From: Pseudomonas aegrilactucae
GTDB lineage: Bacteria; Pseudomonadota; Gammaproteobacteria; Pseudomonadales; Pseudomonadaceae
Assembly (NCBI RefSeq): GCF_019168305.1
Contig: NZ_JAHTBI010000072.1
Span: 1 to 64,000, forward strand
Length of the DNA: 64,000 nt
Direction: 5' to 3'
Shown here: positions 1 to 64,000 of the stretch, piece after piece
Position numbering within the stretch: the stretch's first letter is position 1
Layout of the letters: each line of letters opens with the position of its first letter
Translations under genes and position numbers: made by a program
Notes under the pieces: generated by a model
What the model was told of the DNA's origin: nothing
Database searches by the model: none
Seen by the model: the letters and a program-made list of their open reading frames with translations, nothing else

Positions 1-18
1 CTTGCCAGCGAAGGGGCC
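1..18. repeat. REP element, partial at window edge
   Basis: The first 18 bases match the right half of the REP unit that recurs in this window (core TTGCCAGCGAAGGGGCC). It abuts the TAG stop of the leftward GTPase gene, so it lies just downstream of that gene. The other arm would be outside the window. Confidence 0.7.
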
Positions 19-1390
19 CTAAAGCTCCTGCACCAGACTGTCGATCTGCTCCTGGCGCTCGGCTTGCCCCAACCTGGCCCCCGGGTTCATCGACGACCAT
101 TGCGGGTGCGCTCGTGCCTTGCTCAGGGCCTCCGGCAGCTTGCCTTCACGCCAGCCCTTGTCGGCTGGCAACTGCAGCTTTATACGGTTCGTCGCCGCAT
201 GCCCGCGGCTGTCCAGCGCCTGCAACAGCTGGCGCTGGCGCAACGCCAACAGCCGCAGCACCCCGTCATCCACGGTCAGCTCATGCTGCCCCTTTATCTT
301 GCCCAGCAGTCGCGAGCCATAACTGCGCGCCGTCTGCACCGCGCCCCCGGCAATCGCCCCGGCCAGCGCGGCCGCGCCCAGGGTCAGGCCGCCGACCAGC
401 AGATCGACCCCCGCACCCGCCGCGGCACCGGCGGCAACCCCGCTGCCCAACCGCACACCCAGCAGCTTGAGCGTCTCGGGGTTGAACAGGTCATCACCCC
501 AGCGCCCGTCCAGCAGCGGCAGTTCGCCGGTAGTGGCGTCGTCCTTGCGAAACGCATACAGCTTGAGCAGCGCCTCGACACAGCGCTGCTCGCGCTGGCG
601 AATCACCTGGTGCAACTCGCTGATCGCCGCCGCCTCCTCAGCCGGCCTGGCTACCACGCTGCGCCGGCATGCCGCGCAATCGAGCAGCAACTCGGCAATC
701 AACCGTTTGCCGCTGTGCTGACGCGCCACGCGCTGGGCCTGCTGGTCGTCGATCAAGCGCTGCAAGGCCGGGCGCGCATTTTCCAGCAGCAGCGCCAGGC
801 TTTCGTACAGGCGCTGCTCGCCATCCTGCGGGGGGGGCCACGCTGTCGAAGCGCACCAGTGCATGCAGCCCCAGGCGCGCCAGCGCTTCACGCCAGTCGG
901 GCTCGCGATGGTTGTCGCTGGCCACGAAATTGAGCACCGGCAGCAGCGGTTTGCCGCAGCCGGCCAGTACTTCCAGTTCGTCACGGTACTTGGCCAGCAC
1001 CGGCTCGCGGGCATCGATCACATACAGCCCGGCGTCGCTGGCCAGCAGTTGGCGCAGCACCTTGGCCTCCTGCTCGAATCGCTGGCGCGCCTCGCTGCCT
1101 TGCAGAAAGCGCTCGAGCCGCGCCGGGCCGTCCAGCCGCTCGCCCGGGCGCTCCAGGCGTTCGAGATAGTCGAGCAGGGCGATGGCGTCTTCCAGGCCCG
1201 GCGTGTCGTACAGCTCCAGCAGCGGCTCGCCCTCCACCGACAGCCGCGCGCCCTCCACATGCCGCGTGGTACTGGGGCGGTGCGAGACTTCGCCAAAGCC
1301 CACATCGCGGGTCAGGGTGCGCAGCAGCGAGGTCTTGCCGACGTTGGTGTGGCCCACCACGGCCAGTTTCAACGGCTTAGTCATGGCCAT
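19..1390 (-). pseudogene. GTPase with DUF3482 domain, disrupted by a frameshift
   Basis: Reading leftward from an ATG at 1390, the protein opens as a small GTPase: P-loop GHTNVGKTS near residue 15 and a switch-II DTPG near residue 62. The N-terminal frame continues to the sequence RFDSVAPP and then runs into a wrong frame that stops at 638. The C-terminal half (beginning QDGEQRLYESL, with a glycine/alanine-rich putative membrane-associated hairpin and ending at TAG 19-21) is in another frame. The switch falls at a run of eight G on the plus strand (830-837). Seven would restore a single protein of about 456 residues, a plausible DUF3482-family length. It overlaps the upstream DUF2868 gene by a few bases, so the two form a translationally coupled pair; these families commonly sit together. 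Whether the extra base is real, phase-variable or an assembly error cannot be told from here. Confidence 0.8.
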
Positions 1391-2756
1391 GCTCCAGCCA
1401 GTTCAAGGGGGCGCTGTCGGCATACTCCAGCCCCAGGTGCTCCAGCGCCCGGTGCCAGTCGCCCAGGCGATCGGCGTCCAGCGCCTGGCCCGGGGGCGCC
1501 TGCAACAGCCAGATGCGCACGGCCCCGGCACTGCGCGAAAGTTCGGCCAGCAGCGCCAGGCTGCCACGGTCGGGCGAGCGCCGCGGGTCGCAGGCGATGG
1601 CCAGGCGAGCGGGTGGAAAGCGGCTCAGCTGTTCGAGCAGCTTGTTGCGTGACGCGCGGCTGTCGAGGATGCCGGCATGGGTGACCGAGATCGGCAGGGC
1701 GGGCGGCCAGGGCTGCTGATCGTCAAGCTCCAGGCCGACCAGCAGGGCGCCTTCGGTGGCTGTATCGCCCTCGAAGCGAGTGACTTCGGGCAACGCGGCG
1801 GGGGCCGGGTCGTTGACGCCCAGGCGCTCGCTGCTGGGCATCAGCACCTCGCGCAATGCGCTGTAGCCGGGCAGGTCGAGGTCCAGCCCCAGGCGTTTGC
1901 GCCCGCTCTGCCAGCGCCACAGGCACACGGCCGCCAGCCCCAGGCGCGGCAGCAGGCCATACACCACCAGCACGCCGAGCATCCAGCCGGCCCACGACTG
2001 GCGGGCCAGTTCCAGGGCCGGCTCGCTTGCGCCGCTGGCACGGATCATCGCTGCGTCCGGCACACTGAAGCCCAGCAACACAGGCAGTGCGCCCAGCGCC
2101 TGGGTCAGGCCGACAAAGGTATCGGGGTGCAGGAGGGTGGTTTCCCACACGAAGCCGTAACGCCGGGTCGCCAGCAGCATCAACATCACTACCAGCGCAC
2201 TGGCCAGCGCCAGCAGCCACAGGCCGTGCACCAGCAGGCCTAGCAGCCAGCGGTTCAGGCGTTGACGTTGCAGCAGCACCAGCAGGGCCGGGGCGAGGTG
2301 TGCGGCCTTGGCGTCGCGGGCGAATTTTTCGCTCAGCCACAGCCACAGGCGGCCCAGGCTCGCGCCCTGTTCACCGGCCAGAAAAAAGCCCAGCGCCCAG
2401 CTCAGCAGCATCAGCAGGTTCAGCCCCAGCAGGCTGCCCAGGGCCCAGAACACATTGATCGGGCGCTGGCCGTCGCCCAACCCGGCGAAGGCCAGGCCGG
2501 CGCCGCTGAGCACTGCCAGCACCAGCATGCCCAGCAATGCCAGGCGCGCACCGGCCTTCCAGCGCACCAGCGCGCTGTGCAGGCCGTCGCGTTCGGCCAG
2601 CCACAGGGCGCGCTGTTGAATGCGCGCGCTCAGTTCTCCGCCCTGCTGGCGGGCACGACGGTTGGCTTCCTGGTCGTCCAGCGGGCCGGCATGTTCTTCG
2701 CGCAGGCGCACGGCTTCGGTGAGCCAGCGTTTGTCCAGGTCAGTCAGTCCAATCAC
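1377..2756 (-). CDS. DUF2868 domain membrane protein
   Basis: A protein of about 459 residues of the DUF2868 family, function unknown. I chose the GTG at 2756 (product starts MIGLTDLDKRWLTEAVRLR) because the conserved family start follows directly; the same frame stays open further upstream but only antisense to folA. Hydrophobic stretches near residues 75-95, 105-130, 170-195 and 260-280 suggest four or so membrane segments, followed by a soluble C-terminal part. It is directly upstream of, and overlaps, the GTPase/DUF3482 gene, which implies the two act together, perhaps at the inner membrane. The start codon is the least certain part. Confidence 0.75.
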   Translation of the reverse strand: MIGLTDLDKRWLTEAVRLREEHAGPLDDQEANRRARQQGGELSARIQQRALWLAERDGLHSALVRWKAGARLALLGMLVLAVLSGAGLAFAGLGDGQRPINVFWALGSLLGLNLLMLLSWALGFFLAGEQGASLGRLWLWLSEKFARDAKAAHLAPALLVLLQRQRLNRWLLGLLVHGLWLLALASALVVMLMLLATRRYGFVWETTLLHPDTFVGLTQALGALPVLLGFSVPDAAMIRASGASEPALELARQSWAGWMLGVLVVYGLLPRLGLAAVCLWRWQSGRKRLGLDLDLPGYSALREVLMPSSERLGVNDPAPAALPEVTRFEGDTATEGALLVGLELDDQQPWPPALPISVTHAGILDSRASRNKLLEQLSRFPPARLAIACDPRRSPDRGSLALLAELSRSAGAVRIWLLQAPPGQALDADRLGDWHRALEHLGLEYADSAPLNWLEHGHD

Positions 2757-2832
2757 ACCCAGGTTCCATTGATCAACACAGCCCAAAGCATAACCCAGGC
2801 ATCGGCTGGCGGGCTTTGCTATCCTCGCGGGC

Positions 2833-3351
2833 ATGAAAACATCACTGCCTCTCAGCCTGATCGCGGCCCTCGCCGAGAACCGCGTCATCGGCATCGACAA
2901 CCGCATGCCCTGGCACTTGCCGGGGGATTTCAAGTATTTCAAGGCCACCACCCTGGGCAAGCCGATCATCATGGGTCGCAAGACCTGGGATTCGCTTGGC
3001 CGGCCATTGCCGGGCCGCCTGAACCTGGTGGTCAGCCGCCAGCCGGGGCTGGTGCTGGCAGGTGCCGAGGTGTTCGGTTCGCTGGATGACGCCATCGTGC
3101 GTGCCGAGCAATGGGCGCTGGAACAGGGCGTGGACGAGCTGATGCTGATCGGCGGCGCGCAGCTGTACGGGCAGGCGCTGGAGCGCGGCCTGGCGGATCG
3201 GCTGTACCTGACGCGGGTGGAGTTGAGCCCGGTTGGGGATGCGTGGTTCCCCGAGGTGGATGAACAGCAGTGGGCGGTGACGTCGACCCAGGCGAATGCG
3301 GCTGAAGGGGACAAGCCGGCTTATCATTTCGAGGTGTGGGAACGGCGTTGA
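2833..3351 (+). CDS. folA: Dihydrofolate reductase
   Basis: Reduces dihydrofolate to tetrahydrofolate with NADPH in the cytoplasm, supplying one-carbon carriers for thymidylate, purine and methionine synthesis. The 172 residues show the DHFR signature: NRMPWHLPGDFKYFK with the catalytic Asp near residue 32, the NADPH-binding GRKTWDSLGRPLPGR, and the late GGAQLYGQAL segment. It starts at ATG 2833 just after a short divergent spacer from the DUF2868 gene and converges on tcyP, with a REP pair in between. Length is slightly above the usual 160 residues. Confidence 0.96.
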   Translation: MKTSLPLSLIAALAENRVIGIDNRMPWHLPGDFKYFKATTLGKPIIMGRKTWDSLGRPLPGRLNLVVSRQPGLVLAGAEVFGSLDDAIVRAEQWALEQGVDELMLIGGAQLYGQALERGLADRLYLTRVELSPVGDAWFPEVDEQQWAVTSTQANAAEGDKPAYHFEVWERR

Positions 3352-3358
3352 GCCCAAA

Positions 3359-3447
3359 AGCTTCGCTGGCAAGCCAGCTCCCACAGGGATCACCGCAGTC
3401 CTTGTGGGGGCTGCGGTTCGACGCTTCGATTTGCCAGCGAAGGGGGC
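3359..3447. repeat. REP pair between folA and tcyP
   Basis: Two inverted copies of the REP unit: left arm CTTCGCTGGCAAGCCAGCTC from 3361 and a more diverged right arm ending TTGCCAGCGAAGGGGGCC near 3447. It fills the convergent gap between folA and tcyP; the middle (about 3402-3425) is degenerate. No separate T-tailed terminator is visible. Confidence 0.85.
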
Positions 3448-3456
3448 CTGAAGACC

Positions 3457-4848
3457 TCAGCTCTGCGTCAATTGCGCATGCTCATCGGCTTCCAGCAGCG
3501 CCTTGTCGGTCTGCCCCATGGCCTGGCTGGTCAAGGTCCCGGCCACCATCGAACCACTCACGTTCAACGCCGTGCGGCCCATGTCGATCAGTGGCTCCAC
3601 CGAGATCAGCAGCGCCACCAGCTCCACCGGCAGGCCCATCGCCGGCAGCACGATCAGCGCGGCGAAGGTTGCACCACCGCCCACCCCGGCCACGCCGGCC
3701 GAACTCAGCGTAACGATCGCCACCAGCGTCGCGATCCACAACGGATCGAGCGGATCGATGCCCACGGCCGGCGCCACCATCACCGCCAGCATGGCAGGGT
3801 ACAGCCCTGCGCAACCGTTCTGGCCGATGGTCGCGCCGAACGAGGCGGCAAAGCTTGCGATGGCCTGTGGGATACCCAGGCGACGGGTCTGCGCCTCGAT
3901 GCTCAGCGGAATGCTCGCTGCGCTCGAGCGGCTGGTGAAGGCAAAGGTCAGCACCGGCCACACCTTGCGCAAGAACCGCAGCGGGTTGACCCCGCTCAGG
4001 CTCAGCAGCACGCCGTGCACCACGAACATCAGGCCCAGGCCGATGTACGACACCACCACGAAACTGCCCAGCTTGAGAATGTCGTCCAGGTTCGAGCTGG
4101 CCACTACCTTGGTCATCAGGGCCAGCACGCCGTACGGGGTGAGCTTCATCACCAGGCGCACCAGTCTCATCACCCAGGCTTGCAGGGTATCGATGGCCAC
4201 CAGGGCGCGGTTGCCCTTGTCGGCATCGTCCTTGAGCAGTTGCAGCGCCGCCATGCCCAGGAACGCGGCGAAGATCACCACGCTGATGATCGAGGTGGGC
4301 TTGGCCCGCGCCAGGTCGCCCACCGGGTTGGTGGGGATGAACGACAGCAGCAGTTGCGGGATATTCAGGTCGGCAACCTTGCCCGCGTAGTCGCTCTGGA
4401 TGGTCTGCATGCGCGCGGCTTCCTGCACGCCGGCCACCAGGCCTTCGGCGGTGAGGCCGAACAGGTTGGTCAGGCCGATGCCGATCAGCGCGGCGATGGC
4501 CGTGGTGAACAGCAGGGTGCCGATGGTCAGGAAGCTGATCTTGCCCAGCGACGAGGCGTTGTGCAGGCGTGCCACGGCGCTGAGGATGGAGACGAAGATC
4601 AGCGGCATGACGATCATCTGCAGCAGCGACACGTAGCCGTTGCCGACCAGGTCGAGCCAGCCGATGGTGCTTTTCAGGACCGGGTTGCCGGCCCCGTAGA
4701 TCGCATGCAGGGCACTGCCGAACAGCACGCCGACGATCAGGCCGACCAGGACTTTCTTCGCCAGGCTCCAGGACGTCTTGCGGGTTTGCGCCAGGCCCAG
4801 CAGCAAGGCTGCGAACACCAGCAGGTTGAGAAACAACGGCAGGTTCAT
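3457..4848 (-). CDS. tcyP: L-cystine / dicarboxylate:cation symporter family transporter (TcyP/YdjN type)
   Basis: An inner-membrane secondary transporter of the dicarboxylate/amino acid:cation symporter (DAACS) family. At 463 residues it matches the length of the E. coli cystine importer YdjN, and the sequence resembles that branch more than glutamate or C4-dicarboxylate carriers. Visible family traits: about eight hydrophobic segments, the serine-rich re-entrant loop [12 protein letters not shown] near residue 305, and the motif [12 protein letters not shown] near residue 340. It is transcribed alone, convergent with folA. Its upstream region carries two palindromes that could bind a sulfur regulator. 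Substrate is inferred by homology. Confidence 0.85.
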
Positions 4849-5085
4849 TGAGGCTCCAGAAAAAGGGCGGGGCGTCGCGTCTGTGCGCGATTGCGAACAG
4901 AAATGCTAACAGCCTGAAAAACAACGAATTTAGATCTAAATGGAATGTGCTTAGATGCTTTTGGAATATGCATATTCCGCGAGCTCTTGCGCGCGAAGAA
5001 ACCAGAGAGCGGCTGGATTGATAAGAGGCGCGATTGCCGTCTGGCGTTTTCGCCGACCAGTGGGCGACAAAAACAATTAATTCTT
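4849..5085 (-). promoter_or_regulatory. tcyP upstream region with two palindromes
   Basis: AT-rich stretch in front of tcyP with no gene. It holds a perfect 12-bp palindrome TTTAGATCTAAA (4929-4940) and a perfect 16-bp palindrome GGAATATGCATATTCC (4963-4978). A third half-site GGAATGTGC lies at 4942-4950, exactly 21 bp from the first half-site of the 16-bp palindrome. The arrangement of a full site plus a spaced half-site is like operators bound by multimeric regulators; which regulator is unknown. Confidence 0.5.
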
Positions 5086-5088
5086 TGA

Positions 5089-5178
5089 CGTCTTGGCACA
5101 GGCGCATTCCGGCGTACAGCCAGGTACTTCGGCGACCCGCGCAACTTCATGTTCCGCGTGGAGTACACGCCGCAGTTC
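5089..5178 (+). pseudogene. 3' remnant resembling a TonB-dependent receptor
   Basis: In one forward frame, just after a TGA at 5086-5088, about 30 codons read through RYFGDPRNFMFRVEYTPQF. This matches the C-terminal end typical of TonB-dependent outer-membrane receptors: a G-x-PR motif followed by a last beta strand with alternating hydrophobics and a terminal Phe. No receptor body precedes it, there is no start codon or ribosome site, and the frame runs on into a REP element without the expected stop after the Phe. I infer a gene fragment left by deletion. The remnant is short, so the assignment is moderate. Confidence 0.5.
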
Positions 5179-5193
5179 CGATCGGTGGCCTTT

Positions 5194-5290
5194 GCGGCCC
5201 CTTCGCTGGCAAGCCAGCTCCCACAGGTACTGCGCTGTTCTCAGGGGCAGTGCTTTACCCTGTGGGAGCTGGCTTGCCAGCGAAGGGGCC
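5194..5290. repeat. REP pair
   Basis: Well-conserved inverted pair: left arm CCCCTTCGCTGGCAAGCCAG from about 5198, right arm CTGGCTTGCCAGCGAAGGGG ending at 5288, separated by about 35 bases. It lies between the receptor-like remnant and the end of ilvD. Confidence 0.9.
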
Positions 5291-5302
5291 AGTGCAGGCA
5301 AT

Positions 5303-5330
5303 AAAAAAAACCGGCGCCTGGGCGCCGGTT
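5303..5330 (-). terminator. Intrinsic terminator of ilvD
   Basis: Perfect inverted repeat AACCGGCGCC/GGCGCCGGTT (5309-5330) followed, on the minus strand, by a run of T (5303-5310). It lies 19 bases past the ilvD stop. Confidence 0.9.
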
Positions 5331-5348
5331 CCTTATTGCCGCCAGACC

Positions 5349-7190
5349 TTACAGCCCGTCCAGCATCGCCTTGTTGCGCACCGCGCCCTTGTCGGCACTG
5401 GTGGCCAGCAGGGCATAGGCTTTCAATGCCGTGGTCACCTTGCGCGGACGCTTCTCGACCGGCTTCCAGCCCTTCTGGTCCTGCTCGACACGACGCGCCG
5501 CCAACTCTTCGTCGCTGACCAGCAGGTTGATCGAACGGTTCGGAATGTCGATCAGCACCTTGTCGCCATCGCGCACCAGGCCAATCGCGCCACCGGCTGC
5601 CGCCTCCGGCGAAGCATGGCCGATCGACAGGCCCGAGGTGCCGCCCGAGAAACGCCCGTCGGTCAGCAGCGCACAGGCTTTGCCCAGGCCCTTGGACTTC
5701 AGGTAGGAGGTGGGGTACAGCATTTCCTGCATGCCCGGGCCGCCTTTGGGGCCTTCGTAACGGATGATCACGATGTCGCCGGCCTGCACTTCGTCGGCGA
5801 GGATGCCGCGCACGGCGCTGTCCTGGCTTTCGAAGATCTTCGCATTGCCTTCGAACACGTGGATCGACTCGTCGACACCCGCAGTTTTCACCACGCAGCC
5901 GTCCAGCGCGATGTTGCCGTACAGCACGGCCAGGCCGCCTTCCTGCGAGTAGGCATGCTCGAAGCTGCGGATACAGCCGTTCTCGCGGTCGTCGTCGAGG
6001 GTTTCCCAACGGGTCGACTGGCTGAATGCAGTCTGGGTCGGGATACCGGCCGGGCCGGCCTTGAAGAAGTGGTGCACCGCTTCATCGTCGGTCTGGGTGA
6101 TGTCCCACTTGGCGATGGCTTCTTCCATGCTGCGGCTGTGCACGGTCGGCAGGTCGGTGTGCAGCAGGCCACCACGGGCCAGCGAGCCGAGGATGCTGAA
6201 GATGCCGCCGGCGCGGTGCACGTCTTCCATGTGGTACTTCTGGATGTTCGGCGCCACCTTGCACAGCTGCGGCACGCTGCGCGACAGGCGATCGATGTCG
6301 CGCAGGTCGAAGTCGATCTCGGCTTCCTGGGCGGCGGCCAGCAGGTGCAGGATGGTGTTGGTCGAACCGCCCATGGCGATGTCCAGCATCATGGCGTTCT
6401 CGAACGCCTTGAAGTTGGCGACGTTGCGCGGCAGTACCGATTCGTCGTTTTCGCCGTAGTAGCGCTGGCACAGTTCGACGATGGTGCGGCCGGCCTGCAG
6501 GAACAGCTGCTCGCGGTCGCTGTGGGTGGCCAGGGTCGAACCATTGCCCGGCAGGGCCAGGCCCAGGGCTTCGGTCAGGCAGTTCATCGAGTTGGCGGTG
6601 AACATGCCGGAGCACGAGCCGCAGGTCGGGCATGCGCTGCGCTCGTACTCGGCGACTTTTTCGTCACTGGCGGTGCTGTCGGCGGCGATCACCATGGCGT
6701 CGACCAGGTCCAGGCCATGGCTGGCCAGCTTGGTCTTGCCGGCTTCCATCGGGCCACCGGACACGAAGATCACCGGGATGTTCAGGCGCAGGGCGGCCAT
6801 CAGCATGCCGGGGGTGATCTTGTCGCAGTTGGAGATGCACACGATGGCGTCGGCGCAGTGCGCATTGACCATGTACTCGACCGAGTCGGCGATGATTTCG
6901 CGACTCGGCAGCGAATAGAGCATGCCGTCGTGGCCCATGGCGATGCCGTCATCCACCGCGATGGTGTTGAATTCCTTGGCCACGCCGCCGGCGCGTTCGA
7001 TCTCGCGGGCTACCAGCTGGCCCAGGTCCTTCAGGTGCACGTGGCCTGGGACGAACTGGGTGAACGAGTTGGCGATGGCAATGATCGGCTTCTTGAAGTC
7101 GGCGTCTTTCATGCCGGTGGCGCGCCACAGGGCACGAGCGCCGGCCATGTTGCGACCGTGGGTGGACGTTTTCGAGCGGTAATCAGGCAT
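5349..7190 (-). CDS. ilvD: Dihydroxy-acid dehydratase
   Basis: Catalyses the dehydration of 2,3-dihydroxy-isovalerate and 2,3-dihydroxy-3-methylvalerate to the 2-oxoacids, the third common step of valine and isoleucine synthesis. The 613 residues give the usual family length. The iron-sulfur ligands are visible in [10 protein letters not shown] (Cys near 122) and [11 protein letters not shown] (near 187-193), and the Mg-binding Asp lies in the [12 protein letters not shown] segment near residue 80. Start ATG 7190 is preceded by GGAG. A strong terminator follows the stop. It stands alone and divergent from the Mg-transporter gene. No branched-chain-rich leader peptide is seen in its leader. 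Confidence 0.97.
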
Positions 7191-7480
7191 GAAGCACTCC
7201 TGGCGGCTAATCAGGTAACAAAAAGGGGAGTGAGCTTCTCTTGTCCTTTGTACCGAAGGCAGGTGGCCGCTGGTACGGATGAGGCCGAAAACGCCGCGGG
7301 ATCGCCGTGGGCTCGACCAGAGCTCATAAACCCGCCGGGGATGACTGGCGATGAATAGGCCGATTCTACACCGCTGGCGGCGGGAAGGAACGGCGCAATG
7401 GCCGGATGGGCGTTTTCGCTGGTCGGCTGGTCGATGTAGGGCATTTCCCAAATGCCTTGTGCAGGGTGTCAGTGCAGGCG
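7191..7480 (-). promoter_or_regulatory. ilvD leader and promoter region
   Basis: About 290 bases without a supported gene, belonging to ilvD. On the minus strand an extended -10 element TGTAGAAT (hexamer TAGAAT at 7363-7368) suggests transcription starts near 7355, giving a leader of about 165 nt. I looked for a leader peptide rich in Ile/Val/Leu codons and did not find one. Confidence 0.3.
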
Positions 7481-7668
7481 CGACAGGGCTACTATCCCGG
7501 CGCCGCATGTGCGGCTTACGAGACGACACCGTCAATGGACCTTCCCAGTTTCAGTTCATCACGAACTTACATTCTGGCACCGACCGCGCCCGGCGGCGGG
7601 GCGCCTGTGAGCTGACGCGTCCTGCCGTGCGGCTTCACGGCACCCTGCGCGGGTGCCTGGAGAGCACT
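7466..7668 (+). promoter_or_regulatory. Promoter and structured 5' leader of the MgtE-like gene
   Basis: A possible promoter (GTGTCA 7466-7471, 18-bp spacer, TACTAT 7490-7495) would give a leader of about 165 nt. It contains four short inverted repeats: GCCGCA/TGCGGC (7502-7515), GCGCCC/GGGCGC (7586-7604), TGCCGTG/CACGGCA (7623-7642) and CACCC/GGGTG (7641-7655). The last two share two bases and so compete, directly before the ribosome site (TGGAGAG, 7658-7664). A metal-responsive leader is conceivable but not demonstrated; it does not match a riboswitch I recognise. Confidence 0.4.
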
Positions 7669-8736
7669 ATGAAGCACCTTGAATTTGCGCATGACCCTTG
7701 CATTTCGCACCTCTATACCGAGCGGGCCCAGGCCCAGGCCGAGCGCGATGACCTGCGGCGCGTCTGCAGCCATGCCGAAGGCACGGCGGGGGCCTTGATG
7801 AGCAGCGCGTATGCCCGTGTGGCGGTGGACCTCACGGCCGCTCAGGCGATCGACGCATTGCGCCGCGAGGCGGCGGATGCCCAGGCCCTCTACCAGGCCT
7901 ACGTACTCGACGAGCAGCGGCGCCTGCTCGGGACCTTGTCGTTGCGCGAGCTGATCCTGGCGGCGCCAGACACGCCGGTGGCGCAACTGATGGTCAAGCC
8001 GGTGGTGAGTGTCACCGTGGCGGCAAGCCAGGAGTCGGTGGCGCGGCTGATCAGTCATCACGACCTGCCGGCATTGCCGGTGCTGGATGAACAGGCGCGC
8101 CTGGTAGGCATCGTCACCTGTGACGATGCCATGGACGTAGTGGTGGAGGAGGCCACCGAAGACTTCCACAAGGGCGCCCTGATTGCCACGCGCATCGGCA
8201 ACCTGAAAACCGCAACCACCGGCCTGCTGTACCGCAAGCGAGTGTTCTGGCTGGTACTGCTGGTGTTCGGCAACCTGTTTTCGGGGGCGGGTATCGCTGC
8301 ATTCGAAGACACCATTGCGGCCCACATCGTGCTGGTGTTCTTCCTGCCATTGCTGGTGGACAGTGGCGGCAATGCCGGTGCGCAATCGGCCACTTTGATG
8401 GTACGCGGGCTGGCAACCGGCGAAGTAGCGATGCGTGACTGGCTGTCGATGCTCGGGCGCGAGTGTGGTGTGGCGCTGTTGCTGGGGCTGACCATGGCGG
8501 TGGCGGTGGCGTCGCTGGGCGCATTGCGCGGCGGTGCCGATGTGGCGTTCATCGTGGCCAGCAGCATGCTGGTGATCGTGCTGGTGGGCAGCCTGATCGG
8601 CATGAGCCTGCCATTCCTGCTCAGCCGCCTGCGGCTCGATCCGGCCACAGCGAGCGGGCCGCTGGTAACCTCGATTGCGGATGCGGCGGGGGTACTGGTG
8701 TACTTCGGGATTGCTTCCCAGGTGCTGGATATCTGA
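7669..8736 (+). CDS. MgtE-type magnesium transporter, short form
   Basis: A divalent-cation channel/transporter of the inner membrane. The 355 residues contain a paired CBS region (about residues 95-165, including VAQLMVKPVVSV and DLPALPVLDEQARLVGIVT) and a five-helix membrane domain with the MgtE signature PLLVDSGGNAGAQSATLMVRG near residue 225. Canonical MgtE proteins are about 450 residues and begin with a superhelical N domain; here only a short stretch (TAGALMSSAYARVAVDL) precedes the CBS part, so the N domain is missing. Start ATG 7669 has GGAGAG seven bases upstream; the frame is open further upstream but has no better start. A long structured leader precedes it. Confidence 0.8.
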   Translation: MKHLEFAHDPCISHLYTERAQAQAERDDLRRVCSHAEGTAGALMSSAYARVAVDLTAAQAIDALRREAADAQALYQAYVLDEQRRLLGTLSLRELILAAPDTPVAQLMVKPVVSVTVAASQESVARLISHHDLPALPVLDEQARLVGIVTCDDAMDVVVEEATEDFHKGALIATRIGNLKTATTGLLYRKRVFWLVLLVFGNLFSGAGIAAFEDTIAAHIVLVFFLPLLVDSGGNAGAQSATLMVRGLATGEVAMRDWLSMLGRECGVALLLGLTMAVAVASLGALRGGADVAFIVASSMLVIVLVGSLIGMSLPFLLSRLRLDPATASGPLVTSIADAAGVLVYFGIASQVLDI

Positions 8737-8888
8737 AACGACGGCACGCGTGGCGCCAGCGTTGCCGACGCTGGCCGCTGTCTTTGCGGCTACGCATGGA
8801 CGTTGACGCGGGGGGCGTGGCCTAGCCGCACAGGGCTGCTTGGCTCTAGACTGCGCGCCTTGTGCACCCCCTCGCAAAAGGACTTGGA

Positions 8889-10559
8889 ATGCCCGTGCTC
8901 AACCGTTCCGTGCTGTATTACATCGCCATCGCCCTGGTACAGGGGGTGCTGCTGCTCAGCCATCTCTACTATCGCCATCCCGCGCTCGGCGCCTTCACGG
9001 CCACGCTGGCCCTGGTGGGTGGTCTCAACCTGCAACTGCTCGGCAGCGCGGTACGCCAGCGCGGCACCTGGCTGCTGGTGGCCGGCCTGACATTGCTGAT
9101 GGCCAGTATCTCTGCCTGGCTGTTTGCACAGTCGGATGACTGGCAGTGGACCCGCTGGATACCGGCCTCGCTGGTGCTGGCCTATATCGGCGCGGCGTTC
9201 ATCCTCAGTTGGCCGACCCGCGACGGCAACCGCCTGCGCTATCAGGACTTGTACCGACATGCCTGGAACAATGCCTTCATCATATTGCTGGCATTGCTGG
9301 TCACCCTGGCGTTCTGGATGCTGCTGTGGCTGTGCGGTCGGTTGTTCACGATCCTGGGCGCGCCGGTGCTCAGCGATATATTTGCCTCGGCCGAATTCAT
9401 CTACGTGTGCCTGCCGATCTTCTTCTCGCTGGGCATCCGCATGGGGCGCGAGAACGACAAGGTCATCGGCCTGCTGCGCAATGTGCTGCTGACCGTGTGC
9501 CGCTACCTGCTGCCGCTGTGCTCGCTGATCGCTCTGGTGTTCACCCTGGCACTGGCGGTGAGCGGGGTCGAGCCGATCTTCAACACCGGCTACTCCACCA
9601 GCATCCTGCTGTGCCTGGCGGGCAGCACGCTGTTCCTGCTCAACGGCGTGTTCCAGGACGGCGAGCACGATGCCGGTTACGCCAGGCCGCTGAAGTTGCT
9701 GGTGAACGCCAGCCTGGTGTGCCTGCCGCTGCTGATGGGGCTGGCGGGCTATTCGAGCTGGCTGCGCATTGACCAGTACGGCCTGACGCCGCAGCGTTTT
9801 CTGGCGATGCTGCTGATTGGTATCGCGCTGGTGCACAGCCTGGCGGCGTTGTGGGCCATACGCCCGCGTCAGGCGGTGTGGCTGGGTAGCCTGCGGCGCA
9901 GCAACCCGTTGATCGCGCTGCTCAGCTTCGTGGTGCTGATACTGGTATTTACCCCGGTGCTCAACCCGTTGACCTACAGTGCCGCCAACCAGGTGGAGCG
10001 GCTGTTGAGCGGGCGCACCTCGGCAGACAAGTTCGATATGCGCGCCTTGCGTCATCGGCTTGGCCAGCCGGGGCTGGAGCAGTTCGAACGCCTGTCGCGG
10101 CTGGTCAAGGAGGGTCAGATTCTCGATGCGGCCAGCCGCGAGCTGTTGGCCGATCGCCTGCTGGAAGCCGAACCCGTGAGCATGTCGCCGCGTGAATACG
10201 GACCAAAGCTGGAATGGATCGGGCCTGAGCCTGAAGACAGCGCGCAAATGCTCAACCTGACCCTGATCGAAAGCCAGTGCGGCAGCTCGGGGTGTGCGGC
10301 CTGGCAGGTGGACCTGGATGACGATGGGGCCAACGAGGTGCTGGTGGTGCCCAAGCACGAGTACTCGACGTCGGCGTTCGTGTATGCGCGTCACAAGGGT
10401 GCCTGGCGTGACTATGCGCGGGTGGACAGGGTCGGTACGGGCCGGCAACTGATCGAGCAGATCCGTGCGGGCACGCTCAAGCTGGCACGCCCGCGCTACA
10501 AGACCCTGGTGATCGATGGGCAGGAGCTGGGGATGATGCCGTACTCGCAGCGCGATTGA
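8889..10559 (+). CDS. DUF4153 domain membrane protein
   Basis: A protein of 556 residues with about ten hydrophobic segments in the first 370 residues, followed by a soluble C-terminal region of about 180 residues. It matches the DUF4153 family, whose function is unknown. The C-terminal part includes an Asp-rich stretch (QVDLDDDGANEVLVVPKHEY) reminiscent of calcium-binding or FG-GAP-like loops. I chose ATG 8889 because AAGGA stands 6-7 bases upstream; an in-frame ATG at 8862 lacks a good ribosome site. It is a single gene, convergent with rlmI. Confidence 0.8.
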   Translation: MPVLNRSVLYYIAIALVQGVLLLSHLYYRHPALGAFTATLALVGGLNLQLLGSAVRQRGTWLLVAGLTLLMASISAWLFAQSDDWQWTRWIPASLVLAYIGAAFILSWPTRDGNRLRYQDLYRHAWNNAFIILLALLVTLAFWMLLWLCGRLFTILGAPVLSDIFASAEFIYVCLPIFFSLGIRMGRENDKVIGLLRNVLLTVCRYLLPLCSLIALVFTLALAVSGVEPIFNTGYSTSILLCLAGSTLFLLNGVFQDGEHDAGYARPLKLLVNASLVCLPLLMGLAGYSSWLRIDQYGLTPQRFLAMLLIGIALVHSLAALWAIRPRQAVWLGSLRRSNPLIALLSFVVLILVFTPVLNPLTYSAANQVERLLSGRTSADKFDMRALRHRLGQPGLEQFERLSRLVKEGQILDAASRELLADRLLEAEPVSMSPREYGPKLEWIGPEPEDSAQMLNLTLIESQCGSSGCAAWQVDLDDDGANEVLVVPKHEYSTSAFVYARHKGAWRDYARVDRVGTGRQLIEQIRAGTLKLARPRYKTLVIDGQELGMMPYSQRD

Positions 10560-10590
10560 GGGTGCATGGCGCTCCAATGGCAGCGGTGAT

Positions 10591-10623
10591 CCCTGTGGGC
10601 GCTGGCTTGCCAGCGAAGAGGCC
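10591..10623. repeat. Single REP unit
   Basis: One arm of the REP element (GCGCTGGCTTGCCAGCGAAG) in the convergent gap between the DUF4153 gene and rlmI. The opposing arm is absent. Confidence 0.75.
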
Positions 10624-10632
10624 GGTACCGGC

Positions 10633-10663
10633 AAAAAAAATCCCGGCACCTGGCCGGGATTTT
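10633..10663 (-). terminator. Intrinsic terminator of rlmI, possibly bidirectional
   Basis: Stem ATCCCGGC/GCCGGGAT (10640-10660) with a five-base loop. On the minus strand it is followed by eight T, on the plus strand by four T, so it mainly serves rlmI and may also stop the DUF4153 transcript. Confidence 0.88.
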
Positions 10664-10675
10664 CGTCCACCGCGA

Positions 10676-11872
10676 TCAGCTGTTGGGCAGCAACCGGCAG
10701 GTGATGCTCTTGATGTAGCGGGTTTCCGGGATCGCCGGGTGCACCGGGTGGTCCGGGCCCTGGCCGCCGCGCTCGAGCAACTGCATGTTGCGGTCCAGGT
10801 GACGGGCACTGGTCAGCAGGATGTTCTGCAGGTCATCCTCGGGCAGGTGCATCGAGCACGACGCACTCACCAGGATGCCGTCCTTGCTCAGCAGGCGCAT
10901 GGCCTGCTCGTTCAGGCGACGGTACGCGCCTTCGCCGTTCTTCAGGTCCTTCTTGCGCTTGATGAACGCGGGCGGGTCGGCCACGATCACGTCGAAACGC
11001 TCTTCGGCCGCCTTGAGCTCGCGCAGCGCCTCGAACACGTCGCCTTCGACACAGGTGACTTTCTCGGCAATGCCGTTGAGCGCCGCATTGCGCTCCACAC
11101 CATCGAGGGCGAAGCTCGATGCATCCACGCAGAACACTTCGCTGGCGCCAAACGCACCGGCCTGCACGCCCCAGCCACCGATGTAGCTGAACAGGTCGAG
11201 CACACGCTTGCCCTTCACGTACGGCGCCAGACGCGCGCGGTTCATGCGGTGGTCGTAGAACCAGCCGGTCTTCTGGCCTTCCATCACCGGCGCTTCGAAC
11301 TTCACGCCGTTCTCTTCCAGCGCCACCCACTCCGGCACCAGGCCGAACACGGTTTCGACATAACGGTTCAGGCCCTCGGCATCACGCGCCGCCGAGTCGT
11401 TCTTGAACAGGATGCCGCTTGGCTTGAGCACCTGCACCAGGGCGGCGATCACCTCGTCCTTGTGCTGTTCCATGGTGGCCGAGGCCAGCTGCACGACAAG
11501 GATGTCGCCGAAACGGTCGACCACCAGGCCCGGCAGCAGGTCCGAGTCGCCGTACACCAGGCGGTAGAACGGCTTGTCGAACAGGCGCTCGCGCAGCGAC
11601 AGGGCCACGTTGATGCGGTGTACCAGCAGCGACTTGTCCAGTGCCAGCTTGGCGTCACGCGACAGCAGGCGTGCGCAGATCAGGTTGTTCGGGCTCATCG
11701 CGACGATGCCCAGCGGCTTGCCGCCGGCACCTTCGAGTACCGCCTGGTCGCCGGCCTTGAAGCCATGCAGCGGGGTCGCGGCGACGTCGATTTCGTTGCT
11801 GTACACCCACAGGTGGCCGGCGCGCAGGCGGCGGTCGGCGTTGGCTTTGAGGCGAAGGCTGGGCAGGGACAT
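10676..11872 (-). CDS. rlmI: 23S rRNA m5C1962 methyltransferase RlmI
   Basis: SAM-dependent methyltransferase for cytosine 1962 of 23S rRNA. The 398 residues match the RlmI (YccW) family: an N-terminal PUA domain (about 1-80), a middle region, and a Rossmann domain with DLFSYIGGWG (SAM site, near residue 225), DPPAFIKRKKD near 295 and the Cys-containing ASCSMHL near 345. The start ATG 11872 is preceded by GGAG. It is followed closely by a terminator. Confidence 0.93.
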   Translation of the reverse strand: MSLPSLRLKANADRRLRAGHLWVYSNEIDVAATPLHGFKAGDQAVLEGAGGKPLGIVAMSPNNLICARLLSRDAKLALDKSLLVHRINVALSLRERLFDKPFYRLVYGDSDLLPGLVVDRFGDILVVQLASATMEQHKDEVIAALVQVLKPSGILFKNDSAARDAEGLNRYVETVFGLVPEWVALEENGVKFEAPVMEGQKTGWFYDHRMNRARLAPYVKGKRVLDLFSYIGGWGVQAGAFGASEVFCVDASSFALDGVERNAALNGIAEKVTCVEGDVFEALRELKAAEERFDVIVADPPAFIKRKKDLKNGEGAYRRLNEQAMRLLSKDGILVSASCSMHLPEDDLQNILLTSARHLDRNMQLLERGGQGPDHPVHPAIPETRYIKSITCRLLPNS

Positions 11873-11948
11873 GACGTCGCTCCGGAAAAAAGAGCGGGAG
11901 TATAGCGCGTCGGCCGGGCACGCGGCTCGGCCGGCGACAAATAGCCCG

Positions 11949-12488
11949 TCAGGCGCCCAGGGCACTCAGCAACTGGGCGTTGAAGGCCGGGATATCGTCG
12001 GGATCACGGCTGCTGATCAGGTTGCCATCGATCACCACGGCATCATCCAGCCACAGGCCACCGGCATTGATGATGTCGTCGCGCACGCTCTTGTAGCTGG
12101 TCATCTTGCGGTCCTTGACCAGGTTGCTCGATACCAGCAGCCAGCCGCCATGACAGATGACCGCCAGGGTTTTGCCGGCGGCGTCGTGGGCCTTGACCAG
12201 CTTCTGCGCGGCAGAATTGATGCGGATTGTGTCGGAGTTCTGCACCCCGCCCGGCAGCACGATGGCGTCATACACCTCGCCCCGGGCCGCGTCGAAAGTG
12301 CCGTCGACGGTGAAGTCATCGGCCGGCTCATCGTGGTGCCAGCCTTTGACCGTGCCGGCCTTGTCCGACAGGATCTCGACCCGTGCGCCGCTCTGTTGCA
12401 GGGCTTGCATGGGCCCTGTCAGTTCCACCTGCTCGAAGCCGTCGGTGACCAGCATGGCGACGCGCTTGCCGCTCAATGGGGTTGTCAT
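11949..12488 (-). CDS. PfpI/DJ-1 family protein (YhbO-like)
   Basis: A 179-residue class I glutamine-amidotransferase-like protein of the PfpI/YhbO branch. Members have been described as stress proteins, deglycases or cysteine peptidases; the true activity is debated. The nucleophile elbow AVICHGGWLL (Cys-His pair near residue 115) and the acidic residue in LVTDGFEQVELTGP near residue 20 are in place. Start ATG 12488 has AGGAG upstream. It stands alone, divergent from the HDOD gene. Confidence 0.88.
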   Translation of the reverse strand: MTTPLSGKRVAMLVTDGFEQVELTGPMQALQQSGARVEILSDKAGTVKGWHHDEPADDFTVDGTFDAARGEVYDAIVLPGGVQNSDTIRINSAAQKLVKAHDAAGKTLAVICHGGWLLVSSNLVKDRKMTSYKSVRDDIINAGGLWLDDAVVIDGNLISSRDPDDIPAFNAQLLSALGA

Positions 12489-12626
12489 TGCTGTGCTCCT
12501 TTTTCCGTTTGATCTGTAGCCAGCAGGCCGCAGGCAGGCAGGTAAAGTTCCTTTGGACTGCATCAACGGGTGTCTCCCGGCACGCGTGCAGGGTTAGAAT
12601 CGCCCCTCAGCCCCGAGTGTGTACTT

Positions 12627-13493
12627 ATGTCCCAGGAACTTACCGCCGAACAGATCCAGCAAGCCCTGCAGGGCATCAGCGTACCGCCACAGCCGCAGAT
12701 CATGGTCGACCTGCAGTTCGAGCAGTACATGCCCGACCCCGACCTCGAAACGATCGCCAAGCTGATCGCCCAGGACCCGGGCCTGTCCGGCGCGCTGCTC
12801 AAGCTGGTCAACTCCCCGTATTACGGGTTGACCAACAAGATCGCCTCGATCCAGCGCGCGGTGAACCTGCTGGGCAGCCGCTCGATCATCAATCTGATCA
12901 ACGCGCAGTCGATCAAGGGCGAGATGAGCGACGCCACCATCGTCACCCTCAACCGCTTCTGGGATACCGCCCAGGACGTGGCCATGACCTGCCTGACCCT
13001 GGCCAAGCGCATCGGCTCGCAGGCGGTGGACGAAGCCTATGCACTGGGCCTGTTCCACGATTGCGGCGTGCCGCTGATGCTCAAGCGGTTTCCCGACTAC
13101 ATGGACACCCTGGAGCAGGCCTACGCCAATGCCGGCTCCGAGCAGCGTGTGGTCGACACCGAGAACCGCGTGTTCAACACCAACCATGCGGTGGTCGGTT
13201 ACTACACCGCCAAGTCGTGGCGCCTGCCGGAGCATGTGAGTGCGGCCATCGCCAACCACCACAATGCGCTGGCGGTGTTCAGCGACGAGTCGGCGCGCAA
13301 CACCCAGCTCAAGAACCTGCTGGCGATCCTGAAGATGGCCGAGCATATCTGCAGCTCCTGCCGGGTGCTGGGCAACCAGAGCGTGGACCATGAATGGAAC
13401 ACCGTCGGGCACCTGGTGCTCGACTACGTCGGCCTGTCGGAGTACGACTTCGAGAACCTCAAGCAGACCATCCGCGAAATGGGCGCGCACTGA
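12627..13493 (+). CDS. HDOD domain protein
   Basis: A 288-residue protein consisting almost wholly of an HDOD domain, a degenerate relative of the HD phosphohydrolases found in signalling proteins. Typical features: QDPGLSGALLKLVNSPYYG near residue 50, LGLFHDCGVPLML near 140 and ANHHNALAVF near 215. The HD metal site appears only partly kept, so it probably acts in protein interaction, not catalysis. It lies three bases upstream of mutM and likely shares its transcript. The ribosome site is weak. Confidence 0.88.
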   Translation: MSQELTAEQIQQALQGISVPPQPQIMVDLQFEQYMPDPDLETIAKLIAQDPGLSGALLKLVNSPYYGLTNKIASIQRAVNLLGSRSIINLINAQSIKGEMSDATIVTLNRFWDTAQDVAMTCLTLAKRIGSQAVDEAYALGLFHDCGVPLMLKRFPDYMDTLEQAYANAGSEQRVVDTENRVFNTNHAVVGYYTAKSWRLPEHVSAAIANHHNALAVFSDESARNTQLKNLLAILKMAEHICSSCRVLGNQSVDHEWNTVGHLVLDYVGLSEYDFENLKQTIREMGAH

Positions 13494-13496
13494 TCC

Positions 13497-14309
13497 ATGC
13501 CTGAACTCCCTGAAGTCGAGACCACCCGCCGCGGCATTGCGCCCTACCTTGAAGGGCAGCGTGTCAGCCGCGTGATCGTGCGCGAGCAGCGCCTGCGCTG
13601 GCCGATTCCCGAAGACCTCGACGTGCGCCTGTCCGGGCAACGCTTCGTGTCGGTGCAGCGACGTGCCAAGTACCTGTTGCTCAACGCCGAGGTGGGTACG
13701 CTGATCAGCCACCTGGGCATGTCGGGCAATCTGCGGCTGGTGGAGATCGGCTTGCCGGCGGCCAAGCACGAGCATGTGGACATCGAACTGGAGTCGGGGC
13801 TGGCGCTGCGCTACACCGATCCGCGTCGGTTCGGCGCCATGCTGTGGACCGCCGACCCGCTGCAGCACGAGCTGCTGCTGCGCCTGGGGCCGGAGCCATT
13901 GACCGACCTGTTCGACGGCGAGCGTCTGTTCCAGCAGTCACGCGGGCGCTCGATGGCGGTCAAGCCGTTCATCATGGACAACGCGGTGGTGGTGGGGGTG
14001 GGCAACATCTATGCGACCGAGGCGCTGTTCGCGGCGGGCATCGACCCGCGCCGGCCGGCGGGGGGGATTTCGCGGGCGCGTTATGTGCGCCTGGGCATCG
14101 AGATCAAGCGGGTGCTGGCGCATGCCATCGAGCGGGGCGGTACCACGCTGCGCGATTTCATCGGGGGCGATGGCCAGCCGGGCTACTTTCAGCAGGAGCT
14201 GTTTGTGTACGGGCGCGGGGAAGAGCCGTGCAAGGTGTGCGGCACGGTATTGCGCAACGTGACCCTGGGCCAGCGCGCCAGCGTGTTCTGCCCGCGCTGC
14301 CAGACCTGA
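13497..14309 (+). CDS. mutM: Formamidopyrimidine-DNA glycosylase
   Basis: Removes oxidised purines such as 8-oxoguanine from DNA and nicks the abasic site. At 270 residues it is standard length. The catalytic Pro2-Glu3 begins [12 protein letters not shown], the conserved Lys lies in RRAKYLLL near residue 57, and the C-terminal zinc finger has the four cysteines of CKVCG and CPRCQ. It follows the HDOD gene by three bases. Its end faces the ferredoxin gene with nine bases between, where a small hairpin GGCCTG/CAGGCC (14311-14325) spans both stops. Confidence 0.97.
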
Positions 14310-14318
14310 CGGCCTGTA

Positions 14319-14633
<315 letters not shown>

Positions 14634-14679
14634 TTAACGCCCGCAGTGCACGCGGGCGCGGTTCTCGCGCGCGGCGCAG

Positions 14680-15275
<596 letters not shown>

Positions 15276-15355
15276 CCGCCGTTGGCCAGGCGCCGGTACG
15301 GGTCGGGCGCGTCGGAGCGCAGCAGCAAGGGCGGGGCTGTTGATGGCGCGCAGGC

Positions 15356-16747
15356 TCAGCGAATGAACAGCCGGTACACCCACCGATGCAGCGCCTTGCC
15401 GTACGGCGGGTAGATCAACCGGGCCGCATTCACCCGCTGCTTGGCGAACACCGCCCGGGCATGGCTGAAGGTCTTGAAGCCCTCATGCCCGTGGTAGTTG
15501 CCCATGCCCGATGGCCCGACCCCGCCAAACGGCAGGTCATCCTGTGCCACCTGCAGCAAGGTGTCGTTCAGGCACACCCCGCCCGAGTGGGTCTGCTCCA
15601 GTACCCGCTGCTGCTCGCCACGGTCATAGCCGAAGTAGTACAGCGCCAGCGGGCGCGGGCGCCGGGCCACGTAAGCCAGCGCCTCGGCCAGGCTGTCGTA
15701 GGGCACCACCGGCAGCACCGGGCCGAAGATCTCGTCCTGCATCACCTGCATGCTGTCGTCGACCTGCAGCAGCACCTGCGGCGGCAGGCGCCGGCCTTCG
15801 CGTGCTTCACCCGGATACAGGTCCAGCACCGTTGCGCCCTTGTCGTGTGCGTCGGCCAGGTAACGGTTCAGGCGCGCCAGGTGCCGTGCATTGATGATCG
15901 CGCTGTAGTCGGGGTTGCCCTGTACCTGTGGATAAAACCGCAACACTGCCTGGCGGTACGCCTCGACGAAAGCGTCCAGGCGCGTCCGTGGCACCAGCAC
16001 GTAGTCAGGCGCCACGCAGGTCTGCCCGGCATTCAGGGTCTTGCCGAACGCAATGCGCTCGGCTGCATGCTCCAGGGGGACGTCGGCCGAGACGATGGCC
16101 GGTGACTTGCCGCCCAGCTCCAGGGTCACCGGAGTCAGGTTTTGCGCCGCAGCTGCCATCACGTGGCGACCGATGCTGGTGGCCCCGGTAAACAGCAGGT
16201 GGTCGAACGGCAGGCGCGAGAAGGCTTCGCCGACCTCGGCCTCACCCAGCACCACGCTCACCAGGTCCTCGGGGAATACCTCGCCCAGCAGGCGCTGGAG
16301 CAGCTCGCCGGTGGCCGGTGTGGCCTCGCTGAGTTTGAGCATGACCCGATTGCCCGCCGCCAGGGCCGCCGTCAGCGGCCCCATGGCCAGGAACAGCGGG
16401 TAGTTCCACGGCACGATCACGCCCACCACGCCCAGGGGCTGATACAGCACCCGAGCAGTGGCCGGCTGGAACGCCAGGCCGACCTTGCGCCGCACCGCTT
16501 TCATCCAGCCCGCCAAGTGCTGCTCGGCATGGCGAATGCCCTGTACGCTGGGCATCAGTTCGGCCAGCAGCGTCTCGTCGGCGCTGCGCCCGCCGAAGTC
16601 CTGGCTGATCGCCTCGACCAGTGCACGCTGGTGCTCGAGCAGCATCCGCCGCAGGCTCTTGAGCCACTGCAGGCGTTGCGCCAAAGGCGCCATTGGCAGC
16701 CCGGCAAAGGCCTGGCGCTGGCGGTCGAACAGGGTTTGGGCAGGCAT
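15356..16747 (-). CDS. calB: Coniferyl aldehyde dehydrogenase-type aldehyde dehydrogenase
   Basis: NAD(P)-dependent oxidation of an aldehyde to the acid. The 463 residues match the coniferyl-aldehyde / fatty-aldehyde dehydrogenase branch with its C-terminal hydrophobic tail (RLIYPPYGKALHRWVYRLFI). Catalytic features: VTLELGGKSPAI (general base Glu near residue 215), NAGQTCVAPDY (nucleophile Cys near 249) and the cofactor loop FTGATSIG. The physiological substrate is not certain; broad aldehydes are likely. It is divergent from a TetR regulator, with a palindrome in between, suggesting repression by that protein. The 196 bases between this gene and coaD hold only the coaD promoter. Confidence 0.85.
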   Translation of the reverse strand: MPAQTLFDRQRQAFAGLPMAPLAQRLQWLKSLRRMLLEHQRALVEAISQDFGGRSADETLLAELMPSVQGIRHAEQHLAGWMKAVRRKVGLAFQPATARVLYQPLGVVGVIVPWNYPLFLAMGPLTAALAAGNRVMLKLSEATPATGELLQRLLGEVFPEDLVSVVLGEAEVGEAFSRLPFDHLLFTGATSIGRHVMAAAAQNLTPVTLELGGKSPAIVSADVPLEHAAERIAFGKTLNAGQTCVAPDYVLVPRTRLDAFVEAYRQAVLRFYPQVQGNPDYSAIINARHLARLNRYLADAHDKGATVLDLYPGEAREGRRLPPQVLLQVDDSMQVMQDEIFGPVLPVVPYDSLAEALAYVARRPRPLALYYFGYDRGEQQRVLEQTHSGGVCLNDTLLQVAQDDLPFGGVGPSGMGNYHGHEGFKTFSHARAVFAKQRVNAARLIYPPYGKALHRWVYRLFIR

Positions 16748-16776
16748 GTGGGGGTCCCCGGCAGGGCGGTTTTTAA

Positions 16777-16792
16777 TAGAGCTTATACTCTA
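16777..16792. promoter_or_regulatory. Candidate TetR operator
   Basis: A 16-bp inverted repeat TAGAGCTTATACTCTA in the divergent spacer between the aldehyde dehydrogenase and the TetR gene. It overlaps -10-like sequences on both strands (TATACT forward; TATAAG reverse), where binding would block both promoters. Confidence 0.5.
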
Positions 16793-16872
16793 CTATTGCC
16801 AGCGGTACATCCTGTGACGGATACGCCGTAAGATAAGCCCATTCCCCCGAGCTCATGCCTTTGGAGCTGACC

Positions 16873-17553
16873 ATGGCAGCGCGCATCAAGACCCGCGAGC
16901 GTATCGTGCAGACCAGCCTGGAACTGTTCAACCAGCAGGGCGAACGCAGTGTCAGTACCAACCACATTGCGGCGCACATGGAGATTTCCCCCGGTAACCT
17001 GTATTACCACTTCGCCAACAAGCAGGCGATCGTCGCGGTGCTGTTCAACCAGTACGAAACCCTGGTGGACAGTTTCCTGCACCCGCCCCAGGGCCGTGCG
17101 GCCACCGTCGACGACAAGCGTTTCTACCTCAAGGCGCTGCTGGCGGCGATGTGGAGCTACCGCTTTGTGCACCGTGACCTGGAACACCTGCTCGACAGTG
17201 ACAAGGCGCTGGCCGCCCGCTATCGGCACTTTTCGCAGCGCTGCCTGCTGCAGGGCCAGGCGATCTACCGCGGCTTCGTCGAGGCCGACATCGTCGCCAT
17301 GGACTGTGTGCAGATCGAGTCGCTGACCCTCAATGCCTGGATCGTGCTGACCTCCTGGGTGCGCTTTCTGTGCACCACACGGGAAAATGCCGCGTACCTG
17401 AGTGAGGACGCGATCAAGCGCGGTGTCTATCAGGTATTGGTGCTGGAGCTGGGGTTCGTCACTGCCCGCGCCCGCCCGGCAGTGGATGCATTGTGCACGG
17501 AATTCTACGTACCGCTGGACCAGGCGCTGGGACAGCAGGGCGCCCCTCTTTGA
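16873..17553 (+). CDS. TetR family transcriptional regulator
   Basis: A 226-residue DNA-binding repressor-type protein. The N-terminal helix-turn-helix reads RSVSTNHIAAHMEISPGNLYYHFANKQAI (about residues 25-53), the TetR hallmark being the YYHF segment. The rest is an all-helical ligand domain; the family with this C-terminal part is often linked to fatty-acid or aldehyde metabolism. I chose ATG 16873 because GGAG stands six bases upstream, instead of the in-frame ATG at 16855. It is divergent from the aldehyde dehydrogenase, its likely target, and 18 bases upstream of sseA. Confidence 0.88.
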   Translation: MAARIKTRERIVQTSLELFNQQGERSVSTNHIAAHMEISPGNLYYHFANKQAIVAVLFNQYETLVDSFLHPPQGRAATVDDKRFYLKALLAAMWSYRFVHRDLEHLLDSDKALAARYRHFSQRCLLQGQAIYRGFVEADIVAMDCVQIESLTLNAWIVLTSWVRFLCTTRENAAYLSEDAIKRGVYQVLVLELGFVTARARPAVDALCTEFYVPLDQALGQQGAPL

Positions 17554-17571
17554 ACCGATATGGAGACTGTC

Positions 17572-18426
17572 ATGCCCCTCGCGCAACTGATTGCACCCCA
17601 GCCGCTGGCCGAGCGCCTCGGCGCGCCGAAGCTGGTGATTCTCGATTGTCGCTTTGCCCTGGATGACGTCGACCATGGCCAGCGCAGCTATGCCGAAGGG
17701 CATATTGCCAGCGCGTATTTCGCCGATCTGGAGCGGGACCTGAGCGGGCCGGTGGTCAAGGGCGTGACCGGGCGCCACCCGCTGCCGGATGCCGATGCCA
17801 TGGTGCAGCGCCTGCGCAACTGGGGCATCGACAACGACAGCGAGGTGGTGCTTTACGATGATGGCCCCGGCGCATTTGCGGCGCGGGCGTGGTGGCTGCT
17901 GGCGTGGCTGGGCAAGCGCGATGGGGTGTTCATTCTCGACGGCGGCCTCAAGGCCTGGCATGCGGCCCGCTTGCCCCTGAGCCTGGATGCGCCGCAGCGG
18001 CGCGAGGGCAGTTTCAGTGGCCAGCCCGACCCGCAGTTGCTGCTCGATGCCGAGCAACTCGGCCACCACCTGGGCGAGCCTGCGCTGACCCTGCTCGACG
18101 CTCGCGCGCTGCCGCGCTTTCGCGGCGAGGTCGAGCCGATCGACCCGGTGGCCGGGCATATCCCCGGTGCCCATTGTGCGGCGTTCACCGACAATCTGGG
18201 GGCCGATGGCCGTTTCCTGGCGCCCGAGTACCTCAGGCAGCGTTTCGCGGCGATGCTGGGCGGGCGTGCGCCCGAGGCTCTGGTGGCCTATTGCGGCTCG
18301 GGCGTAACGGCCTGCCACAACCTGTTCGCCCTGTGCCTGGCCGGTTACCCGCTGGCGCGGCTGTATGCCGGCTCGTGGAGCGAATGGATCACCGACCCGC
18401 AGCGCCCGGTGGCCACCGGCGACTAG
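17572..18426 (+). CDS. sseA: 3-mercaptopyruvate sulfurtransferase
   Basis: A two-domain rhodanese protein of 284 residues that transfers sulfur from 3-mercaptopyruvate to a thiol or cyanide acceptor. The active-site loop AYCGSGVTAC near residue 240 is of the mercaptopyruvate type (CGSGVT), unlike the CRKGVT of thiosulfate sulfurtransferases. The first rhodanese domain is the usual inactive one. Start ATG 17572 has GGAG upstream; an earlier in-frame ATG (17560) would overlap that site. It probably shares a transcript with the TetR gene. Its TAG stop overlaps the stop of the convergent YheT-like gene in the sequence CTAG. Confidence 0.92.
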   Translation: MPLAQLIAPQPLAERLGAPKLVILDCRFALDDVDHGQRSYAEGHIASAYFADLERDLSGPVVKGVTGRHPLPDADAMVQRLRNWGIDNDSEVVLYDDGPGAFAARAWWLLAWLGKRDGVFILDGGLKAWHAARLPLSLDAPQRREGSFSGQPDPQLLLDAEQLGHHLGEPALTLLDARALPRFRGEVEPIDPVAGHIPGAHCAAFTDNLGADGRFLAPEYLRQRFAAMLGGRAPEALVAYCGSGVTACHNLFALCLAGYPLARLYAGSWSEWITDPQRPVATGD

Positions 18427-19421
18427 GCGCCGCTGGCCAGCCAGTGCGGAATACGCCGCTCCAGGTAGTAGCCGGGTTGGCGCAGGCTGCCATCGACAAA
18501 ACCGACGTGGCCGCCCTGGCGGTGTAGCTCCAGGGTGGTCTGGCTGGCCAGCTCGGCGGCGCCCGGCAGGCTGTGAGCGAACACGAAGGGGTCGTCGCTG
18601 GCCTGGATGAGCAGGGTCGGCGTGCGGTTGCGGCCCAGGTAGTAGCGGCTGGAAGAGCGCTTGTAGTAGTCGTGTGCGTCGCTGAAACCGTTGAGCGGCG
18701 CAGTGACCCGCCCATCGAAGTCCCAGAACGTGCGCAGGTTTTCCAACGGCCCCAGGCGTGCCAGCGCCGCCAGCCCTTCGTGGTGGCCCTGGTGCTGGAA
18801 GTGGCGTTGCTTGTCCTTTACATAGCCGAGCATTGCGCGCATGAAATGCGCCTGGTACACCCGCGAGAAGCCCAGGCCGATGCGGTCTGCGCATTGGTCC
18901 AGGCGAAACGGTACCGACACCGCCACGGCCGCCTGCAACGGGCTGGCGGCGCCCACCTCGCCCAGGTACTTGAGTAGCACGTTGCCCCCCAGCGAATAAC
19001 CCACCGCGTATAACGGTGCCTGTGGACGTGCAGCGCGCAGGTGGGCGATGACCTCGGCCAGGTCTTCACTGGCACCGGAATGATAGCTGCGGGGCAACAG
19101 GTTCGGCTCGCCCGAGCAGCCGCGCCAGTTGACCGCCACGCTGGCCCAGCCCTGAGCCTGCAGGGCCTGCTGCAGGCCGACCACGTAGTGCGAAGTGGAC
19201 GAGCCGGTCAGCCCGTGCAGAACCGCCACCAGCGGCGCAGTGGCCGCGTGCGGGCCACACCAGTCCAGGTCGAGAAAGTCGCCATCGGCCAGCCACAGCC
19301 GTTCGCGCTGATGCTCGACGCCCGGCGGCTTGCGCCAAAGCGGGCCCCAGAGGGTCTGCAGGTGCGGATTGCCTAGCCCGCTGGCGGGCTCGAAGGTGTG
19401 GGGTGAAGGGGTCGACATCAT
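18423..19421 (-). CDS. YheT-like alpha/beta hydrolase
   Basis: A 332-residue hydrolase of the YheT/AB-hydrolase family. The nucleophile elbow GYSLGGNVLLKYLG near residue 145, an acidic residue in QASDDPFVF near 270 and the His of HGGHVGFVDG near 300 make a complete Ser-Asp-His triad. Cellular substrate is unknown; esterase activity is the usual guess. Two ATG codons stand at the start (19421 and 19418). It meets sseA tail to tail, sharing CTAG. Confidence 0.9.
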   Translation of the reverse strand: MMSTPSPHTFEPASGLGNPHLQTLWGPLWRKPPGVEHQRERLWLADGDFLDLDWCGPHAATAPLVAVLHGLTGSSTSHYVVGLQQALQAQGWASVAVNWRGCSGEPNLLPRSYHSGASEDLAEVIAHLRAARPQAPLYAVGYSLGGNVLLKYLGEVGAASPLQAAVAVSVPFRLDQCADRIGLGFSRVYQAHFMRAMLGYVKDKQRHFQHQGHHEGLAALARLGPLENLRTFWDFDGRVTAPLNGFSDAHDYYKRSSSRYYLGRNRTPTLLIQASDDPFVFAHSLPGAAELASQTTLELHRQGGHVGFVDGSLRQPGYYLERRIPHWLASGA

Positions 19422-19498
19422 TGCACTTCTCGGTGACGCACGGCCGTTCAGCTCTCAGTGTATGTGTTCAAGGGCGACACTGCCGGGCGCCGGGACGC

Positions 19499-20893
19499 TC
19501 AATCCGTCGTGTGGGTGGGCAGCGGCTCCTGGTCAGAGAGCGGGCCGACACTTATCTGCACCAGCTTGTCGATCTGCAGGTGATTTTTCAACACGACCTT
19601 CAGCTGATCGATGCTCAAGGCCTGGATCGCGTTGATGAACTGCGCCTGATGGTCAGGCGCCAACTGGTTGAAGGCAATGTCCTGTAACTGCGCGAGCTTG
19701 CCCGCGTTGCTGGCGCTGGCGAGCAACAGCTCGCCCAGCAGCTTGCGCCGCGTATCGTCAAGCTCCTGCTGGGTCGGGCCGTGCTCGACATAGTCGTGCA
19801 GCAGTTGCTCCACGACGTGCAGCGTGGCGTCCCGGTAACGATGCTCGACGCCCAGTTGCATGCCCCAGATACCGGCACTGCGCTGAAGCTGCAGTCGGGA
19901 GTAGGCGCCATAGGTGAGACCGCGGCGGGTGCGCAGTTCGTGCATCAGGCGCGTACGCAGGCCTTTGCCGCCCAGGATCTGGTTGAGCACGGTGAGTGCG
20001 GCCCGGTCGGGATGGTTCGCCGCTGGTGCGGGCAGCCCCACCAGCAAGGTGGTCTGTGTCCCCGGGTGCTCGAGGTGGTAGAGCTCCGGCTCAGTGGCCG
20101 CAGGCGCCGGGATGGACGGCAGCGCCGGGCCTGTGGGAAGGGTGCCGGCGATGTGCTCCGCCATCTGCCTGGCCTGTTCGTGGCTCAGGTCGCCGACCAA
20201 CACGATAGTAGCGTTGCTGGCGGTGAACGCGCGCTGGTAATACGCCTTGATCTGCTCGATCGAGATCCTGGCAATCGCGTCGGCTCGCCCAGCGGATTTG
20301 CCGAATAGGGGTGGCCTGGGTACAGATGCACATTGAGCAGGTCGCTGGCACGTTGCGCGGCGTAATGCCGGGAATGGGCGATCAGATTGTTCAACTGGTC
20401 CTTGATCGGCGCCAGCCTGGGCTCGGCAAACAGCGGCTGGCCCAGCATCTCGACCAGCAGGTCGATTGACGATGTGCGCTGGGGATCATGGCTGAGCTGC
20501 GCAAGATGCGACCTGCACACGCTCGCGCCCGCTGCTCTTGTGGAGCACCGCCCCGGTATCGTCCAGCGCCTCGGCAAAGGCGCTGGCGTCACGCACCAGG
20601 GTGCCCTCGTCGAGCATGCCCAGGGTCAGTTGGGCCAGCCCGGCGACGCCCTGTTCATAGGCGCTGCCAGCGGCGAAGATCACCTGTACATCGAACATGG
20701 GGAGCTGTTGGCTGCGTACGAACAGCACGGGCGTGCCCGCGGGGGTATGCCAGCGGGCGACCTGCAGGGCGGGCACCTCGATGGGCTGGTTGGCGTCGGT
20801 CAGCGCGTCGAGCGTTGCGCCAGCGCGAACGGGTGCACTCGCCAGCAGTGCCAGACACAGCGTGAAGAGGCTGCAGAGGATCTTATTCATCAT
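19499..20893 (-). pseudogene. M16 family peptidase, non-catalytic partner, frameshifted
   Basis: Begins at ATG 20893 with a signal peptide (MNKILCSLFTLCLALLASAP) and is homologous to the M16 partner subunit, without an HxxEH site. The first frame is correct to RERVQVAS, then meets TGA at 20486. The next stretch (about 20515-20284: LAQLSHDPQRTSSIDLLVEM to HPYSANPLGEP) is in a second frame, and the remainder (DAIARISIEQIK to the stop at 19499) is again in the first frame. Against the intact paralogue the losses look like three single-base deletions, two near 20500-20515 and one near 20282. The catalytic partner upstream is intact and overlaps its start. Either a decaying gene or local sequence errors. 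Confidence 0.85.
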
Positions 20894-22220
20894 CGGCCTC
20901 CGGGGCTTTAATGTACGCCACGCTCAGGCGTTCGTCGCTGAAGTAGGTGCGTGCGACGTGCTGTATGTCTTGCGCGGTAATGGCTTGCAGGTCCTCGCGC
21001 TCGCTGGCGAGCAGGCTCAGGGGCAGGCCGGCGGCGCTGAGTGCGCTGAGCTCGTCGGCCTGGGCGCTGAGGTCGTCGCGGGCGTAGACCAGTTGCGCCA
21101 GCAGCCAGGTCCTGGCGCGTTCCAGGGCCTGGGGCGTTGGCGGGGCGGCTTTCAATGCCTGCAGTTCGTCCTGCAGCGCGCTGCGCACATTGTCCAGGGG
21201 CAGCGCCTTGGTCGGGTTGATCGAGGCTTGCACCACGAACAGGCTGTCGCCCCGCGTGAAGGGCGAGTAACTGACGAACGGGTCCATCAGTCGTTCCTGT
21301 TCGCGCATCGGCCCGGCCACCAGGCGCGCACTCAGCCCGCCGCCGAGCAGGGCCTGGGTCAGGCGCAGTGCATTGACGTCACGCGGGGCGGTGGCCGTCG
21401 CGTGGCTGGGTACATTGAAGGCCATCGCCACGGCAGGGGTTGCCGCGCCATCGCGCAGCGTTACCTGGCGAAGGGCGACCGGATAGTCCAGTGGTGCCTT
21501 GACAGCTGCCAGCGGGGTGCGCGGCAACCCGCCGAAATGCCGCTGGGCAAGGCTGCGTACCTGTTCGCCCGTGACAGCGCCGACCACCACCAGCACGCTG
21601 TTGTTGGGGGCATACCAGGCGCGGTACCAGGCAGTGAGCTCGGCTGCGTTCATACGCTCCAGGTCACTGGGCCAGCCGATCACCGGTGTGGCATAGCTGC
21701 TGGATGAATGGGCGATCGCTTGCAACTGCTCGCCCAGGCGGCTATGTGCCGAATCCAGGCGCTGTCGGCGTTCGGCTTTGATGGCAGGCAGTTCCACGTC
21801 GAACTGGGCGGCGTCCAGGCGCGCGGCCACCAGCAGGTCCGCCAGCAGCTCCAGGCCAAGCCCCAGGTAGGGCGCGGACAGGGTTTGATGAAACACCGTC
21901 AGGTCGCGGCTGGTGTAGGCGTTTTCCTCGGCACCGAGGCGTTCCAGGATCTGCGAGTACTCACCTGCCGAGGTCTTGCCGCTGCCAGTAAAGACCAGAT
22001 GCTCCAGGGCGTGTGACAGGCCGGACTGGCCGGGGTGTTCGTGGCTGGAGCCCACTTTTACCACCATGTGCGTGCTGACCACGGGCGCGCGGTGGTCTTC
22101 GCGCACGATCACGCGCAGGCCGTTGTCGAGTTCGAAGTCGTGGGTCGGGGCGGGGCTGGCCTGCGCTGAACAGCTCAGCAGCAACAGCCCTGAAAGGGCG
22201 CAAGGCAGAAGGGCTCGCAT
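20883..22220 (-). CDS. M16 family zinc peptidase, catalytic subunit (second pair)
   Basis: A 445-residue exported zinc metallopeptidase of the insulinase/pitrilysin family. The inverted zinc motif HALEH lies in GLSHALEHLVFTGS near residue 75, and the downstream Glu ligand is in IKAERRQRLD near 152. The N-terminus MRALLPCALSGLLLLSCSAQA looks like a signal peptide and may carry a lipobox (LLSC). The gene is a close relative of the M16 gene at 24414-25769. It overlaps its partner gene, which is frameshifted. I chose ATG 22220 because the signal peptide starts there; the frame runs on upstream without good start signals. Confidence 0.87.
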   Translation of the reverse strand: MRALLPCALSGLLLLSCSAQASPAPTHDFELDNGLRVIVREDHRAPVVSTHMVVKVGSSHEHPGQSGLSHALEHLVFTGSGKTSAGEYSQILERLGAEENAYTSRDLTVFHQTLSAPYLGLGLELLADLLVAARLDAAQFDVELPAIKAERRQRLDSAHSRLGEQLQAIAHSSSSYATPVIGWPSDLERMNAAELTAWYRAWYAPNNSVLVVVGAVTGEQVRSLAQRHFGGLPRTPLAAVKAPLDYPVALRQVTLRDGAATPAVAMAFNVPSHATATAPRDVNALRLTQALLGGGLSARLVAGPMREQERLMDPFVSYSPFTRGDSLFVVQASINPTKALPLDNVRSALQDELQALKAAPPTPQALERARTWLLAQLVYARDDLSAQADELSALSAAGLPLSLLASEREDLQAITAQDIQHVARTYFSDERLSVAYIKAPEADDE

Positions 22221-22337
22221 GGGGTGGTTTCCTTTTCTTGTCGAAGAGGCAACACGATCATCCAAAGCGAGGGCACGGGCGGGGTAGATAGATAGTGCAG
22301 GGAAGGTTCCCCGGGGCCAGGCCCCGGGGGGTTGGGC

Positions 22338-22931
22338 TCAGCCGCGCTCCCAGAGCGCGTAGTGCACCTGGCCGGCCTTCTTTTCCCGGTGCAGGCGCCA
22401 GTTGCCCGGCAGTTGCAGGCTGGACGGTGCCGTCTCGCTTTCGGTATAGATCCAGGCGTGCTCGGCCAGCCACTGGCGCTCTTCGAGCAGCGCACAGGTC
22501 GTCGGCAGCAGGTCCTGGTGGAACGGCGGGTCGAGGAACACCACGTCGAACGGCGCCTTGGACTCGCCCTGCAGGTAACGCACCACGTCGGTCTGGATCA
22601 CCTGGCCGGTGGGGCAGCGCAGCAGCTCGAGGTTGTCCTTGAGGTTCTCGATGGCCGTACGGTTGCTGTCCAGCGCTACGCCCGAAGCCGCCCCGCGGGA
22701 CAAGGCTTCGAGAAACAGCGCGCCGCTGCCGGCGAAGGCATCCAGCACGCGGGCGCCTTCGATATAGGCGCTCAGCCAGTTGAACAGGGTTTCGCGCACC
22801 CGGTCAGGGGTAGGGCGCAGGCCCGGTGCGTCGGGAAAGCTCAGGCGACGGCTGCGCCATTGGCCTGCGATGATGCGCAGCTGGCCCTGGCCGCCGTGGG
22901 TGGCCCTGGATTTGCTGGATGGACTGGCCAT
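22338..22931 (-). CDS. rsmD: 16S rRNA m2G966 methyltransferase
   Basis: Methylates guanine 966 of 16S rRNA during 30S assembly. The 197 residues carry the SAM site VLDAFAGSGALFLEALSRGA near residue 62 and the catalytic FLDPPF near 132, as expected for RsmD. Its ATG overlaps the TAA of the upstream M16 gene by one base, so it is translationally coupled and part of that operon. Just downstream is the second M16 pair. Confidence 0.95.
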   Translation of the reverse strand: MASPSSKSRATHGGQGQLRIIAGQWRSRRLSFPDAPGLRPTPDRVRETLFNWLSAYIEGARVLDAFAGSGALFLEALSRGAASGVALDSNRTAIENLKDNLELLRCPTGQVIQTDVVRYLQGESKAPFDVVFLDPPFHQDLLPTTCALLEERQWLAEHAWIYTESETAPSSLQLPGNWRLHREKKAGQVHYALWERG

Positions 22932-24421
22932 TAATGCTCCGGTACGCCAAGCGGCTGCTCGGCGGGTTTGTCAGTGGGCGGTGGCAACGGTTGCTGCGCC
23001 ACCTTCGGCCCTGCGGTCACGATGACCATCTTGTCGGCGGCCAGGTGCTTGTTGAGGGCATCACGCACCTGCTCGACGGTCAGGCTCTGGGACTTCTGCA
23101 TGAAGTCTTCGAGGAAATCGAGTGGCAGATCATAGAAGCCGATCGCGCCCAGTTGGCCGACGATGCTGGCATTGCTGGCATTGGCCAGCGGGAAGCTGCC
23201 GGCCAGCTCGCGCTTGGCGTCGTCCAGTTCCTGTTGGGTGGGGCCGGTCTTGAGGTAGTCACGCAGGATGTCCTGCACCAGCTTGAGCGTACCTTCGCTC
23301 AGTTCGGCACGGGTCTGCAGGTTGATCATGAACGGGCCGCGCACCTGCATCGGGCTTAACACCGAGTATACGCCGTAGGTGAGGCCGCGCTTCTCGCGCA
23401 CTTCGCTCATCAGGCGGGTGCCGAAGGCGCCACCGCCCAGGATCGAGTTGCCCAGCGACAGGGCCGCATAGTCCGGGTCGTTACGGTCGATGCCCAGTTG
23501 CGCGAGCATCAGGTGGGTCTGCTTGGATGGGAAGTCGATGTGGCTGGCCCCAGGCGTGGGTGCGCTCGGCTGGGCCAGCTTGGGCAGGGCAGGGCCCTTG
23601 GGCAGCGCGCTGGAGACCTGCGCGGCAATCGCCTGGGCCTCGTCGCGGCTGAGGTCGCCGACCAGCGCGATCACCACGTTGCCGGCGGCGTAGGCCTTGG
23701 CATGGAAGGAGCGCAGTTGCTCGAGGGTAATCGGCGGGATGCTTTTGGCATCGCCGTCGCTGGGGTGGGCGTAGGGGTGCTTGCCGTACAGCTTCTCGAA
23801 CAGCTGGATGCCGGCCAGCTTGCCCGGGTTCTGCTGCTGGTACTCGAAGCCGGCGAGTATCTGGTTCTTGATGCGCGTGAGCGCGTCTTCGGGGAAGGTC
23901 GGCTTGCCGACCACCTCGGCGAACAGTGCCAGGGCAGGTTCGCGCTTGTCCTTGGCACTGAGGCTGCGCAGCGAGGCGACGGCCATGTCGCGGTAGGCAC
24001 CGTTGCCAAAGTCTGCCCCCAGGCCTTCAAAACCTGCGGCAATGGCGCTGACGTCCTTGCCGGCCACGCCTTCGTTGAGCATGGCATTGGTCAACGTGGC
24101 CAGGCCCGGCAGCTCGGCGTCCTGGCTGCTGCCGGCGGCGAAGGTCAGGCGCAGGTCGAACATCGGCAGTTCGTGGGCTTCGACGAACATCACCTTGGCG
24201 CCTTCGGCGGTGCTCCAGGTCTGAATGTCCAGGGCGCGCCGGCTGGGCGCCTTGCCGTCCAGCTCGGCCAGCGATTGCAGGCTGCTGCCAGGCTTGGCCG
24301 GGGCATTGCTGGTGGCATTGTCCGATTGCGCCGGGCGGGCCAGGAACACGGCCGTCAGTACCACGGCGCCAAGGATGCCCAGGCCCATCAGGGTGTAGCG
24401 GGGGGTCGACTGCTCAGTCAT
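22931..24421 (-). CDS. M16 family peptidase, non-catalytic partner (first pair)
   Basis: A 496-residue membrane-anchored or secreted protein (hydrophobic segment near residues 10-28) with two M16 domains but no HxxEH. This is the typical partner of the catalytic M16 subunit that precedes it. The C-terminal domain keeps the substrate-clamping sequence EKRGLTYGVYS near 345. The start overlaps the end of the upstream catalytic gene by 8 bases (ATGACTGA) and its stop overlaps rsmD, so the three genes form one operon. Confidence 0.88.
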   Translation of the reverse strand: MTEQSTPRYTLMGLGILGAVVLTAVFLARPAQSDNATSNAPAKPGSSLQSLAELDGKAPSRRALDIQTWSTAEGAKVMFVEAHELPMFDLRLTFAAGSSQDAELPGLATLTNAMLNEGVAGKDVSAIAAGFEGLGADFGNGAYRDMAVASLRSLSAKDKREPALALFAEVVGKPTFPEDALTRIKNQILAGFEYQQQNPGKLAGIQLFEKLYGKHPYAHPSDGDAKSIPPITLEQLRSFHAKAYAAGNVVIALVGDLSRDEAQAIAAQVSSALPKGPALPKLAQPSAPTPGASHIDFPSKQTHLMLAQLGIDRNDPDYAALSLGNSILGGGAFGTRLMSEVREKRGLTYGVYSVLSPMQVRGPFMINLQTRAELSEGTLKLVQDILRDYLKTGPTQQELDDAKRELAGSFPLANASNASIVGQLGAIGFYDLPLDFLEDFMQKSQSLTVEQVRDALNKHLAADKMVIVTAGPKVAQQPLPPPTDKPAEQPLGVPEH

Positions 24422-25769
24422 GCGCCTGTTCCTCGGGCAATACGTGGGCAACGCTCAGGCGTTCGCGGGTGAAGTAGGTGCGGGCGGCGCTCTGGATGTC
24501 GGCCGGGGTCACGCTTTTCAGCTCGTCCAGTTCCTTGTCGATGAGTTTCCAGGACAGCCCCACGGTTTCCAGCTGGCCGATGGTGGTGGCCTGGCTGCTG
24601 ATCGAGTCGCGGTCGTAGACCAGCCCTGCAATCACCTGGGCGCGCACGCGCTCCAGCTCTTCGGCGGTGGGCGGGGTGGTCTTGAGTTCGTCGAGCAGTT
24701 GCCAGAGGCCGGTTTCAACCTCGGGCAGGGTCTTTTGCTTCTGGGTGTTCGGGATGGCCGAGAGCATGAACAGGCTGTCGCCGCGGGTAAACGGGTTGTA
24801 GCTGGCGGAGGCGCCGGCCACCAGCTCCTGGCCGCGCTCCAGGCGCGTGGCCATGCGTGCGCTGTAGCCGCCGTCGAGCAGGGCGGCGATCAGGCGCAGG
24901 GCGTGCACGTTGCGCGGGTCCTTGGCGGTGGCCAGGCCCGGCACGTTGAAGCCGTAGATCAGGCTCGGCAGTTGGGTGCGTACATGCACGGTGAGCTGGC
25001 GCAGGCCGGGCTCGGCCAGCTCCAGCGGCAGCTTGGCCGGTGGCGTGGCGCGCCTGGGGATGGCGCCGAAGTAGCGCTGGGCCAGGCCCTTGACCTCGTC
25101 AGGGGTGACGTCGCCGACCACCACCAGGGTGGCGTTGTTGGGCACGTACCAGGCTTCGTACCAGTGGCGCAGCTCTTCGACCTTCATGCGTTCGAGGTCG
25201 GCCATCCAGCCGATGGTCGGGGTGTGGTAGCCGCTGGCCGGGTGGGCCATGGCGCTGAACAGTTCCATGGCCTTGGCGTTGGGCTGATCGTCGACGCGCA
25301 GGCGGCGCTCTTCCTTGATGACCTCGATTTCGCGACTGAATTCTTGCGGTGGCAGACGCAGGCTGCCCATGCGGTCGGCTTCCAGTTCCAGCGCCACACC
25401 CAGGCGGTCGCGGGCCAGTACCTGGTAGTAAGCGGTGTAGTCGTCGCTGGTGAAGGCGTTTTCTTCGGCCCCCAGCTCGCGCAGGATGCGCGAGGCCTCA
25501 CCTGGCCCCAGCTTGTTGCTGCCCTTGAACATCATGTGCTCCAGGGCGTGGGACAGGCCGGTCTGGCCCGGGGTTTCGTAGCTGGAACCGACCTTGTACC
25601 AGACCTGCGAGACCACCACAGGCGCGCGATGGTCTTCGCGCACGATGACCTTCAGGCCATTGTCGAGGGTGAATTCGTGGGTCGGTTGGGAATCGGCGGC
25701 AACGGCCACCAGGGGCAATACAATTGTGCTGAGCAGCAGGCCGGCGGCGCGGCGGGCTAGAGCATTCAT
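24414..25769 (-). CDS. M16 family zinc peptidase, catalytic subunit (first pair)
   Basis: A 451-residue secreted zinc peptidase. Signal peptide at the N-terminus (MNALARRAAGLLLSTIVLPL then VAVAA), zinc motif in GLSHALEHMMFKGS near residue 76, third ligand in VIKEERRLRVDDQP near 152. The M16 pair upstream of rsmD and divergent from ftsY is conserved in pseudomonads; its substrates are not known. I chose ATG 25769, directly before the signal peptide. The 230-base spacer to ftsY holds both promoters. Confidence 0.9.
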   Translation of the reverse strand: MNALARRAAGLLLSTIVLPLVAVAADSQPTHEFTLDNGLKVIVREDHRAPVVVSQVWYKVGSSYETPGQTGLSHALEHMMFKGSNKLGPGEASRILRELGAEENAFTSDDYTAYYQVLARDRLGVALELEADRMGSLRLPPQEFSREIEVIKEERRLRVDDQPNAKAMELFSAMAHPASGYHTPTIGWMADLERMKVEELRHWYEAWYVPNNATLVVVGDVTPDEVKGLAQRYFGAIPRRATPPAKLPLELAEPGLRQLTVHVRTQLPSLIYGFNVPGLATAKDPRNVHALRLIAALLDGGYSARMATRLERGQELVAGASASYNPFTRGDSLFMLSAIPNTQKQKTLPEVETGLWQLLDELKTTPPTAEELERVRAQVIAGLVYDRDSISSQATTIGQLETVGLSWKLIDKELDELKSVTPADIQSAARTYFTRERLSVAHVLPEEQAHD

Positions 25770-25920
25770 TGATGATTCAACCTGTAGGGCTGCCCGCATG
25801 GCCTTAGCGTCGGCGGGCTAGGAGGTGCTAGGATACTGATCCGGTTGCCTGACGACCATGCCTGTCGAGATTGAGGCGTTATCGGCGTCCCGACAAAATG
25901 TTGCGCATGAACCAGTCGGC

Positions 25921-25972
25921 TTGACCATAGTCTGTTCTGCGTTAGAAGAATTTTGAGGCGCCACACTGGCGC
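25921..25972 (+). promoter_or_regulatory. Predicted promoter and leader hairpin of ftsY
   Basis: TTGACC (25921-25926), a 16-bp spacer and TAGAAG (25943-25948) form a plausible sigma-70 promoter. A small hairpin GCGCCA/TGGCGC lies just downstream (25958-25972), in the leader 28 bases before the ftsY start. Confidence 0.4.
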
Positions 25973-25999
25973 ATCGCTACCCTGAGATAGCCGTCTTCC

Positions 26000-27490
26000 A
26001 TGTTTGGTTCCAACGACGACAAAAAGACCCCGGCCGCGGCCGGTGAAAAGAAAGGCCTGTTCGGCTGGCTGCGCAAAAAGCCCCAGCAAGCAGTTGTCGA
26101 ACAGCCCGAAACCCCGGTGCCAGAGGCGCTGGAGCCGATCGCCCCGAGTGCGCCCGCGCCTGCCCCCGTTGCTGTCGAAGCGGCGCCGGTGGTGGTCGAG
26201 GCCCCGGCGGGCAACCTGGTGTTGCCGGTGCCTGAAGAGCCGGTAGCGCTGGTGGCCGACCTCGAGCCGCATCTGCCTCCGCCGATCCCTGAACGGCAGG
26301 CGCCAGAGCCTGTGGTCGAACCAGCGCCGCAATATGCTGCGCCAGCGCCGGTGGTCGAGCCTGAAGCGCAATATGCTGCGCCAGTGCCTGTTGCCGAGCC
26401 TGAGCCGCAGTACGTTGCCCCAGTCCCCGTGGTCGAGCCTGAGCCCGTAGTGGTTGCGCCCTCTCCGGCGCCGGTTGTTCCGGCCCCAGCCCCTGTGGCG
26501 GCAGTGGTCGAAACCGCCGTCGAGCCGCAAGCCGCCCCGGTGCCTGCCGCAGAGACCAAGGCCGGCTTCTTCGCCCGTCTCAAGCAGGGCCTGTCCAAGA
26601 CCAGCGCCAGTATCGGCGAAGGCATGGCCAGCCTGTTCCTGGGCAAGAAGGTCATCGATGATGACCTGCTCGAAGAGATCGAGACCCGACTGCTGACCGC
26701 CGACGTCGGCGTCGAGGCTACCTCCGTGATCGTGCAGAGCCTGACCCAGAAGGTTGCGCGCAAGCAACTGGCCGATGCCGACGCCCTGTACAAGTCGCTG
26801 CAAGGCGAGTTGACCGACCTGCTCAAGCCGGTCGAGCAACCACTGAAGATACAGTCGCAGAACAAGCCGTTCGTGATCCTGGTGGTCGGCGTCAATGGCG
26901 CCGGCAAGACCACCACCATCGGCAAGCTGGCGAAAAAGCTCCAGCTTGAAGGCAAGAAAGTCATGCTGGCGGCCGGTGATACCTTCCGCGCCGCGGCGGT
27001 GGAGCAGTTGCAGGTCTGGGGCGAGCGCAACCAGATCCCGGTGATCGCCCAGCACACCGGTGCCGACTCGGCCTCGGTGATCTTCGACGCGGTGCAGGCC
27101 GCCAAGGCGCGCAACATCGATGTGCTGATCGCCGACACCGCTGGTCGCCTGCACACCAAAGACAACCTGATGGAAGAACTCAAGAAGGTGCGCCGGGTCA
27201 TCGGCAAGCTCGACGCCGATGCGCCGCACGAAGTGTTGCTGGTACTCGACGCCGGTACCGGGCAGAACGCCATCAACCAGGCCAAGCACTTCAACCAGAG
27301 CGTCGAACTCACGGGCCTGGCCCTGACCAAGCTCGACGGCACCGCCAAGGGCGGGGTGATCTTCGCCCTGGCCAAGCAGTTCGGCCTGCCTATCCGCTAC
27401 ATCGGCGTGGGTGAAGGCATTGACGATCTGCGCACGTTCGAAGCAGAACCCTTCGTTCAAGCACTGTTTGCCGAGCGGGAGCATCCATGA
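26000..27490 (+). CDS. ftsY: Signal recognition particle receptor FtsY
   Basis: GTPase that receives ribosome-SRP complexes at the membrane for co-translational insertion. The 496 residues have a membrane-binding basic helix ([11 protein letters not shown], near 18), a long Pro/Ala/Val/Glu linker to about residue 180, then the NG domain with [15 protein letters not shown] near 298, DTAGRL near 380 and [10 protein letters not shown] near 443. The linker includes three and a half tandem copies of a 13-residue unit (see repeat entry). It overlaps ftsE by four bases (ATGA), beginning the ftsYEX operon that leads to rpoH. Confidence 0.97.
26312..26446 (+). repeat. In-frame 39-bp tandem repeat in the ftsY linker
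   Basis: About 3.5 copies of a 39-bp unit encoding V(V/A)EPxxQY(A/V)AP(A/V)P, residues about 105-149. The copies differ at a few positions but keep frame. Confidence 0.8.
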
Positions 27491-28158
27491 TCCGATTCGA
27501 ACAGGTCGCCAAACGCTATCCGAATGGTCACGTTGGCCTGCATGAATTGAGTTTTCGGGTACGTCGGGGCGAATTCCTGTTCGTCACCGGCCATTCCGGC
27601 GCAGGCAAGAGCACCTTGCTGCGCCTGCTGCTGGCCATGGAACGCCCCACCAGCGGCAAGCTGCTGCTGGCCGGGCAAGACCTGGGCCAGATCAGCAACG
27701 CGCAGATCCCGTTCCTGCGCCGTCAGATCGGCGTGGTGTTCCAGAACCACCAGTTGCTGTTCGACCGTACCGTGTTCAACAACGTCGCCTTGCCGCTGCA
27801 GATCCTTGGCCTGTCCAAGCTCGAAGTGGCCAAGCGTGTCGATTCGGCGCTGGAGCGCGTGGCCCTGTCGGACAAGGCCGAGCTGTTTCCCGGTGACCTG
27901 TCCACCGGCCAGCAGCAGCGTGTCGGGATTGCCCGTGCCATCGTGCACCGCCCGGCCCTGCTGCTGGCGGACGAGCCCACCGGTAACCTCGACCCGCGCC
28001 TGGCGGCCGAGATCATGGGCGTGTTCGAAGACATCAACCGCCTGGGCACCAGCGTGCTGATCGCCAGTCACGACCTGGCCCTGATCGCACGCATGCGCCA
28101 TCGCATGCTGACGTTGCAGCGTGGCCGACTGATCGGCGATGGGGAGGCCGGGCAATGA
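27487..28158 (+). CDS. ftsE: Cell division ATP-binding protein FtsE
   Basis: The ATPase of the FtsEX complex, which in the division ring activates periplasmic peptidoglycan hydrolases. The 223 residues show Walker [10 protein letters not shown] (near 38), signature [13 protein letters not shown] (near 137) and Walker [13 protein letters not shown] (near 160). It overlaps ftsY upstream and ftsX downstream by four bases each. Confidence 0.97.
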
Positions 28159-29183
28159 GTGCATCACGTAGCCCCAAGGTGTCCGAACGCGTCGCGCCCA
28201 AAGCCGCCGAGCCGGCCCCGCAAAAACACAAAAAACGCCGTGATGACGATGACGGCCCGGATTTCAGCACCCTGCTGCACGCCTGGATCGAAAGCCACCG
28301 CTCCAGCCTGCTCGACAGCCTGCGTCGCCTGGGCAAGCAGCCGATCGGCAGTTTCTTCACCTGCCTGGTGATGGCGGTGGCACTGAGCCTGCCCATGGGG
28401 CTGTCGCTGCTGCTGAGCAACGTCGAGCGCCTGGGCGGTTCGTGGCAGCGCGCCGCGCAGATTTCGCTGTACCTCAAGCTCGATGCCAGCGCCCACGAGG
28501 GCGAAGCCCTGCGCACCCAGATCAAGGGCTTGCCGGGGGTGACCGAGGCCGACTATGTCAGCCGCGAACAGGCCCTGAACGAGTTCCAGCAACAGTCCGG
28601 GCTGGGCGATGCCCTGCGCGAATTGCCGGAGAACCCGCTGCCAGGGGTGATCGTGGTGACCCCGGCCGAAGTCGACAAGCCGGCGCTGGAGGCCCTGCGC
28701 CAGCGCCTGGCCGAGTTGCCCAAGGTCGAGCTGGCCCAGCTGGACCTGGTGTGGGTCGAGCGCCTGGCGGCGATCCTCAAGCTGGGTGACCGTTTCGTGT
28801 TCGGCCTGACGGTACTGCTGGTGTCGGCGCTGCTGTTGGTAATTGGTAACACAATTCGCCTGCACATCGAGAACCGCCGCACCGAGATCGAGGTGATCAA
28901 GCTGGTGGGCGGCACCGACAGCTATGTGCGCCGGCCTTTCCTGTACATGGGCGCGCTGTATGGCCTGGGGGCCGGTGTTCTATCCTGGGGCGTGCTGGCG
29001 TTCGGCCTGAACTGGCTGAATGACGCGGTTATCGGGGTGTCCGGCCTGTACGGCAGTGATTTCGCGCTGGCCGGGGTTCCGTCAGCCGATGGCCTATCGC
29101 TCTTGCTTGGTGCAGTGTTGTTAGGGTATATCGGTGCTTGGATTGCGGTCGCTCGGCATTTGCGTGAGCTTGCACCGCGATAA
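28155..29183 (+). CDS. ftsX: Cell division protein FtsX
   Basis: Membrane subunit of FtsEX. The 342 residues include a charged N-terminal extension ([10 protein letters not shown], about residues 22-32), a first membrane helix near 70-90, a periplasmic domain (about 95-215) that would contact the hydrolase activator, and three further helices to the C-terminus. The ATG overlaps the stop of ftsE. The charged N-tail is longer than in E. coli. Confidence 0.95.
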
Positions 29184-29192
29184 GAGTCTTTT

Positions 29193-29268
29193 TGCCACCA
29201 CCTGGCTTTATCGTTTCAGGGAACTTGTTTCGGGGTTCCCGGTCAATGGTGGCAGTGCCTGATGGCAC
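29193..29268 (+). promoter_or_regulatory. rpoH upstream region: candidate sigma-E (AlgU) promoter and RNA stems
   Basis: GAACTT (29221-29226) followed after 16 bp by TCAAT (29243-29247) resembles the sigma-E/AlgU consensus (GAACTT, 16-17 bp, TCTGA); the -35 is perfect, the -10 partial. AlgU control of rpoH is established in P. aeruginosa. The same stretch can fold as GGGAAC/GTTCCC (29219-29240) within an outer stem TGCCACCA/TGGTGGCA (29193-29254), and a separate hairpin GTGCC/GGCAC lies at 29255-29268, before the ribosome site. Confidence 0.55.
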
Positions 29269-29296
29269 AAGTTCAGTGAGTCGGAGGTTTTTTCGT

Positions 29297-30151
29297 ATGA
29301 CCACTTCGTTGCAACCTGCGTATGCCTTGGTCCCGGGTGCGAACCTGGAGGCTTATGTTCATACGGTGAACAGCATTCCACTGCTGACACCCGAGCAGGA
29401 GCGTGAACTGGCCGAGAGTCTCTATTATGAGCAGGATCTGGGGGCGGCTCGGCAGATGGTGCTCGCCCACCTGCGGTTTGTCGTACATATCGCACGTAGC
29501 TATTCGGGCTACGGGCTGGCCCAGGCCGACCTGATCCAGGAAGGCAACGTCGGGCTGATGAAAGCGGTCAAGCGCTTCAACCCCGAGATGGGTGTGCGCC
29601 TGGTGTCCTTTGCCGTGCACTGGATCAAGGCCGAGATTCACGAGTTCATCCTGCGCAACTGGCGCATCGTCAAGGTTGCGACCACCAAGGCGCAACGCAA
29701 GTTGTTCTTCAACCTGCGCAGCCAGAAGAAGCGTCTGGCCTGGCTGAACAACGATGAAGTGCACCGGGTGGCTGAAAGCCTGGGTGTCGAGCCGCGTGAA
29801 GTACGCGAGATGGAAAGCCGCCTGACCGGTCAGGACATGGCGTTCGACCCGGCAGCCGAGGCGGACGACGACAGCGCGTTCCAGTCGCCGGCCAACTACC
29901 TCGAAGACCACCGTTACGACCCGGCGCGCCAGCTGGAGGATGCAGACTGGAGCGACAACTCCTCGAGCAACCTGCACGAGGCGCTGCAAGGCCTGGACGA
30001 TCGCAGTCGCGACATTCTGTACCAGCGCTGGCTGGCCGAAGAGAAGGCGACGTTGCACGACCTGGCAGCCAAGTACAGCGTGTCGGCGGAGCGTATCCGG
30101 CAGTTGGAGAAGAATGCCATGAACAAGGTGAAAGCCCTGATCGCGGCCTGA
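29297..30151 (+). CDS. rpoH: RNA polymerase sigma-32 factor RpoH
   Basis: Heat-shock sigma factor that directs transcription of chaperones and proteases. The 284 residues equal the pseudomonad RpoH length. Region 2 is seen in [20 protein letters not shown] (near 75), the RpoH box in [15 protein letters not shown] (near 133), and region 4.2 in [19 protein letters not shown] (near 252). ATG 29297 has GGAGG nine bases upstream; an earlier in-frame start exists but lacks these. It follows ftsX with 113 bases between and may be read both from the ftsYEX operon and its own promoter. Confidence 0.97.
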
Positions 30152-30169
30152 TCTTTTTATCGCCTGTAC

Positions 30170-30242
30170 TGGCCCCTTCGCTGGCGAGCCAGCTCCCACA
30201 GGATCACCGCAATCCTTGTGGGAGCTGGCCAGCGAAGGGGCC
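30170..30242. repeat. REP pair between rpoH and mtgA
   Basis: Inverted pair with left arm CCCCTTCGCTGGCGAGCCAG and right arm GGAGCTGGCCAGCGAAGGGG. The right arm lacks four bases of the usual core. Convergent gap. Confidence 0.88.
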
Positions 30243-30245
30243 AAC

Positions 30246-30273
30246 AAAAAACCCGACTCAGGTCGGGTTTTTT
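30246..30273. terminator. Bidirectional terminator between rpoH and mtgA
   Basis: Perfect 12-bp stem AAAAAACCCGAC/GTCGGGTTTTTT with a four-base loop. T-runs occur on both strands, so it ends both rpoH and mtgA transcripts. Confidence 0.93.
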
Positions 30274-30288
30274 AATGCCTGCGCCTTA

Positions 30289-31011
30289 TCAGTTGGTCCA
30301 CGGCGCCTTGCGCGTCTCATCCAGCTGCACCAGGTAGCCGCTACCGCCCAGTTGGCTCATCTGCTGGCGGATCCACCCCGCCCGTCGCGCCACATAACTG
30401 CTCGGCCGGCTCGCGCTCCAGTTGCGCGGGCTCGGCAGCACCGCGGCCAGCAGGCTGGCCTGCTGGCGAGTCAACTTGCTCGCATCGGTGCCAAAGTGAT
30501 GTCGCGCCGCTGCCTGGGCACCAAACACCCCGTCATCCCACTCGGCGCTGTTGAGGTACACCTCCAGGATCCGCTCCTTGGACCACAGCAGCTCGATCAA
30601 GGCGGTAAACCACGCTTCCAGCCCCTTGCGCAACCAGCTGCGGCCGGCCCACAGAAACTGGTTCTTGGCTACCTGCTGGCTCAGGGTACTGGCCCCGCGA
30701 ATGGACCCGCCGCGCTCGTTGTGCGCCAGCGCCGCCTGGATCGCCGTGAAGTCGAACCCCCAGTGCCCGGCAAATTTCTGGTCTTCACCGGCAATCACCG
30801 CCACCTTGAGCTCGTCGGATATCTCGTCCCATGGTCGCCAGTCGTGTTGCAGGTCGATGGGCTGGCCATTGAACCAGGACTCGACCTTGCGCTCGACCAT
30901 CAGCATGGTGCCTGGCGGTGGCACCCAGCGAAACAGCAGGACCAGCAACACGCTGGCGCCGGCAAACCAGAGCAGGGCGCGGGTGAGGCGGCGGATCAGG
31001 GATGACAGCAT
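30289..31011 (-). CDS. mtgA: Monofunctional biosynthetic peptidoglycan transglycosylase
   Basis: Polymerises lipid II into glycan strands in the periplasm. The 240 residues have one N-terminal membrane anchor (about 10-28) and a GT51 domain with the catalytic Glu in VIAGEDQKFAGHWG (near 75), RGASTLSQQVAKN (near 105) and the ERILEVYLN segment (near 146). There is no transpeptidase domain, as expected for MtgA. It is divergent from the DUF423 gene, where a perfect TATAAT on the minus strand (31045-31050) could be its -10. Confidence 0.95.
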   Translation of the reverse strand: MLSSLIRRLTRALLWFAGASVLLVLLFRWVPPPGTMLMVERKVESWFNGQPIDLQHDWRPWDEISDELKVAVIAGEDQKFAGHWGFDFTAIQAALAHNERGGSIRGASTLSQQVAKNQFLWAGRSWLRKGLEAWFTALIELLWSKERILEVYLNSAEWDDGVFGAQAAARHHFGTDASKLTRQQASLLAAVLPSPRNWSASRPSSYVARRAGWIRQQMSQLGGSGYLVQLDETRKAPWTN

Positions 31012-31020
31012 AGAGATGGC

Positions 31021-31050
31021 TTGGCCGAACCGAATGAGCGGGCCATTATA
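31021..31050. promoter_or_regulatory. Overlapping divergent promoters of mtgA and the DUF423 gene
   Basis: Forward: TTGGCC (31021-31026), 17-bp spacer, CATTAT (31044-31049). Reverse: TATAAT at 31045-31050, with a poor -35. The same bases would serve as -10 for both directions. Confidence 0.4.
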
Positions 31051-31080
31051 CAGACCCTGTGCCCCCTAGGAGTCTTCCGC

Positions 31081-31452
31081 ATGCTTCGCAGCTTCCTGTC
31101 GCTCGCCGCCGTTTTCGGTTTTACCGGGGTGGCCCTCGGCGCCTTCGCCGCCCATGGCCTCAAGGGGCGCCTGAGCAGCGAGTACCTGGCCATCTTCCAC
31201 ACTGGTGTGACCTACCAGCTGGTGCATGCGCTGGCCCTGCTCGCGGTGGCGGTGATCTCGGTGCACCTGCCGGGGCGGCTGGTGGCCTGGGCCGGTGGTC
31301 TGTTCTGCCTGGGGATCGTGCTGTTTTCCGGTAGCCTGTACCTGTTGACCCTGAGCGGCATCGGCAAGCTCGGCATCATCACCCCCTTTGGCGGCCTGGC
31401 GTTCCTCGGCGGCTGGCTGTGCCTGGGCCTTGCAGCCTGGCGACTGGGCTGA
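31081..31452 (+). CDS. DUF423 membrane protein (YgdD-like)
   Basis: A 123-residue protein with four predicted membrane helices and the DUF423 hallmarks GAFAAHGL (near 21) and HTGVTYQLVHALALL (near 40). Function is unknown; this family is widespread in proteobacteria. The ATG has AGGAG upstream. It is divergent from mtgA and precedes the thiS promoter. Confidence 0.88.
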   Translation: MLRSFLSLAAVFGFTGVALGAFAAHGLKGRLSSEYLAIFHTGVTYQLVHALALLAVAVISVHLPGRLVAWAGGLFCLGIVLFSGSLYLLTLSGIGKLGIITPFGGLAFLGGWLCLGLAAWRLG

Positions 31453-31491
31453 CCCGCGAGTCCAAATCGAGACGAATGGCGTTGCCCGGCC

Positions 31492-31521
31492 TTGGGTTCA
31501 GGCCCGGATAGGGGCTAGAAT
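31492..31521 (+). promoter_or_regulatory. Predicted sigma-70 promoter of thiS
   Basis: TTGGGT (31492-31497), 18-bp spacer, TAGAAT (31516-31521), 32 bases before the thiS start. No thiamine-pyrophosphate riboswitch motif is seen. Confidence 0.45.
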
Positions 31522-31553
31522 GCGGGCCCCTGAAAATAATGGCGGCCGTGCGC

Positions 31554-31754
31554 ATGCGCATTCAATTGAACGGTGAACCTTTCGAAGTGGCCGATGGCGA
31601 AACCGTCGCGGCCCTGCTGAGCCGGCTGGACCTTGCAGGTCGCCGGGTGGCAGTGGAGCTGAACCTTGGCATCGTGCTGCGCAGCCAGCACAACGCTACC
31701 GCCCTGCGCGAAGGCGACCAGGTCGAGGTCGTTCACGCCATTGGCGGCGGCTAG
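31554..31754 (+). CDS. thiS: Sulfur carrier protein ThiS
   Basis: A 66-residue ubiquitin-like carrier that brings sulfur as a C-terminal thiocarboxylate for thiazole synthesis. It ends with the required Gly-Gly (VVHAIGGG). I chose ATG 31554, which gives the usual length and start (MRIQLNGEPFEV). It is 48 bases upstream of thiG, with which it works. Confidence 0.95.
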   Translation: MRIQLNGEPFEVADGETVAALLSRLDLAGRRVAVELNLGIVLRSQHNATALREGDQVEVVHAIGGG

Positions 31755-31802
31755 GCCCACGCGATCCACCTGCAAGTCCCTCAACCTTCAAGAGGATTAC
31801 CG

Positions 31803-32597
31803 ATGAGCAACGTTCGTAGCGACAAGCCCTTCACGCTGGCCGGTCGTACCTTCCAGTCGCGCCTGCTGGTCGGTACTGGCAAGTACCGCGACATGGAAGA
31901 AACCCGCCTGGCCATCGAGGCCTCGGGTGCCGAGATCGTCACCGTCGCGGTGCGCCGTACCAACCTGGGCCAGAACCCGGGTGAGCCGAACCTGCTCGAC
32001 GTATTGCCGCCGGATCGCTACACCATCCTGCCGAACACCGCCGGGTGCTATGACGCCATCGAAGCCGTGCGCACCTGCCGCCTGGCGCGTGAGCTGCTCG
32101 ACGGGCACAACCTGGTCAAGCTTGAAGTGCTGGCCGACCAGAAGACCCTGTTCCCCAACGTGATCGAAACCCTCAAGGCCGCCGAAGTGCTGGTCAAGGA
32201 CGGCTTCGATGTGATGGTCTACACCAGCGATGACCCGATCATCGCGCGTCAACTGGCCGAAATCGGCTGCATCGCGGTCATGCCGCTGGCCGGCCTGATC
32301 GGTACCGGGCTGGGCATCTGCAACCCGTACAACCTGCGCATCATCCTCGAGGAATCGAAGGTGCCGGTGCTGGTCGATGCCGGTGTGGGTACCGCCTCCG
32401 ACGCTACCATCGCCATGGAAATGGGCTGTGAGGCGGTGCTGATGAACTCGGCCATCGCCCATGCCCAGCAGCCGGTGATGATGGCCGAGGCCATGAAGCA
32501 CGCCATCGTTGCCGGCCGTCTGGCCTACCTGGCCGGCCGCATGCCGAAAAAACTCTATGCCAGCGCCTCGTCGCCGCTGGATGGTCTGATCAAGTAA
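31803..32597 (+). CDS. thiG: Thiazole synthase ThiG
   Basis: Makes the thiamine thiazole from deoxyxylulose phosphate, dehydroglycine and ThiS thiocarboxylate. The 264 residues form a TIM barrel; visible features are [10 protein letters not shown] near 18, the Schiff-base Lys in LVKLEVLAD near 106 and the phosphate-binding [14 protein letters not shown] near 190. AGAGGA precedes the start. It is followed by trmB after nine bases. Confidence 0.97.
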
Positions 32598-32606
32598 GAG
32601 CCCCTG

Positions 32607-33329
32607 ATGACTGAATCGCAAGAATCGCCGATCACCGCCGAAGGCGAAGAACGCCAACACCGCCGCATCAAGAGTTTCGTGATGCGTGCCGGTCGCATGA
32701 CTGAAGGCCAGCAGCGTGGCCTGGACCAGGGCGCGCCGTTGTTCGTGCTGCCGCTGGCCGACAGCCCGGTGGACTACGACCAGGTATTTGGCCGCTCGGC
32801 GCCGCGTACCCTGGAAATCGGCTTCGGCATGGGCCATTCCCTGCTGGAAATGGCCGCTGCTGCGCCGGAGCAGGACTTCATCGGTGTGGAGGTGCACCGT
32901 CCGGGTGTGGGGGCGCTGCTCAATGGCGTGCTGACCCAGGGGCTGAAGAACCTGCGGGTGTATGACTGCGATGCCATCGAAGTGCTGAACACGTGCGTGG
33001 CCGACAACAGCCTCGATCGCCTGATGCTGTTCTTCCCGGACCCGTGGCACAAGAGCCGTCACCACAAGCGTCGCATCGTGCAGCCGGAGTTTGCCGAGCT
33101 GGTGCGCAGCAAGCTGAAGGTGGGCGGTGTGTTCCATATGGCGACCGACTGGGAACCGTATGCCGAGTACATGCTGGAAGTGATGAATGTCGCGCCGGGT
33201 TACAGGAACCTGGCTGAAGACGGCAAGTGCGTACCACGCCCTGCCGAGCGCCCGATCACCAAGTTCGAACGCCGTGGCGAGCGCTTGGGGCATGGGGTGT
33301 GGGATCTGAAGTTCGAGAAATTGGCTTAA
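32607..33329 (+). CDS. trmB: tRNA (guanine-N7-)-methyltransferase
   Basis: Methylates guanine 46 in the variable loop of tRNA. The 240 residues show the SAM site [15 protein letters not shown] near 72 and the catalytic segment [21 protein letters not shown] near 143-162 typical of TrmB. It ends the thiS-thiG-trmB set and converges on the DUF3392 gene across a REP pair. Confidence 0.96.
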
Positions 33330-33344
33330 GACCGCATAACGGCT

Positions 33345-33420
33345 ATTCGCTGGCAAGCCAGCTCCCACAGGGGATGTACGAACACCGCCAAACCCTGTGG
33401 GAGCTGGCTTGCCAGCGAAG
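33345..33420. repeat. REP pair between trmB and the DUF3392 gene
   Basis: Inverted arms TTCGCTGGCAAGCCAGCTCC and GGAGCTGGCTTGCCAGCGAA around a spacer of about 25 bases. The right arm ends four bases before the DUF3392 stop codon. Confidence 0.92.
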
Positions 33421-33423
33421 CTT

Positions 33424-33747
33424 TCAGCGGCGGTCAGCGACCACGCCGAGCAACACCAGCACCACCAGCAACACCGGCGCCAGCGCATAGTTGTTGAACT
33501 GGCTCAGCCCGCGCACCACCCACGGCGTCGCATAGATCAGCGCCGCGCCGCTGCCGATCAGCACCAGCAGGGCCATGAACGGCACGCGCAATGCACCTGC
33601 CAGCCCGCCCAGGCGCTGTTCGACCCAGCCCTTGATGTCGGTGCCGAACAGCACCAGCAAACAGCCTACAAGCGCCAGAGAGATTTCCGACAGGTTGCTG
33701 CGGCTCCAGCGGGAGACGGTCGAAAGCAGGTCGAGTACCAGGTCCAT
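33424..33747 (-). CDS. DUF3392 membrane protein
   Basis: A 107-residue protein with three hydrophobic segments (about 20-38, 53-72, 85-103), matching the DUF3392 family of unknown function. It is nine bases after hemW and the last gene of the leftward run that begins with yggS. Two Arg end the protein (VVADRR). Confidence 0.82.
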   Translation of the reverse strand: MDLVLDLLSTVSRWSRSNLSEISLALVGCLLVLFGTDIKGWVEQRLGGLAGALRVPFMALLVLIGSGAALIYATPWVVRGLSQFNNYALAPVLLVVLVLLGVVADRR

Positions 33748-33756
33748 TCGCTATCC

Positions 33757-34971
33757 TTAGGTCAAGAAATACTGCAGCAGGTCGTTGAGGAACAACTGGC
33801 CGCGCGGGGTCGCGACCAGTCGCGTCGGTTCGACCTGCAAAAGGCCCTTTTGTTCGGCTTCACGCCGCGCCGCCGCCAGTTGCTCCAGCGCCAGCCCGGT
33901 GCGCTGGGCAAACAGCTCGGCGTCCACCCCCTCGGTCAGGCGCAAGGCATTCATCAGGAACTCGAACGGTAGCTCGTCCACCGTCAGCAGCTTCTCGCCG
34001 GCAGTGAATGGCTTGGCCGGGTTCAGGTAGTCCTTGGGCAGGCGCGTCTTCCAGGTGCGCAGGATGCGCCCGTCCGGATGGCTGAGCTTGCCATGCGCGC
34101 CGGCACCGATGCCGATGAAGTCGCCAAAGCTCCAGTAGTTGAGGTTGTGCCGCGCCGCCCTGCCAGGCTGGGCATAGGCCGAGACCTCGTACTGGCGGTA
34201 GCCATGCGCGGCCATCAGTGCCTGCCCGGCCTCCTGGATATCCCACAGGATGTCGTCCTCGGGCAGCTCGGGCGGCTGGTTCCAGAACACCGTGTTGGGC
34301 TCCAGGGTCAGCTGGTACCACGACAGGTGCGTGGGGTTGAGCGCGATGGCCTGGCGCAGGTCGCCCAGCGCATCGTCCAGGGACTGGTCGGGCAGGCCGT
34401 GCATCAGGTCCAGGTTGAAGTTGTCGAACCCGGCCTCGCGCGCCATGGCGGCCGCACGCACGGCCTCGTCGCCGTTGTGGATGCGCCCCAGCGCCTGCAG
34501 TTTGGCCTGCTGGAAGCTCTGGATGCCGATCGACAGGCGGTTGATGCCCAGCTGGCGGTAGGCCTTGAACTTCTCCTGCTCGAATGTCCCGGGGTTGGCT
34601 TCCAGGGTGATCTCGATGTCGGGGGCGAACGGGATACGCTGCTCCACGCCCGCCAGCAGGCGGCCCAGCGCATCGGCGCTGAACAGGCTCGGGGTACCGC
34701 CACCGAAGAAGATCGAGCTGATCGGGCGCCCGTACACCGTGCCCAGCACCTGGTCGAGGTCGGCGAGCAGGGCGTCGACGTAGGCGGCTTCCGGCAGCTC
34801 GGGGGTGGCGGCGTGGGAGTTGAAGTCGCAGTACGGGCATTTGCGCACGCACCACGGGATATGGATGTACAGCGCCAGCGGCGGCAACTGTGGCAGCGCC
34901 GCCCGCGGTGCATGGGAAGTAAAGCCAGCCTCGCCCAGGTGCAGTGGCTGTGCCGGCGTGTGATCGGTCAT
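33757..34971 (-). CDS. hemW: HemW-like radical SAM heme chaperone
   Basis: A radical-SAM protein of 404 residues of the coproporphyrinogen-III-oxidase-like group, now regarded as the heme chaperone HemW. The cluster motif CVRKCPYC near residue 44 fits CxxxCxxC of HemW. GGGTPSLF near 95 and [10 protein letters not shown] near 195 are also typical. The start at ATG 34971 overlaps the rdgB stop (ATGA). An upstream extension of the frame overlies rdgB and is not real. Confidence 0.94.
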
Positions 34972-35564
34972 TGCAGGCCCAGACGCTGACGCAGCAGGCT
35001 CATGGCGCGGGCACGGTGGCTGATCAGGTTCTTCTCGGCCGGGGCCAGCTCGGCACTCGAGCAGTCGCGCTCCGGCACCCAGAACAGCGGGTCGTAGCCA
35101 AAGCCGTGGGCACCGCTGGCCTGGTGCAGGATACGCCCGTGCCACAGGCCTTCGCACAGGATCGGCAGCGGGTCGTCGGCATGGCGCACCAGCGCCAGTA
35201 CGCACACGAACTGCGCGCCGCGCTGGGCATCCGGCACGTCCTTCAAGACGTCCAGCAACTTGGCGTTGTTGGCCGCGTCGCCCTGGCCGTCGGCATAGCG
35301 CGCCGAATAGATGCCCGGCGCGCCACCGAGAGCGTCCACCGCCAGGCCCGAGTCGTCGGCCAGTGCCGGCAGCCCCGAGATGCGGGCGGCGTTGCGCGCC
35401 TTGAGGATGGCGTTTTCGACGAACGACAGGCCGGTCTCTTCCGGCTCCACGCTGCTGAATTCGCCAATCGAACGCAGCTGCACGGTGTCACCGAGCATGG
35501 CCTGCAGTTCCTTGAGTTTGCCAGCGTTGTGGCTGGCCAGTACGAGTTGCTGGATGTTCATCAT
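34968..35564 (-). CDS. rdgB: dITP/XTP pyrophosphatase (RdgB/HAM1 family)
   Basis: Hydrolyses deaminated purine triphosphates so that they are not incorporated into DNA. The 198 residues begin with the substrate loop [12 protein letters not shown] and contain [20 protein letters not shown] near 70 and [13 protein letters not shown] near 150. It overlaps the genes on both sides by a few bases. Confidence 0.96.
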
Positions 35565-35995
35565 TGGCCTGGGAAAAGCTCTTGGTTGAAGCTGATGGTT
35601 TCGGTCTTGCCGTCAACCCCTACGGTAAGGGTGAACGTGCGGGTTTCCTGCTGCGGCACCGGGAACTGGGCGATGTAGTAGACCGCGCCGGGTTCGTTGA
35701 TCTGCTTGAAGGTGAGCGGCACCGAGTGGCTGGTCAGGTCCTTGACGGTACCGCTGACCTGGGTGACCACCGGCTTGCCGCCCTTGATCACCGACACGTT
35801 GATCACCCCCTGGTTCTTGCTGCGCACCAGTTGCGCTGCCTTGGCCACGTCCGGCTGCAGGAAGGTGGAGATGAAGGTGCTGTAGTGCACCGTGGTGTCA
35901 CCGAAGACTTCCTTGCGCTCGCCCTTGATGGCGTCTGCTGCGATGGCCGTCGCGCTCAGGCAGGCGACCAGTAAAAAACTCAACAAGCGACCCAT
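35561..35995 (-). CDS. DUF4426 exported protein
   Basis: A 144-residue protein with a clear signal peptide ([20 protein letters not shown], cleavage near 20) followed by a beta-rich domain of the DUF4426 family. Function unknown. The position between metW and rdgB is conserved in pseudomonads. No lipobox. Confidence 0.85.
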
Positions 35996-36019
35996 GATCT
36001 GTCTGCTCCAGTGGGTGGG

Positions 36020-36640
36020 TTAAACCGCGACCTTGTGTTCCTGCAGGCCCGGGCTGTTGACACGGTAAATGCCGATCTCCCCTAGAAGATTAGGCCATAG
36101 CTTGCTCGCCCACCCATGCCGGTGCATATGGTCGACCGCCAGACGGTCGAGCACCTGGGCCCGGCGTTCGCTGCACAGTGCCTCGAAATCCTCGAAGGTG
36201 CAGAAGTGGATGTTCGGCGTGTTGTACCAGGTATACGGCATGAAGTCCGAGACCGGCATGCGACCCTTGGTGGCCAGGTACCAGCGGCAACGCCAGTGGC
36301 CGAAGTTGGGGAAGGTGATGATGCATTGGCGGCCCACGCGCAGCATTTCGTCGAGGATCCGGTCGGGGTACTCCACGGCCTGCAGGGCCTGGGTCATGAC
36401 CACCACGTCGAAACTGTTGCTGGCGAAGTTGCCCAGGCCCTTGTCCAGGTCCTGTTCGATGACGTTGACGCCCTTGGCCACGCACTGGGCGATGTTGTCG
36501 GGGTCGATTTCCAGGCCGTAGCCCGCCACCTGCTTGGTGTCGCGCAGCGAAGCCAGCAGCTCGCCAGTACCACAACCGAGGTCGAGTACCCGGCTACCGG
36601 CGGGGATCCAGTCTTGGATGATTTCCAGGTCGGCTCTCAT
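36020..36640 (-). CDS. metW: Methionine biosynthesis protein MetW
   Basis: A 206-residue methyltransferase-like protein with a SAM-type glycine motif VLDLGCGTGELLASL near 20. In pseudomonads metW is needed with metX for the acylation of homoserine. It is seven bases downstream of metX, so the two are co-transcribed. Confidence 0.95.
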   Translation of the reverse strand: MRADLEIIQDWIPAGSRVLDLGCGTGELLASLRDTKQVAGYGLEIDPDNIAQCVAKGVNVIEQDLDKGLGNFASNSFDVVVMTQALQAVEYPDRILDEMLRVGRQCIITFPNFGHWRCRWYLATKGRMPVSDFMPYTWYNTPNIHFCTFEDFEALCSERRAQVLDRLAVDHMHRHGWASKLWPNLLGEIGIYRVNSPGLQEHKVAV

Positions 36641-36647
36641 GGGGTCC

Positions 36648-37787
36648 TCAGCAGACGATGCGGTTCATGTAGTTCGTGAATCCCGTGATATAGCGCGGGG
36701 TCGGGATCAGGAAGGCATCGTGGCCATAGGGCGAGTCGATATCCAGGTAGCACACGTTCTTGCGCGCGGCGATCAGTGCATCGACGATCTCGCGCGAGCG
36801 CGCCGGCGAAAAACGCCAGTCGGTGGTGAACGACATCACGCAGTACTGCGCGGTGACGTGGGCCAGGGTCGCGGCCAGGTCACCGCCATGGGCGGCGGCC
36901 GGGTCGAAGTAGTCCAGGGCCTTGGTCATCAGCAGGTAGGTGTTGGCGTCGAAACGCCCGGAAAACTCCTCACCCTGATAGCGCAGGTAGCTTTCGACCT
37001 GGAACTCGACGCTGTGGAAGTCGTAGTTGAGCTGGTCGCTCTTGAGTTCACGGCCGAATTTCTCGCCCATCGAGTCATCCGACAGGTAGGTGATGTGCCC
37101 GACCATGCGCGCCAGCATCAGGCCGCGCTTGGGGATCACGCCTTCAGCCTGGAACGAGCCGCCGTGGAAGTCCGGGTCGGTGAGGATGGCCTGGCGCGCC
37201 ACCTCGTTGAACGCGATGTTCTGTGCCGACAGCTTGGGTGCCGAGGCGATGTCCAGGCAATAGCGCACGCGATCGGGGTAGGTGATGGTCCATTGCAACG
37301 CCTGCATGCCGCCCAGGCTGCCGCCGACCACGGCCGCCCACTGGGCAATGCCCAGGCGGTCGGCCAGGCGGGCCTGGCTGTGCACCCAGTCTTCCACGGT
37401 CAGTACCGGGAAGTCGGCGCCGTAGGGCTGGCCGGTGAGCGGGTTGATACTGCTGGGGCCGGTGCTGCCGTTGCAGCCGCCGAGATTGTTCAGGCTGACC
37501 ACGAAGAAGCGGTTGGTGTCGATCGGCTTGCCCGGGCCGATGCAGCTGTCCCACCAGCCCGGCTTGCGGTCGTCGGCGCTGTGGTAGCCGGCGGCGTGAT
37601 GGTGCCCCGACAGCGCATGGCAGATCAGCACGGCGTTGCTGGCCGTGGCGTTGAGGGTGCCGTAGGTTTCGTAGATCAGCGCGTAGGAGGCCAGTGAGCG
37701 ACCACAGGCCAGTGCCAGGGGCTCATCGAACTGCGCCAGTTGCGGAATTACCAGACCGACCGAATCTTCGGGAAAGACAGTGGACAT
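36648..37787 (-). CDS. metX: Homoserine O-acyltransferase MetX (with MetW, likely succinyl transferase)
   Basis: Acylates homoserine in the first committed step of methionine synthesis. At 379 residues it is an alpha/beta hydrolase-fold enzyme with the nucleophile elbow [12 protein letters not shown] near 155, the Asp of the C-terminal lobe near 313 and the His in GHDAFL near 355. Pairing with metW points to succinyl-CoA as donor in this group, though specificity cannot be read directly. It is 97 bases downstream of yggT. Confidence 0.95.
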
Positions 37788-37884
37788 CGACCCTGCTCAC
37801 GCTTGAATGAGGCGTAAGTCTAAAGACCGCCACCCCCAGCGGCAAGCCACATGGCGCGGCTTGAGGTTGGGGGCGCGGTGGTGC

Positions 37885-38475
37885 TCAGATCATGCGGAAC
37901 AGTTCTTGCGGCATGCCGGCGTAGGCCGCCAGCGGCGGCATCACGAACGACTGGAACACCTGGATCGCGATAAAGGCGAAGATCGGCGAAATATCCAGGC
38001 CGCCCAGGTTCGGCACCAGCTTGCGAAACGGTGCCAGGACCGGCTCGCTGATCTGGTAGGCCAGCTCCGCTGCGGGGTTGTGGCTGCCTGGCGCGATCCA
38101 CGAGACGATCACCATCACGATCATGGCGACCCAGAAGATCTTCAGGAACAGCGAGGTCACGCCGATCACCGACCACATCAGCAGGTGCGGAATATCGCCG
38201 ATGGTGCCAAAGGTGAGCATCAGCACGAAGGCCATCAGCAGCGCCTGGATCACGATCGCGAGGATCAGTGACGAGGTGTCGAGCCCGAACACGCTGGGCA
38301 CTACGCGTCGGATCGGCTTGAGCAGCGGTTGCGTGGCGCGCACGGCGAACTGGCTGAGCGGGTTGTAGAAGTTGGCCTTGACCAGCTGCAGCACGAAGCG
38401 CAGCAGAACGATGGCCAGATACAGGCTGACCAGTGTTTGCACCACGAAGATCGCGGCGCCAGAAAGTGCATTCAT
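37885..38475 (-). CDS. YggT family membrane protein
   Basis: A 196-residue protein with two YggT repeats, each with two membrane helices (N-terminal repeat including FNPLSQFAVRATQPLLKPIRR near 38-60). Its role is unknown; related proteins are linked to osmotic tolerance and division. It follows proC after ten bases, an arrangement (yggS-proC-yggT) seen in many bacteria. Confidence 0.9.
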   Translation of the reverse strand: MNALSGAAIFVVQTLVSLYLAIVLLRFVLQLVKANFYNPLSQFAVRATQPLLKPIRRVVPSVFGLDTSSLILAIVIQALLMAFVLMLTFGTIGDIPHLLMWSVIGVTSLFLKIFWVAMIVMVIVSWIAPGSHNPAAELAYQISEPVLAPFRKLVPNLGGLDISPIFAFIAIQVFQSFVMPPLAAYAGMPQELFRMI

Positions 38476-38485
38476 GCAGAGCTCC

Positions 38486-39304
38486 TTATTTGCCCAGTTG
38501 TTCGGCCATTTCGGCCGAGCGGTGCGCCGCGGCGCCCAGTGCTTTTTCTACCAGCGCCTCGAAACCCTCGGCCTGGAACGACTTGATCGCCGCTTCCGTG
38601 GTGCCGTTGGGCGAGGTTACCCGGCGGCGCAGCTCGCTGGCGTCGACGTCGCTGGTAACGGCCATGTGCGCGGCGCCCAGGGCGGTTTGCAGGGTCAGTT
38701 TGGCCGCGATTTCGCGGGACAGGCCAAGTTTTTCGCCGGCCGCGGTCATCGCCTCGATCAGCAGGAAGAAATACGCCGGGCCGCTGCCGGAGACGGCGGT
38801 CACCGCGTCCAGCTGTGCTTCGCTGTCGACCCACAGGGCGATACCGACGGCCGACAGCAGTTGCTCGGCTTCGGCGCGCTGGGCCGCCGATACCTGCTCG
38901 GTGGCGTACAGGCCGCTGACGCCCTGGCGCAGCAGCGCCGGGGTATTGGGCATGCAGCGTACCAGCGGTTGCGCGCCCAGCCAGCGGTTCATGCTCGCGC
39001 AGGTGATGCCGGCGGCGATCGACACCACCAGTTGCTCGGGCTTGAGGCTGGGCTTGAGGGCTTCGCACACGCCTTTCATGGCTTGTGGCTTGACCGCGAT
39101 GACCACCACGTCGGCGCCGTCGACGGCGTCGGCGTTGTGCTCGAACAGCTGGATGCCGTGTTCGGCGTGCACCCTGGCGCGGGTTTCGGCACCCGGGTCG
39201 CTGGCGCGGATCTGCGCAGCGTCCACACCCTGGGCGCGCAGGCCGCCGATCAGGCTGGCGGCCATGTTGCCGGCGCCGATGAAGGCAATACGAGTCGTGC
39301 TCAT
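38486..39304 (-). CDS. proC: Pyrroline-5-carboxylate reductase
   Basis: Last step of proline synthesis, reduction of pyrroline-5-carboxylate with NAD(P)H. The 272 residues start with the dinucleotide fold IAFIGAGNMAASLIGG, and show VSIAAGITCASM near 103 and SGSGPAYFF near 165. I chose ATG 39304 for the usual start MSTTRIAFIG; the frame extends a further ten codons. Confidence 0.97.
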   Translation of the reverse strand: MSTTRIAFIGAGNMAASLIGGLRAQGVDAAQIRASDPGAETRARVHAEHGIQLFEHNADAVDGADVVVIAVKPQAMKGVCEALKPSLKPEQLVVSIAAGITCASMNRWLGAQPLVRCMPNTPALLRQGVSGLYATEQVSAAQRAEAEQLLSAVGIALWVDSEAQLDAVTAVSGSGPAYFFLLIEAMTAAGEKLGLSREIAAKLTLQTALGAAHMAVTSDVDASELRRRVTSPNGTTEAAIKSFQAEGFEALVEKALGAAAHRSAEMAEQLGK

Positions 39305-39343
39305 GTCAGGTCCTTGGTCGAAGAAGGTGAACAATGCATGGGG

Positions 39344-40030
39344 TCAGGCCTGGCCGTAGTCGCGGGCACCGAACAGCGCGGTGCCGATGCGTACCCAGGT
39401 GGCGCCTTGGGCAATCGCCGCCTCCAGGTCATGGCTCATGCCCATCGAGAGCGTGTCCAGGCCCAGGTTCAGGCCGGCCTGCAGCTCGCGCACGCGGGCA
39501 AACGCCGCCGCCTGGGCGGCCGGGTCGTCGGTGGGTTCGGGGATTGCCATCAGGCCGCGCAACGTGAGGCGCGGCAAGGCTGCGATGGCCTGGGCCAGTG
39601 CGGGCAGTTCGTCGGGATTGCAACCGGACTTGCTGGTTTCGCCACTGACATTCACCTGCAGGCACACGTTGAGTGCGGGCAGCTCGGCAGGGCGTTGCTC
39701 GGACAGGCGTTGTGCGATTTTCAGTCGGTCCACCGAATGTACCCAGTCGAAATGTTCGGCGATTGCTCGGGTCTTGTTCGATTGAATGGGGCCGATGAAG
39801 TGCCAGGTCAAGGGCAGGTCGGACAATTCGAGCTGTTTTGCCAGGGCTTCCTGCAGGTAGTTTTCGCCCACGTCGCGTACACCGGCCGTATACGCCTCGC
39901 GCACCGCTGCGGCGGGTTTGGTCTTGCTCACGGCCAGCAGCCGCACGTGCTCGGGCGCTCGCCCGGCGGCCTGCGCAGCGCTGCGCATGCGTTCGGCGAG
40001 CGTGGAAAGGTTGTCTGCTATGGTGGACAT
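39344..40030 (-). CDS. yggS: YggS family pyridoxal phosphate homeostasis protein
   Basis: A 228-residue PLP-binding protein with no known catalytic role, needed for vitamin B6 and amino-acid balance. The PLP Lys is in LLAVSKTKPA near 36, with GENYLQEA near 56 and MSHDLEAAIAQGATWVRIG near 200. First gene of the leftward run; its start is 66 bases from the divergent pilT. Confidence 0.95.
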   Translation of the reverse strand: MSTIADNLSTLAERMRSAAQAAGRAPEHVRLLAVSKTKPAAAVREAYTAGVRDVGENYLQEALAKQLELSDLPLTWHFIGPIQSNKTRAIAEHFDWVHSVDRLKIAQRLSEQRPAELPALNVCLQVNVSGETSKSGCNPDELPALAQAIAALPRLTLRGLMAIPEPTDDPAAQAAAFARVRELQAGLNLGLDTLSMGMSHDLEAAIAQGATWVRIGTALFGARDYGQA

Positions 40031-40096
40031 GGATCAACGCCAGCGGCTGTTCGGGTCTGCGGCATTCTACCTGCTTGGCGATGTTTGGGGAGTCTT

Positions 40097-41131
40097 ATGG
40101 ACATGACCGGGCTGATGGCCCTGGCGCTCAGGGAGGGCGCCTCCGACCTGCACCTGGCGGCGGGTACTGCACCGATGATTCGCCGTGGCGCAGCGATTGA
40201 GCCGCTCGGGTTGGCGGTACTCGACGTGGGTGCAATGCAGGCCTTGCTCGGGCAGCTCATGAGCCCGCAGCAATTGAAGGATTACGAAACCCTTCAGGAT
40301 CTGGACTTCTGCGTGGCCTTGCCCGGCCAGGGGCGTGTTCGGGTCAATGCGTTCGTCCAGTTGCAAGGGGCGGCGGCGGTGCTGCGCCTGATACCCGACA
40401 CGGTGCCGAGCCTGGCGACGCTGCAGTTGCCTGATGTATTTCGCCAGATTGCCGAGCAGCCCGCCGGGCTGGTGCTGGTCACCGGCGCCACCGGTTCGGG
40501 CAAGTCGACCACCCTGGCGGCACTGGTCGATCACCTCAACTGCCAGCGCGGGCTGCACATCCTGACCCTCGAAGACCCCATCGAATTTATCCACAGCCCG
40601 GTGCGCAGCCGGCTCAGCCAGCGCGAGATCGGTCGGCACAGCAAGGGCTTTGCGCAGGCCTTGCGTGCCGCGCTGCGCCAGGACCCGGACGTGATCATGC
40701 TCGGTGAGCTACGCGACCTTGAGAGCATTCGCCTGGCCCTGAGCGCTGCCGAAACCGGTCATCTGGTGCTGGCGACCCTGCACACGCGCTCGGCGTCCAG
40801 CAGCATCGACCGCCTGGTGGAGGTGTTTGCCGCCGACGAGAAGGCCATGGTCCGCAGCATGCTCGCCGAGTCGCTGCAGGCAGTGGTGGCGCAGGTACTG
40901 GTGGGGCAGGTGGACGGCGGGCGGGTGGCGGCACATGAGATACTGCTGGCCACCCCGGCCGTGCGCAACCTGATTCGCGAGGGCAAGGTGGCGCAGCTGT
41001 ACTCGGCCATGCAGACCGGTGCGGCCGCTGGCATGCAGACCCTTGACGCTTGCCTGCAGGGCCTGGTGAGGCGCGGGGTGATCAATCGTGAGGCGGCCCG
41101 GGCGAACGCACGCTCGCCCGAACTGTTCTAG
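40097..41131 (+). CDS. pilT: Twitching motility ATPase PilT
   Basis: Hexameric ATPase that drives type IV pilus retraction. The 344 residues carry Walker A GATGSGKSTTLAAL near 135, the Asp box TLEDPIEFIH near 163, the Walker B region VIMLGELRDLES near 200 (with Gly where many PilT have V-E), the His box HLVLATLHTRSA near 222, and the C-terminal VRNLIREGKVAQLYSAMQ. ATG 40097 has GGGGAG upstream. It stands apart from the pil cluster at 52-56 kb. The TAG stop shares CTAG with the convergent NlpC/P60 gene. Confidence 0.94.
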   Translation: MDMTGLMALALREGASDLHLAAGTAPMIRRGAAIEPLGLAVLDVGAMQALLGQLMSPQQLKDYETLQDLDFCVALPGQGRVRVNAFVQLQGAAAVLRLIPDTVPSLATLQLPDVFRQIAEQPAGLVLVTGATGSGKSTTLAALVDHLNCQRGLHILTLEDPIEFIHSPVRSRLSQREIGRHSKGFAQALRAALRQDPDVIMLGELRDLESIRLALSAAETGHLVLATLHTRSASSSIDRLVEVFAADEKAMVRSMLAESLQAVVAQVLVGQVDGGRVAAHEILLATPAVRNLIREGKVAQLYSAMQTGAAAGMQTLDACLQGLVRRGVINREAARANARSPELF

Positions 41132-41751
41132 CGCTTGGCCAGGCGCAGTTGCTGTTGTGGCTGTTCCTTGGGCAGCACGCGCTTGGCGACCACATAGTGG
41201 CTCTGCCAGTACGGCTTGTTCAGCGTGTCGATGCTGACCCGCTTGCCGCGCCGCGGGGCGTGGATGAAGCGGTCGTTGCCCAGGTAGATGGCCACGTGAT
41301 TGACGCGGCGGCTCTTGATGTTGAAGAACAGCAGGTCGCCGGGCTTGAGGTCCTTGCGCTCGACCTTGACGCCATGGCCGCTGGCCATGGCATTGGAGGT
41401 GCGCGGCAGGTCGACCTCATCGATGTCATTGAAGGCGTACTTGACCAGGCCGCTGCAGTCAAAGCCCTTGCTCGGGCTGCTGCCGCCCCAGCGGTAGGGT
41501 GTGCCGAGCACATTCACGGCGCGGCTGAGTACGTCGCTGCTCTGCTTGGCCGGCATCAGCGCAACCGGTTGGGTCGAGCGGGCGCGGGCCTTGGAAACCT
41601 GCGTGTGGCTGACCTTGGTCGAGCGCACGGCACTGGTGTTGGTGGTATGGACGGAAAAACCAGTGGGTAGACGTTGCTCACGGTTGGTGGCGTGAGCGGC
41701 CAGTGGCAATAATAGGCAAACAGTCAGCCATGTCTTGAAAAATGGACGCAT
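41128..41751 (-). CDS. NlpC/P60 family peptidoglycan hydrolase
   Basis: A 207-residue exported protein: signal peptide (about 1-21), basic linker, and an NlpC/P60 domain with the catalytic Cys in GFDCSGLVKYAF near 100, His in RRVNHVAIYLGN near 152 and a second His (FIHAPRRG) near 164. Such enzymes cleave the peptide stems of peptidoglycan. It faces pilT tail to tail. The 156 bases upstream to the TM2 gene are AT-rich and probably hold divergent promoters. Confidence 0.9.
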   Translation of the reverse strand: MRPFFKTWLTVCLLLPLAAHATNREQRLPTGFSVHTTNTSAVRSTKVSHTQVSKARARSTQPVALMPAKQSSDVLSRAVNVLGTPYRWGGSSPSKGFDCSGLVKYAFNDIDEVDLPRTSNAMASGHGVKVERKDLKPGDLLFFNIKSRRVNHVAIYLGNDRFIHAPRRGKRVSIDTLNKPYWQSHYVVAKRVLPKEQPQQQLRLAKR

Positions 41752-41907
41752 GGGCAGGGCTCTTCGTGGTTAAGCGCGCAACTTTATAACAGCTTTTTGA
41801 TCAAATTCTGATCCGTTGGTCGATTGCGGCGGTGCCATACGTCGGGTCGTCACGCAAAAGTCACATCTTTTCTTAGAAAATTTTTCTCTAAAACCCAGAG
41901 GCTATGA

Positions 41908-42330
41908 ATGAACAGTTATCAGCAGAGTGCACATCCGCAGGACACCCACAGCAAGATCATCGGCTACCTGCTGTGGATTTTCGGCTTTACCGGTGCGCAC
42001 CGTTTCTACTACGGCAAGCCGGTGACCGGGACGATCTGGTTCTTCACCCTTGGCCTGCTCGGCATTGGCTGGCTGATCGACCTGTTCCTGGTGCCGGCGA
42101 TGGACCGTGAAGCCGACCTGCGCTTTCAGGCCGGCCCGCTGGACTACACCGTGGCCTGGGTGCTGCTGACCTTTCTGGGTGTGTTCGGCGTGCACCGCAT
42201 GTACCAGGGCAAGTGGATCTCAGGCGTGATCTACCTGTTCACCGGTGGCCTGTTCCTGCTCGGGGTGCTGTATGACTTCTGGACGTTGAATACCCAGGTG
42301 TCGCTCAAGAATGCGCAGGCGCGCTTCTGA
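41908..42330 (+). CDS. Protein with two tandem TM2 domains
   Basis: A 140-residue membrane protein made of two TM2 domains. The first reads KIIGYLLWIFGFTGAHRFYYG (from residue 15) with GLLGIGWLIDLF; the second repeats the pattern as VLLTFLGVFGVHRMYQGKW and GLFLLGVLYDFWTLN. Each would form a helical hairpin. Function unknown. It converges on the SPOR gene. Confidence 0.87.
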   Translation: MNSYQQSAHPQDTHSKIIGYLLWIFGFTGAHRFYYGKPVTGTIWFFTLGLLGIGWLIDLFLVPAMDREADLRFQAGPLDYTVAWVLLTFLGVFGVHRMYQGKWISGVIYLFTGGLFLLGVLYDFWTLNTQVSLKNAQARF

Positions 42331-42334
42331 AAGG

Positions 42335-42361
42335 CAGCGGCCCGCAAGGTGCGGGCCGCTG
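42335..42361. terminator. Hairpin between the TM2 and SPOR genes
   Basis: Perfect 11-bp stem CAGCGGCCCGC/GCGGGCCGCTG with a five-base loop between two convergent genes. No T-run follows on either strand, so it is a terminator only by position and stability. Confidence 0.5.
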
Positions 42362-42371
42362 ATCGCCGGGG

Positions 42372-43064
42372 TTACTGGCGGGTCTGACGCTGCTGCAACA
42401 GCAGGTTGCTGAAGCCGCTGCCTGCCAGTTGCTTCTGCGCCACGGTCAGTTGCTCGCGGTTGCTGAACGGGCCGACCAGTACGCGGTACCAGGTTTCCTC
42501 CTTCACCGTGCCGGACTCCACCTTGACCGCCTGGCCTAGCAGGATGATCTGGGCACGTACCTTGTCGGCATCGGCCTGCTTGCGGAACGAGCCGGCCTGC
42601 AGATAGAACTGCGTGGTGGCGGCCGGCTTGATCACCTCGGGTGCCGGTGGTGGCGTCTGCCCCAGCAGTGCGGCCTGTGCGCGTGCGGTGTCGATCTTGG
42701 CCGCCTCGGCCGGGGTCACCGGAGGTTGCGCCGGTACCGGCGGGGTTTTCTCCGGCACCGCCTCCGGCGGCACGATCACTTCCGATTCGGGCAGCAGGGT
42801 GTAGAAGTCGTACTTGGGCTTGACCGGCTGTTGCGGGCTGGGCGCAGTCTTGTTCGCCTCGGCGATCTTCTCGGCCTTCTGCTGGGCCTCGGGCTTGGTG
42901 CGCTTGACCTCGTCACGGCTGGGCTCGAGTTTCATCAGGAACACGATGAAGGCACCGACCGTGAGGCCGATGGCCAGCCACATCCAGCCCGGAATCGGTT
43001 GCTTGGCCGGTGCCTGGTAGCGGCTGGCGCCGCGCTTGGGTGCAGGTTTTTTCTTGGCAGCCAA
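42372..43064 (-). CDS. SPOR domain cell-division protein (FtsN-like)
   Basis: A 230-residue bitopic protein: a basic N-terminus (KKKPAPKRGASRYQAP), one membrane helix (about 28-47), a Pro-rich periplasmic linker and a C-terminal SPOR domain (about 150-228, including QFYLQAGSFRKQADADKVRAQ) that binds denuded glycan strands at the septum. FtsN-like by layout. The start codon appears to be TTG at 43064, with GGAG inside the end of argS about ten bases before it. It directly follows argS. Confidence 0.88.
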   Translation of the reverse strand: MAAKKKPAPKRGASRYQAPAKQPIPGWMWLAIGLTVGAFIVFLMKLEPSRDEVKRTKPEAQQKAEKIAEANKTAPSPQQPVKPKYDFYTLLPESEVIVPPEAVPEKTPPVPAQPPVTPAEAAKIDTARAQAALLGQTPPPAPEVIKPAATTQFYLQAGSFRKQADADKVRAQIILLGQAVKVESGTVKEETWYRVLVGPFSNREQLTVAQKQLAGSGFSNLLLQQRQTRQ

Positions 43065-43065
43065 C

Positions 43066-44802
43066 TTACATGCGCTCCAGGGTTTCCAGGCCGAGCAGTT
43101 CCAGGCCCTGCTTGAGGGTGCGGCCGGTCAGCGCGGCAAGGCGCAGGCGGCTCTGCTGAACGTCGGGGGTGTCCGCGCCCAGGATCGGGCAGTTCTCGTA
43201 GAAGCTGGAGAACAGGCCGGCCACGTCGTAGAGGTAGGTGCACAGCACGTGCGGGGTGCCTTTTTCAGCGACGTTGTTCAGGATTTCGCCGAACTGCGCC
43301 AGGCGTGCGGCCAGGTCCTGTTCCTGGGGGGCGCTCAGCAGGATCTCGCCATCGACCTGGTCGAAGTCCTTGCCCAGCTTGCGGAACACGCCGGCCACGC
43401 GGGTGTAGGCGTACAGCAGGTACGGCGCGGTGTTGCCTTCGAAGTTGAGCATCAGCTCGAAGTTGAAGCTGTAGTCGCTGGTGCGGTGCTTGGACAGGTC
43501 GGCGTATTTGACCGCGCCGATGCCCACCACCTTGGCGATGGCACGCAGTTCGTCTTCGGCCAACTGCGGGTTCTTCTCCTTGACCAGGGCGTAGGCACGC
43601 TCCTTGGCTTCGTTGAGCAGGTCGATCAGCTTCACGGTGCCGCCGTCACGGGTCTTGAACGGGCGGCCGTCGGCGCCGTTCATGGTGCCGAAGCCCATGT
43701 GCTCCATGTCCATCGGGTGGGTCACGAAGCCGGCCTTGCGTGCCACCGCAAACACCTGCTGGAAATGCAGGGCCTGGCGCTGGTCGACGAAGTACAGGGC
43801 GCGGTCGGCCTTGAGCACGCCGCTGCGGTAGCGCACGGCGGCCAGGTCGGTGGTGGCGTACAGGTAGCCGCCGTCGGCCTTGACGATGATCACCGGCAGT
43901 GGCTCGCCTTCGGCGTTCTTGAACTCGTCGAGGAACACGCACTGGGCGCCGTTGCTCTCGACCAGCATGCCCTTGGCCTTGAGGTCGTTGACCACATTGA
44001 CCAGGTCATCGTTGTAGGCGCTCTCGCCCATCACGTCGGCCATGGTCAGCTTGACGTTGAGCAGCTCGTAGGTCTTCTGGCAGTGCGACAGCGAGATGTC
44101 CTTGAAGCGGGTCCACAGCTTCAGGCAGTCGGCATCGCCGGCCTGCAGCTTGACCACCAGGCCGCGGGCACGGTCGGCGAACTCGCTCGACTCGTCGAAG
44201 CGCTTCTTGGCGGCGCGGTAGAAGTTCTCCAGGTCCGACAGCTCGTCGCTGGTGACCGGGTTTTCTTCCAGGTAGGCCATCAGCATGCCGAACTGGGTGC
44301 CCCAGTCGCCGACGTGGTTCTGGCGTACCACCTCGTCGCCGAGGAACTCCAGCACGCGGGCCACGGCGTCACCGATGATGGTCGAGCGCAGGTGGCCGAC
44401 GTGCATTTCCTTGGCCAGGTTGGGCGCCGACAGGTCGACCACCACCTTCTGTGCGGCACCGGCCTTGTGCACGCCGAGCCTGGCGTCGGCCAGCGCGGCG
44501 TCCAGGCGCGAGGCCAGGGCCTGGGTGTTCTGGAAGAAGTTCAGGAAACCGGGGCCGGCGATCTCGACCTTGCTGACCTGCGGGTCGGCGGGCAGGGCGT
44601 TGATCAGCTTTTCGGCCAGCTCGCGGGGTTTGAGCCCGGCGGGCTTGGCCAGCATCATGGCGATGTTGCTGGCGAAATCGCCGTGGGTCTTGTCCCGGGC
44701 GTTTTCCACCTGGATCGCCGGCGTCAGCCCTTCTGGCAGCACACCGTCGGCGACGAGTTGGGTGAGGGCTTGCTGGATCAGCTGGCGAATGGTGTCTTTC
44801 AT
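43066..44802 (-). CDS. argS: Arginyl-tRNA synthetase
   Basis: Class I synthetase of 578 residues that charges tRNA-Arg. The HIGH signature appears as [10 protein letters not shown] near 130, followed by [20 protein letters not shown]. The C-terminal DALR anticodon-binding part ends [10 protein letters not shown]. As usual for ArgS there is no canonical KMSKS. I chose ATG 44802 because the family start [13 protein letters not shown] follows. A strong promoter precedes it. Confidence 0.98.
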
Positions 44803-44862
44803 GGGCTTCTCTTTCGACCGCAAGCGCGGCGGCGCTTGGATGCGCAGGTGGAAAAACTGGGC

Positions 44863-44891
44863 ATTATCCGTTGCCGGGGCGAGGTTGCCAA
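44863..44891 (-). promoter_or_regulatory. Predicted sigma-70 promoter of argS
   Basis: On the minus strand TTGGCA (44886-44891), a 17-bp spacer, then GATAAT (44863-44868), about 60 bases before the start codon. Confidence 0.6.
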
Positions 44892-44921
44892 CCTTTAGGG
44901 CGCCTTCGCCGGCAAGAACCG

Positions 44922-47141
44922 TCAGTAGAGGTCTACAGGATCCACATCCAGCGACCAGCGCACCTGTCGCCCGCTCGGCATCTGCTCCAACACTAGCAGC
45001 CAGGCACTGATCAGCCGGTGCAAAGGTGCCCGTGCATTGGCCTGCAGCAATAATTGCGCACGAAAACGCCCGGCCCGTCGCTCCATGGGCGCCGGTACCG
45101 GCCCCAGCAGCTCGATGCCATGCAAGTCCTGCTCGCGCACCAGTTGCTCGGCAGCGCTGCACGCCTGGTCCAGAAACCCTTCGGCCTGGCCCGGCTTGTG
45201 CGCCTCGGCGCGCAGCAGCGCCAGGTGTGCGAACGGTGGCAGTCCGGCGGCGCGGCGTTCGCTCAGGGCCTGTTCGGCAAACGCGAAGTAGCCCTGTTCG
45301 GTGAGTTGCACCAGTAAAGGGTGGTCGGCCAGGTGGGTCTGGATGATCACCTTGCCCGGCTCCTCGGCGCGTCCGGCACGCCCGGCCACCTGCACGATGA
45401 GCTGGGCCATGCGCTCGCTGGCGCGAAAGTCCCCGGAGAACAGCCCGCCATCGGCATCCAGGATCGACACCAGGGTCACCCGGGGGAAGTGGTGCCCCTT
45501 GGCCAGCATCTGGGTGCCGACCAGGATGCACGGTTCACCGCGCTGGATGGTGGCGAACAGCTGGTTCATCGCGTCCTTGCGCGAGGTGCTGTCACGGTCC
45601 ACGCGCAGCACCGGCACGTCCGGGAACAGGATGCTCAGGCGCTCCTCGGCGCGTTCGGTGCCGGCGCCTACCGGTCGCAGGTCAACGTGATTGCACTGCG
45701 GGCACTGGCGCGGCACGCGCTCGTCATAGCCGCAGTGGTGGCAGCGCAGCTCCCCCGAGCGCTGGTGCACGGTCATGCGCGCGTCGCAGCGCGGGCATTC
45801 CGACAACCAGCCGCAGTCATGGCACAGCAGGGTCGGGGCGAAGCCGCGGCGGTTGAGGAATACCAGCACCTGCTGGCCGGCGGCCAGGGTCTGGCCGATG
45901 GCCTGTTGCATGGGCCCGCTGATGCCGCTGTCCAGGGGGCGGCTCTTCACGTCCAGGCGCAGGAAGCGTGGCGGCTTGGCGCCACCGGCACGGTGGGTCA
46001 GGCGCAGCAGGCCGTAGCGCCCGGAGTAGGCGTTGTGCAGGCTTTCCAGCGACGGCGTGGCCGAGCCCAGCAGAATCGGAATGTGCTCCTGGCGCGCACG
46101 CACCAGCGCCAGGTCGCGGGCGTGGTAGCGCAGGCCTTCCTGCTGCTTGTAGGAGCCATCATGTTCTTCGTCGATGATGATCAGCCCCGGGTGCTTCATC
46201 GGGGTGAACAGCGCCGAACGGGTACCGATGATAATGTCGGCCTCGCCATCACGGGCTGCCAGCCAGGCTTCCAGACGCTCGCGGTCGTTGACCGCCGAGT
46301 GCAGCAGCGCGATGCGTGCGTTGAAGCGCTGTTCGAAGCGCGCCAGCGTCTGCGGCCCCAGGTTGATCTCCGGGATCAGGATCAGCGCCTGCTTGCCGGC
46401 CTCCAGGGTTTCGCGGATCAGTTGCAGGTAGACCTCGGTCTTGCCGCTGCCGGTGACCCCGGCCAGCAGGAACGCATGAAAGCTGTCGAAGCCGGCGCGC
46501 ACGGCATGAAAGGCCGCCTTCTGCTCGTCGTTCAGTGGCAGTTCGGGCTGCGCCAGCCAGTGTTCATGGCGCGCCTGCGGGGCGTGCCGGCGCACCTCGA
46601 CCTGCACCAGTTCCTTGGCCAGCAGCAGGTCGAGGCTGTCCTTGCTCAGCATCAGTTTGCTCAGCAGGCCGTGCGCCACCCCGTGCGGATGTTGTGCCAG
46701 GGTGGCCAGGGCTTCGCGCTGGCGCGGCGCGCGGGCGATGCGCGGGTCGTCCTGACGCGCGCCGGGGGCGATCTGCCAGAAGCGTTCCTGGCGTGCCTCG
46801 GCCGGTTCGCCCTGGCGCAGCAGCACCGGCAGCGCCCAGCTCAGGGTGTCGCCCAGGCTGTGCTGGTAGTACTGCGCGGTCCACAGGCACAGCTTGAACA
46901 GCGCCGGCGGCACCGGCGAGACGGGGTCGAGCAGGGCGATGGCCGGCTTGAGCTTGTCAGCCGGCACTTCACTGTGGTCGCACACCTCGACCAGGATGCC
47001 GATCATTTCGCGGCGCCCGAACGGCACGCGAATGCGCATGCCTGGCGTGAACGCGGTGCGCGCCATGCTTGCCGGGGCCCTGTAGTCGAACAACCGCCGC
47101 AGGGGCGAGGGCAGGGCAAGGCGAAGGATGACGTCGGGCAC
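44922..47141 (-). CDS. priA: Primosomal protein N' (replication restart helicase PriA)
   Basis: Loads the replisome at stalled forks. The 739 residues have the DNA-binding N-terminal domain, the helicase core with Walker [15 protein letters not shown] near 228 and [13 protein letters not shown] near 325, a zinc region of eight cysteines ([13 protein letters not shown] and CHHC through CPQC, near 440-480), and a C-terminal domain. The start is GTG at 47141, giving the usual [15 protein letters not shown]. It is divergent from rpmE. Confidence 0.97.
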
Positions 47142-47211
47142 GCGCAGGGTCTCTGGAGGGTGATTCTGTAGCCGCCGAGCCTAGCAGACGACAGTCGGTG
47201 CAAGCGACAAC

Positions 47212-47239
47212 TTGCGCGGATGGCATGCTCTGGTATTAT
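47212..47239 (+). promoter_or_regulatory. Predicted promoter of rpmE
   Basis: TTGCGC (47212-47217), 16-bp spacer, TATTAT (47234-47239), preceded by an extended -10 TGG. About 68 bases before the start codon. Confidence 0.6.
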
Positions 47240-47307
47240 TCGCCGCCTAATTACGTGCGGTATTCAACAATGGTGTTGGGTGGCGGCACGCAGTCGAGGA
47301 AGTGACC

Positions 47308-47523
47308 ATGAAACCAGAAATTCACCCGAATTATGAAGTAATCGCAGTGACTTGCAGCTGCGGTAACAAGTTTGAAACCCGTTCGACCCTGTCCGCTCCG
47401 CTGGGTACCGACGTGTGCAACGAATGCCACCCGTTCTACACCGGCAAGCAGAAAGTGCTGGACACCGGCGGCCGCGTACAGAAGTTCGCAGATCGCTTCG
47501 GCATGTTCGGTGCCAAGAAGTAA
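47308..47523 (+). CDS. rpmE: 50S ribosomal protein L31
   Basis: Ribosomal protein of 71 residues. It is the zinc-binding form, with Cys pairs in VTCSCGNKF (near 16-18) and [11 protein letters not shown] (near 37-40). ATG 47308 has GAGGA eight bases upstream. A terminator lies about 40 bases past the stop, inside the next gene. Confidence 0.97.
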
Positions 47524-47543
47524 GACAGCGCGAAGCGGGCCCC

Positions 47544-48341
47544 ATGGGCTTTGCAATGCTGCTGAAAAAGGCGTCCCTCGTGGGCGCCTTTTTTATGGCC
47601 GCGATCTGGCAACTGCCGGCGCTTGCGCTGTGTTCGACGCCCGCCGGCCTGCAGACGGTCGGCGTGCGCCAGGTGGTCGACGGCGATACCTTGCGTCTGG
47701 TCGATGGGCGCAGCGTGCGCCTGATTGGCCTGAATGCACCTGAAATCGGGCGCAAGGGGCGCGCCAGCGAGCCCTTCGCGCAGGCTGCACGCCAGCGTCT
47801 GCAGGCGCTGGTGAACGCCAGTGGCGGTCAGGTGGGCCTGCAGCCTGGCGTCGAGCCGCGAGACAAATATGGGCGTACCCTGGCTCATGTGTACGGGCGC
47901 TCTGGCGACAATCTGGAAGCACAATTACTCGGTGAAGGGCTTGGCTACCGTGTCGCAGTGGCGCCCAACGTGGCGTTGGTGCGGTGCCAGCAACAGGCCG
48001 AGCAGGCCGCCCGTCGGGCCGCTGTCGGGGTGTGGCGCGTGTCTGCGGTGCTCGGTCCCGGGCAGTTGCGCCAGTCCGGCTTTGCCCTGATCAGGGGCCA
48101 GGTGCGGGCAATCGAGCGTAATCGTGCTGGGATCTGGATCGCGCTGGGAGATGATCTGGTGCTCCAGGTGCCTGCGCGTTTGTCGCGACATTTCCCGGCT
48201 GACTTTGCGCACGGCCTGAAAGGGCGCACGGTCGAGGCCCGCGGCTGGGTGCTGGATCGTTCCCGCAAGGGCGGGCTCACGTCGGGTCAGGCGCGCTGGG
48301 TGCTGCCGTTGACCGACCCATCGATGCTTGAAAGACAATAA
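47544..48341 (+). CDS. Secreted thermonuclease-like nuclease (SNase domain)
   Basis: A 265-residue protein with a signal peptide (LLKKASLVGAFFMAAIWQLP) and a staphylococcal-nuclease domain: VVDGDTLRLVDGRSVRLIGL (near 40-60), NAPEIG, and PRDKYGRTLAHVYG (near 112). The Asp, Arg and Glu residues of the catalytic set are present. A second beta-rich region follows. ATG 47544 or 47556 could start it; neither has a strong ribosome site. The signal-peptide codons overlap the terminator of rpmE, so the gene may depend on readthrough or an internal promoter. Confidence 0.82.
   Translation: MGFAMLLKKASLVGAFFMAAIWQLPALALCSTPAGLQTVGVRQVVDGDTLRLVDGRSVRLIGLNAPEIGRKGRASEPFAQAARQRLQALVNASGGQVGLQPGVEPRDKYGRTLAHVYGRSGDNLEAQLLGEGLGYRVAVAPNVALVRCQQQAEQAARRAAVGVWRVSAVLGPGQLRQSGFALIRGQVRAIERNRAGIWIALGDDLVLQVPARLSRHFPADFAHGLKGRTVEARGWVLDRSRKGGLTSGQARWVLPLTDPSMLERQ
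47565..47594 (+). terminator. Intrinsic terminator of rpmE inside the nuclease coding region
   Basis: Stem AAAAAGGCG/CGCCTTTTT extended by CCC/GGG across a one-base bulge, loop TCGT, then a T-run to 47594. It lies 42 bases past the rpmE stop and coincides with codons for KKASLVGAFF of the next protein. Confidence 0.8.
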
Positions 48342-48524
48342 ACACAATAAATTGTGGACATTTTAAAAGTCGATTGTACACACGCAAAGCCTTGCGGGCT
48401 GCGGCTCTTGGCTTAAAGTCGTAGGTTAAAGGCCTTGACACTAGTGACCGACCAGTCTTGTAGGCCCATTGCTCTTTGCGTATCCTCGGCGGTCCGTCAG
48501 AACAGTAAAAGCGGAATGCCCACC

Positions 48525-49793
48525 ATGTCAGATTTGAAAACTGCCGCTCTCGAATACCATGCTCAGCCTCGTCCGGGGAAACTGAGCGTAGAGCTCACCA
48601 AACCTACCGCGACTGCTCGCGACCTGGCGCTGGCCTACAGCCCGGGTGTTGCCGAGCCGGTACGTGAAATCGCCCGCGACGCCGAACTGGCCTACCAGTA
48701 CACCGGCAAGGGCAACCTGGTAGCAGTCATTTCCGACGGCACCGCCATCCTTGGCCTGGGTAACCTGGGGCCACTGGCGTCCAAGCCGGTCATGGAAGGC
48801 AAGGGTGTTCTGTTCAAGCGTTTCGCCGGTATCGATGTGTTCGACATCGAAGTCGAGTCCGAAAGCCCGCAGGCCTTCATCGACACCGTGCGTCGCATCT
48901 CCATCACCTTCGGTGGCATCAACCTGGAAGACATCAAGGCACCTGAGTGCTTCGAGATCGAGCGCGCGCTGATCGAACAGTGCGACATCCCGGTGTTCCA
49001 CGATGACCAGCACGGCACCGCGATCGTTACCGCCGCCGGCATGATCAACGCCCTGGAAATTGCAGGCAAGACCCTTGGCGACGCCAAGATCGTTTGCCTG
49101 GGCGCCGGCGCTGCGGCCATCTCCTGCATGAAGCTGCTGGTGAGCATGGGCGCACAGATCGAAAACATCTTCATGGTTGACCGTACCGGTGTGATCCACG
49201 CTGGCCGTGACGACCTGAACCAGTACAAGGCAGTGTTCGCTCACGCCACCGACAAGCGCAGCCTGGCCGATGCCCTGGAAGGCGCTGACGTGTTCGTCGG
49301 CCTGTCCGGTCCGAACCTGCTGAGCGCTGAAGGCCTGAAGTCGATGGCACCGAACCCGATCGTGTTCGCCTGCTCGAACCCGGATCCGGAAATCTCGCCA
49401 GAGCTGGCCCATGCCACCCGCGACGACGTGATCATGGCGACCGGTCGTTCCGACTACCCGAACCAGGTCAACAACGTGCTGGGCTTCCCGTTCATCTTCC
49501 GTGGTGCCCTGGACGTTCGCGCCAAGCGCATCAACGAAGAGATGAAGATCGCTGCCGCCAACGCCCTGAAGGATCTGGCCAAGCTGCCAGTACCTAAAGA
49601 AGTGTGTGCGGCCTATGGCGTTGAATCGCTGGAGTTCGGCCGTGAGTACATCATTCCGAAGCCGATGGATGCGCGCCTGATCACCCTGGTTTCCGACGCC
49701 GTGGCCAAGGCCGCGATCGAGACCGGTGTGGCGACCCTGCCGTACCCGAAGAACTACCCGCTCAAAAGCGTGGATGACGTGTTCAACGGCTGA
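48525..49793 (+). CDS. maeB: NADP-dependent malic enzyme, short form
   Basis: Oxidative decarboxylation of malate to pyruvate. The 422 residues cover only the malic enzyme part (N-terminal domain with AYSPGVAEPVREI near 38; VFHDDQHGTAIV near 150; NAD-binding CLGAGAAAISCMKLL near 190) and lack the phosphotransacetylase domain of the long MaeB proteins. I chose ATG 48525 for the usual start MSDLKTAALEYHA; ATG 48516 is an alternative. The 183 bases upstream hold only weak promoter-like sequences (for example TTGCGG 48392, TAAAGT 48414). Confidence 0.93.
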   Translation: MSDLKTAALEYHAQPRPGKLSVELTKPTATARDLALAYSPGVAEPVREIARDAELAYQYTGKGNLVAVISDGTAILGLGNLGPLASKPVMEGKGVLFKRFAGIDVFDIEVESESPQAFIDTVRRISITFGGINLEDIKAPECFEIERALIEQCDIPVFHDDQHGTAIVTAAGMINALEIAGKTLGDAKIVCLGAGAAAISCMKLLVSMGAQIENIFMVDRTGVIHAGRDDLNQYKAVFAHATDKRSLADALEGADVFVGLSGPNLLSAEGLKSMAPNPIVFACSNPDPEISPELAHATRDDVIMATGRSDYPNQVNNVLGFPFIFRGALDVRAKRINEEMKIAAANALKDLAKLPVPKEVCAAYGVESLEFGREYIIPKPMDARLITLVSDAVAKAAIETGVATLPYPKNYPLKSVDDVFNG

Positions 49794-49812
49794 GCCGTTG
49801 TAGCGTTGTAGC

Positions 49813-49847
49813 AAAAAGCCCCCGGCTCGCGAGAGTCGGGGCTTTTT
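49813..49847 (+). terminator. Intrinsic terminator of maeB
   Basis: Stem AAAAAGCCCC/GGGGCTTTTT with an inner stem CGGCTC/GAGTCG (one mismatch-like wobble) and a GCGA loop. T-run on the plus strand; the A-run lets it also work for ponA on the minus strand. Confidence 0.9.
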
Positions 49848-49880
49848 ATTTGGGGCAAGGCATTGGGTCTGTGTGGTGCG

Positions 49881-49960
49881 CTTCGCTGGCAAGCCAGCTT
49901 CCACAGGGTTTGCGGTGCTCACAAAACCCTGTGGGAGCTGGCTTGCCAGCGAAGGGGCCG
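49881..49960. repeat. REP pair between maeB and ponA
   Basis: Inverted arms CTTCGCTGGCAAGCCAGCTT and AGCTGGCTTGCCAGCGAAGG, spacer about 30 bases. Convergent gap, downstream of the terminator. Confidence 0.92.
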
Positions 49961-49983
49961 CAGAGCAGCCCAGATTTATCGCA

Positions 49984-52425
49984 TCAGAACAGGTCGATCG
50001 GCGCCGACTCGTCTGCCGGCAGCGGGCTGCCTGGCGCGCTGCCGCCCAGTTCGTTGACCGACGGCGGGGTGTCCTCGGCCTTGAACAGCTCGAAGTAGGC
50101 ATTGGGCGTGCTCGGCGTCGCCGCACGGCCACTGACCGGGTCGACCCGCAGGCTGAGGATGCCCTCAGGCTGCGCCTGCGGGTGCATCGGCTTGTCCTTG
50201 AGCGCTGCCCCCATGAAGCTCATCCAGATCGGCAGCGACACCGTGCCGCCATACTCGCGACGGCCCAGGGTTTCCGGCTGGTCGAAGCCGGTCCACACGG
50301 TGGTCACGTAGTCGGCGTTGTAGCCGGAGAACCAGGCGTCCTTGGACTCGTTGGTGGTGCCGGTCTTGCCCGCCAGGTCCGTACGCCCCAGTGCCATGGC
50401 ACGGCGTCCGGTGCCGCGCTTGATCACGTCCTCGAGCATGCTGGTGAGAATGTAGCTGGTGCGCTCGTCGATGATCTGTTCAGCCACTGCCGGTGCCTGG
50501 GCCGGTGCTACAGGTGCAGGTGCATCCAGCGCTGTCGACGCCTCGGTCAGGATCGGCGACTCGGCCGCCGCAATGCCCGCCTGGTCCTGATGGCCCTGGG
50601 GCACGCTCGGCGGGTTGGCGACGAACAGCGTGTCACCGTTGCGGCTCTCGATGCGGTCGATCAGGTACGGGCTGATCTTGTAGCCGCCGTTGGCAAACGC
50701 GCTCCAGCCGGTGGCGATCTCCATCGGGGTCAGGGTCGCGGTACCCAGTGCCAGCGACAGGTTGCGCGGCAGGTCCTGCTTGTTGAAGCCGAACTTGGCG
50801 ATGTAGTCGATGGTCTTGTCCACGCCCATCGCCTGCAGCAGGCGGATCGACACCAGGTTGCGCGACTTGTACAGCGCCTCGCGCATGCGGATCGGGCCGA
50901 GGAAGGTGTTGGTGTCGTTCTTCGGCCGCCAGACCTTGTCCAGGTACTCGTCGACGAACACGATCGGCGCATCGTTGACCAGGCTGGCGGCAGTGTAACC
51001 ACTGTCCAGCGCAGCGCTGTACACGAACGGCTTGAAGCTCGAGCCCGGCTGACGCTTGGCCTGCATGGCACGGTTGTAGTTGCTCTGCTCGAAGGAGAAG
51101 CCACCCACCAGTGCGCGGATCGCGCCGTTGCTCGGGTCGAGCGTCACCAGCGCGCTCTGTGCACCCGGCACCTGGGTGAACGCCAGTACACCCTCGGCCT
51201 GGCGCTGCACGCGGATAACATCACCCACCTGGGCCACATCGCTCGGCTGCGCCGGGGCACGGCCCTGGCTGTTGGTGTTGAGGAAGGGGCGGGCCCATTT
51301 CATGCTGTCCCAGGCCACAGTCTCCTCAGTGCCTGCCTTGGTCAGTACGCGCAGGCCGGTCTTGTCGACCTGGGTGACGATGGCCGGCTCCAGGCCGCCA
51401 AGGGTGCGCAGCTTGGTCAGTTCCTGTTGCCAGGCGGCCTGGGTCTTGCCCGGCAGGCGCGACTCGGGGCCGCGGTAGCCGTGGCGGTGGTCATAGGCGC
51501 TGAGGCCGTCGAGCACGGCAGTGTTGGCCATTTCCTGCAGGTTGCTCGGCACTGTGGTAGTGACGCGGAAACCTTCGGTGTAAGCATCGCTGCCGTAGCG
51601 CCCGACCATTTCGGCGCGGGCCATTTCGGCGATATACGGCGCGTTCACTTCCGGCGTCGGCACGTGGTAGCTGGCGTTGATCGGTTCGGCCAGCGCGGCC
51701 TGGTAGCTGGCGTCGTCGATCTTGCCCAGCTTGAACATGCGCCCCAGGATCCAGTCGCGACGCTCCTTGGCGCGCGTCGGGTTGGCCAGCGGGTTGAAGC
51801 GCGACGGTGCCTTGGGCAGGCCGGCGATCATCGCCATCTGCGCCAGGCTCACGTCGCGGATCGACTTGCCGTAGTACACCTGGGCGGCGGCCTCGATGCC
51901 GTAGGCGCGGTTGCCCAGGTAGATCTTGTTGACGTACAGCTCGAGGATCTCGTCCTTGGTCAGTTCGCGCTCGATCTGCAGGGCCAGCAGGATCTCGTTG
52001 GTCTTGCGCGAGAAACTGCGTTCGCTGCTGAGGAAGAAGTTCTTCGCCACCTGCATGGTGATGGTGCTGCCGCCAGTCTGGATGTGCCCGGACTTGAGCA
52101 ATTGTGTTGCAGCGCGCATCAGGCTGCTGGGGTCGACCCCATAGTGATTGGCGAAATTGTCGTCTTCGGCAGACAGCAAAGCCTGGATGAAATGCGGTGG
52201 AATGTCGGCAAAACGGATGGGAGAACGGCGCATTTCGCCAAACTCGGCAATCAGTTTTCCATCGCTGCTGTACACCCGCAAAGGGATCTGCAACTGGATG
52301 CTTCTCAGGGCCTCTACCGAGGGCAGGCTGGGGCTAAGATACAGAAACGCGCCGCTCAGACCGAGCACGACAGCGCAGATGACTGCGACGAAAGACCACC
52401 AGAAGAACTTCAGCAGGCGTATCAA
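49984..52425 (-). CDS. ponA: Penicillin-binding protein 1A
   Basis: Bifunctional peptidoglycan synthase of 813 residues. Membrane anchor near 8-30; GT51 transglycosylase with catalytic Glu in LSAEDDNFANHYGVD near 86; an OB-like insert; and the transpeptidase with SxxK in PGSSFKPF near 465, SRN in YKSRNLVS near 522 and KTGTTNE near 700. The start is probably TTG at 52425 (MIRLLKFFWWS). It is divergent from pilM, as in other pseudomonads. A perfect TATAAT lies upstream on the minus strand at 52494-52499. Confidence 0.95.
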   Translation of the reverse strand: MIRLLKFFWWSFVAVICAVVLGLSGAFLYLSPSLPSVEALRSIQLQIPLRVYSSDGKLIAEFGEMRRSPIRFADIPPHFIQALLSAEDDNFANHYGVDPSSLMRAATQLLKSGHIQTGGSTITMQVAKNFFLSSERSFSRKTNEILLALQIERELTKDEILELYVNKIYLGNRAYGIEAAAQVYYGKSIRDVSLAQMAMIAGLPKAPSRFNPLANPTRAKERRDWILGRMFKLGKIDDASYQAALAEPINASYHVPTPEVNAPYIAEMARAEMVGRYGSDAYTEGFRVTTTVPSNLQEMANTAVLDGLSAYDHRHGYRGPESRLPGKTQAAWQQELTKLRTLGGLEPAIVTQVDKTGLRVLTKAGTEETVAWDSMKWARPFLNTNSQGRAPAQPSDVAQVGDVIRVQRQAEGVLAFTQVPGAQSALVTLDPSNGAIRALVGGFSFEQSNYNRAMQAKRQPGSSFKPFVYSAALDSGYTAASLVNDAPIVFVDEYLDKVWRPKNDTNTFLGPIRMREALYKSRNLVSIRLLQAMGVDKTIDYIAKFGFNKQDLPRNLSLALGTATLTPMEIATGWSAFANGGYKISPYLIDRIESRNGDTLFVANPPSVPQGHQDQAGIAAAESPILTEASTALDAPAPVAPAQAPAVAEQIIDERTSYILTSMLEDVIKRGTGRRAMALGRTDLAGKTGTTNESKDAWFSGYNADYVTTVWTGFDQPETLGRREYGGTVSLPIWMSFMGAALKDKPMHPQAQPEGILSLRVDPVSGRAATPSTPNAYFELFKAEDTPPSVNELGGSAPGSPLPADESAPIDLF

Positions 52426-52493
52426 GGCGTTGGGGTGTCCAGGTTGAAGTATGGGTTGAGCGCAGGGCCGACAGAGGCGAAAAAACGCTCGGC

Positions 52494-52499
52494 ATTATA
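52494..52499 (-). promoter_or_regulatory. -10 element of the ponA promoter
   Basis: TATAAT on the minus strand, about 70 bases before the ponA start; no good -35 is seen at the usual distance. Confidence 0.4.
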
Positions 52500-52573
52500 A
52501 GCAATTTTACGGCGCCGCGTGGGTTGCGCGGCGCTCGGGGTGGGTGATGCCCCGTCAATGGAAGGGAACGCCA

Positions 52574-53422
52574 ATGTTTGGACGCTTCGGCAAGGATGCC
52601 GGTTCACTGCTGGGCATCGATATTTCGGCGCATGGCATCAGGTTGCTGCAGCGCCGGCGTGCCTGCGGCACGGTCAGCGCGTGGGCCACCGAACCGGTGG
52701 CGGCGGGGGTGCTGCACGAGGGCCGGGTGGTGGACCCCGAGCGACTGGCGCACGCCTTGGGGCAGGCCTTTGCGCGCAGCGGTGCCACCTGTCGCGAGGC
52801 TGGCGTGGCGGTGCCCGCATCGGCGGTGCTGAGCAAGGTGCTGAGGGTGCCGGCAGGGCTCACGCCCGATGCACTGTTCGCCCACGTGCGCCTCGAAGCC
52901 GAGGCATTCATTCCATTTGCCATGGAGGACGCCGCACTCGACTTCGAGTGCCTGGGTCGCGCCGCGCAGGATCCTGCCTGCGAGGCGGTGTGCGTGCATG
53001 CCTGCCACCAGAACTGGGTCGATGGGCTGGAGGCAGCGGTGGAACTGGCCGGCTTGCGCGCACGGGTGGTGGAGTCCGACAGCCTGGCCCTGCAACGGGC
53101 CGCCGGGCTTGAGAGCGGTGCGGTGCTGCAGGTGGAGGCCGGCCATCTGGTGCTGCATGTACTGGCAGCGCACGCGGTGGTGTGGCGAGGCGAGGCAGTG
53201 GCGGCCACCGACCTGCCGCACAGCCTGGCCGAGTGCGTCGACCGCTGGTTGCTCGCGCTCGATGGCGTCATGCCGTCGCGCCTGGTGCTGGCAGGGGCGG
53301 CGGCCACGGCGGGGCAGGCGCTGTACCTGCAGCGCCAGTTGGGCCTGGACACCACCCTGTTCGGTCCGGCCCCACCCACACTGGCCCTGGCCTACGGGTT
53401 GGCAGCCAGGTGTGCGCCGTGA
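52574..53422 (+). CDS. pilM: Type IV pilus assembly protein PilM, short form
   Basis: Cytoplasmic actin-like protein that binds the N-terminus of PilN. The sequence keeps the N-terminal nucleotide-fold segment LLGIDISAHGIRLLQ near 13, FIPFAMEDAALDFE near 112 and the C-terminal LALAYGLAAR. At 282 residues it is clearly shorter than the usual 354, so internal parts are reduced. Start ATG 52574 has GGAAGGGA upstream. First gene of the pil cluster; its stop overlaps pilN (GTGA). Confidence 0.85.
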   Translation: MFGRFGKDAGSLLGIDISAHGIRLLQRRRACGTVSAWATEPVAAGVLHEGRVVDPERLAHALGQAFARSGATCREAGVAVPASAVLSKVLRVPAGLTPDALFAHVRLEAEAFIPFAMEDAALDFECLGRAAQDPACEAVCVHACHQNWVDGLEAAVELAGLRARVVESDSLALQRAAGLESGAVLQVEAGHLVLHVLAAHAVVWRGEAVAATDLPHSLAECVDRWLLALDGVMPSRLVLAGAAATAGQALYLQRQLGLDTTLFGPAPPTLALAYGLAARCAP

Positions 53423-53949
53423 GGCACGGGCTCAATCTGCTGCCTTGGCGTGAATGGCGGCGTCAGCGTGGGGTGCGCCAGTTGCAGGGGTTGTTGCTCG
53501 CCACCTTGCTGCTGGCGATTGTCGGCCTGGTGCTGCTCGATCGACAGGCCAGTCGCCGGCTTGCGCTGCAGGGCCTGGCCAATGCGCAGGTGAGTGACGC
53601 CATCGCTCGGCTCCAGGCACCGGTTGCCCAGGTGAACGGCCTGGCGGCGCAAGGCGATGCGCTGTTGCAGCGGGCACAGGTGCTTGAAGCCTTGCAGCAC
53701 GCCGCGTCACCGGGCGCACAGGTGCTCGGCCTGCTGGCCCGGCGTGTGCCGCCTGGGGTGCAACTGACCGCGCTGGCGCTGGAGGGCAACGCCCTGCGCC
53801 TGGAAGGCGTGGCGCAGGGGCGAGCGTCGGTGACCCGCTTGATGAGCAACCTCGGGCAGTCGCCTGGCCTGGCCGATATCCGCCTGCAGGAAGTCAAGGC
53901 CACGGCGACCGGCGAGGTGTTCCAGATGAGTGCGCAGGTGCGGCCGTGA
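53419..53949 (+). CDS. pilN: Type IV pilus assembly protein PilN
   Basis: Inner-membrane protein of the alignment complex. The 176 residues start with the conserved PilM-binding motif, here LNLLPWREWRRQ near 5-16 (canonical I-N-L-L-P-W-R), then one membrane helix (about 22-42), a coiled coil and a small alpha/beta domain. Start is GTG at 53419, overlapping the pilM stop. It also overlaps the next gene by GTGA. Confidence 0.9.
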   Translation: MRHGLNLLPWREWRRQRGVRQLQGLLLATLLLAIVGLVLLDRQASRRLALQGLANAQVSDAIARLQAPVAQVNGLAAQGDALLQRAQVLEALQHAASPGAQVLGLLARRVPPGVQLTALALEGNALRLEGVAQGRASVTRLMSNLGQSPGLADIRLQEVKATATGEVFQMSAQVRP

Positions 53950-54845
53950 ACCAGGCGCTGAGCTGGGGGGCGATCGCGGCGTGGTCATGGCCGCGCAAGC
54001 TGTTGTTGCTGGTGGGCGGTGGCGTGCTGCTGCTCGGGCTGGGGCAGGGTGCGCACCTGCGCGCGGGTGACGCGGCGCTGGCACGGGCACAGGCCCGTGG
54101 TGCCGAGCTGCAGGTGACCTGGCAGCAGCAGGCCGACCAGGCGGCCCGACTGGCCGGGGAGCAGGCGCGGTTGCTGCAGTTGCAGCGTCGTTTGCGTGAG
54201 GCCCAGGCGCCGCTGTTGCCCGAGGGCGGCCTGCCAGGGTTGTTGCAGGACATCGCCGCGACAGGCCGGGGCCTGGTGTTCGAACAGGTCAACGTGCTGG
54301 CGGCGCAGGCCCGGGCCGAGTATGCCGAGGTGCCGATTCAGGTGCGGGTGGTGGGCGACTTTTCGCAACTGTCGGGGTTTGTCGACGCACTGCTCGGTCT
54401 GCCCAGGCGGGCAACCCTGCATGACCTGCAGGTGTCGCCGCTGGATGGGCGCGAGCAGTTGCGCCTGCAACTGCAGCTCAACGCCTATGCCTCCGGGGTG
54501 CCTGTCGAGGCACCGGTGCAGGCCGAGGGGGCGCTGATGGCGTCGCGCAATCCGTTCAGCGCCTCGACGCCTGCCCCCGCCGCATCGGTGCTGGAGGGCT
54601 TGCCCGTGGACCAGTTGGAACTGGTGGGGCACCTGGCAGACCCACGTGGGGCCGTGGCGCTGATCCGCGCGGCAGGCGCGCTGTATCCGGTGCGTGTGGG
54701 TGATCGGCTGGGGCCCGACCAGGGCCGGGTGGTGCGTGTCGAGGCACAGCAGTTGGAGCTGGCCGAGCGGGTCTGGGTCGAGGGCGGCGGCTGGGTGGTG
54801 CGTTCGCGGGTGATTGGCGTCAATGCTCAACGAAGCTTCAACTGA
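53946..54845 (+). CDS. pilO: Fused PilO-PilP type IV pilus assembly protein
   Basis: One open frame of 299 residues encodes both parts. The first 185 or so residues are PilO: membrane helix (about 18-36), coiled coil (40-85) and a ferredoxin-like domain (GLVFEQVNVLAAQ to LQLQLNAYAS). After a short linker the rest matches the PilP beta domain: RNPFSAS near 199, then LEGLPVDQLELVGHL near 216 and YPVRVGDRLGPDQGRVVRV near 245. PilP is normally a separate lipoprotein; here there is no lipobox and no stop between. GTG start at 53946 overlaps pilN. Confidence 0.85.
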   Translation: MNQALSWGAIAAWSWPRKLLLLVGGGVLLLGLGQGAHLRAGDAALARAQARGAELQVTWQQQADQAARLAGEQARLLQLQRRLREAQAPLLPEGGLPGLLQDIAATGRGLVFEQVNVLAAQARAEYAEVPIQVRVVGDFSQLSGFVDALLGLPRRATLHDLQVSPLDGREQLRLQLQLNAYASGVPVEAPVQAEGALMASRNPFSASTPAPAASVLEGLPVDQLELVGHLADPRGAVALIRAAGALYPVRVGDRLGPDQGRVVRVEAQQLELAERVWVEGGGWVVRSRVIGVNAQRSFN

Positions 54846-54860
54846 CCAGGGAGGTCATGG

Positions 54861-56141
54861 ATGAACAGAAGGGCGCGTGTGTGTGTTGCGTTGTTGCTGG
54901 TGCTCGGGCTGCCGCAGGCACTGGCGGCGCTGCAACCCTTGCCCGGGGGTGGCGAGCGGCTGTCATTGAGCTTCCAGGATGTGGAGGTGCGTTCGGTGCT
55001 CAAGGTGCTGGCCGATTTCACCGGTACCAACCTGGTGGTCAGCGATGCGGTGCAGGGCAAGGTGACCTTGCGCCTGCAGGATGTGCCGTGGGAGCAGGCA
55101 CTGGACCTGGTGTTGCGCAGCAAGGGCCTGGGGCGGCGCCAGGACGGCAATGTGCTGCTGGTGGCGCCCCTGGCCGAGCTGGCCGGGCATGAGCGCCAGG
55201 CGCTGGCGGCGCAACCGCCCGTGGCCCTGGCCCGTGAGCTGCTGGCCGTCAACCATGCGCGGGCGGCCGACCTGGTGCAGATGTTCCAGGCCCTGGCGCC
55301 GCAAGAGGCGCCAGGGGCGATCACGGTCGACGAGCGCACCAATACCATCATTGCCAGCCAGCCGCCTGCTCGTCTGGCCGAGCTGCGTCGCATGCTGGCG
55401 CAGCTCGACGTGCCGGTACGCCAGGTGATGATCGAGGCGCGCATTGTCGAGGCCAATGTCGATTATGAAAAAAGCCTGGGTGTGCGTTGGGGTGGGGCGG
55501 TGCAACTGGGTGGCGGGTTCAGCCTCAAGGGCATGGCCGCAGATGGGCAGCCGTTCGTCGACCTGGGCGTGGAGCGGCCGGCGGCAGGCATCGGTCTGGG
55601 CCTGGTGCGCAACAGCGTGCTGCTCGACCTTGAACTCAGCGCCATGGAAAAGACCGGCAACGGCGAGATCATCTCCCAGCCCAAGGTGGTCACTGCCGAC
55701 AAGGAGACCGCGCGCATCCTCAAGGGCACCGAGGTGCCGTACCAGGAGTCGGGCGCCAACGGCAGCACCTCCACCACCTTTCGCGAGGCGTCGCTGTCGC
55801 TGGAGGTGACGCCGCAGATCACCGCCGACAACCGCGTGATCATGGCCGTCAAGGTCACCAAGGACGAGCCGGACTATCTGAATGCCTTGAACAGCGTGCC
55901 GCCGATCCGCAAGAACGAGGTCAATGCCAAGGTTCAGGTGGGCGATGGCGAGACCATCGTGATCGGCGGGGTGTACTCCACCGTGCAAAGTAATGTTGTC
56001 GACAAGGTGCCATTTTTCGGCGATGTGCCGTATGTTGGGCGGCTGTTTCGTCGCGCCGTTATCCAAGAGAAAAAATCCGAGCTGCTGGTCTTCCTGACTC
56101 CGCGTATCATGAGTGACCAGGCGATTGCTGTGAGTCGTTGA
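54861..56141 (+). CDS. pilQ: Type IV pilus secretin PilQ, short form without AMIN domains
   Basis: Outer-membrane secretin channel. The 426 residues have a signal peptide (1-23), an N0/STN domain ([20 protein letters not shown] to about 110), one N1 domain (about 115-180) and the secretin core with [16 protein letters not shown] near 293 and the C-terminal [16 protein letters not shown] near 390. Pseudomonad PilQ is usually about 700 residues and carries peptidoglycan-binding AMIN domains; these are missing. GGAGG precedes ATG 54861. It is five bases upstream of aroK. Confidence 0.9.
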
Positions 56142-56145
56142 TTCT

Positions 56146-56664
56146 GTGCGAAATTTGATACTTGTAGGGCCGATGGGTGCCGGTAAAAGCACCATCGGTC
56201 GCTTGCTGGCCAAAGAGCTGCGCCTGCCGTTCAAGGATTCCGACAAGGAAATTGAACTGCGCACGGGCGCCAATATTCCGTGGATCTTCGACAAGGAAGG
56301 CGAGCCCGGCTTTCGTGATCGTGAGCAGGCGATGATTGCCGAGCTGTGCGAGGCCGACGGCGTGGTGCTGGCCACCGGTGGCGGCGCGGTGATGCGCGAC
56401 GCCAACCGCCTGGCGTTGCACGCCGGCGGGCGGGTGATCTACCTGCATGCCTCGGTCGAGCAGCAGGTGGGGCGCACGGCACGCGACCGCAACCGGCCGC
56501 TGCTGCGTACCGCCAACCCGGAAGCCACGCTGCGCGCGTTGCTCGAGCTGCGCGACCCGCTGTACCGGGAAATCGCGGACCTGGTGGTAGAAACCGACGA
56601 GCGGCCGCCACGCATGGTGGTGCTGGACATTCTCGAGCGCTTGCAGAAGTTGCCGCCCCGCTAA
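56146..56664 (+). CDS. aroK: Shikimate kinase
   Basis: Phosphorylates shikimate in the aromatic amino acid pathway. The 172 residues have the P-loop [15 protein letters not shown] near 8, the shikimate-binding [11 protein letters not shown] near 32, and [11 protein letters not shown] near 76. Start is GTG at 56146. It is read from the pil transcript and precedes aroB, as commonly found. Confidence 0.96.
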
Positions 56665-56764
56665 GGCATGACTATCCTCGGCGACCAGTCATGCCCTGGC
56701 AGGGCACTTCGTTATTGCGCGGGTCGAGCCTTCGATGCCGCGCCTTTGTTCTTTGTGGGGACAC

Positions 56765-57862
56765 ATGCAGACACTTAAGGTCGAACTGGGCGAACGTAGC
56801 TACCCGATCTACATTGGCGAAGGCCTGCTGGATCAGCCTGAACTGCTGGCGCCGCACATTGCCGGCAAGCAGGTCGCCATCGTGTCCAACCAGACCGTCG
56901 CACCCCTGTACCTGCAACGCCTGAGCCAAAGCCTGGGTGCCTATTCGGTGCTGCCGGTGGTGCTGCCCGACGGCGAAGCCTTCAAGAACTGGGAAACCCT
57001 GCAACTGATCTTCGATGCCCTGCTGACCGCGCGCCATGACCGGCGTACCACCGTGATCGCCCTGGGCGGCGGGGTGATCGGCGACATGGCAGGCTTTGCC
57101 GCAGCCTGTTACCAGCGCGGTGTGGACTTCATCCAGGTGCCGACCACCCTGCTGTCCCAGGTGGATTCGTCGGTGGGCGGCAAGACCGGCATCAACCACC
57201 CGCTGGGCAAGAACATGGTCGGCGCCTTCTATCAGCCCAATGCGGTGCTGATCGATACCGCCAGCCTCAAGAGCCTGCCACCACGCGAGCTGTCTGCAGG
57301 GCTGGCCGAAGTCATCAAGTACGGCCTGATCTGCGACGAGCCGTTCCTGGGCTGGCTGGAAGACAACGTCGATGCGCTGCGCGCGCTCGATCAGGTGGCG
57401 CTGACGCGCGCCATCCAGCGCTCCTGCGAGGCCAAGGCGGCCGTGGTGGGCGCGGACGAGCGCGAGTCCGGTGTGCGGGCCACGCTCAATCTCGGTCACA
57501 CCTTCGGCCATGCCATCGAGACCCACATGGGCTATGGTGTGTGGCTGCACGGTGAAGCCGTGGCTGCCGGCACCGTAATGGCCTTGGAAATGTCCATGCG
57601 CCTGGGCTGGATCAGTCAGGCCGAGCGCGACCGCGCTGTCCGCCTGTTCCAGCGCGCCGGGCTGCCGGTGGTGCCGCCACAGGAAATGACCCCGGCTCAC
57701 TTCATGGAACACATGGCGGTCGATAAAAAGGTGCTCGACGGTCGTCTGCGCCTGGTCCTGCTGCGCCACATCGGCGAAGCGCTGGTGACCGACGACTATC
57801 CGCAAGAGATTCTTCAGGCCACGCTGGCGGCGGATTACCGCGCCATCGTCGCCCAGCTTTGA
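56765..57862 (+). CDS. aroB: 3-dehydroquinate synthase
   Basis: Converts DAHP to 3-dehydroquinate with NAD and zinc. The 365 residues show [17 protein letters not shown] near 98, [18 protein letters not shown] near 138 and the zinc ligands in [12 protein letters not shown] near 245 (with Glu near 184 and His near 264). ATG 56765 gives the usual start [11 protein letters not shown]. Confidence 0.97.
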
Positions 57863-57878
57863 GGTTGACGAGAGTTCG

Positions 57879-59468
57879 ATGACTAGTTTGCATGCCGACG
57901 AGGCCTTTCTCGGCCATTACCAGTTGAACCATGACCCCTTCGCTGCGCGGGTGCCTGGCTTCAAGTTCTTTCCTGCCCAGCGCAAGCCGGTACTCGGCCA
58001 GTTGCATCACCTGGCGCGTTACAGCCAGCTGCTGCTGGTGGTGACCGGGCCTCAGGGCAGTGGCAAGACCCTGCTGCGCCAGGCCCTGGTGGCCAGTACC
58101 AACAAGCAGTCGGTGCAAAGTGTGGTGGTGTCGGCACGTGGCGCCAGCGACGCCGGTGGCCTGCTGGCCCAGGTGGCGCAGTCACTGGGTGTGAGCAAGC
58201 CCGAGGTGCCGGGAATCATCGCGCAGATCGTGCAACTGGCCCTGACCGGTCAGGAAGTCTACCTGCTGGTGGACGATGCGGAACAACTGGGCGAGTCGGC
58301 ACTCCAAGCCTTGCTGGAACTGGCGGCAGGCACGCCCGAAGGGCGCCCGCACGTGTTCCTGTTCGGCGAGCCTTCGCTGATCGCTGCACTGGACGAGCTC
58401 AATGCCGAGCAGGAGCGCTTCCACGTCATCGAGTTGCAGCCCTACACCGAAGACGAGACCCGGGAATACCTGGAACAGCGTCTGGACGGTGCCGGGCGTG
58501 GCATCGAGGTGTTCACCAGCGAACAGATTGCCGATATTCACGAAAACTCGGACGGCTGGCCTGGGGCAATCAACCAGGTGGCCCGGGATACCATGATCGA
58601 AGCCATGCTCGCTACCCGCTCGACGGTGAAGCGACCATCAATGGGGTTCAATATGCCTAAGAAACACGTGCTGGCGTTGTCTGCTGTGGTGGTGGTTGCC
58701 GTGGCGGCAGCCGTGCTGATGCCCAAGAAGGGTGACCAGGCGCCCGTCACCGCGCCGGCTGAGCAGGCACAACTGCCGTTGGGCGAGGGCAAGCCAGGTA
58801 CCGCACAGTCGAACAACGGTGGCCCGGCCATCGAGTTTGCCGGTTCCTCGCAACCGATGCCGCTGCCGCTGGTCGGGCAGTCCCAGCCGGTCATGCGTGG
58901 CCCGCTGGCCGAAGCGGCCGGCATGGACGAGGGCGAAGAGTCCGGCCCGGCCGGCGACACCGCGCTGCAACCGCCAACCGTGACCACTATCGCGCCGCCG
59001 CCAGGTGTCACGGCAGGCCCCGCGCCGACGCCGGCGCAGCCGGTTGCACCTGTGCAGCAACCCGCCGTACCGGTTGCCAGCAAGCCGGTTGCACCAGCTC
59101 CCAAGCCTGCCCCGGTGCAGGTCGCCACGGCCAAGCCCGCCCCGAAACCGGCTGAAAAACCTGCTGCCAAGCCGGCGGCCGGCGGTAGCTGGTACAGTGC
59201 CCAGGCGCCAGGCAACTATGTGGTGCAGATCCTGGGCACCAGTTCCGAAGCGTCGGCCCAGGCCTACGTCCAGGCGCAGGGTGGCGACTATCGCTACTTC
59301 AAGAAAACCCTGCAGGGCAAGCCGCTGTTCGTGATCACCTACGGCAGCTTCTCCAGCCGCGATGCTGCCCTTGCTGCAATCAAAGCCTTGCCAGCCAAGG
59401 TCCAGGCTGGTAAACCTTGGCCACGTACCGTCGCCAGCGTCCAACAAGAGCTGGCTGCGACCCGCTGA
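57879..59468 (+). CDS. DamX-like AAA and SPOR domain protein
   Basis: A 529-residue protein: an ExeA/DamX-type AAA domain (Walker A TGPQGSGKTLLRQAL near 56, Walker B VYLLVDDAEQL near 127), one membrane helix near 262-282 (HVLALSAVVVVAVAAAVLMP), a long Pro/Ala/Lys-rich linker and a C-terminal SPOR domain (about 450-525) with the start NYVVQILGTSSEASAQAY. DamX acts in cell division by binding septal peptidoglycan. Position after aroB is typical. Confidence 0.88.
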   Translation: MTSLHADEAFLGHYQLNHDPFAARVPGFKFFPAQRKPVLGQLHHLARYSQLLLVVTGPQGSGKTLLRQALVASTNKQSVQSVVVSARGASDAGGLLAQVAQSLGVSKPEVPGIIAQIVQLALTGQEVYLLVDDAEQLGESALQALLELAAGTPEGRPHVFLFGEPSLIAALDELNAEQERFHVIELQPYTEDETREYLEQRLDGAGRGIEVFTSEQIADIHENSDGWPGAINQVARDTMIEAMLATRSTVKRPSMGFNMPKKHVLALSAVVVVAVAAAVLMPKKGDQAPVTAPAEQAQLPLGEGKPGTAQSNNGGPAIEFAGSSQPMPLPLVGQSQPVMRGPLAEAAGMDEGEESGPAGDTALQPPTVTTIAPPPGVTAGPAPTPAQPVAPVQQPAVPVASKPVAPAPKPAPVQVATAKPAPKPAEKPAAKPAAGGSWYSAQAPGNYVVQILGTSSEASAQAYVQAQGGDYRYFKKTLQGKPLFVITYGSFSSRDAALAAIKALPAKVQAGKPWPRTVASVQQELAATR

Positions 59469-59523
59469 AATAGCCTGGTGGCACTACCCCCGCCACCTGC
59501 TGAGCGACTCCTGAACATCGGCG

Positions 59524-59554
59524 AAGCCTGCTGCGTAAAACGCGGCAGGCTTTT
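59524..59554 (+). terminator. Intrinsic terminator after damX
   Basis: Stem AAGCCTGCTGCG/CGCGGCAGGCTT (12 bp with one wobble), loop TAAAA, then TTTT. It ends the pilM-damX transcript. Confidence 0.88.
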
Positions 59555-59833
59555 CTGTCCCAGACTGCCGGCCACAAGCCCTAGTTGCAGTCCAGGCTGA
59601 AACGCTTCAGACTCGAGCGATTCCGTTACCACGGATGCCCGATAAAAAACATTCAAAAATGCGACATGGATTTTCACTGATTCGTCAGTAAATTTGTGGG
59701 CGTCACTGTCGCTGTGCAACAATGGCATCCGAATTGCCCCCGCAAAGCTGACGTTCGTTCGGCGTGGATGGTAAGTGGTTGTATTAAAAAGAGATTTGCC
59801 TTGGTGAGAGGCGAACCTGGTGAGAAAGTGTCT
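59555..59833 (+). promoter_or_regulatory. gltB promoter region with a sigma-54-like site
   Basis: This 280-base spacer has no gene. TGGCATCCGAATTGC at 59723-59737 fits the sigma-54 consensus: the GG (59724-59725) and GC (59736-59737) dinucleotides are 10 bases apart. Upstream is a hairpin ACTGA/TCAGT with a TTCG loop (59676-59689). Transcription from this site would start near 59749, giving a leader of about 85 nt. Confidence 0.5.

Positions 59834-64000
<4,167 letters not shown>

Follow-up and report, generated by a model that had tools for sequence, protein, structure and literature searches.

Can PilP do its work as part of the same polypeptide as PilO, and to what kind of pilus machine would such a chain belong? 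The question is raised by an operon in the window, a 64,000-nucleotide stretch from Pseudomonas aegrilactucae (assembly GCF_019168305.1, contig NZ_JAHTBI010000072.1, positions 1 to 64,000 of the forward strand), which holds four pil genes where five are usual. Their order is that of P. aeruginosa, PilM-N-O-P-Q, with a single gene in the place of pilO and pilP. The genes and the parts of the fused product, with the evidence for each, are as follows.

52574–53422, plus strand: pilM, 282 aa, matching only positions 1–167 of the 340 of PilM_2 (Pfam)
53419–53949, plus strand: pilN, 176 aa (Pfam)
53946–54845, plus strand: pilO-pilP fusion gene, 299 aa, GTG start (sequence, Pfam, phmmer, predicted structure)
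53988–54077, plus strand: N-terminal hydrophobic helix region, approximately residues 15–44 (sequence, hydropathy, AlphaFold2 helix 15–87)
54078–54488, plus strand: PilO periplasmic domain, residues 45–181 (Pfam PF04350; Foldseek and VIA to 2rjz and 5uvr)
54489–54575, plus strand: linker, residues 182–210, with RNPF at 201–204 (sequence and AlphaFold2 pLDDT)
54576–54815, plus strand: PilP beta domain, residues 211–290 (Pfam PF04351; 2y4x, 2lc4 and 2ivw by sequence and fold)
54861–56141, plus strand: pilQ, 426 aa, with N0, STN and Secretin_N matched and AMIN unmatched

The window PilM (52574–53422) is shortened, and its Pfam model was matched in the first half only. Read from their translations, the flanking genes appear to be ponA/mrcA upstream on the opposite strand and aroK and aroB downstream, names that agree with the mrcA-hofMNOPQ-aroK-aroB order of Escherichia coli.

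PilO and PilP domains in a single chain

The fusion gene starts with a GTG at 53946 that overlaps the pilN stop codon by 4 nt, and its own stop codon lies at 54843–54845. An earlier note, made from the letters alone, had read 53946–54845 as PilO and PilP in one chain without an internal stop, in a tightly spaced operon and without a lipobox. The coordinates proved exact, and the frame is open throughout the region between the two domains, with zero stops. Both domains exceeded their Pfam cut-offs, PilO at residues 45–181 (PF04350, E = 5.1e-21, 75.8 bits versus a cut-off of 22) and PilP at residues 211–290 of the same chain (PF04351, E = 2.7e-14, 53.8 bits versus 25.6). In phmmer searches the PilO half matched P. 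aeruginosa PilO (2rjz, 5.1e-17) and the PilP half matched P. aeruginosa PilP (2lc4, 6.3e-11; 2y4x, 7.8e-11), which are chains separate from PilO. The protein contains no cysteine and hence no lipobox, as claimed. The fusion gave the only PF04351 match in the window genome, where no separate PilP was found, and the window protein as query retrieved zero further matches there below E 0.1.

The PilP model was covered at positions 64–144 of 146 only; the positions before 64, which represent the PilNO-binding N-terminal region, were unmatched. The N-terminal helix is expected to be the sole membrane segment of the window protein. Among 73 fused proteins, hydropathy analysis gave one membrane segment in 70, none in two, and two in one.

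An AlphaFold2 model of the window protein, built on a 14-row alignment (mean pLDDT 77.3, pTM 0.39), showed a PilO half joined by a linker to a beta domain. The pLDDT fell below 50 in the linker at residues 186–203 and 205–209, and the placement of the two domains relative to each other is of low confidence, as the pTM indicates. Comparison with known folds by Foldseek and VIA-align superimposed the beta domain (model residues 212–292) on PilP 2y4x (Z 13.4, rmsd 2.1, 81 aligned) and the domain also on chain Pa of 3jc8 (Z 13.7, rmsd 2.2, 85 aligned); the N-terminal half was superimposed on PilO 2rjz (Z 14.0, rmsd 5.7, 118 aligned) and 5uvr (Z 11.8, rmsd 2.1, 91 aligned). Both folds are thus shared with the P. 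aeruginosa structures (2rjz and 5uvr for PilO, 2lc4 and 2y4x for PilP), and the C-terminal part has the PilP fold on which the earlier reading depended.

It is barely conceivable that the gene yields two products, the fusion and a free-standing PilP whose translation begins within the linker. At 54537 an in-frame ATG does follow a G-rich stretch, and several in-frame GTG/TTG codons occur, but none of the other 13 aligned fused proteins has a methionine at that place (methionine alone was compared, not GTG/TTG), and a product that lacks a signal sequence would remain cytoplasmic.

The fusion is already known in print. Korotkov et al. 2011 (PMC3169554) cite a 'P. putida PilO-PilP' fusion (UniProt Q88CU9) and infer a 1:1 ratio. 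It is the same fusion in one chain, and the P. putida loci L109 and L152 were fused in our data. In the part of that paper available to us, the fusion is the subject of a short remark, and a survey, origins, the lipobox, and linked losses are absent from that part. What is added here is the distribution of the fusion, its repeated origin, and its association with a shortened PilQ and a machine that lacks a recognisable PilB.

Distribution, join, and origins of the fusion

The genus was surveyed with PF04351 in 149 Pseudomonas genomes drawn evenly across it. A match was obtained in 148 of the 149, at a single place each except in G018 and G066, which had extra matches, two in all, under the cut-off. 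All genomes with a divergent match, both with a strong match in a frame longer than 259 aa, and controls were read; in the unread genomes the open frames around PilP were at most 259 aa, versus 283 aa for the shortest fused protein. By profile scan, PilO and PilP shared one open frame in 44 of the 149 genomes, the window genome included. Named GTDB loci were selected as best by PilQ, a marker independent of the fusion; of these 80, 29 were fused and 51 split. The named fused species comprise P. putida, P. fulva, P. inefficax, P. capeferrum, P. guariconensis, P. laurentiana, and P. japonica, as well as P. poae, P. grimontii, P. yamanorum, P. costantinii, P. salomonii, and P. edaphica. The resulting 73 fused loci are not independent records because the named and unnamed sets overlap (identical rows); the 4 nt overlap between pilN and the fusion gene recurred in 66 of them. 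PilM, PilN, PilO, PilP, and PilQ domains were all present at the loci of 44/44 fused genomes. An assembly or frameshift artefact was rejected because the fusion recurs in many genomes, and the same architecture in 44/149 genomes and 29/80 named loci excludes chance.

Across the class, 369 genomes were surveyed and 289 gave a match at E ≤ 0.001; among the roughly 150 matches listed, both domains were spanned by the window row alone, and weaker fusions may have escaped this list. Of 145 genomes of the order, 123 matched at E ≤ 1e-10, and two more rows spanning both appeared among the matches listed, G592 and G537. The former, from another family of the order, is a real fusion (L202:2940–4055, 371 aa, PilO 127 bits, PilP 108 bits). 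G537 was rejected because its PilO and PilP are split, and so was G581, a partial span that also proved split. The G592 fusion adjoins a PilQ of 461 aa without AMIN.

A further joining was seen at three loci, where PilM and PilN occupy one open frame (L060:1654–2901 in G007, L062 in G096, and L149). Pfam confirmed both domains in the single frame of L060, and profile scans indicated them in L062 and L149, so that the machine there consists of two joined platform proteins plus PilQ. L149 is named 'Pantoea sp. Cy-639' but groups inside Pseudomonas in the tree.

The join was compared with the sequence of split PilPs. A lipobox-like motif was found by a loose pattern in all 107 split PilPs examined; a stricter pattern was failed by 12 of 62 because other letters precede the cysteine. 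From the lipobox cysteine, approximately 45 residues lead to an LR(S/D)PF motif, followed by the beta domain. The fusions were assigned by script to two groups. In the P. fluorescens-type fusions (n = 28) the linker is 51–62 residues long, and LRDPF and more of the PilP N-terminal region are kept. In the other 45 the linker has a median of 40 residues (range 31–123, the upper value reflecting a misplaced domain boundary in L068), and the motif has eroded to, for example, RNPF, xDPF, or DLF. RNPF at 201–204 of the window linker is such a remnant of LR(S/D)PF. In several split species with a short PilQ, the PilP N-terminal region already differs from the classical sequence.

In a tree of PilN, PilO, PilP, and PilQ, two changes between the split and the fused state are needed, and the starred branches force two. 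A single fused clade was rejected (66 versus 29 rows, log-likelihood 52.6 lower, AU p = 0.011), with the reservation that the tree programs warned of long branches, that of the window row included, and that the AU test shares this weakness. Long branches lead to the P. putida-group fused rows, of which the window row is one. A single gain followed by reversals would require three changes, and a lipobox would have to arise anew. The tree therefore needs two origins of the fusion within Pseudomonas, and G592 adds a third in another family of the order.

Selection was estimated from 29 fused gene pairs at 80–98.5% protein identity, which overlap, include duplicate loci, and exclude the window gene, for which no relative was close enough. 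The dN/dS of the whole protein was 0.18–0.37 in these pairs, and that of the PilP part was lower than that of the PilO part in 21 of the 29. The PilP-part value of 0.85 for L068/L142 is not meaningful because the L068 boundary fell on residues 310–322 only. The low dN/dS of these close pairs, together with the many relatives that share the fusion, upholds the earlier contention that it is not a recent accident.

Two proteins that group with the window protein, L083 (G009) and L084 (G130), have a PilP domain without its last strands (26.5 and 23.1 bits, respectively). This truncation, and the lack of a PilT match in G009, suggest that the function may fade in some species.

The pilus machine that accompanies the fusion

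Every fused locus has a short PilQ, and none has a PilQ of at least 600 aa. Twelve short PilQs were scanned, 10 of which belong to fused loci, and none gave an AMIN match; the single classical PilQ scanned gave one. Nine sampled genomes combine a short PilQ with a split PilP that has a lipobox; PilQ shortening thus exists without the fusion, and the reverse was never seen in the sample. Fusion-free branches with a short PilQ carry P. protegens with G061; G071; P. helleri with G132, G116, and G106; and G030 with G143, G032, and G052. The shortening may accordingly have arisen more than once.

The remaining pilus genes were compared in 70 genomes picked from the PF04351 survey: 44 fused, nine split with a short PilQ, and 17 classical. 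PilY1 (PF05567, E ≤ 1e-5) was found in 0/44, 0/9, and 15/17 of these, respectively, and PilB over its curated cut-off (TIGR02538) likewise in 0/44, 0/9, and 15/17; no more than two or three origins underlie the link of the fusion with a short PilQ and a missing PilB, and the genome counts are not independent. One PilT/PilU-family match was obtained in 42/44 fused genomes (two in G140, none in G009) and in 9/9 split genomes with a short PilQ, versus two or more in 16/17 classical genomes. A PF00114 pilin was present in 42/44, 7/9, and 14/17, respectively, and both PilF and ComEC exceeded their cut-offs in 70/70. The two classical genomes without PilB over the cut-off were G080, with a partial match, and G021, with weaker matches only. 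G021 has a long PilQ and a split PilP and lacks PilB, PilY1, and a second PilT; the losses are therefore not strictly tied, and PilB loss also occurs on its own.

In the window genome, the PilT family is present and PilF is over its cut-off. Its pilA-pilC-pilD locus has Pilin, T2SSF, and Peptidase_A24 domains, and the NCBIfam cut-offs for PilC and GspF were not reached. At this locus (L200:1075–3801, G000:C102), a gap of 163 bases without a pilB separates the pilin from the pilC-pilD genes. A pilC-type gene adjoins the pilin gene in G104 and G017 (L198 and L199), two further fused genomes.

Three candidates for a missing PilB were rejected. The best match to the PilB model in the window genome (G000:C53, 533 versus 675.65) fits GspE best, just under the cut-off, and stands among GspF-, GspG-, and secretin-type genes. 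A PilB-model match in G077 lies approximately 17 kb downstream of pilP in a GspD/GspE/GspF cluster, and a GspE-family match in G015 adjoins PilO/PilP/PilQ-like genes. These G015 genes (L207), a second PilO-, PilP-, and PilQ-like set, may form an MSHA-type pilus cluster with the adjoining ATPase.

A candidate motor of the machine without PilB is an ATPase of the TfpB class. The ATPase G000:C6 of the window genome scored 772 against the TfpB model NF053534, below the curated 850, with approximately 80 N-terminal model positions unmatched. It is 63% identical to a classical Pseudomonas TfpB (G041) that scored 963, and the two have the same neighbours; these are the only two scores known against the 850-bit cut-off. 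Sequence verification of TfpB covered 26 genomes without PilB, namely the window genome, 16 of 17 P. fluorescens-type fused genomes, and all nine split genomes with a short PilQ. With G021 and G041 included, 28 of the 29 proteins scanned matched NF053534 at E ≤ 1e-200; the one that did not, 38% identical to the first row, presumably belongs to G089. Each of the other 26 fused genomes, of the P. putida type, has at least one ATPase of the GspE/PilB class, and exactly one at E ≤ 1e-85 was found in G145, G003, G065, G142, G144, G091, G117, and G009.

There is precedent for such a motor. According to the available text of Ellison et al. 2021 (PMC8213720), an Acinetobacter baylyi pilB cpiR pilT strain still makes pili with TfpB as sole extension ATPase, and P. 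fluorescens A506 has tfpB and lacks pilB, so that TfpB could be its sole extension motor. The fused lineages resemble A506 in having pilus genes with tfpB and without pilB. A506 is one strain, whereas here PilB is missing across sampled lineages, together with the PilO-PilP fusion.

Observations in P. putida tell in part against a functional fusion. In the sections of a 2026 paper that we could consult (PMC12918733), tagged PilO, PilQ, and PilT were undetectable. No pilus-like structures were seen there in first attempts and none in the wild type, and one was seen in surface-spreading cells of a fimV mutant, at a frequency under 1 in 1,000. Deletion of pilA abolished surface spreading. The same paper notes no clear PilB and poses as a question whether and how the pilus works without one.

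An alternative reading is that the machine is decaying, having lost PilB and PilY1, and that the fusion is an erosion step without a function of its own. Such a course would fit the absence of PilY1 and of PilB over the cut-off from all 53 fused or split/short-PilQ genomes, the truncated PilP domains of G009 and G130, and the long branches of the P. putida-group fused rows, the window row included. It is nevertheless quite improbable in view of the low dN/dS of the 29 close pairs, the five Pil domains retained in 44/44 fused genomes, the pilin retained in 42/44, and the loss of surface spreading on pilA deletion in P. putida.

The operon was also compared with hofMNOPQ of E. coli K-12, which lies between mrcA and aroK-aroB, as the window operon does by our reading of the window genes, and in which HofM and HofQ are short, as are the window PilM and PilQ. 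HofO and HofP, unlike the window fusion, are encoded by separate genes. E. coli HofP (L235:3116–3520) has a signal-like start with a methionine at the place of the lipobox cysteine (LLTGM), directly before RDPF; it has no long region before RDPF and stands beside a HofQ of 412 aa. By our reading, HofP, likewise next to a short secretin, would have lost the lipid anchor by a different route. These likenesses, namely the short PilQ and PilM, the operon place, and a HofP likewise without lipobox cysteine, could suggest that the Pseudomonas genes encode a DNA uptake apparatus of the Hof/Com type that serves competence only, rather than a pilus, and ComEC over its cut-off in all 70 genomes could be added to them. 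We regard this as unlikely. The window PilQ stayed under the HofQ cut-offs (302 versus 554 bits for NF010083 and 244 versus 598 bits for NF007851) and exceeded that of PilQ (456 versus 284 bits), ComEC does not discriminate, being found just as regularly in the 17 classical genomes, HofO and HofP are separate, and surface spreading in P. putida depends on pilA.

Proposed role of the fused protein

The gene is likely to encode a true and working fusion of PilO and PilP, alignment proteins of the type IVa pilus, set in a reduced pilus machine. Most likely, the product would link the inner-membrane platform to PilQ as a single chain that carries no lipid. P. aeruginosa PilP, as described in the part of PMC5805733 accessible to us, is a separate lipoprotein whose disordered N-terminus (approximately residues 18–76) binds PilNO and whose beta domain binds PilQ, whereas the window protein is fused and lacks a lipobox. 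The fusion keeps the secretin-binding part, and we infer that a covalent bond replaces the PilNO-binding part.

In the proposed arrangement, the one N-terminal helix would anchor the fused chain in the inner membrane and the PilO part would pair with PilN. The PilP beta domain, carried on a flexible linker from the C-terminal end of PilO, would dock on the N0 domain of PilQ. The covalent bond would stand in for the lipid anchor as well as for the disordered N-terminal stretch through which PilP is normally bound to the PilN-PilO pair; the lipid anchor would be lost, and PilO and PilP would be present at a ratio of 1:1, as the earlier note had supposed. The setting would be a reduced machine with neither PilY1 nor recognisable PilB, and with a PilQ devoid of AMIN.

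A wider proposal can be made tentatively, and it may well prove wrong: that the pilus of the P. putida and P. fluorescens lineages is a distinct, reduced form of type IVa whose parts changed together. The AMIN domains of the secretin, PilY1, a second PilT/PilU-type ATPase, and PilB would have been lost, TfpB would serve as the sole extension motor, and the anchor of PilP would have been given up two or more times by fusing the protein to PilO. Among the open-licence papers, as far as their texts were available, none was found that joins the fusion, the short PilQ, the missing PilB, and the HofP case. The link with the missing PilB bears on the question posed in 2026 for the P. putida pilus (PMC12918733).

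As a natural experiment, the fusion informs on the pilus alignment complex: the ratio of PilP to PilO would seem to be fixed, and the lipid and the PilNO-binding tail to be dispensable once the two proteins are joined. The single chain may also be a handy construct for structures of the inner-membrane platform where it meets the secretin, the separate PilNOP proteins of P. aeruginosa having given no crystals of the whole complex (PMC5805733, in the part accessible to us). If the wider proposal is true, secretin reduction and loss of the PilP anchor would be mechanically linked, with HofP and HofQ of E. coli as a parallel case, and PilP lipidation would matter only when the secretin has AMIN domains and is held independently of PilP.
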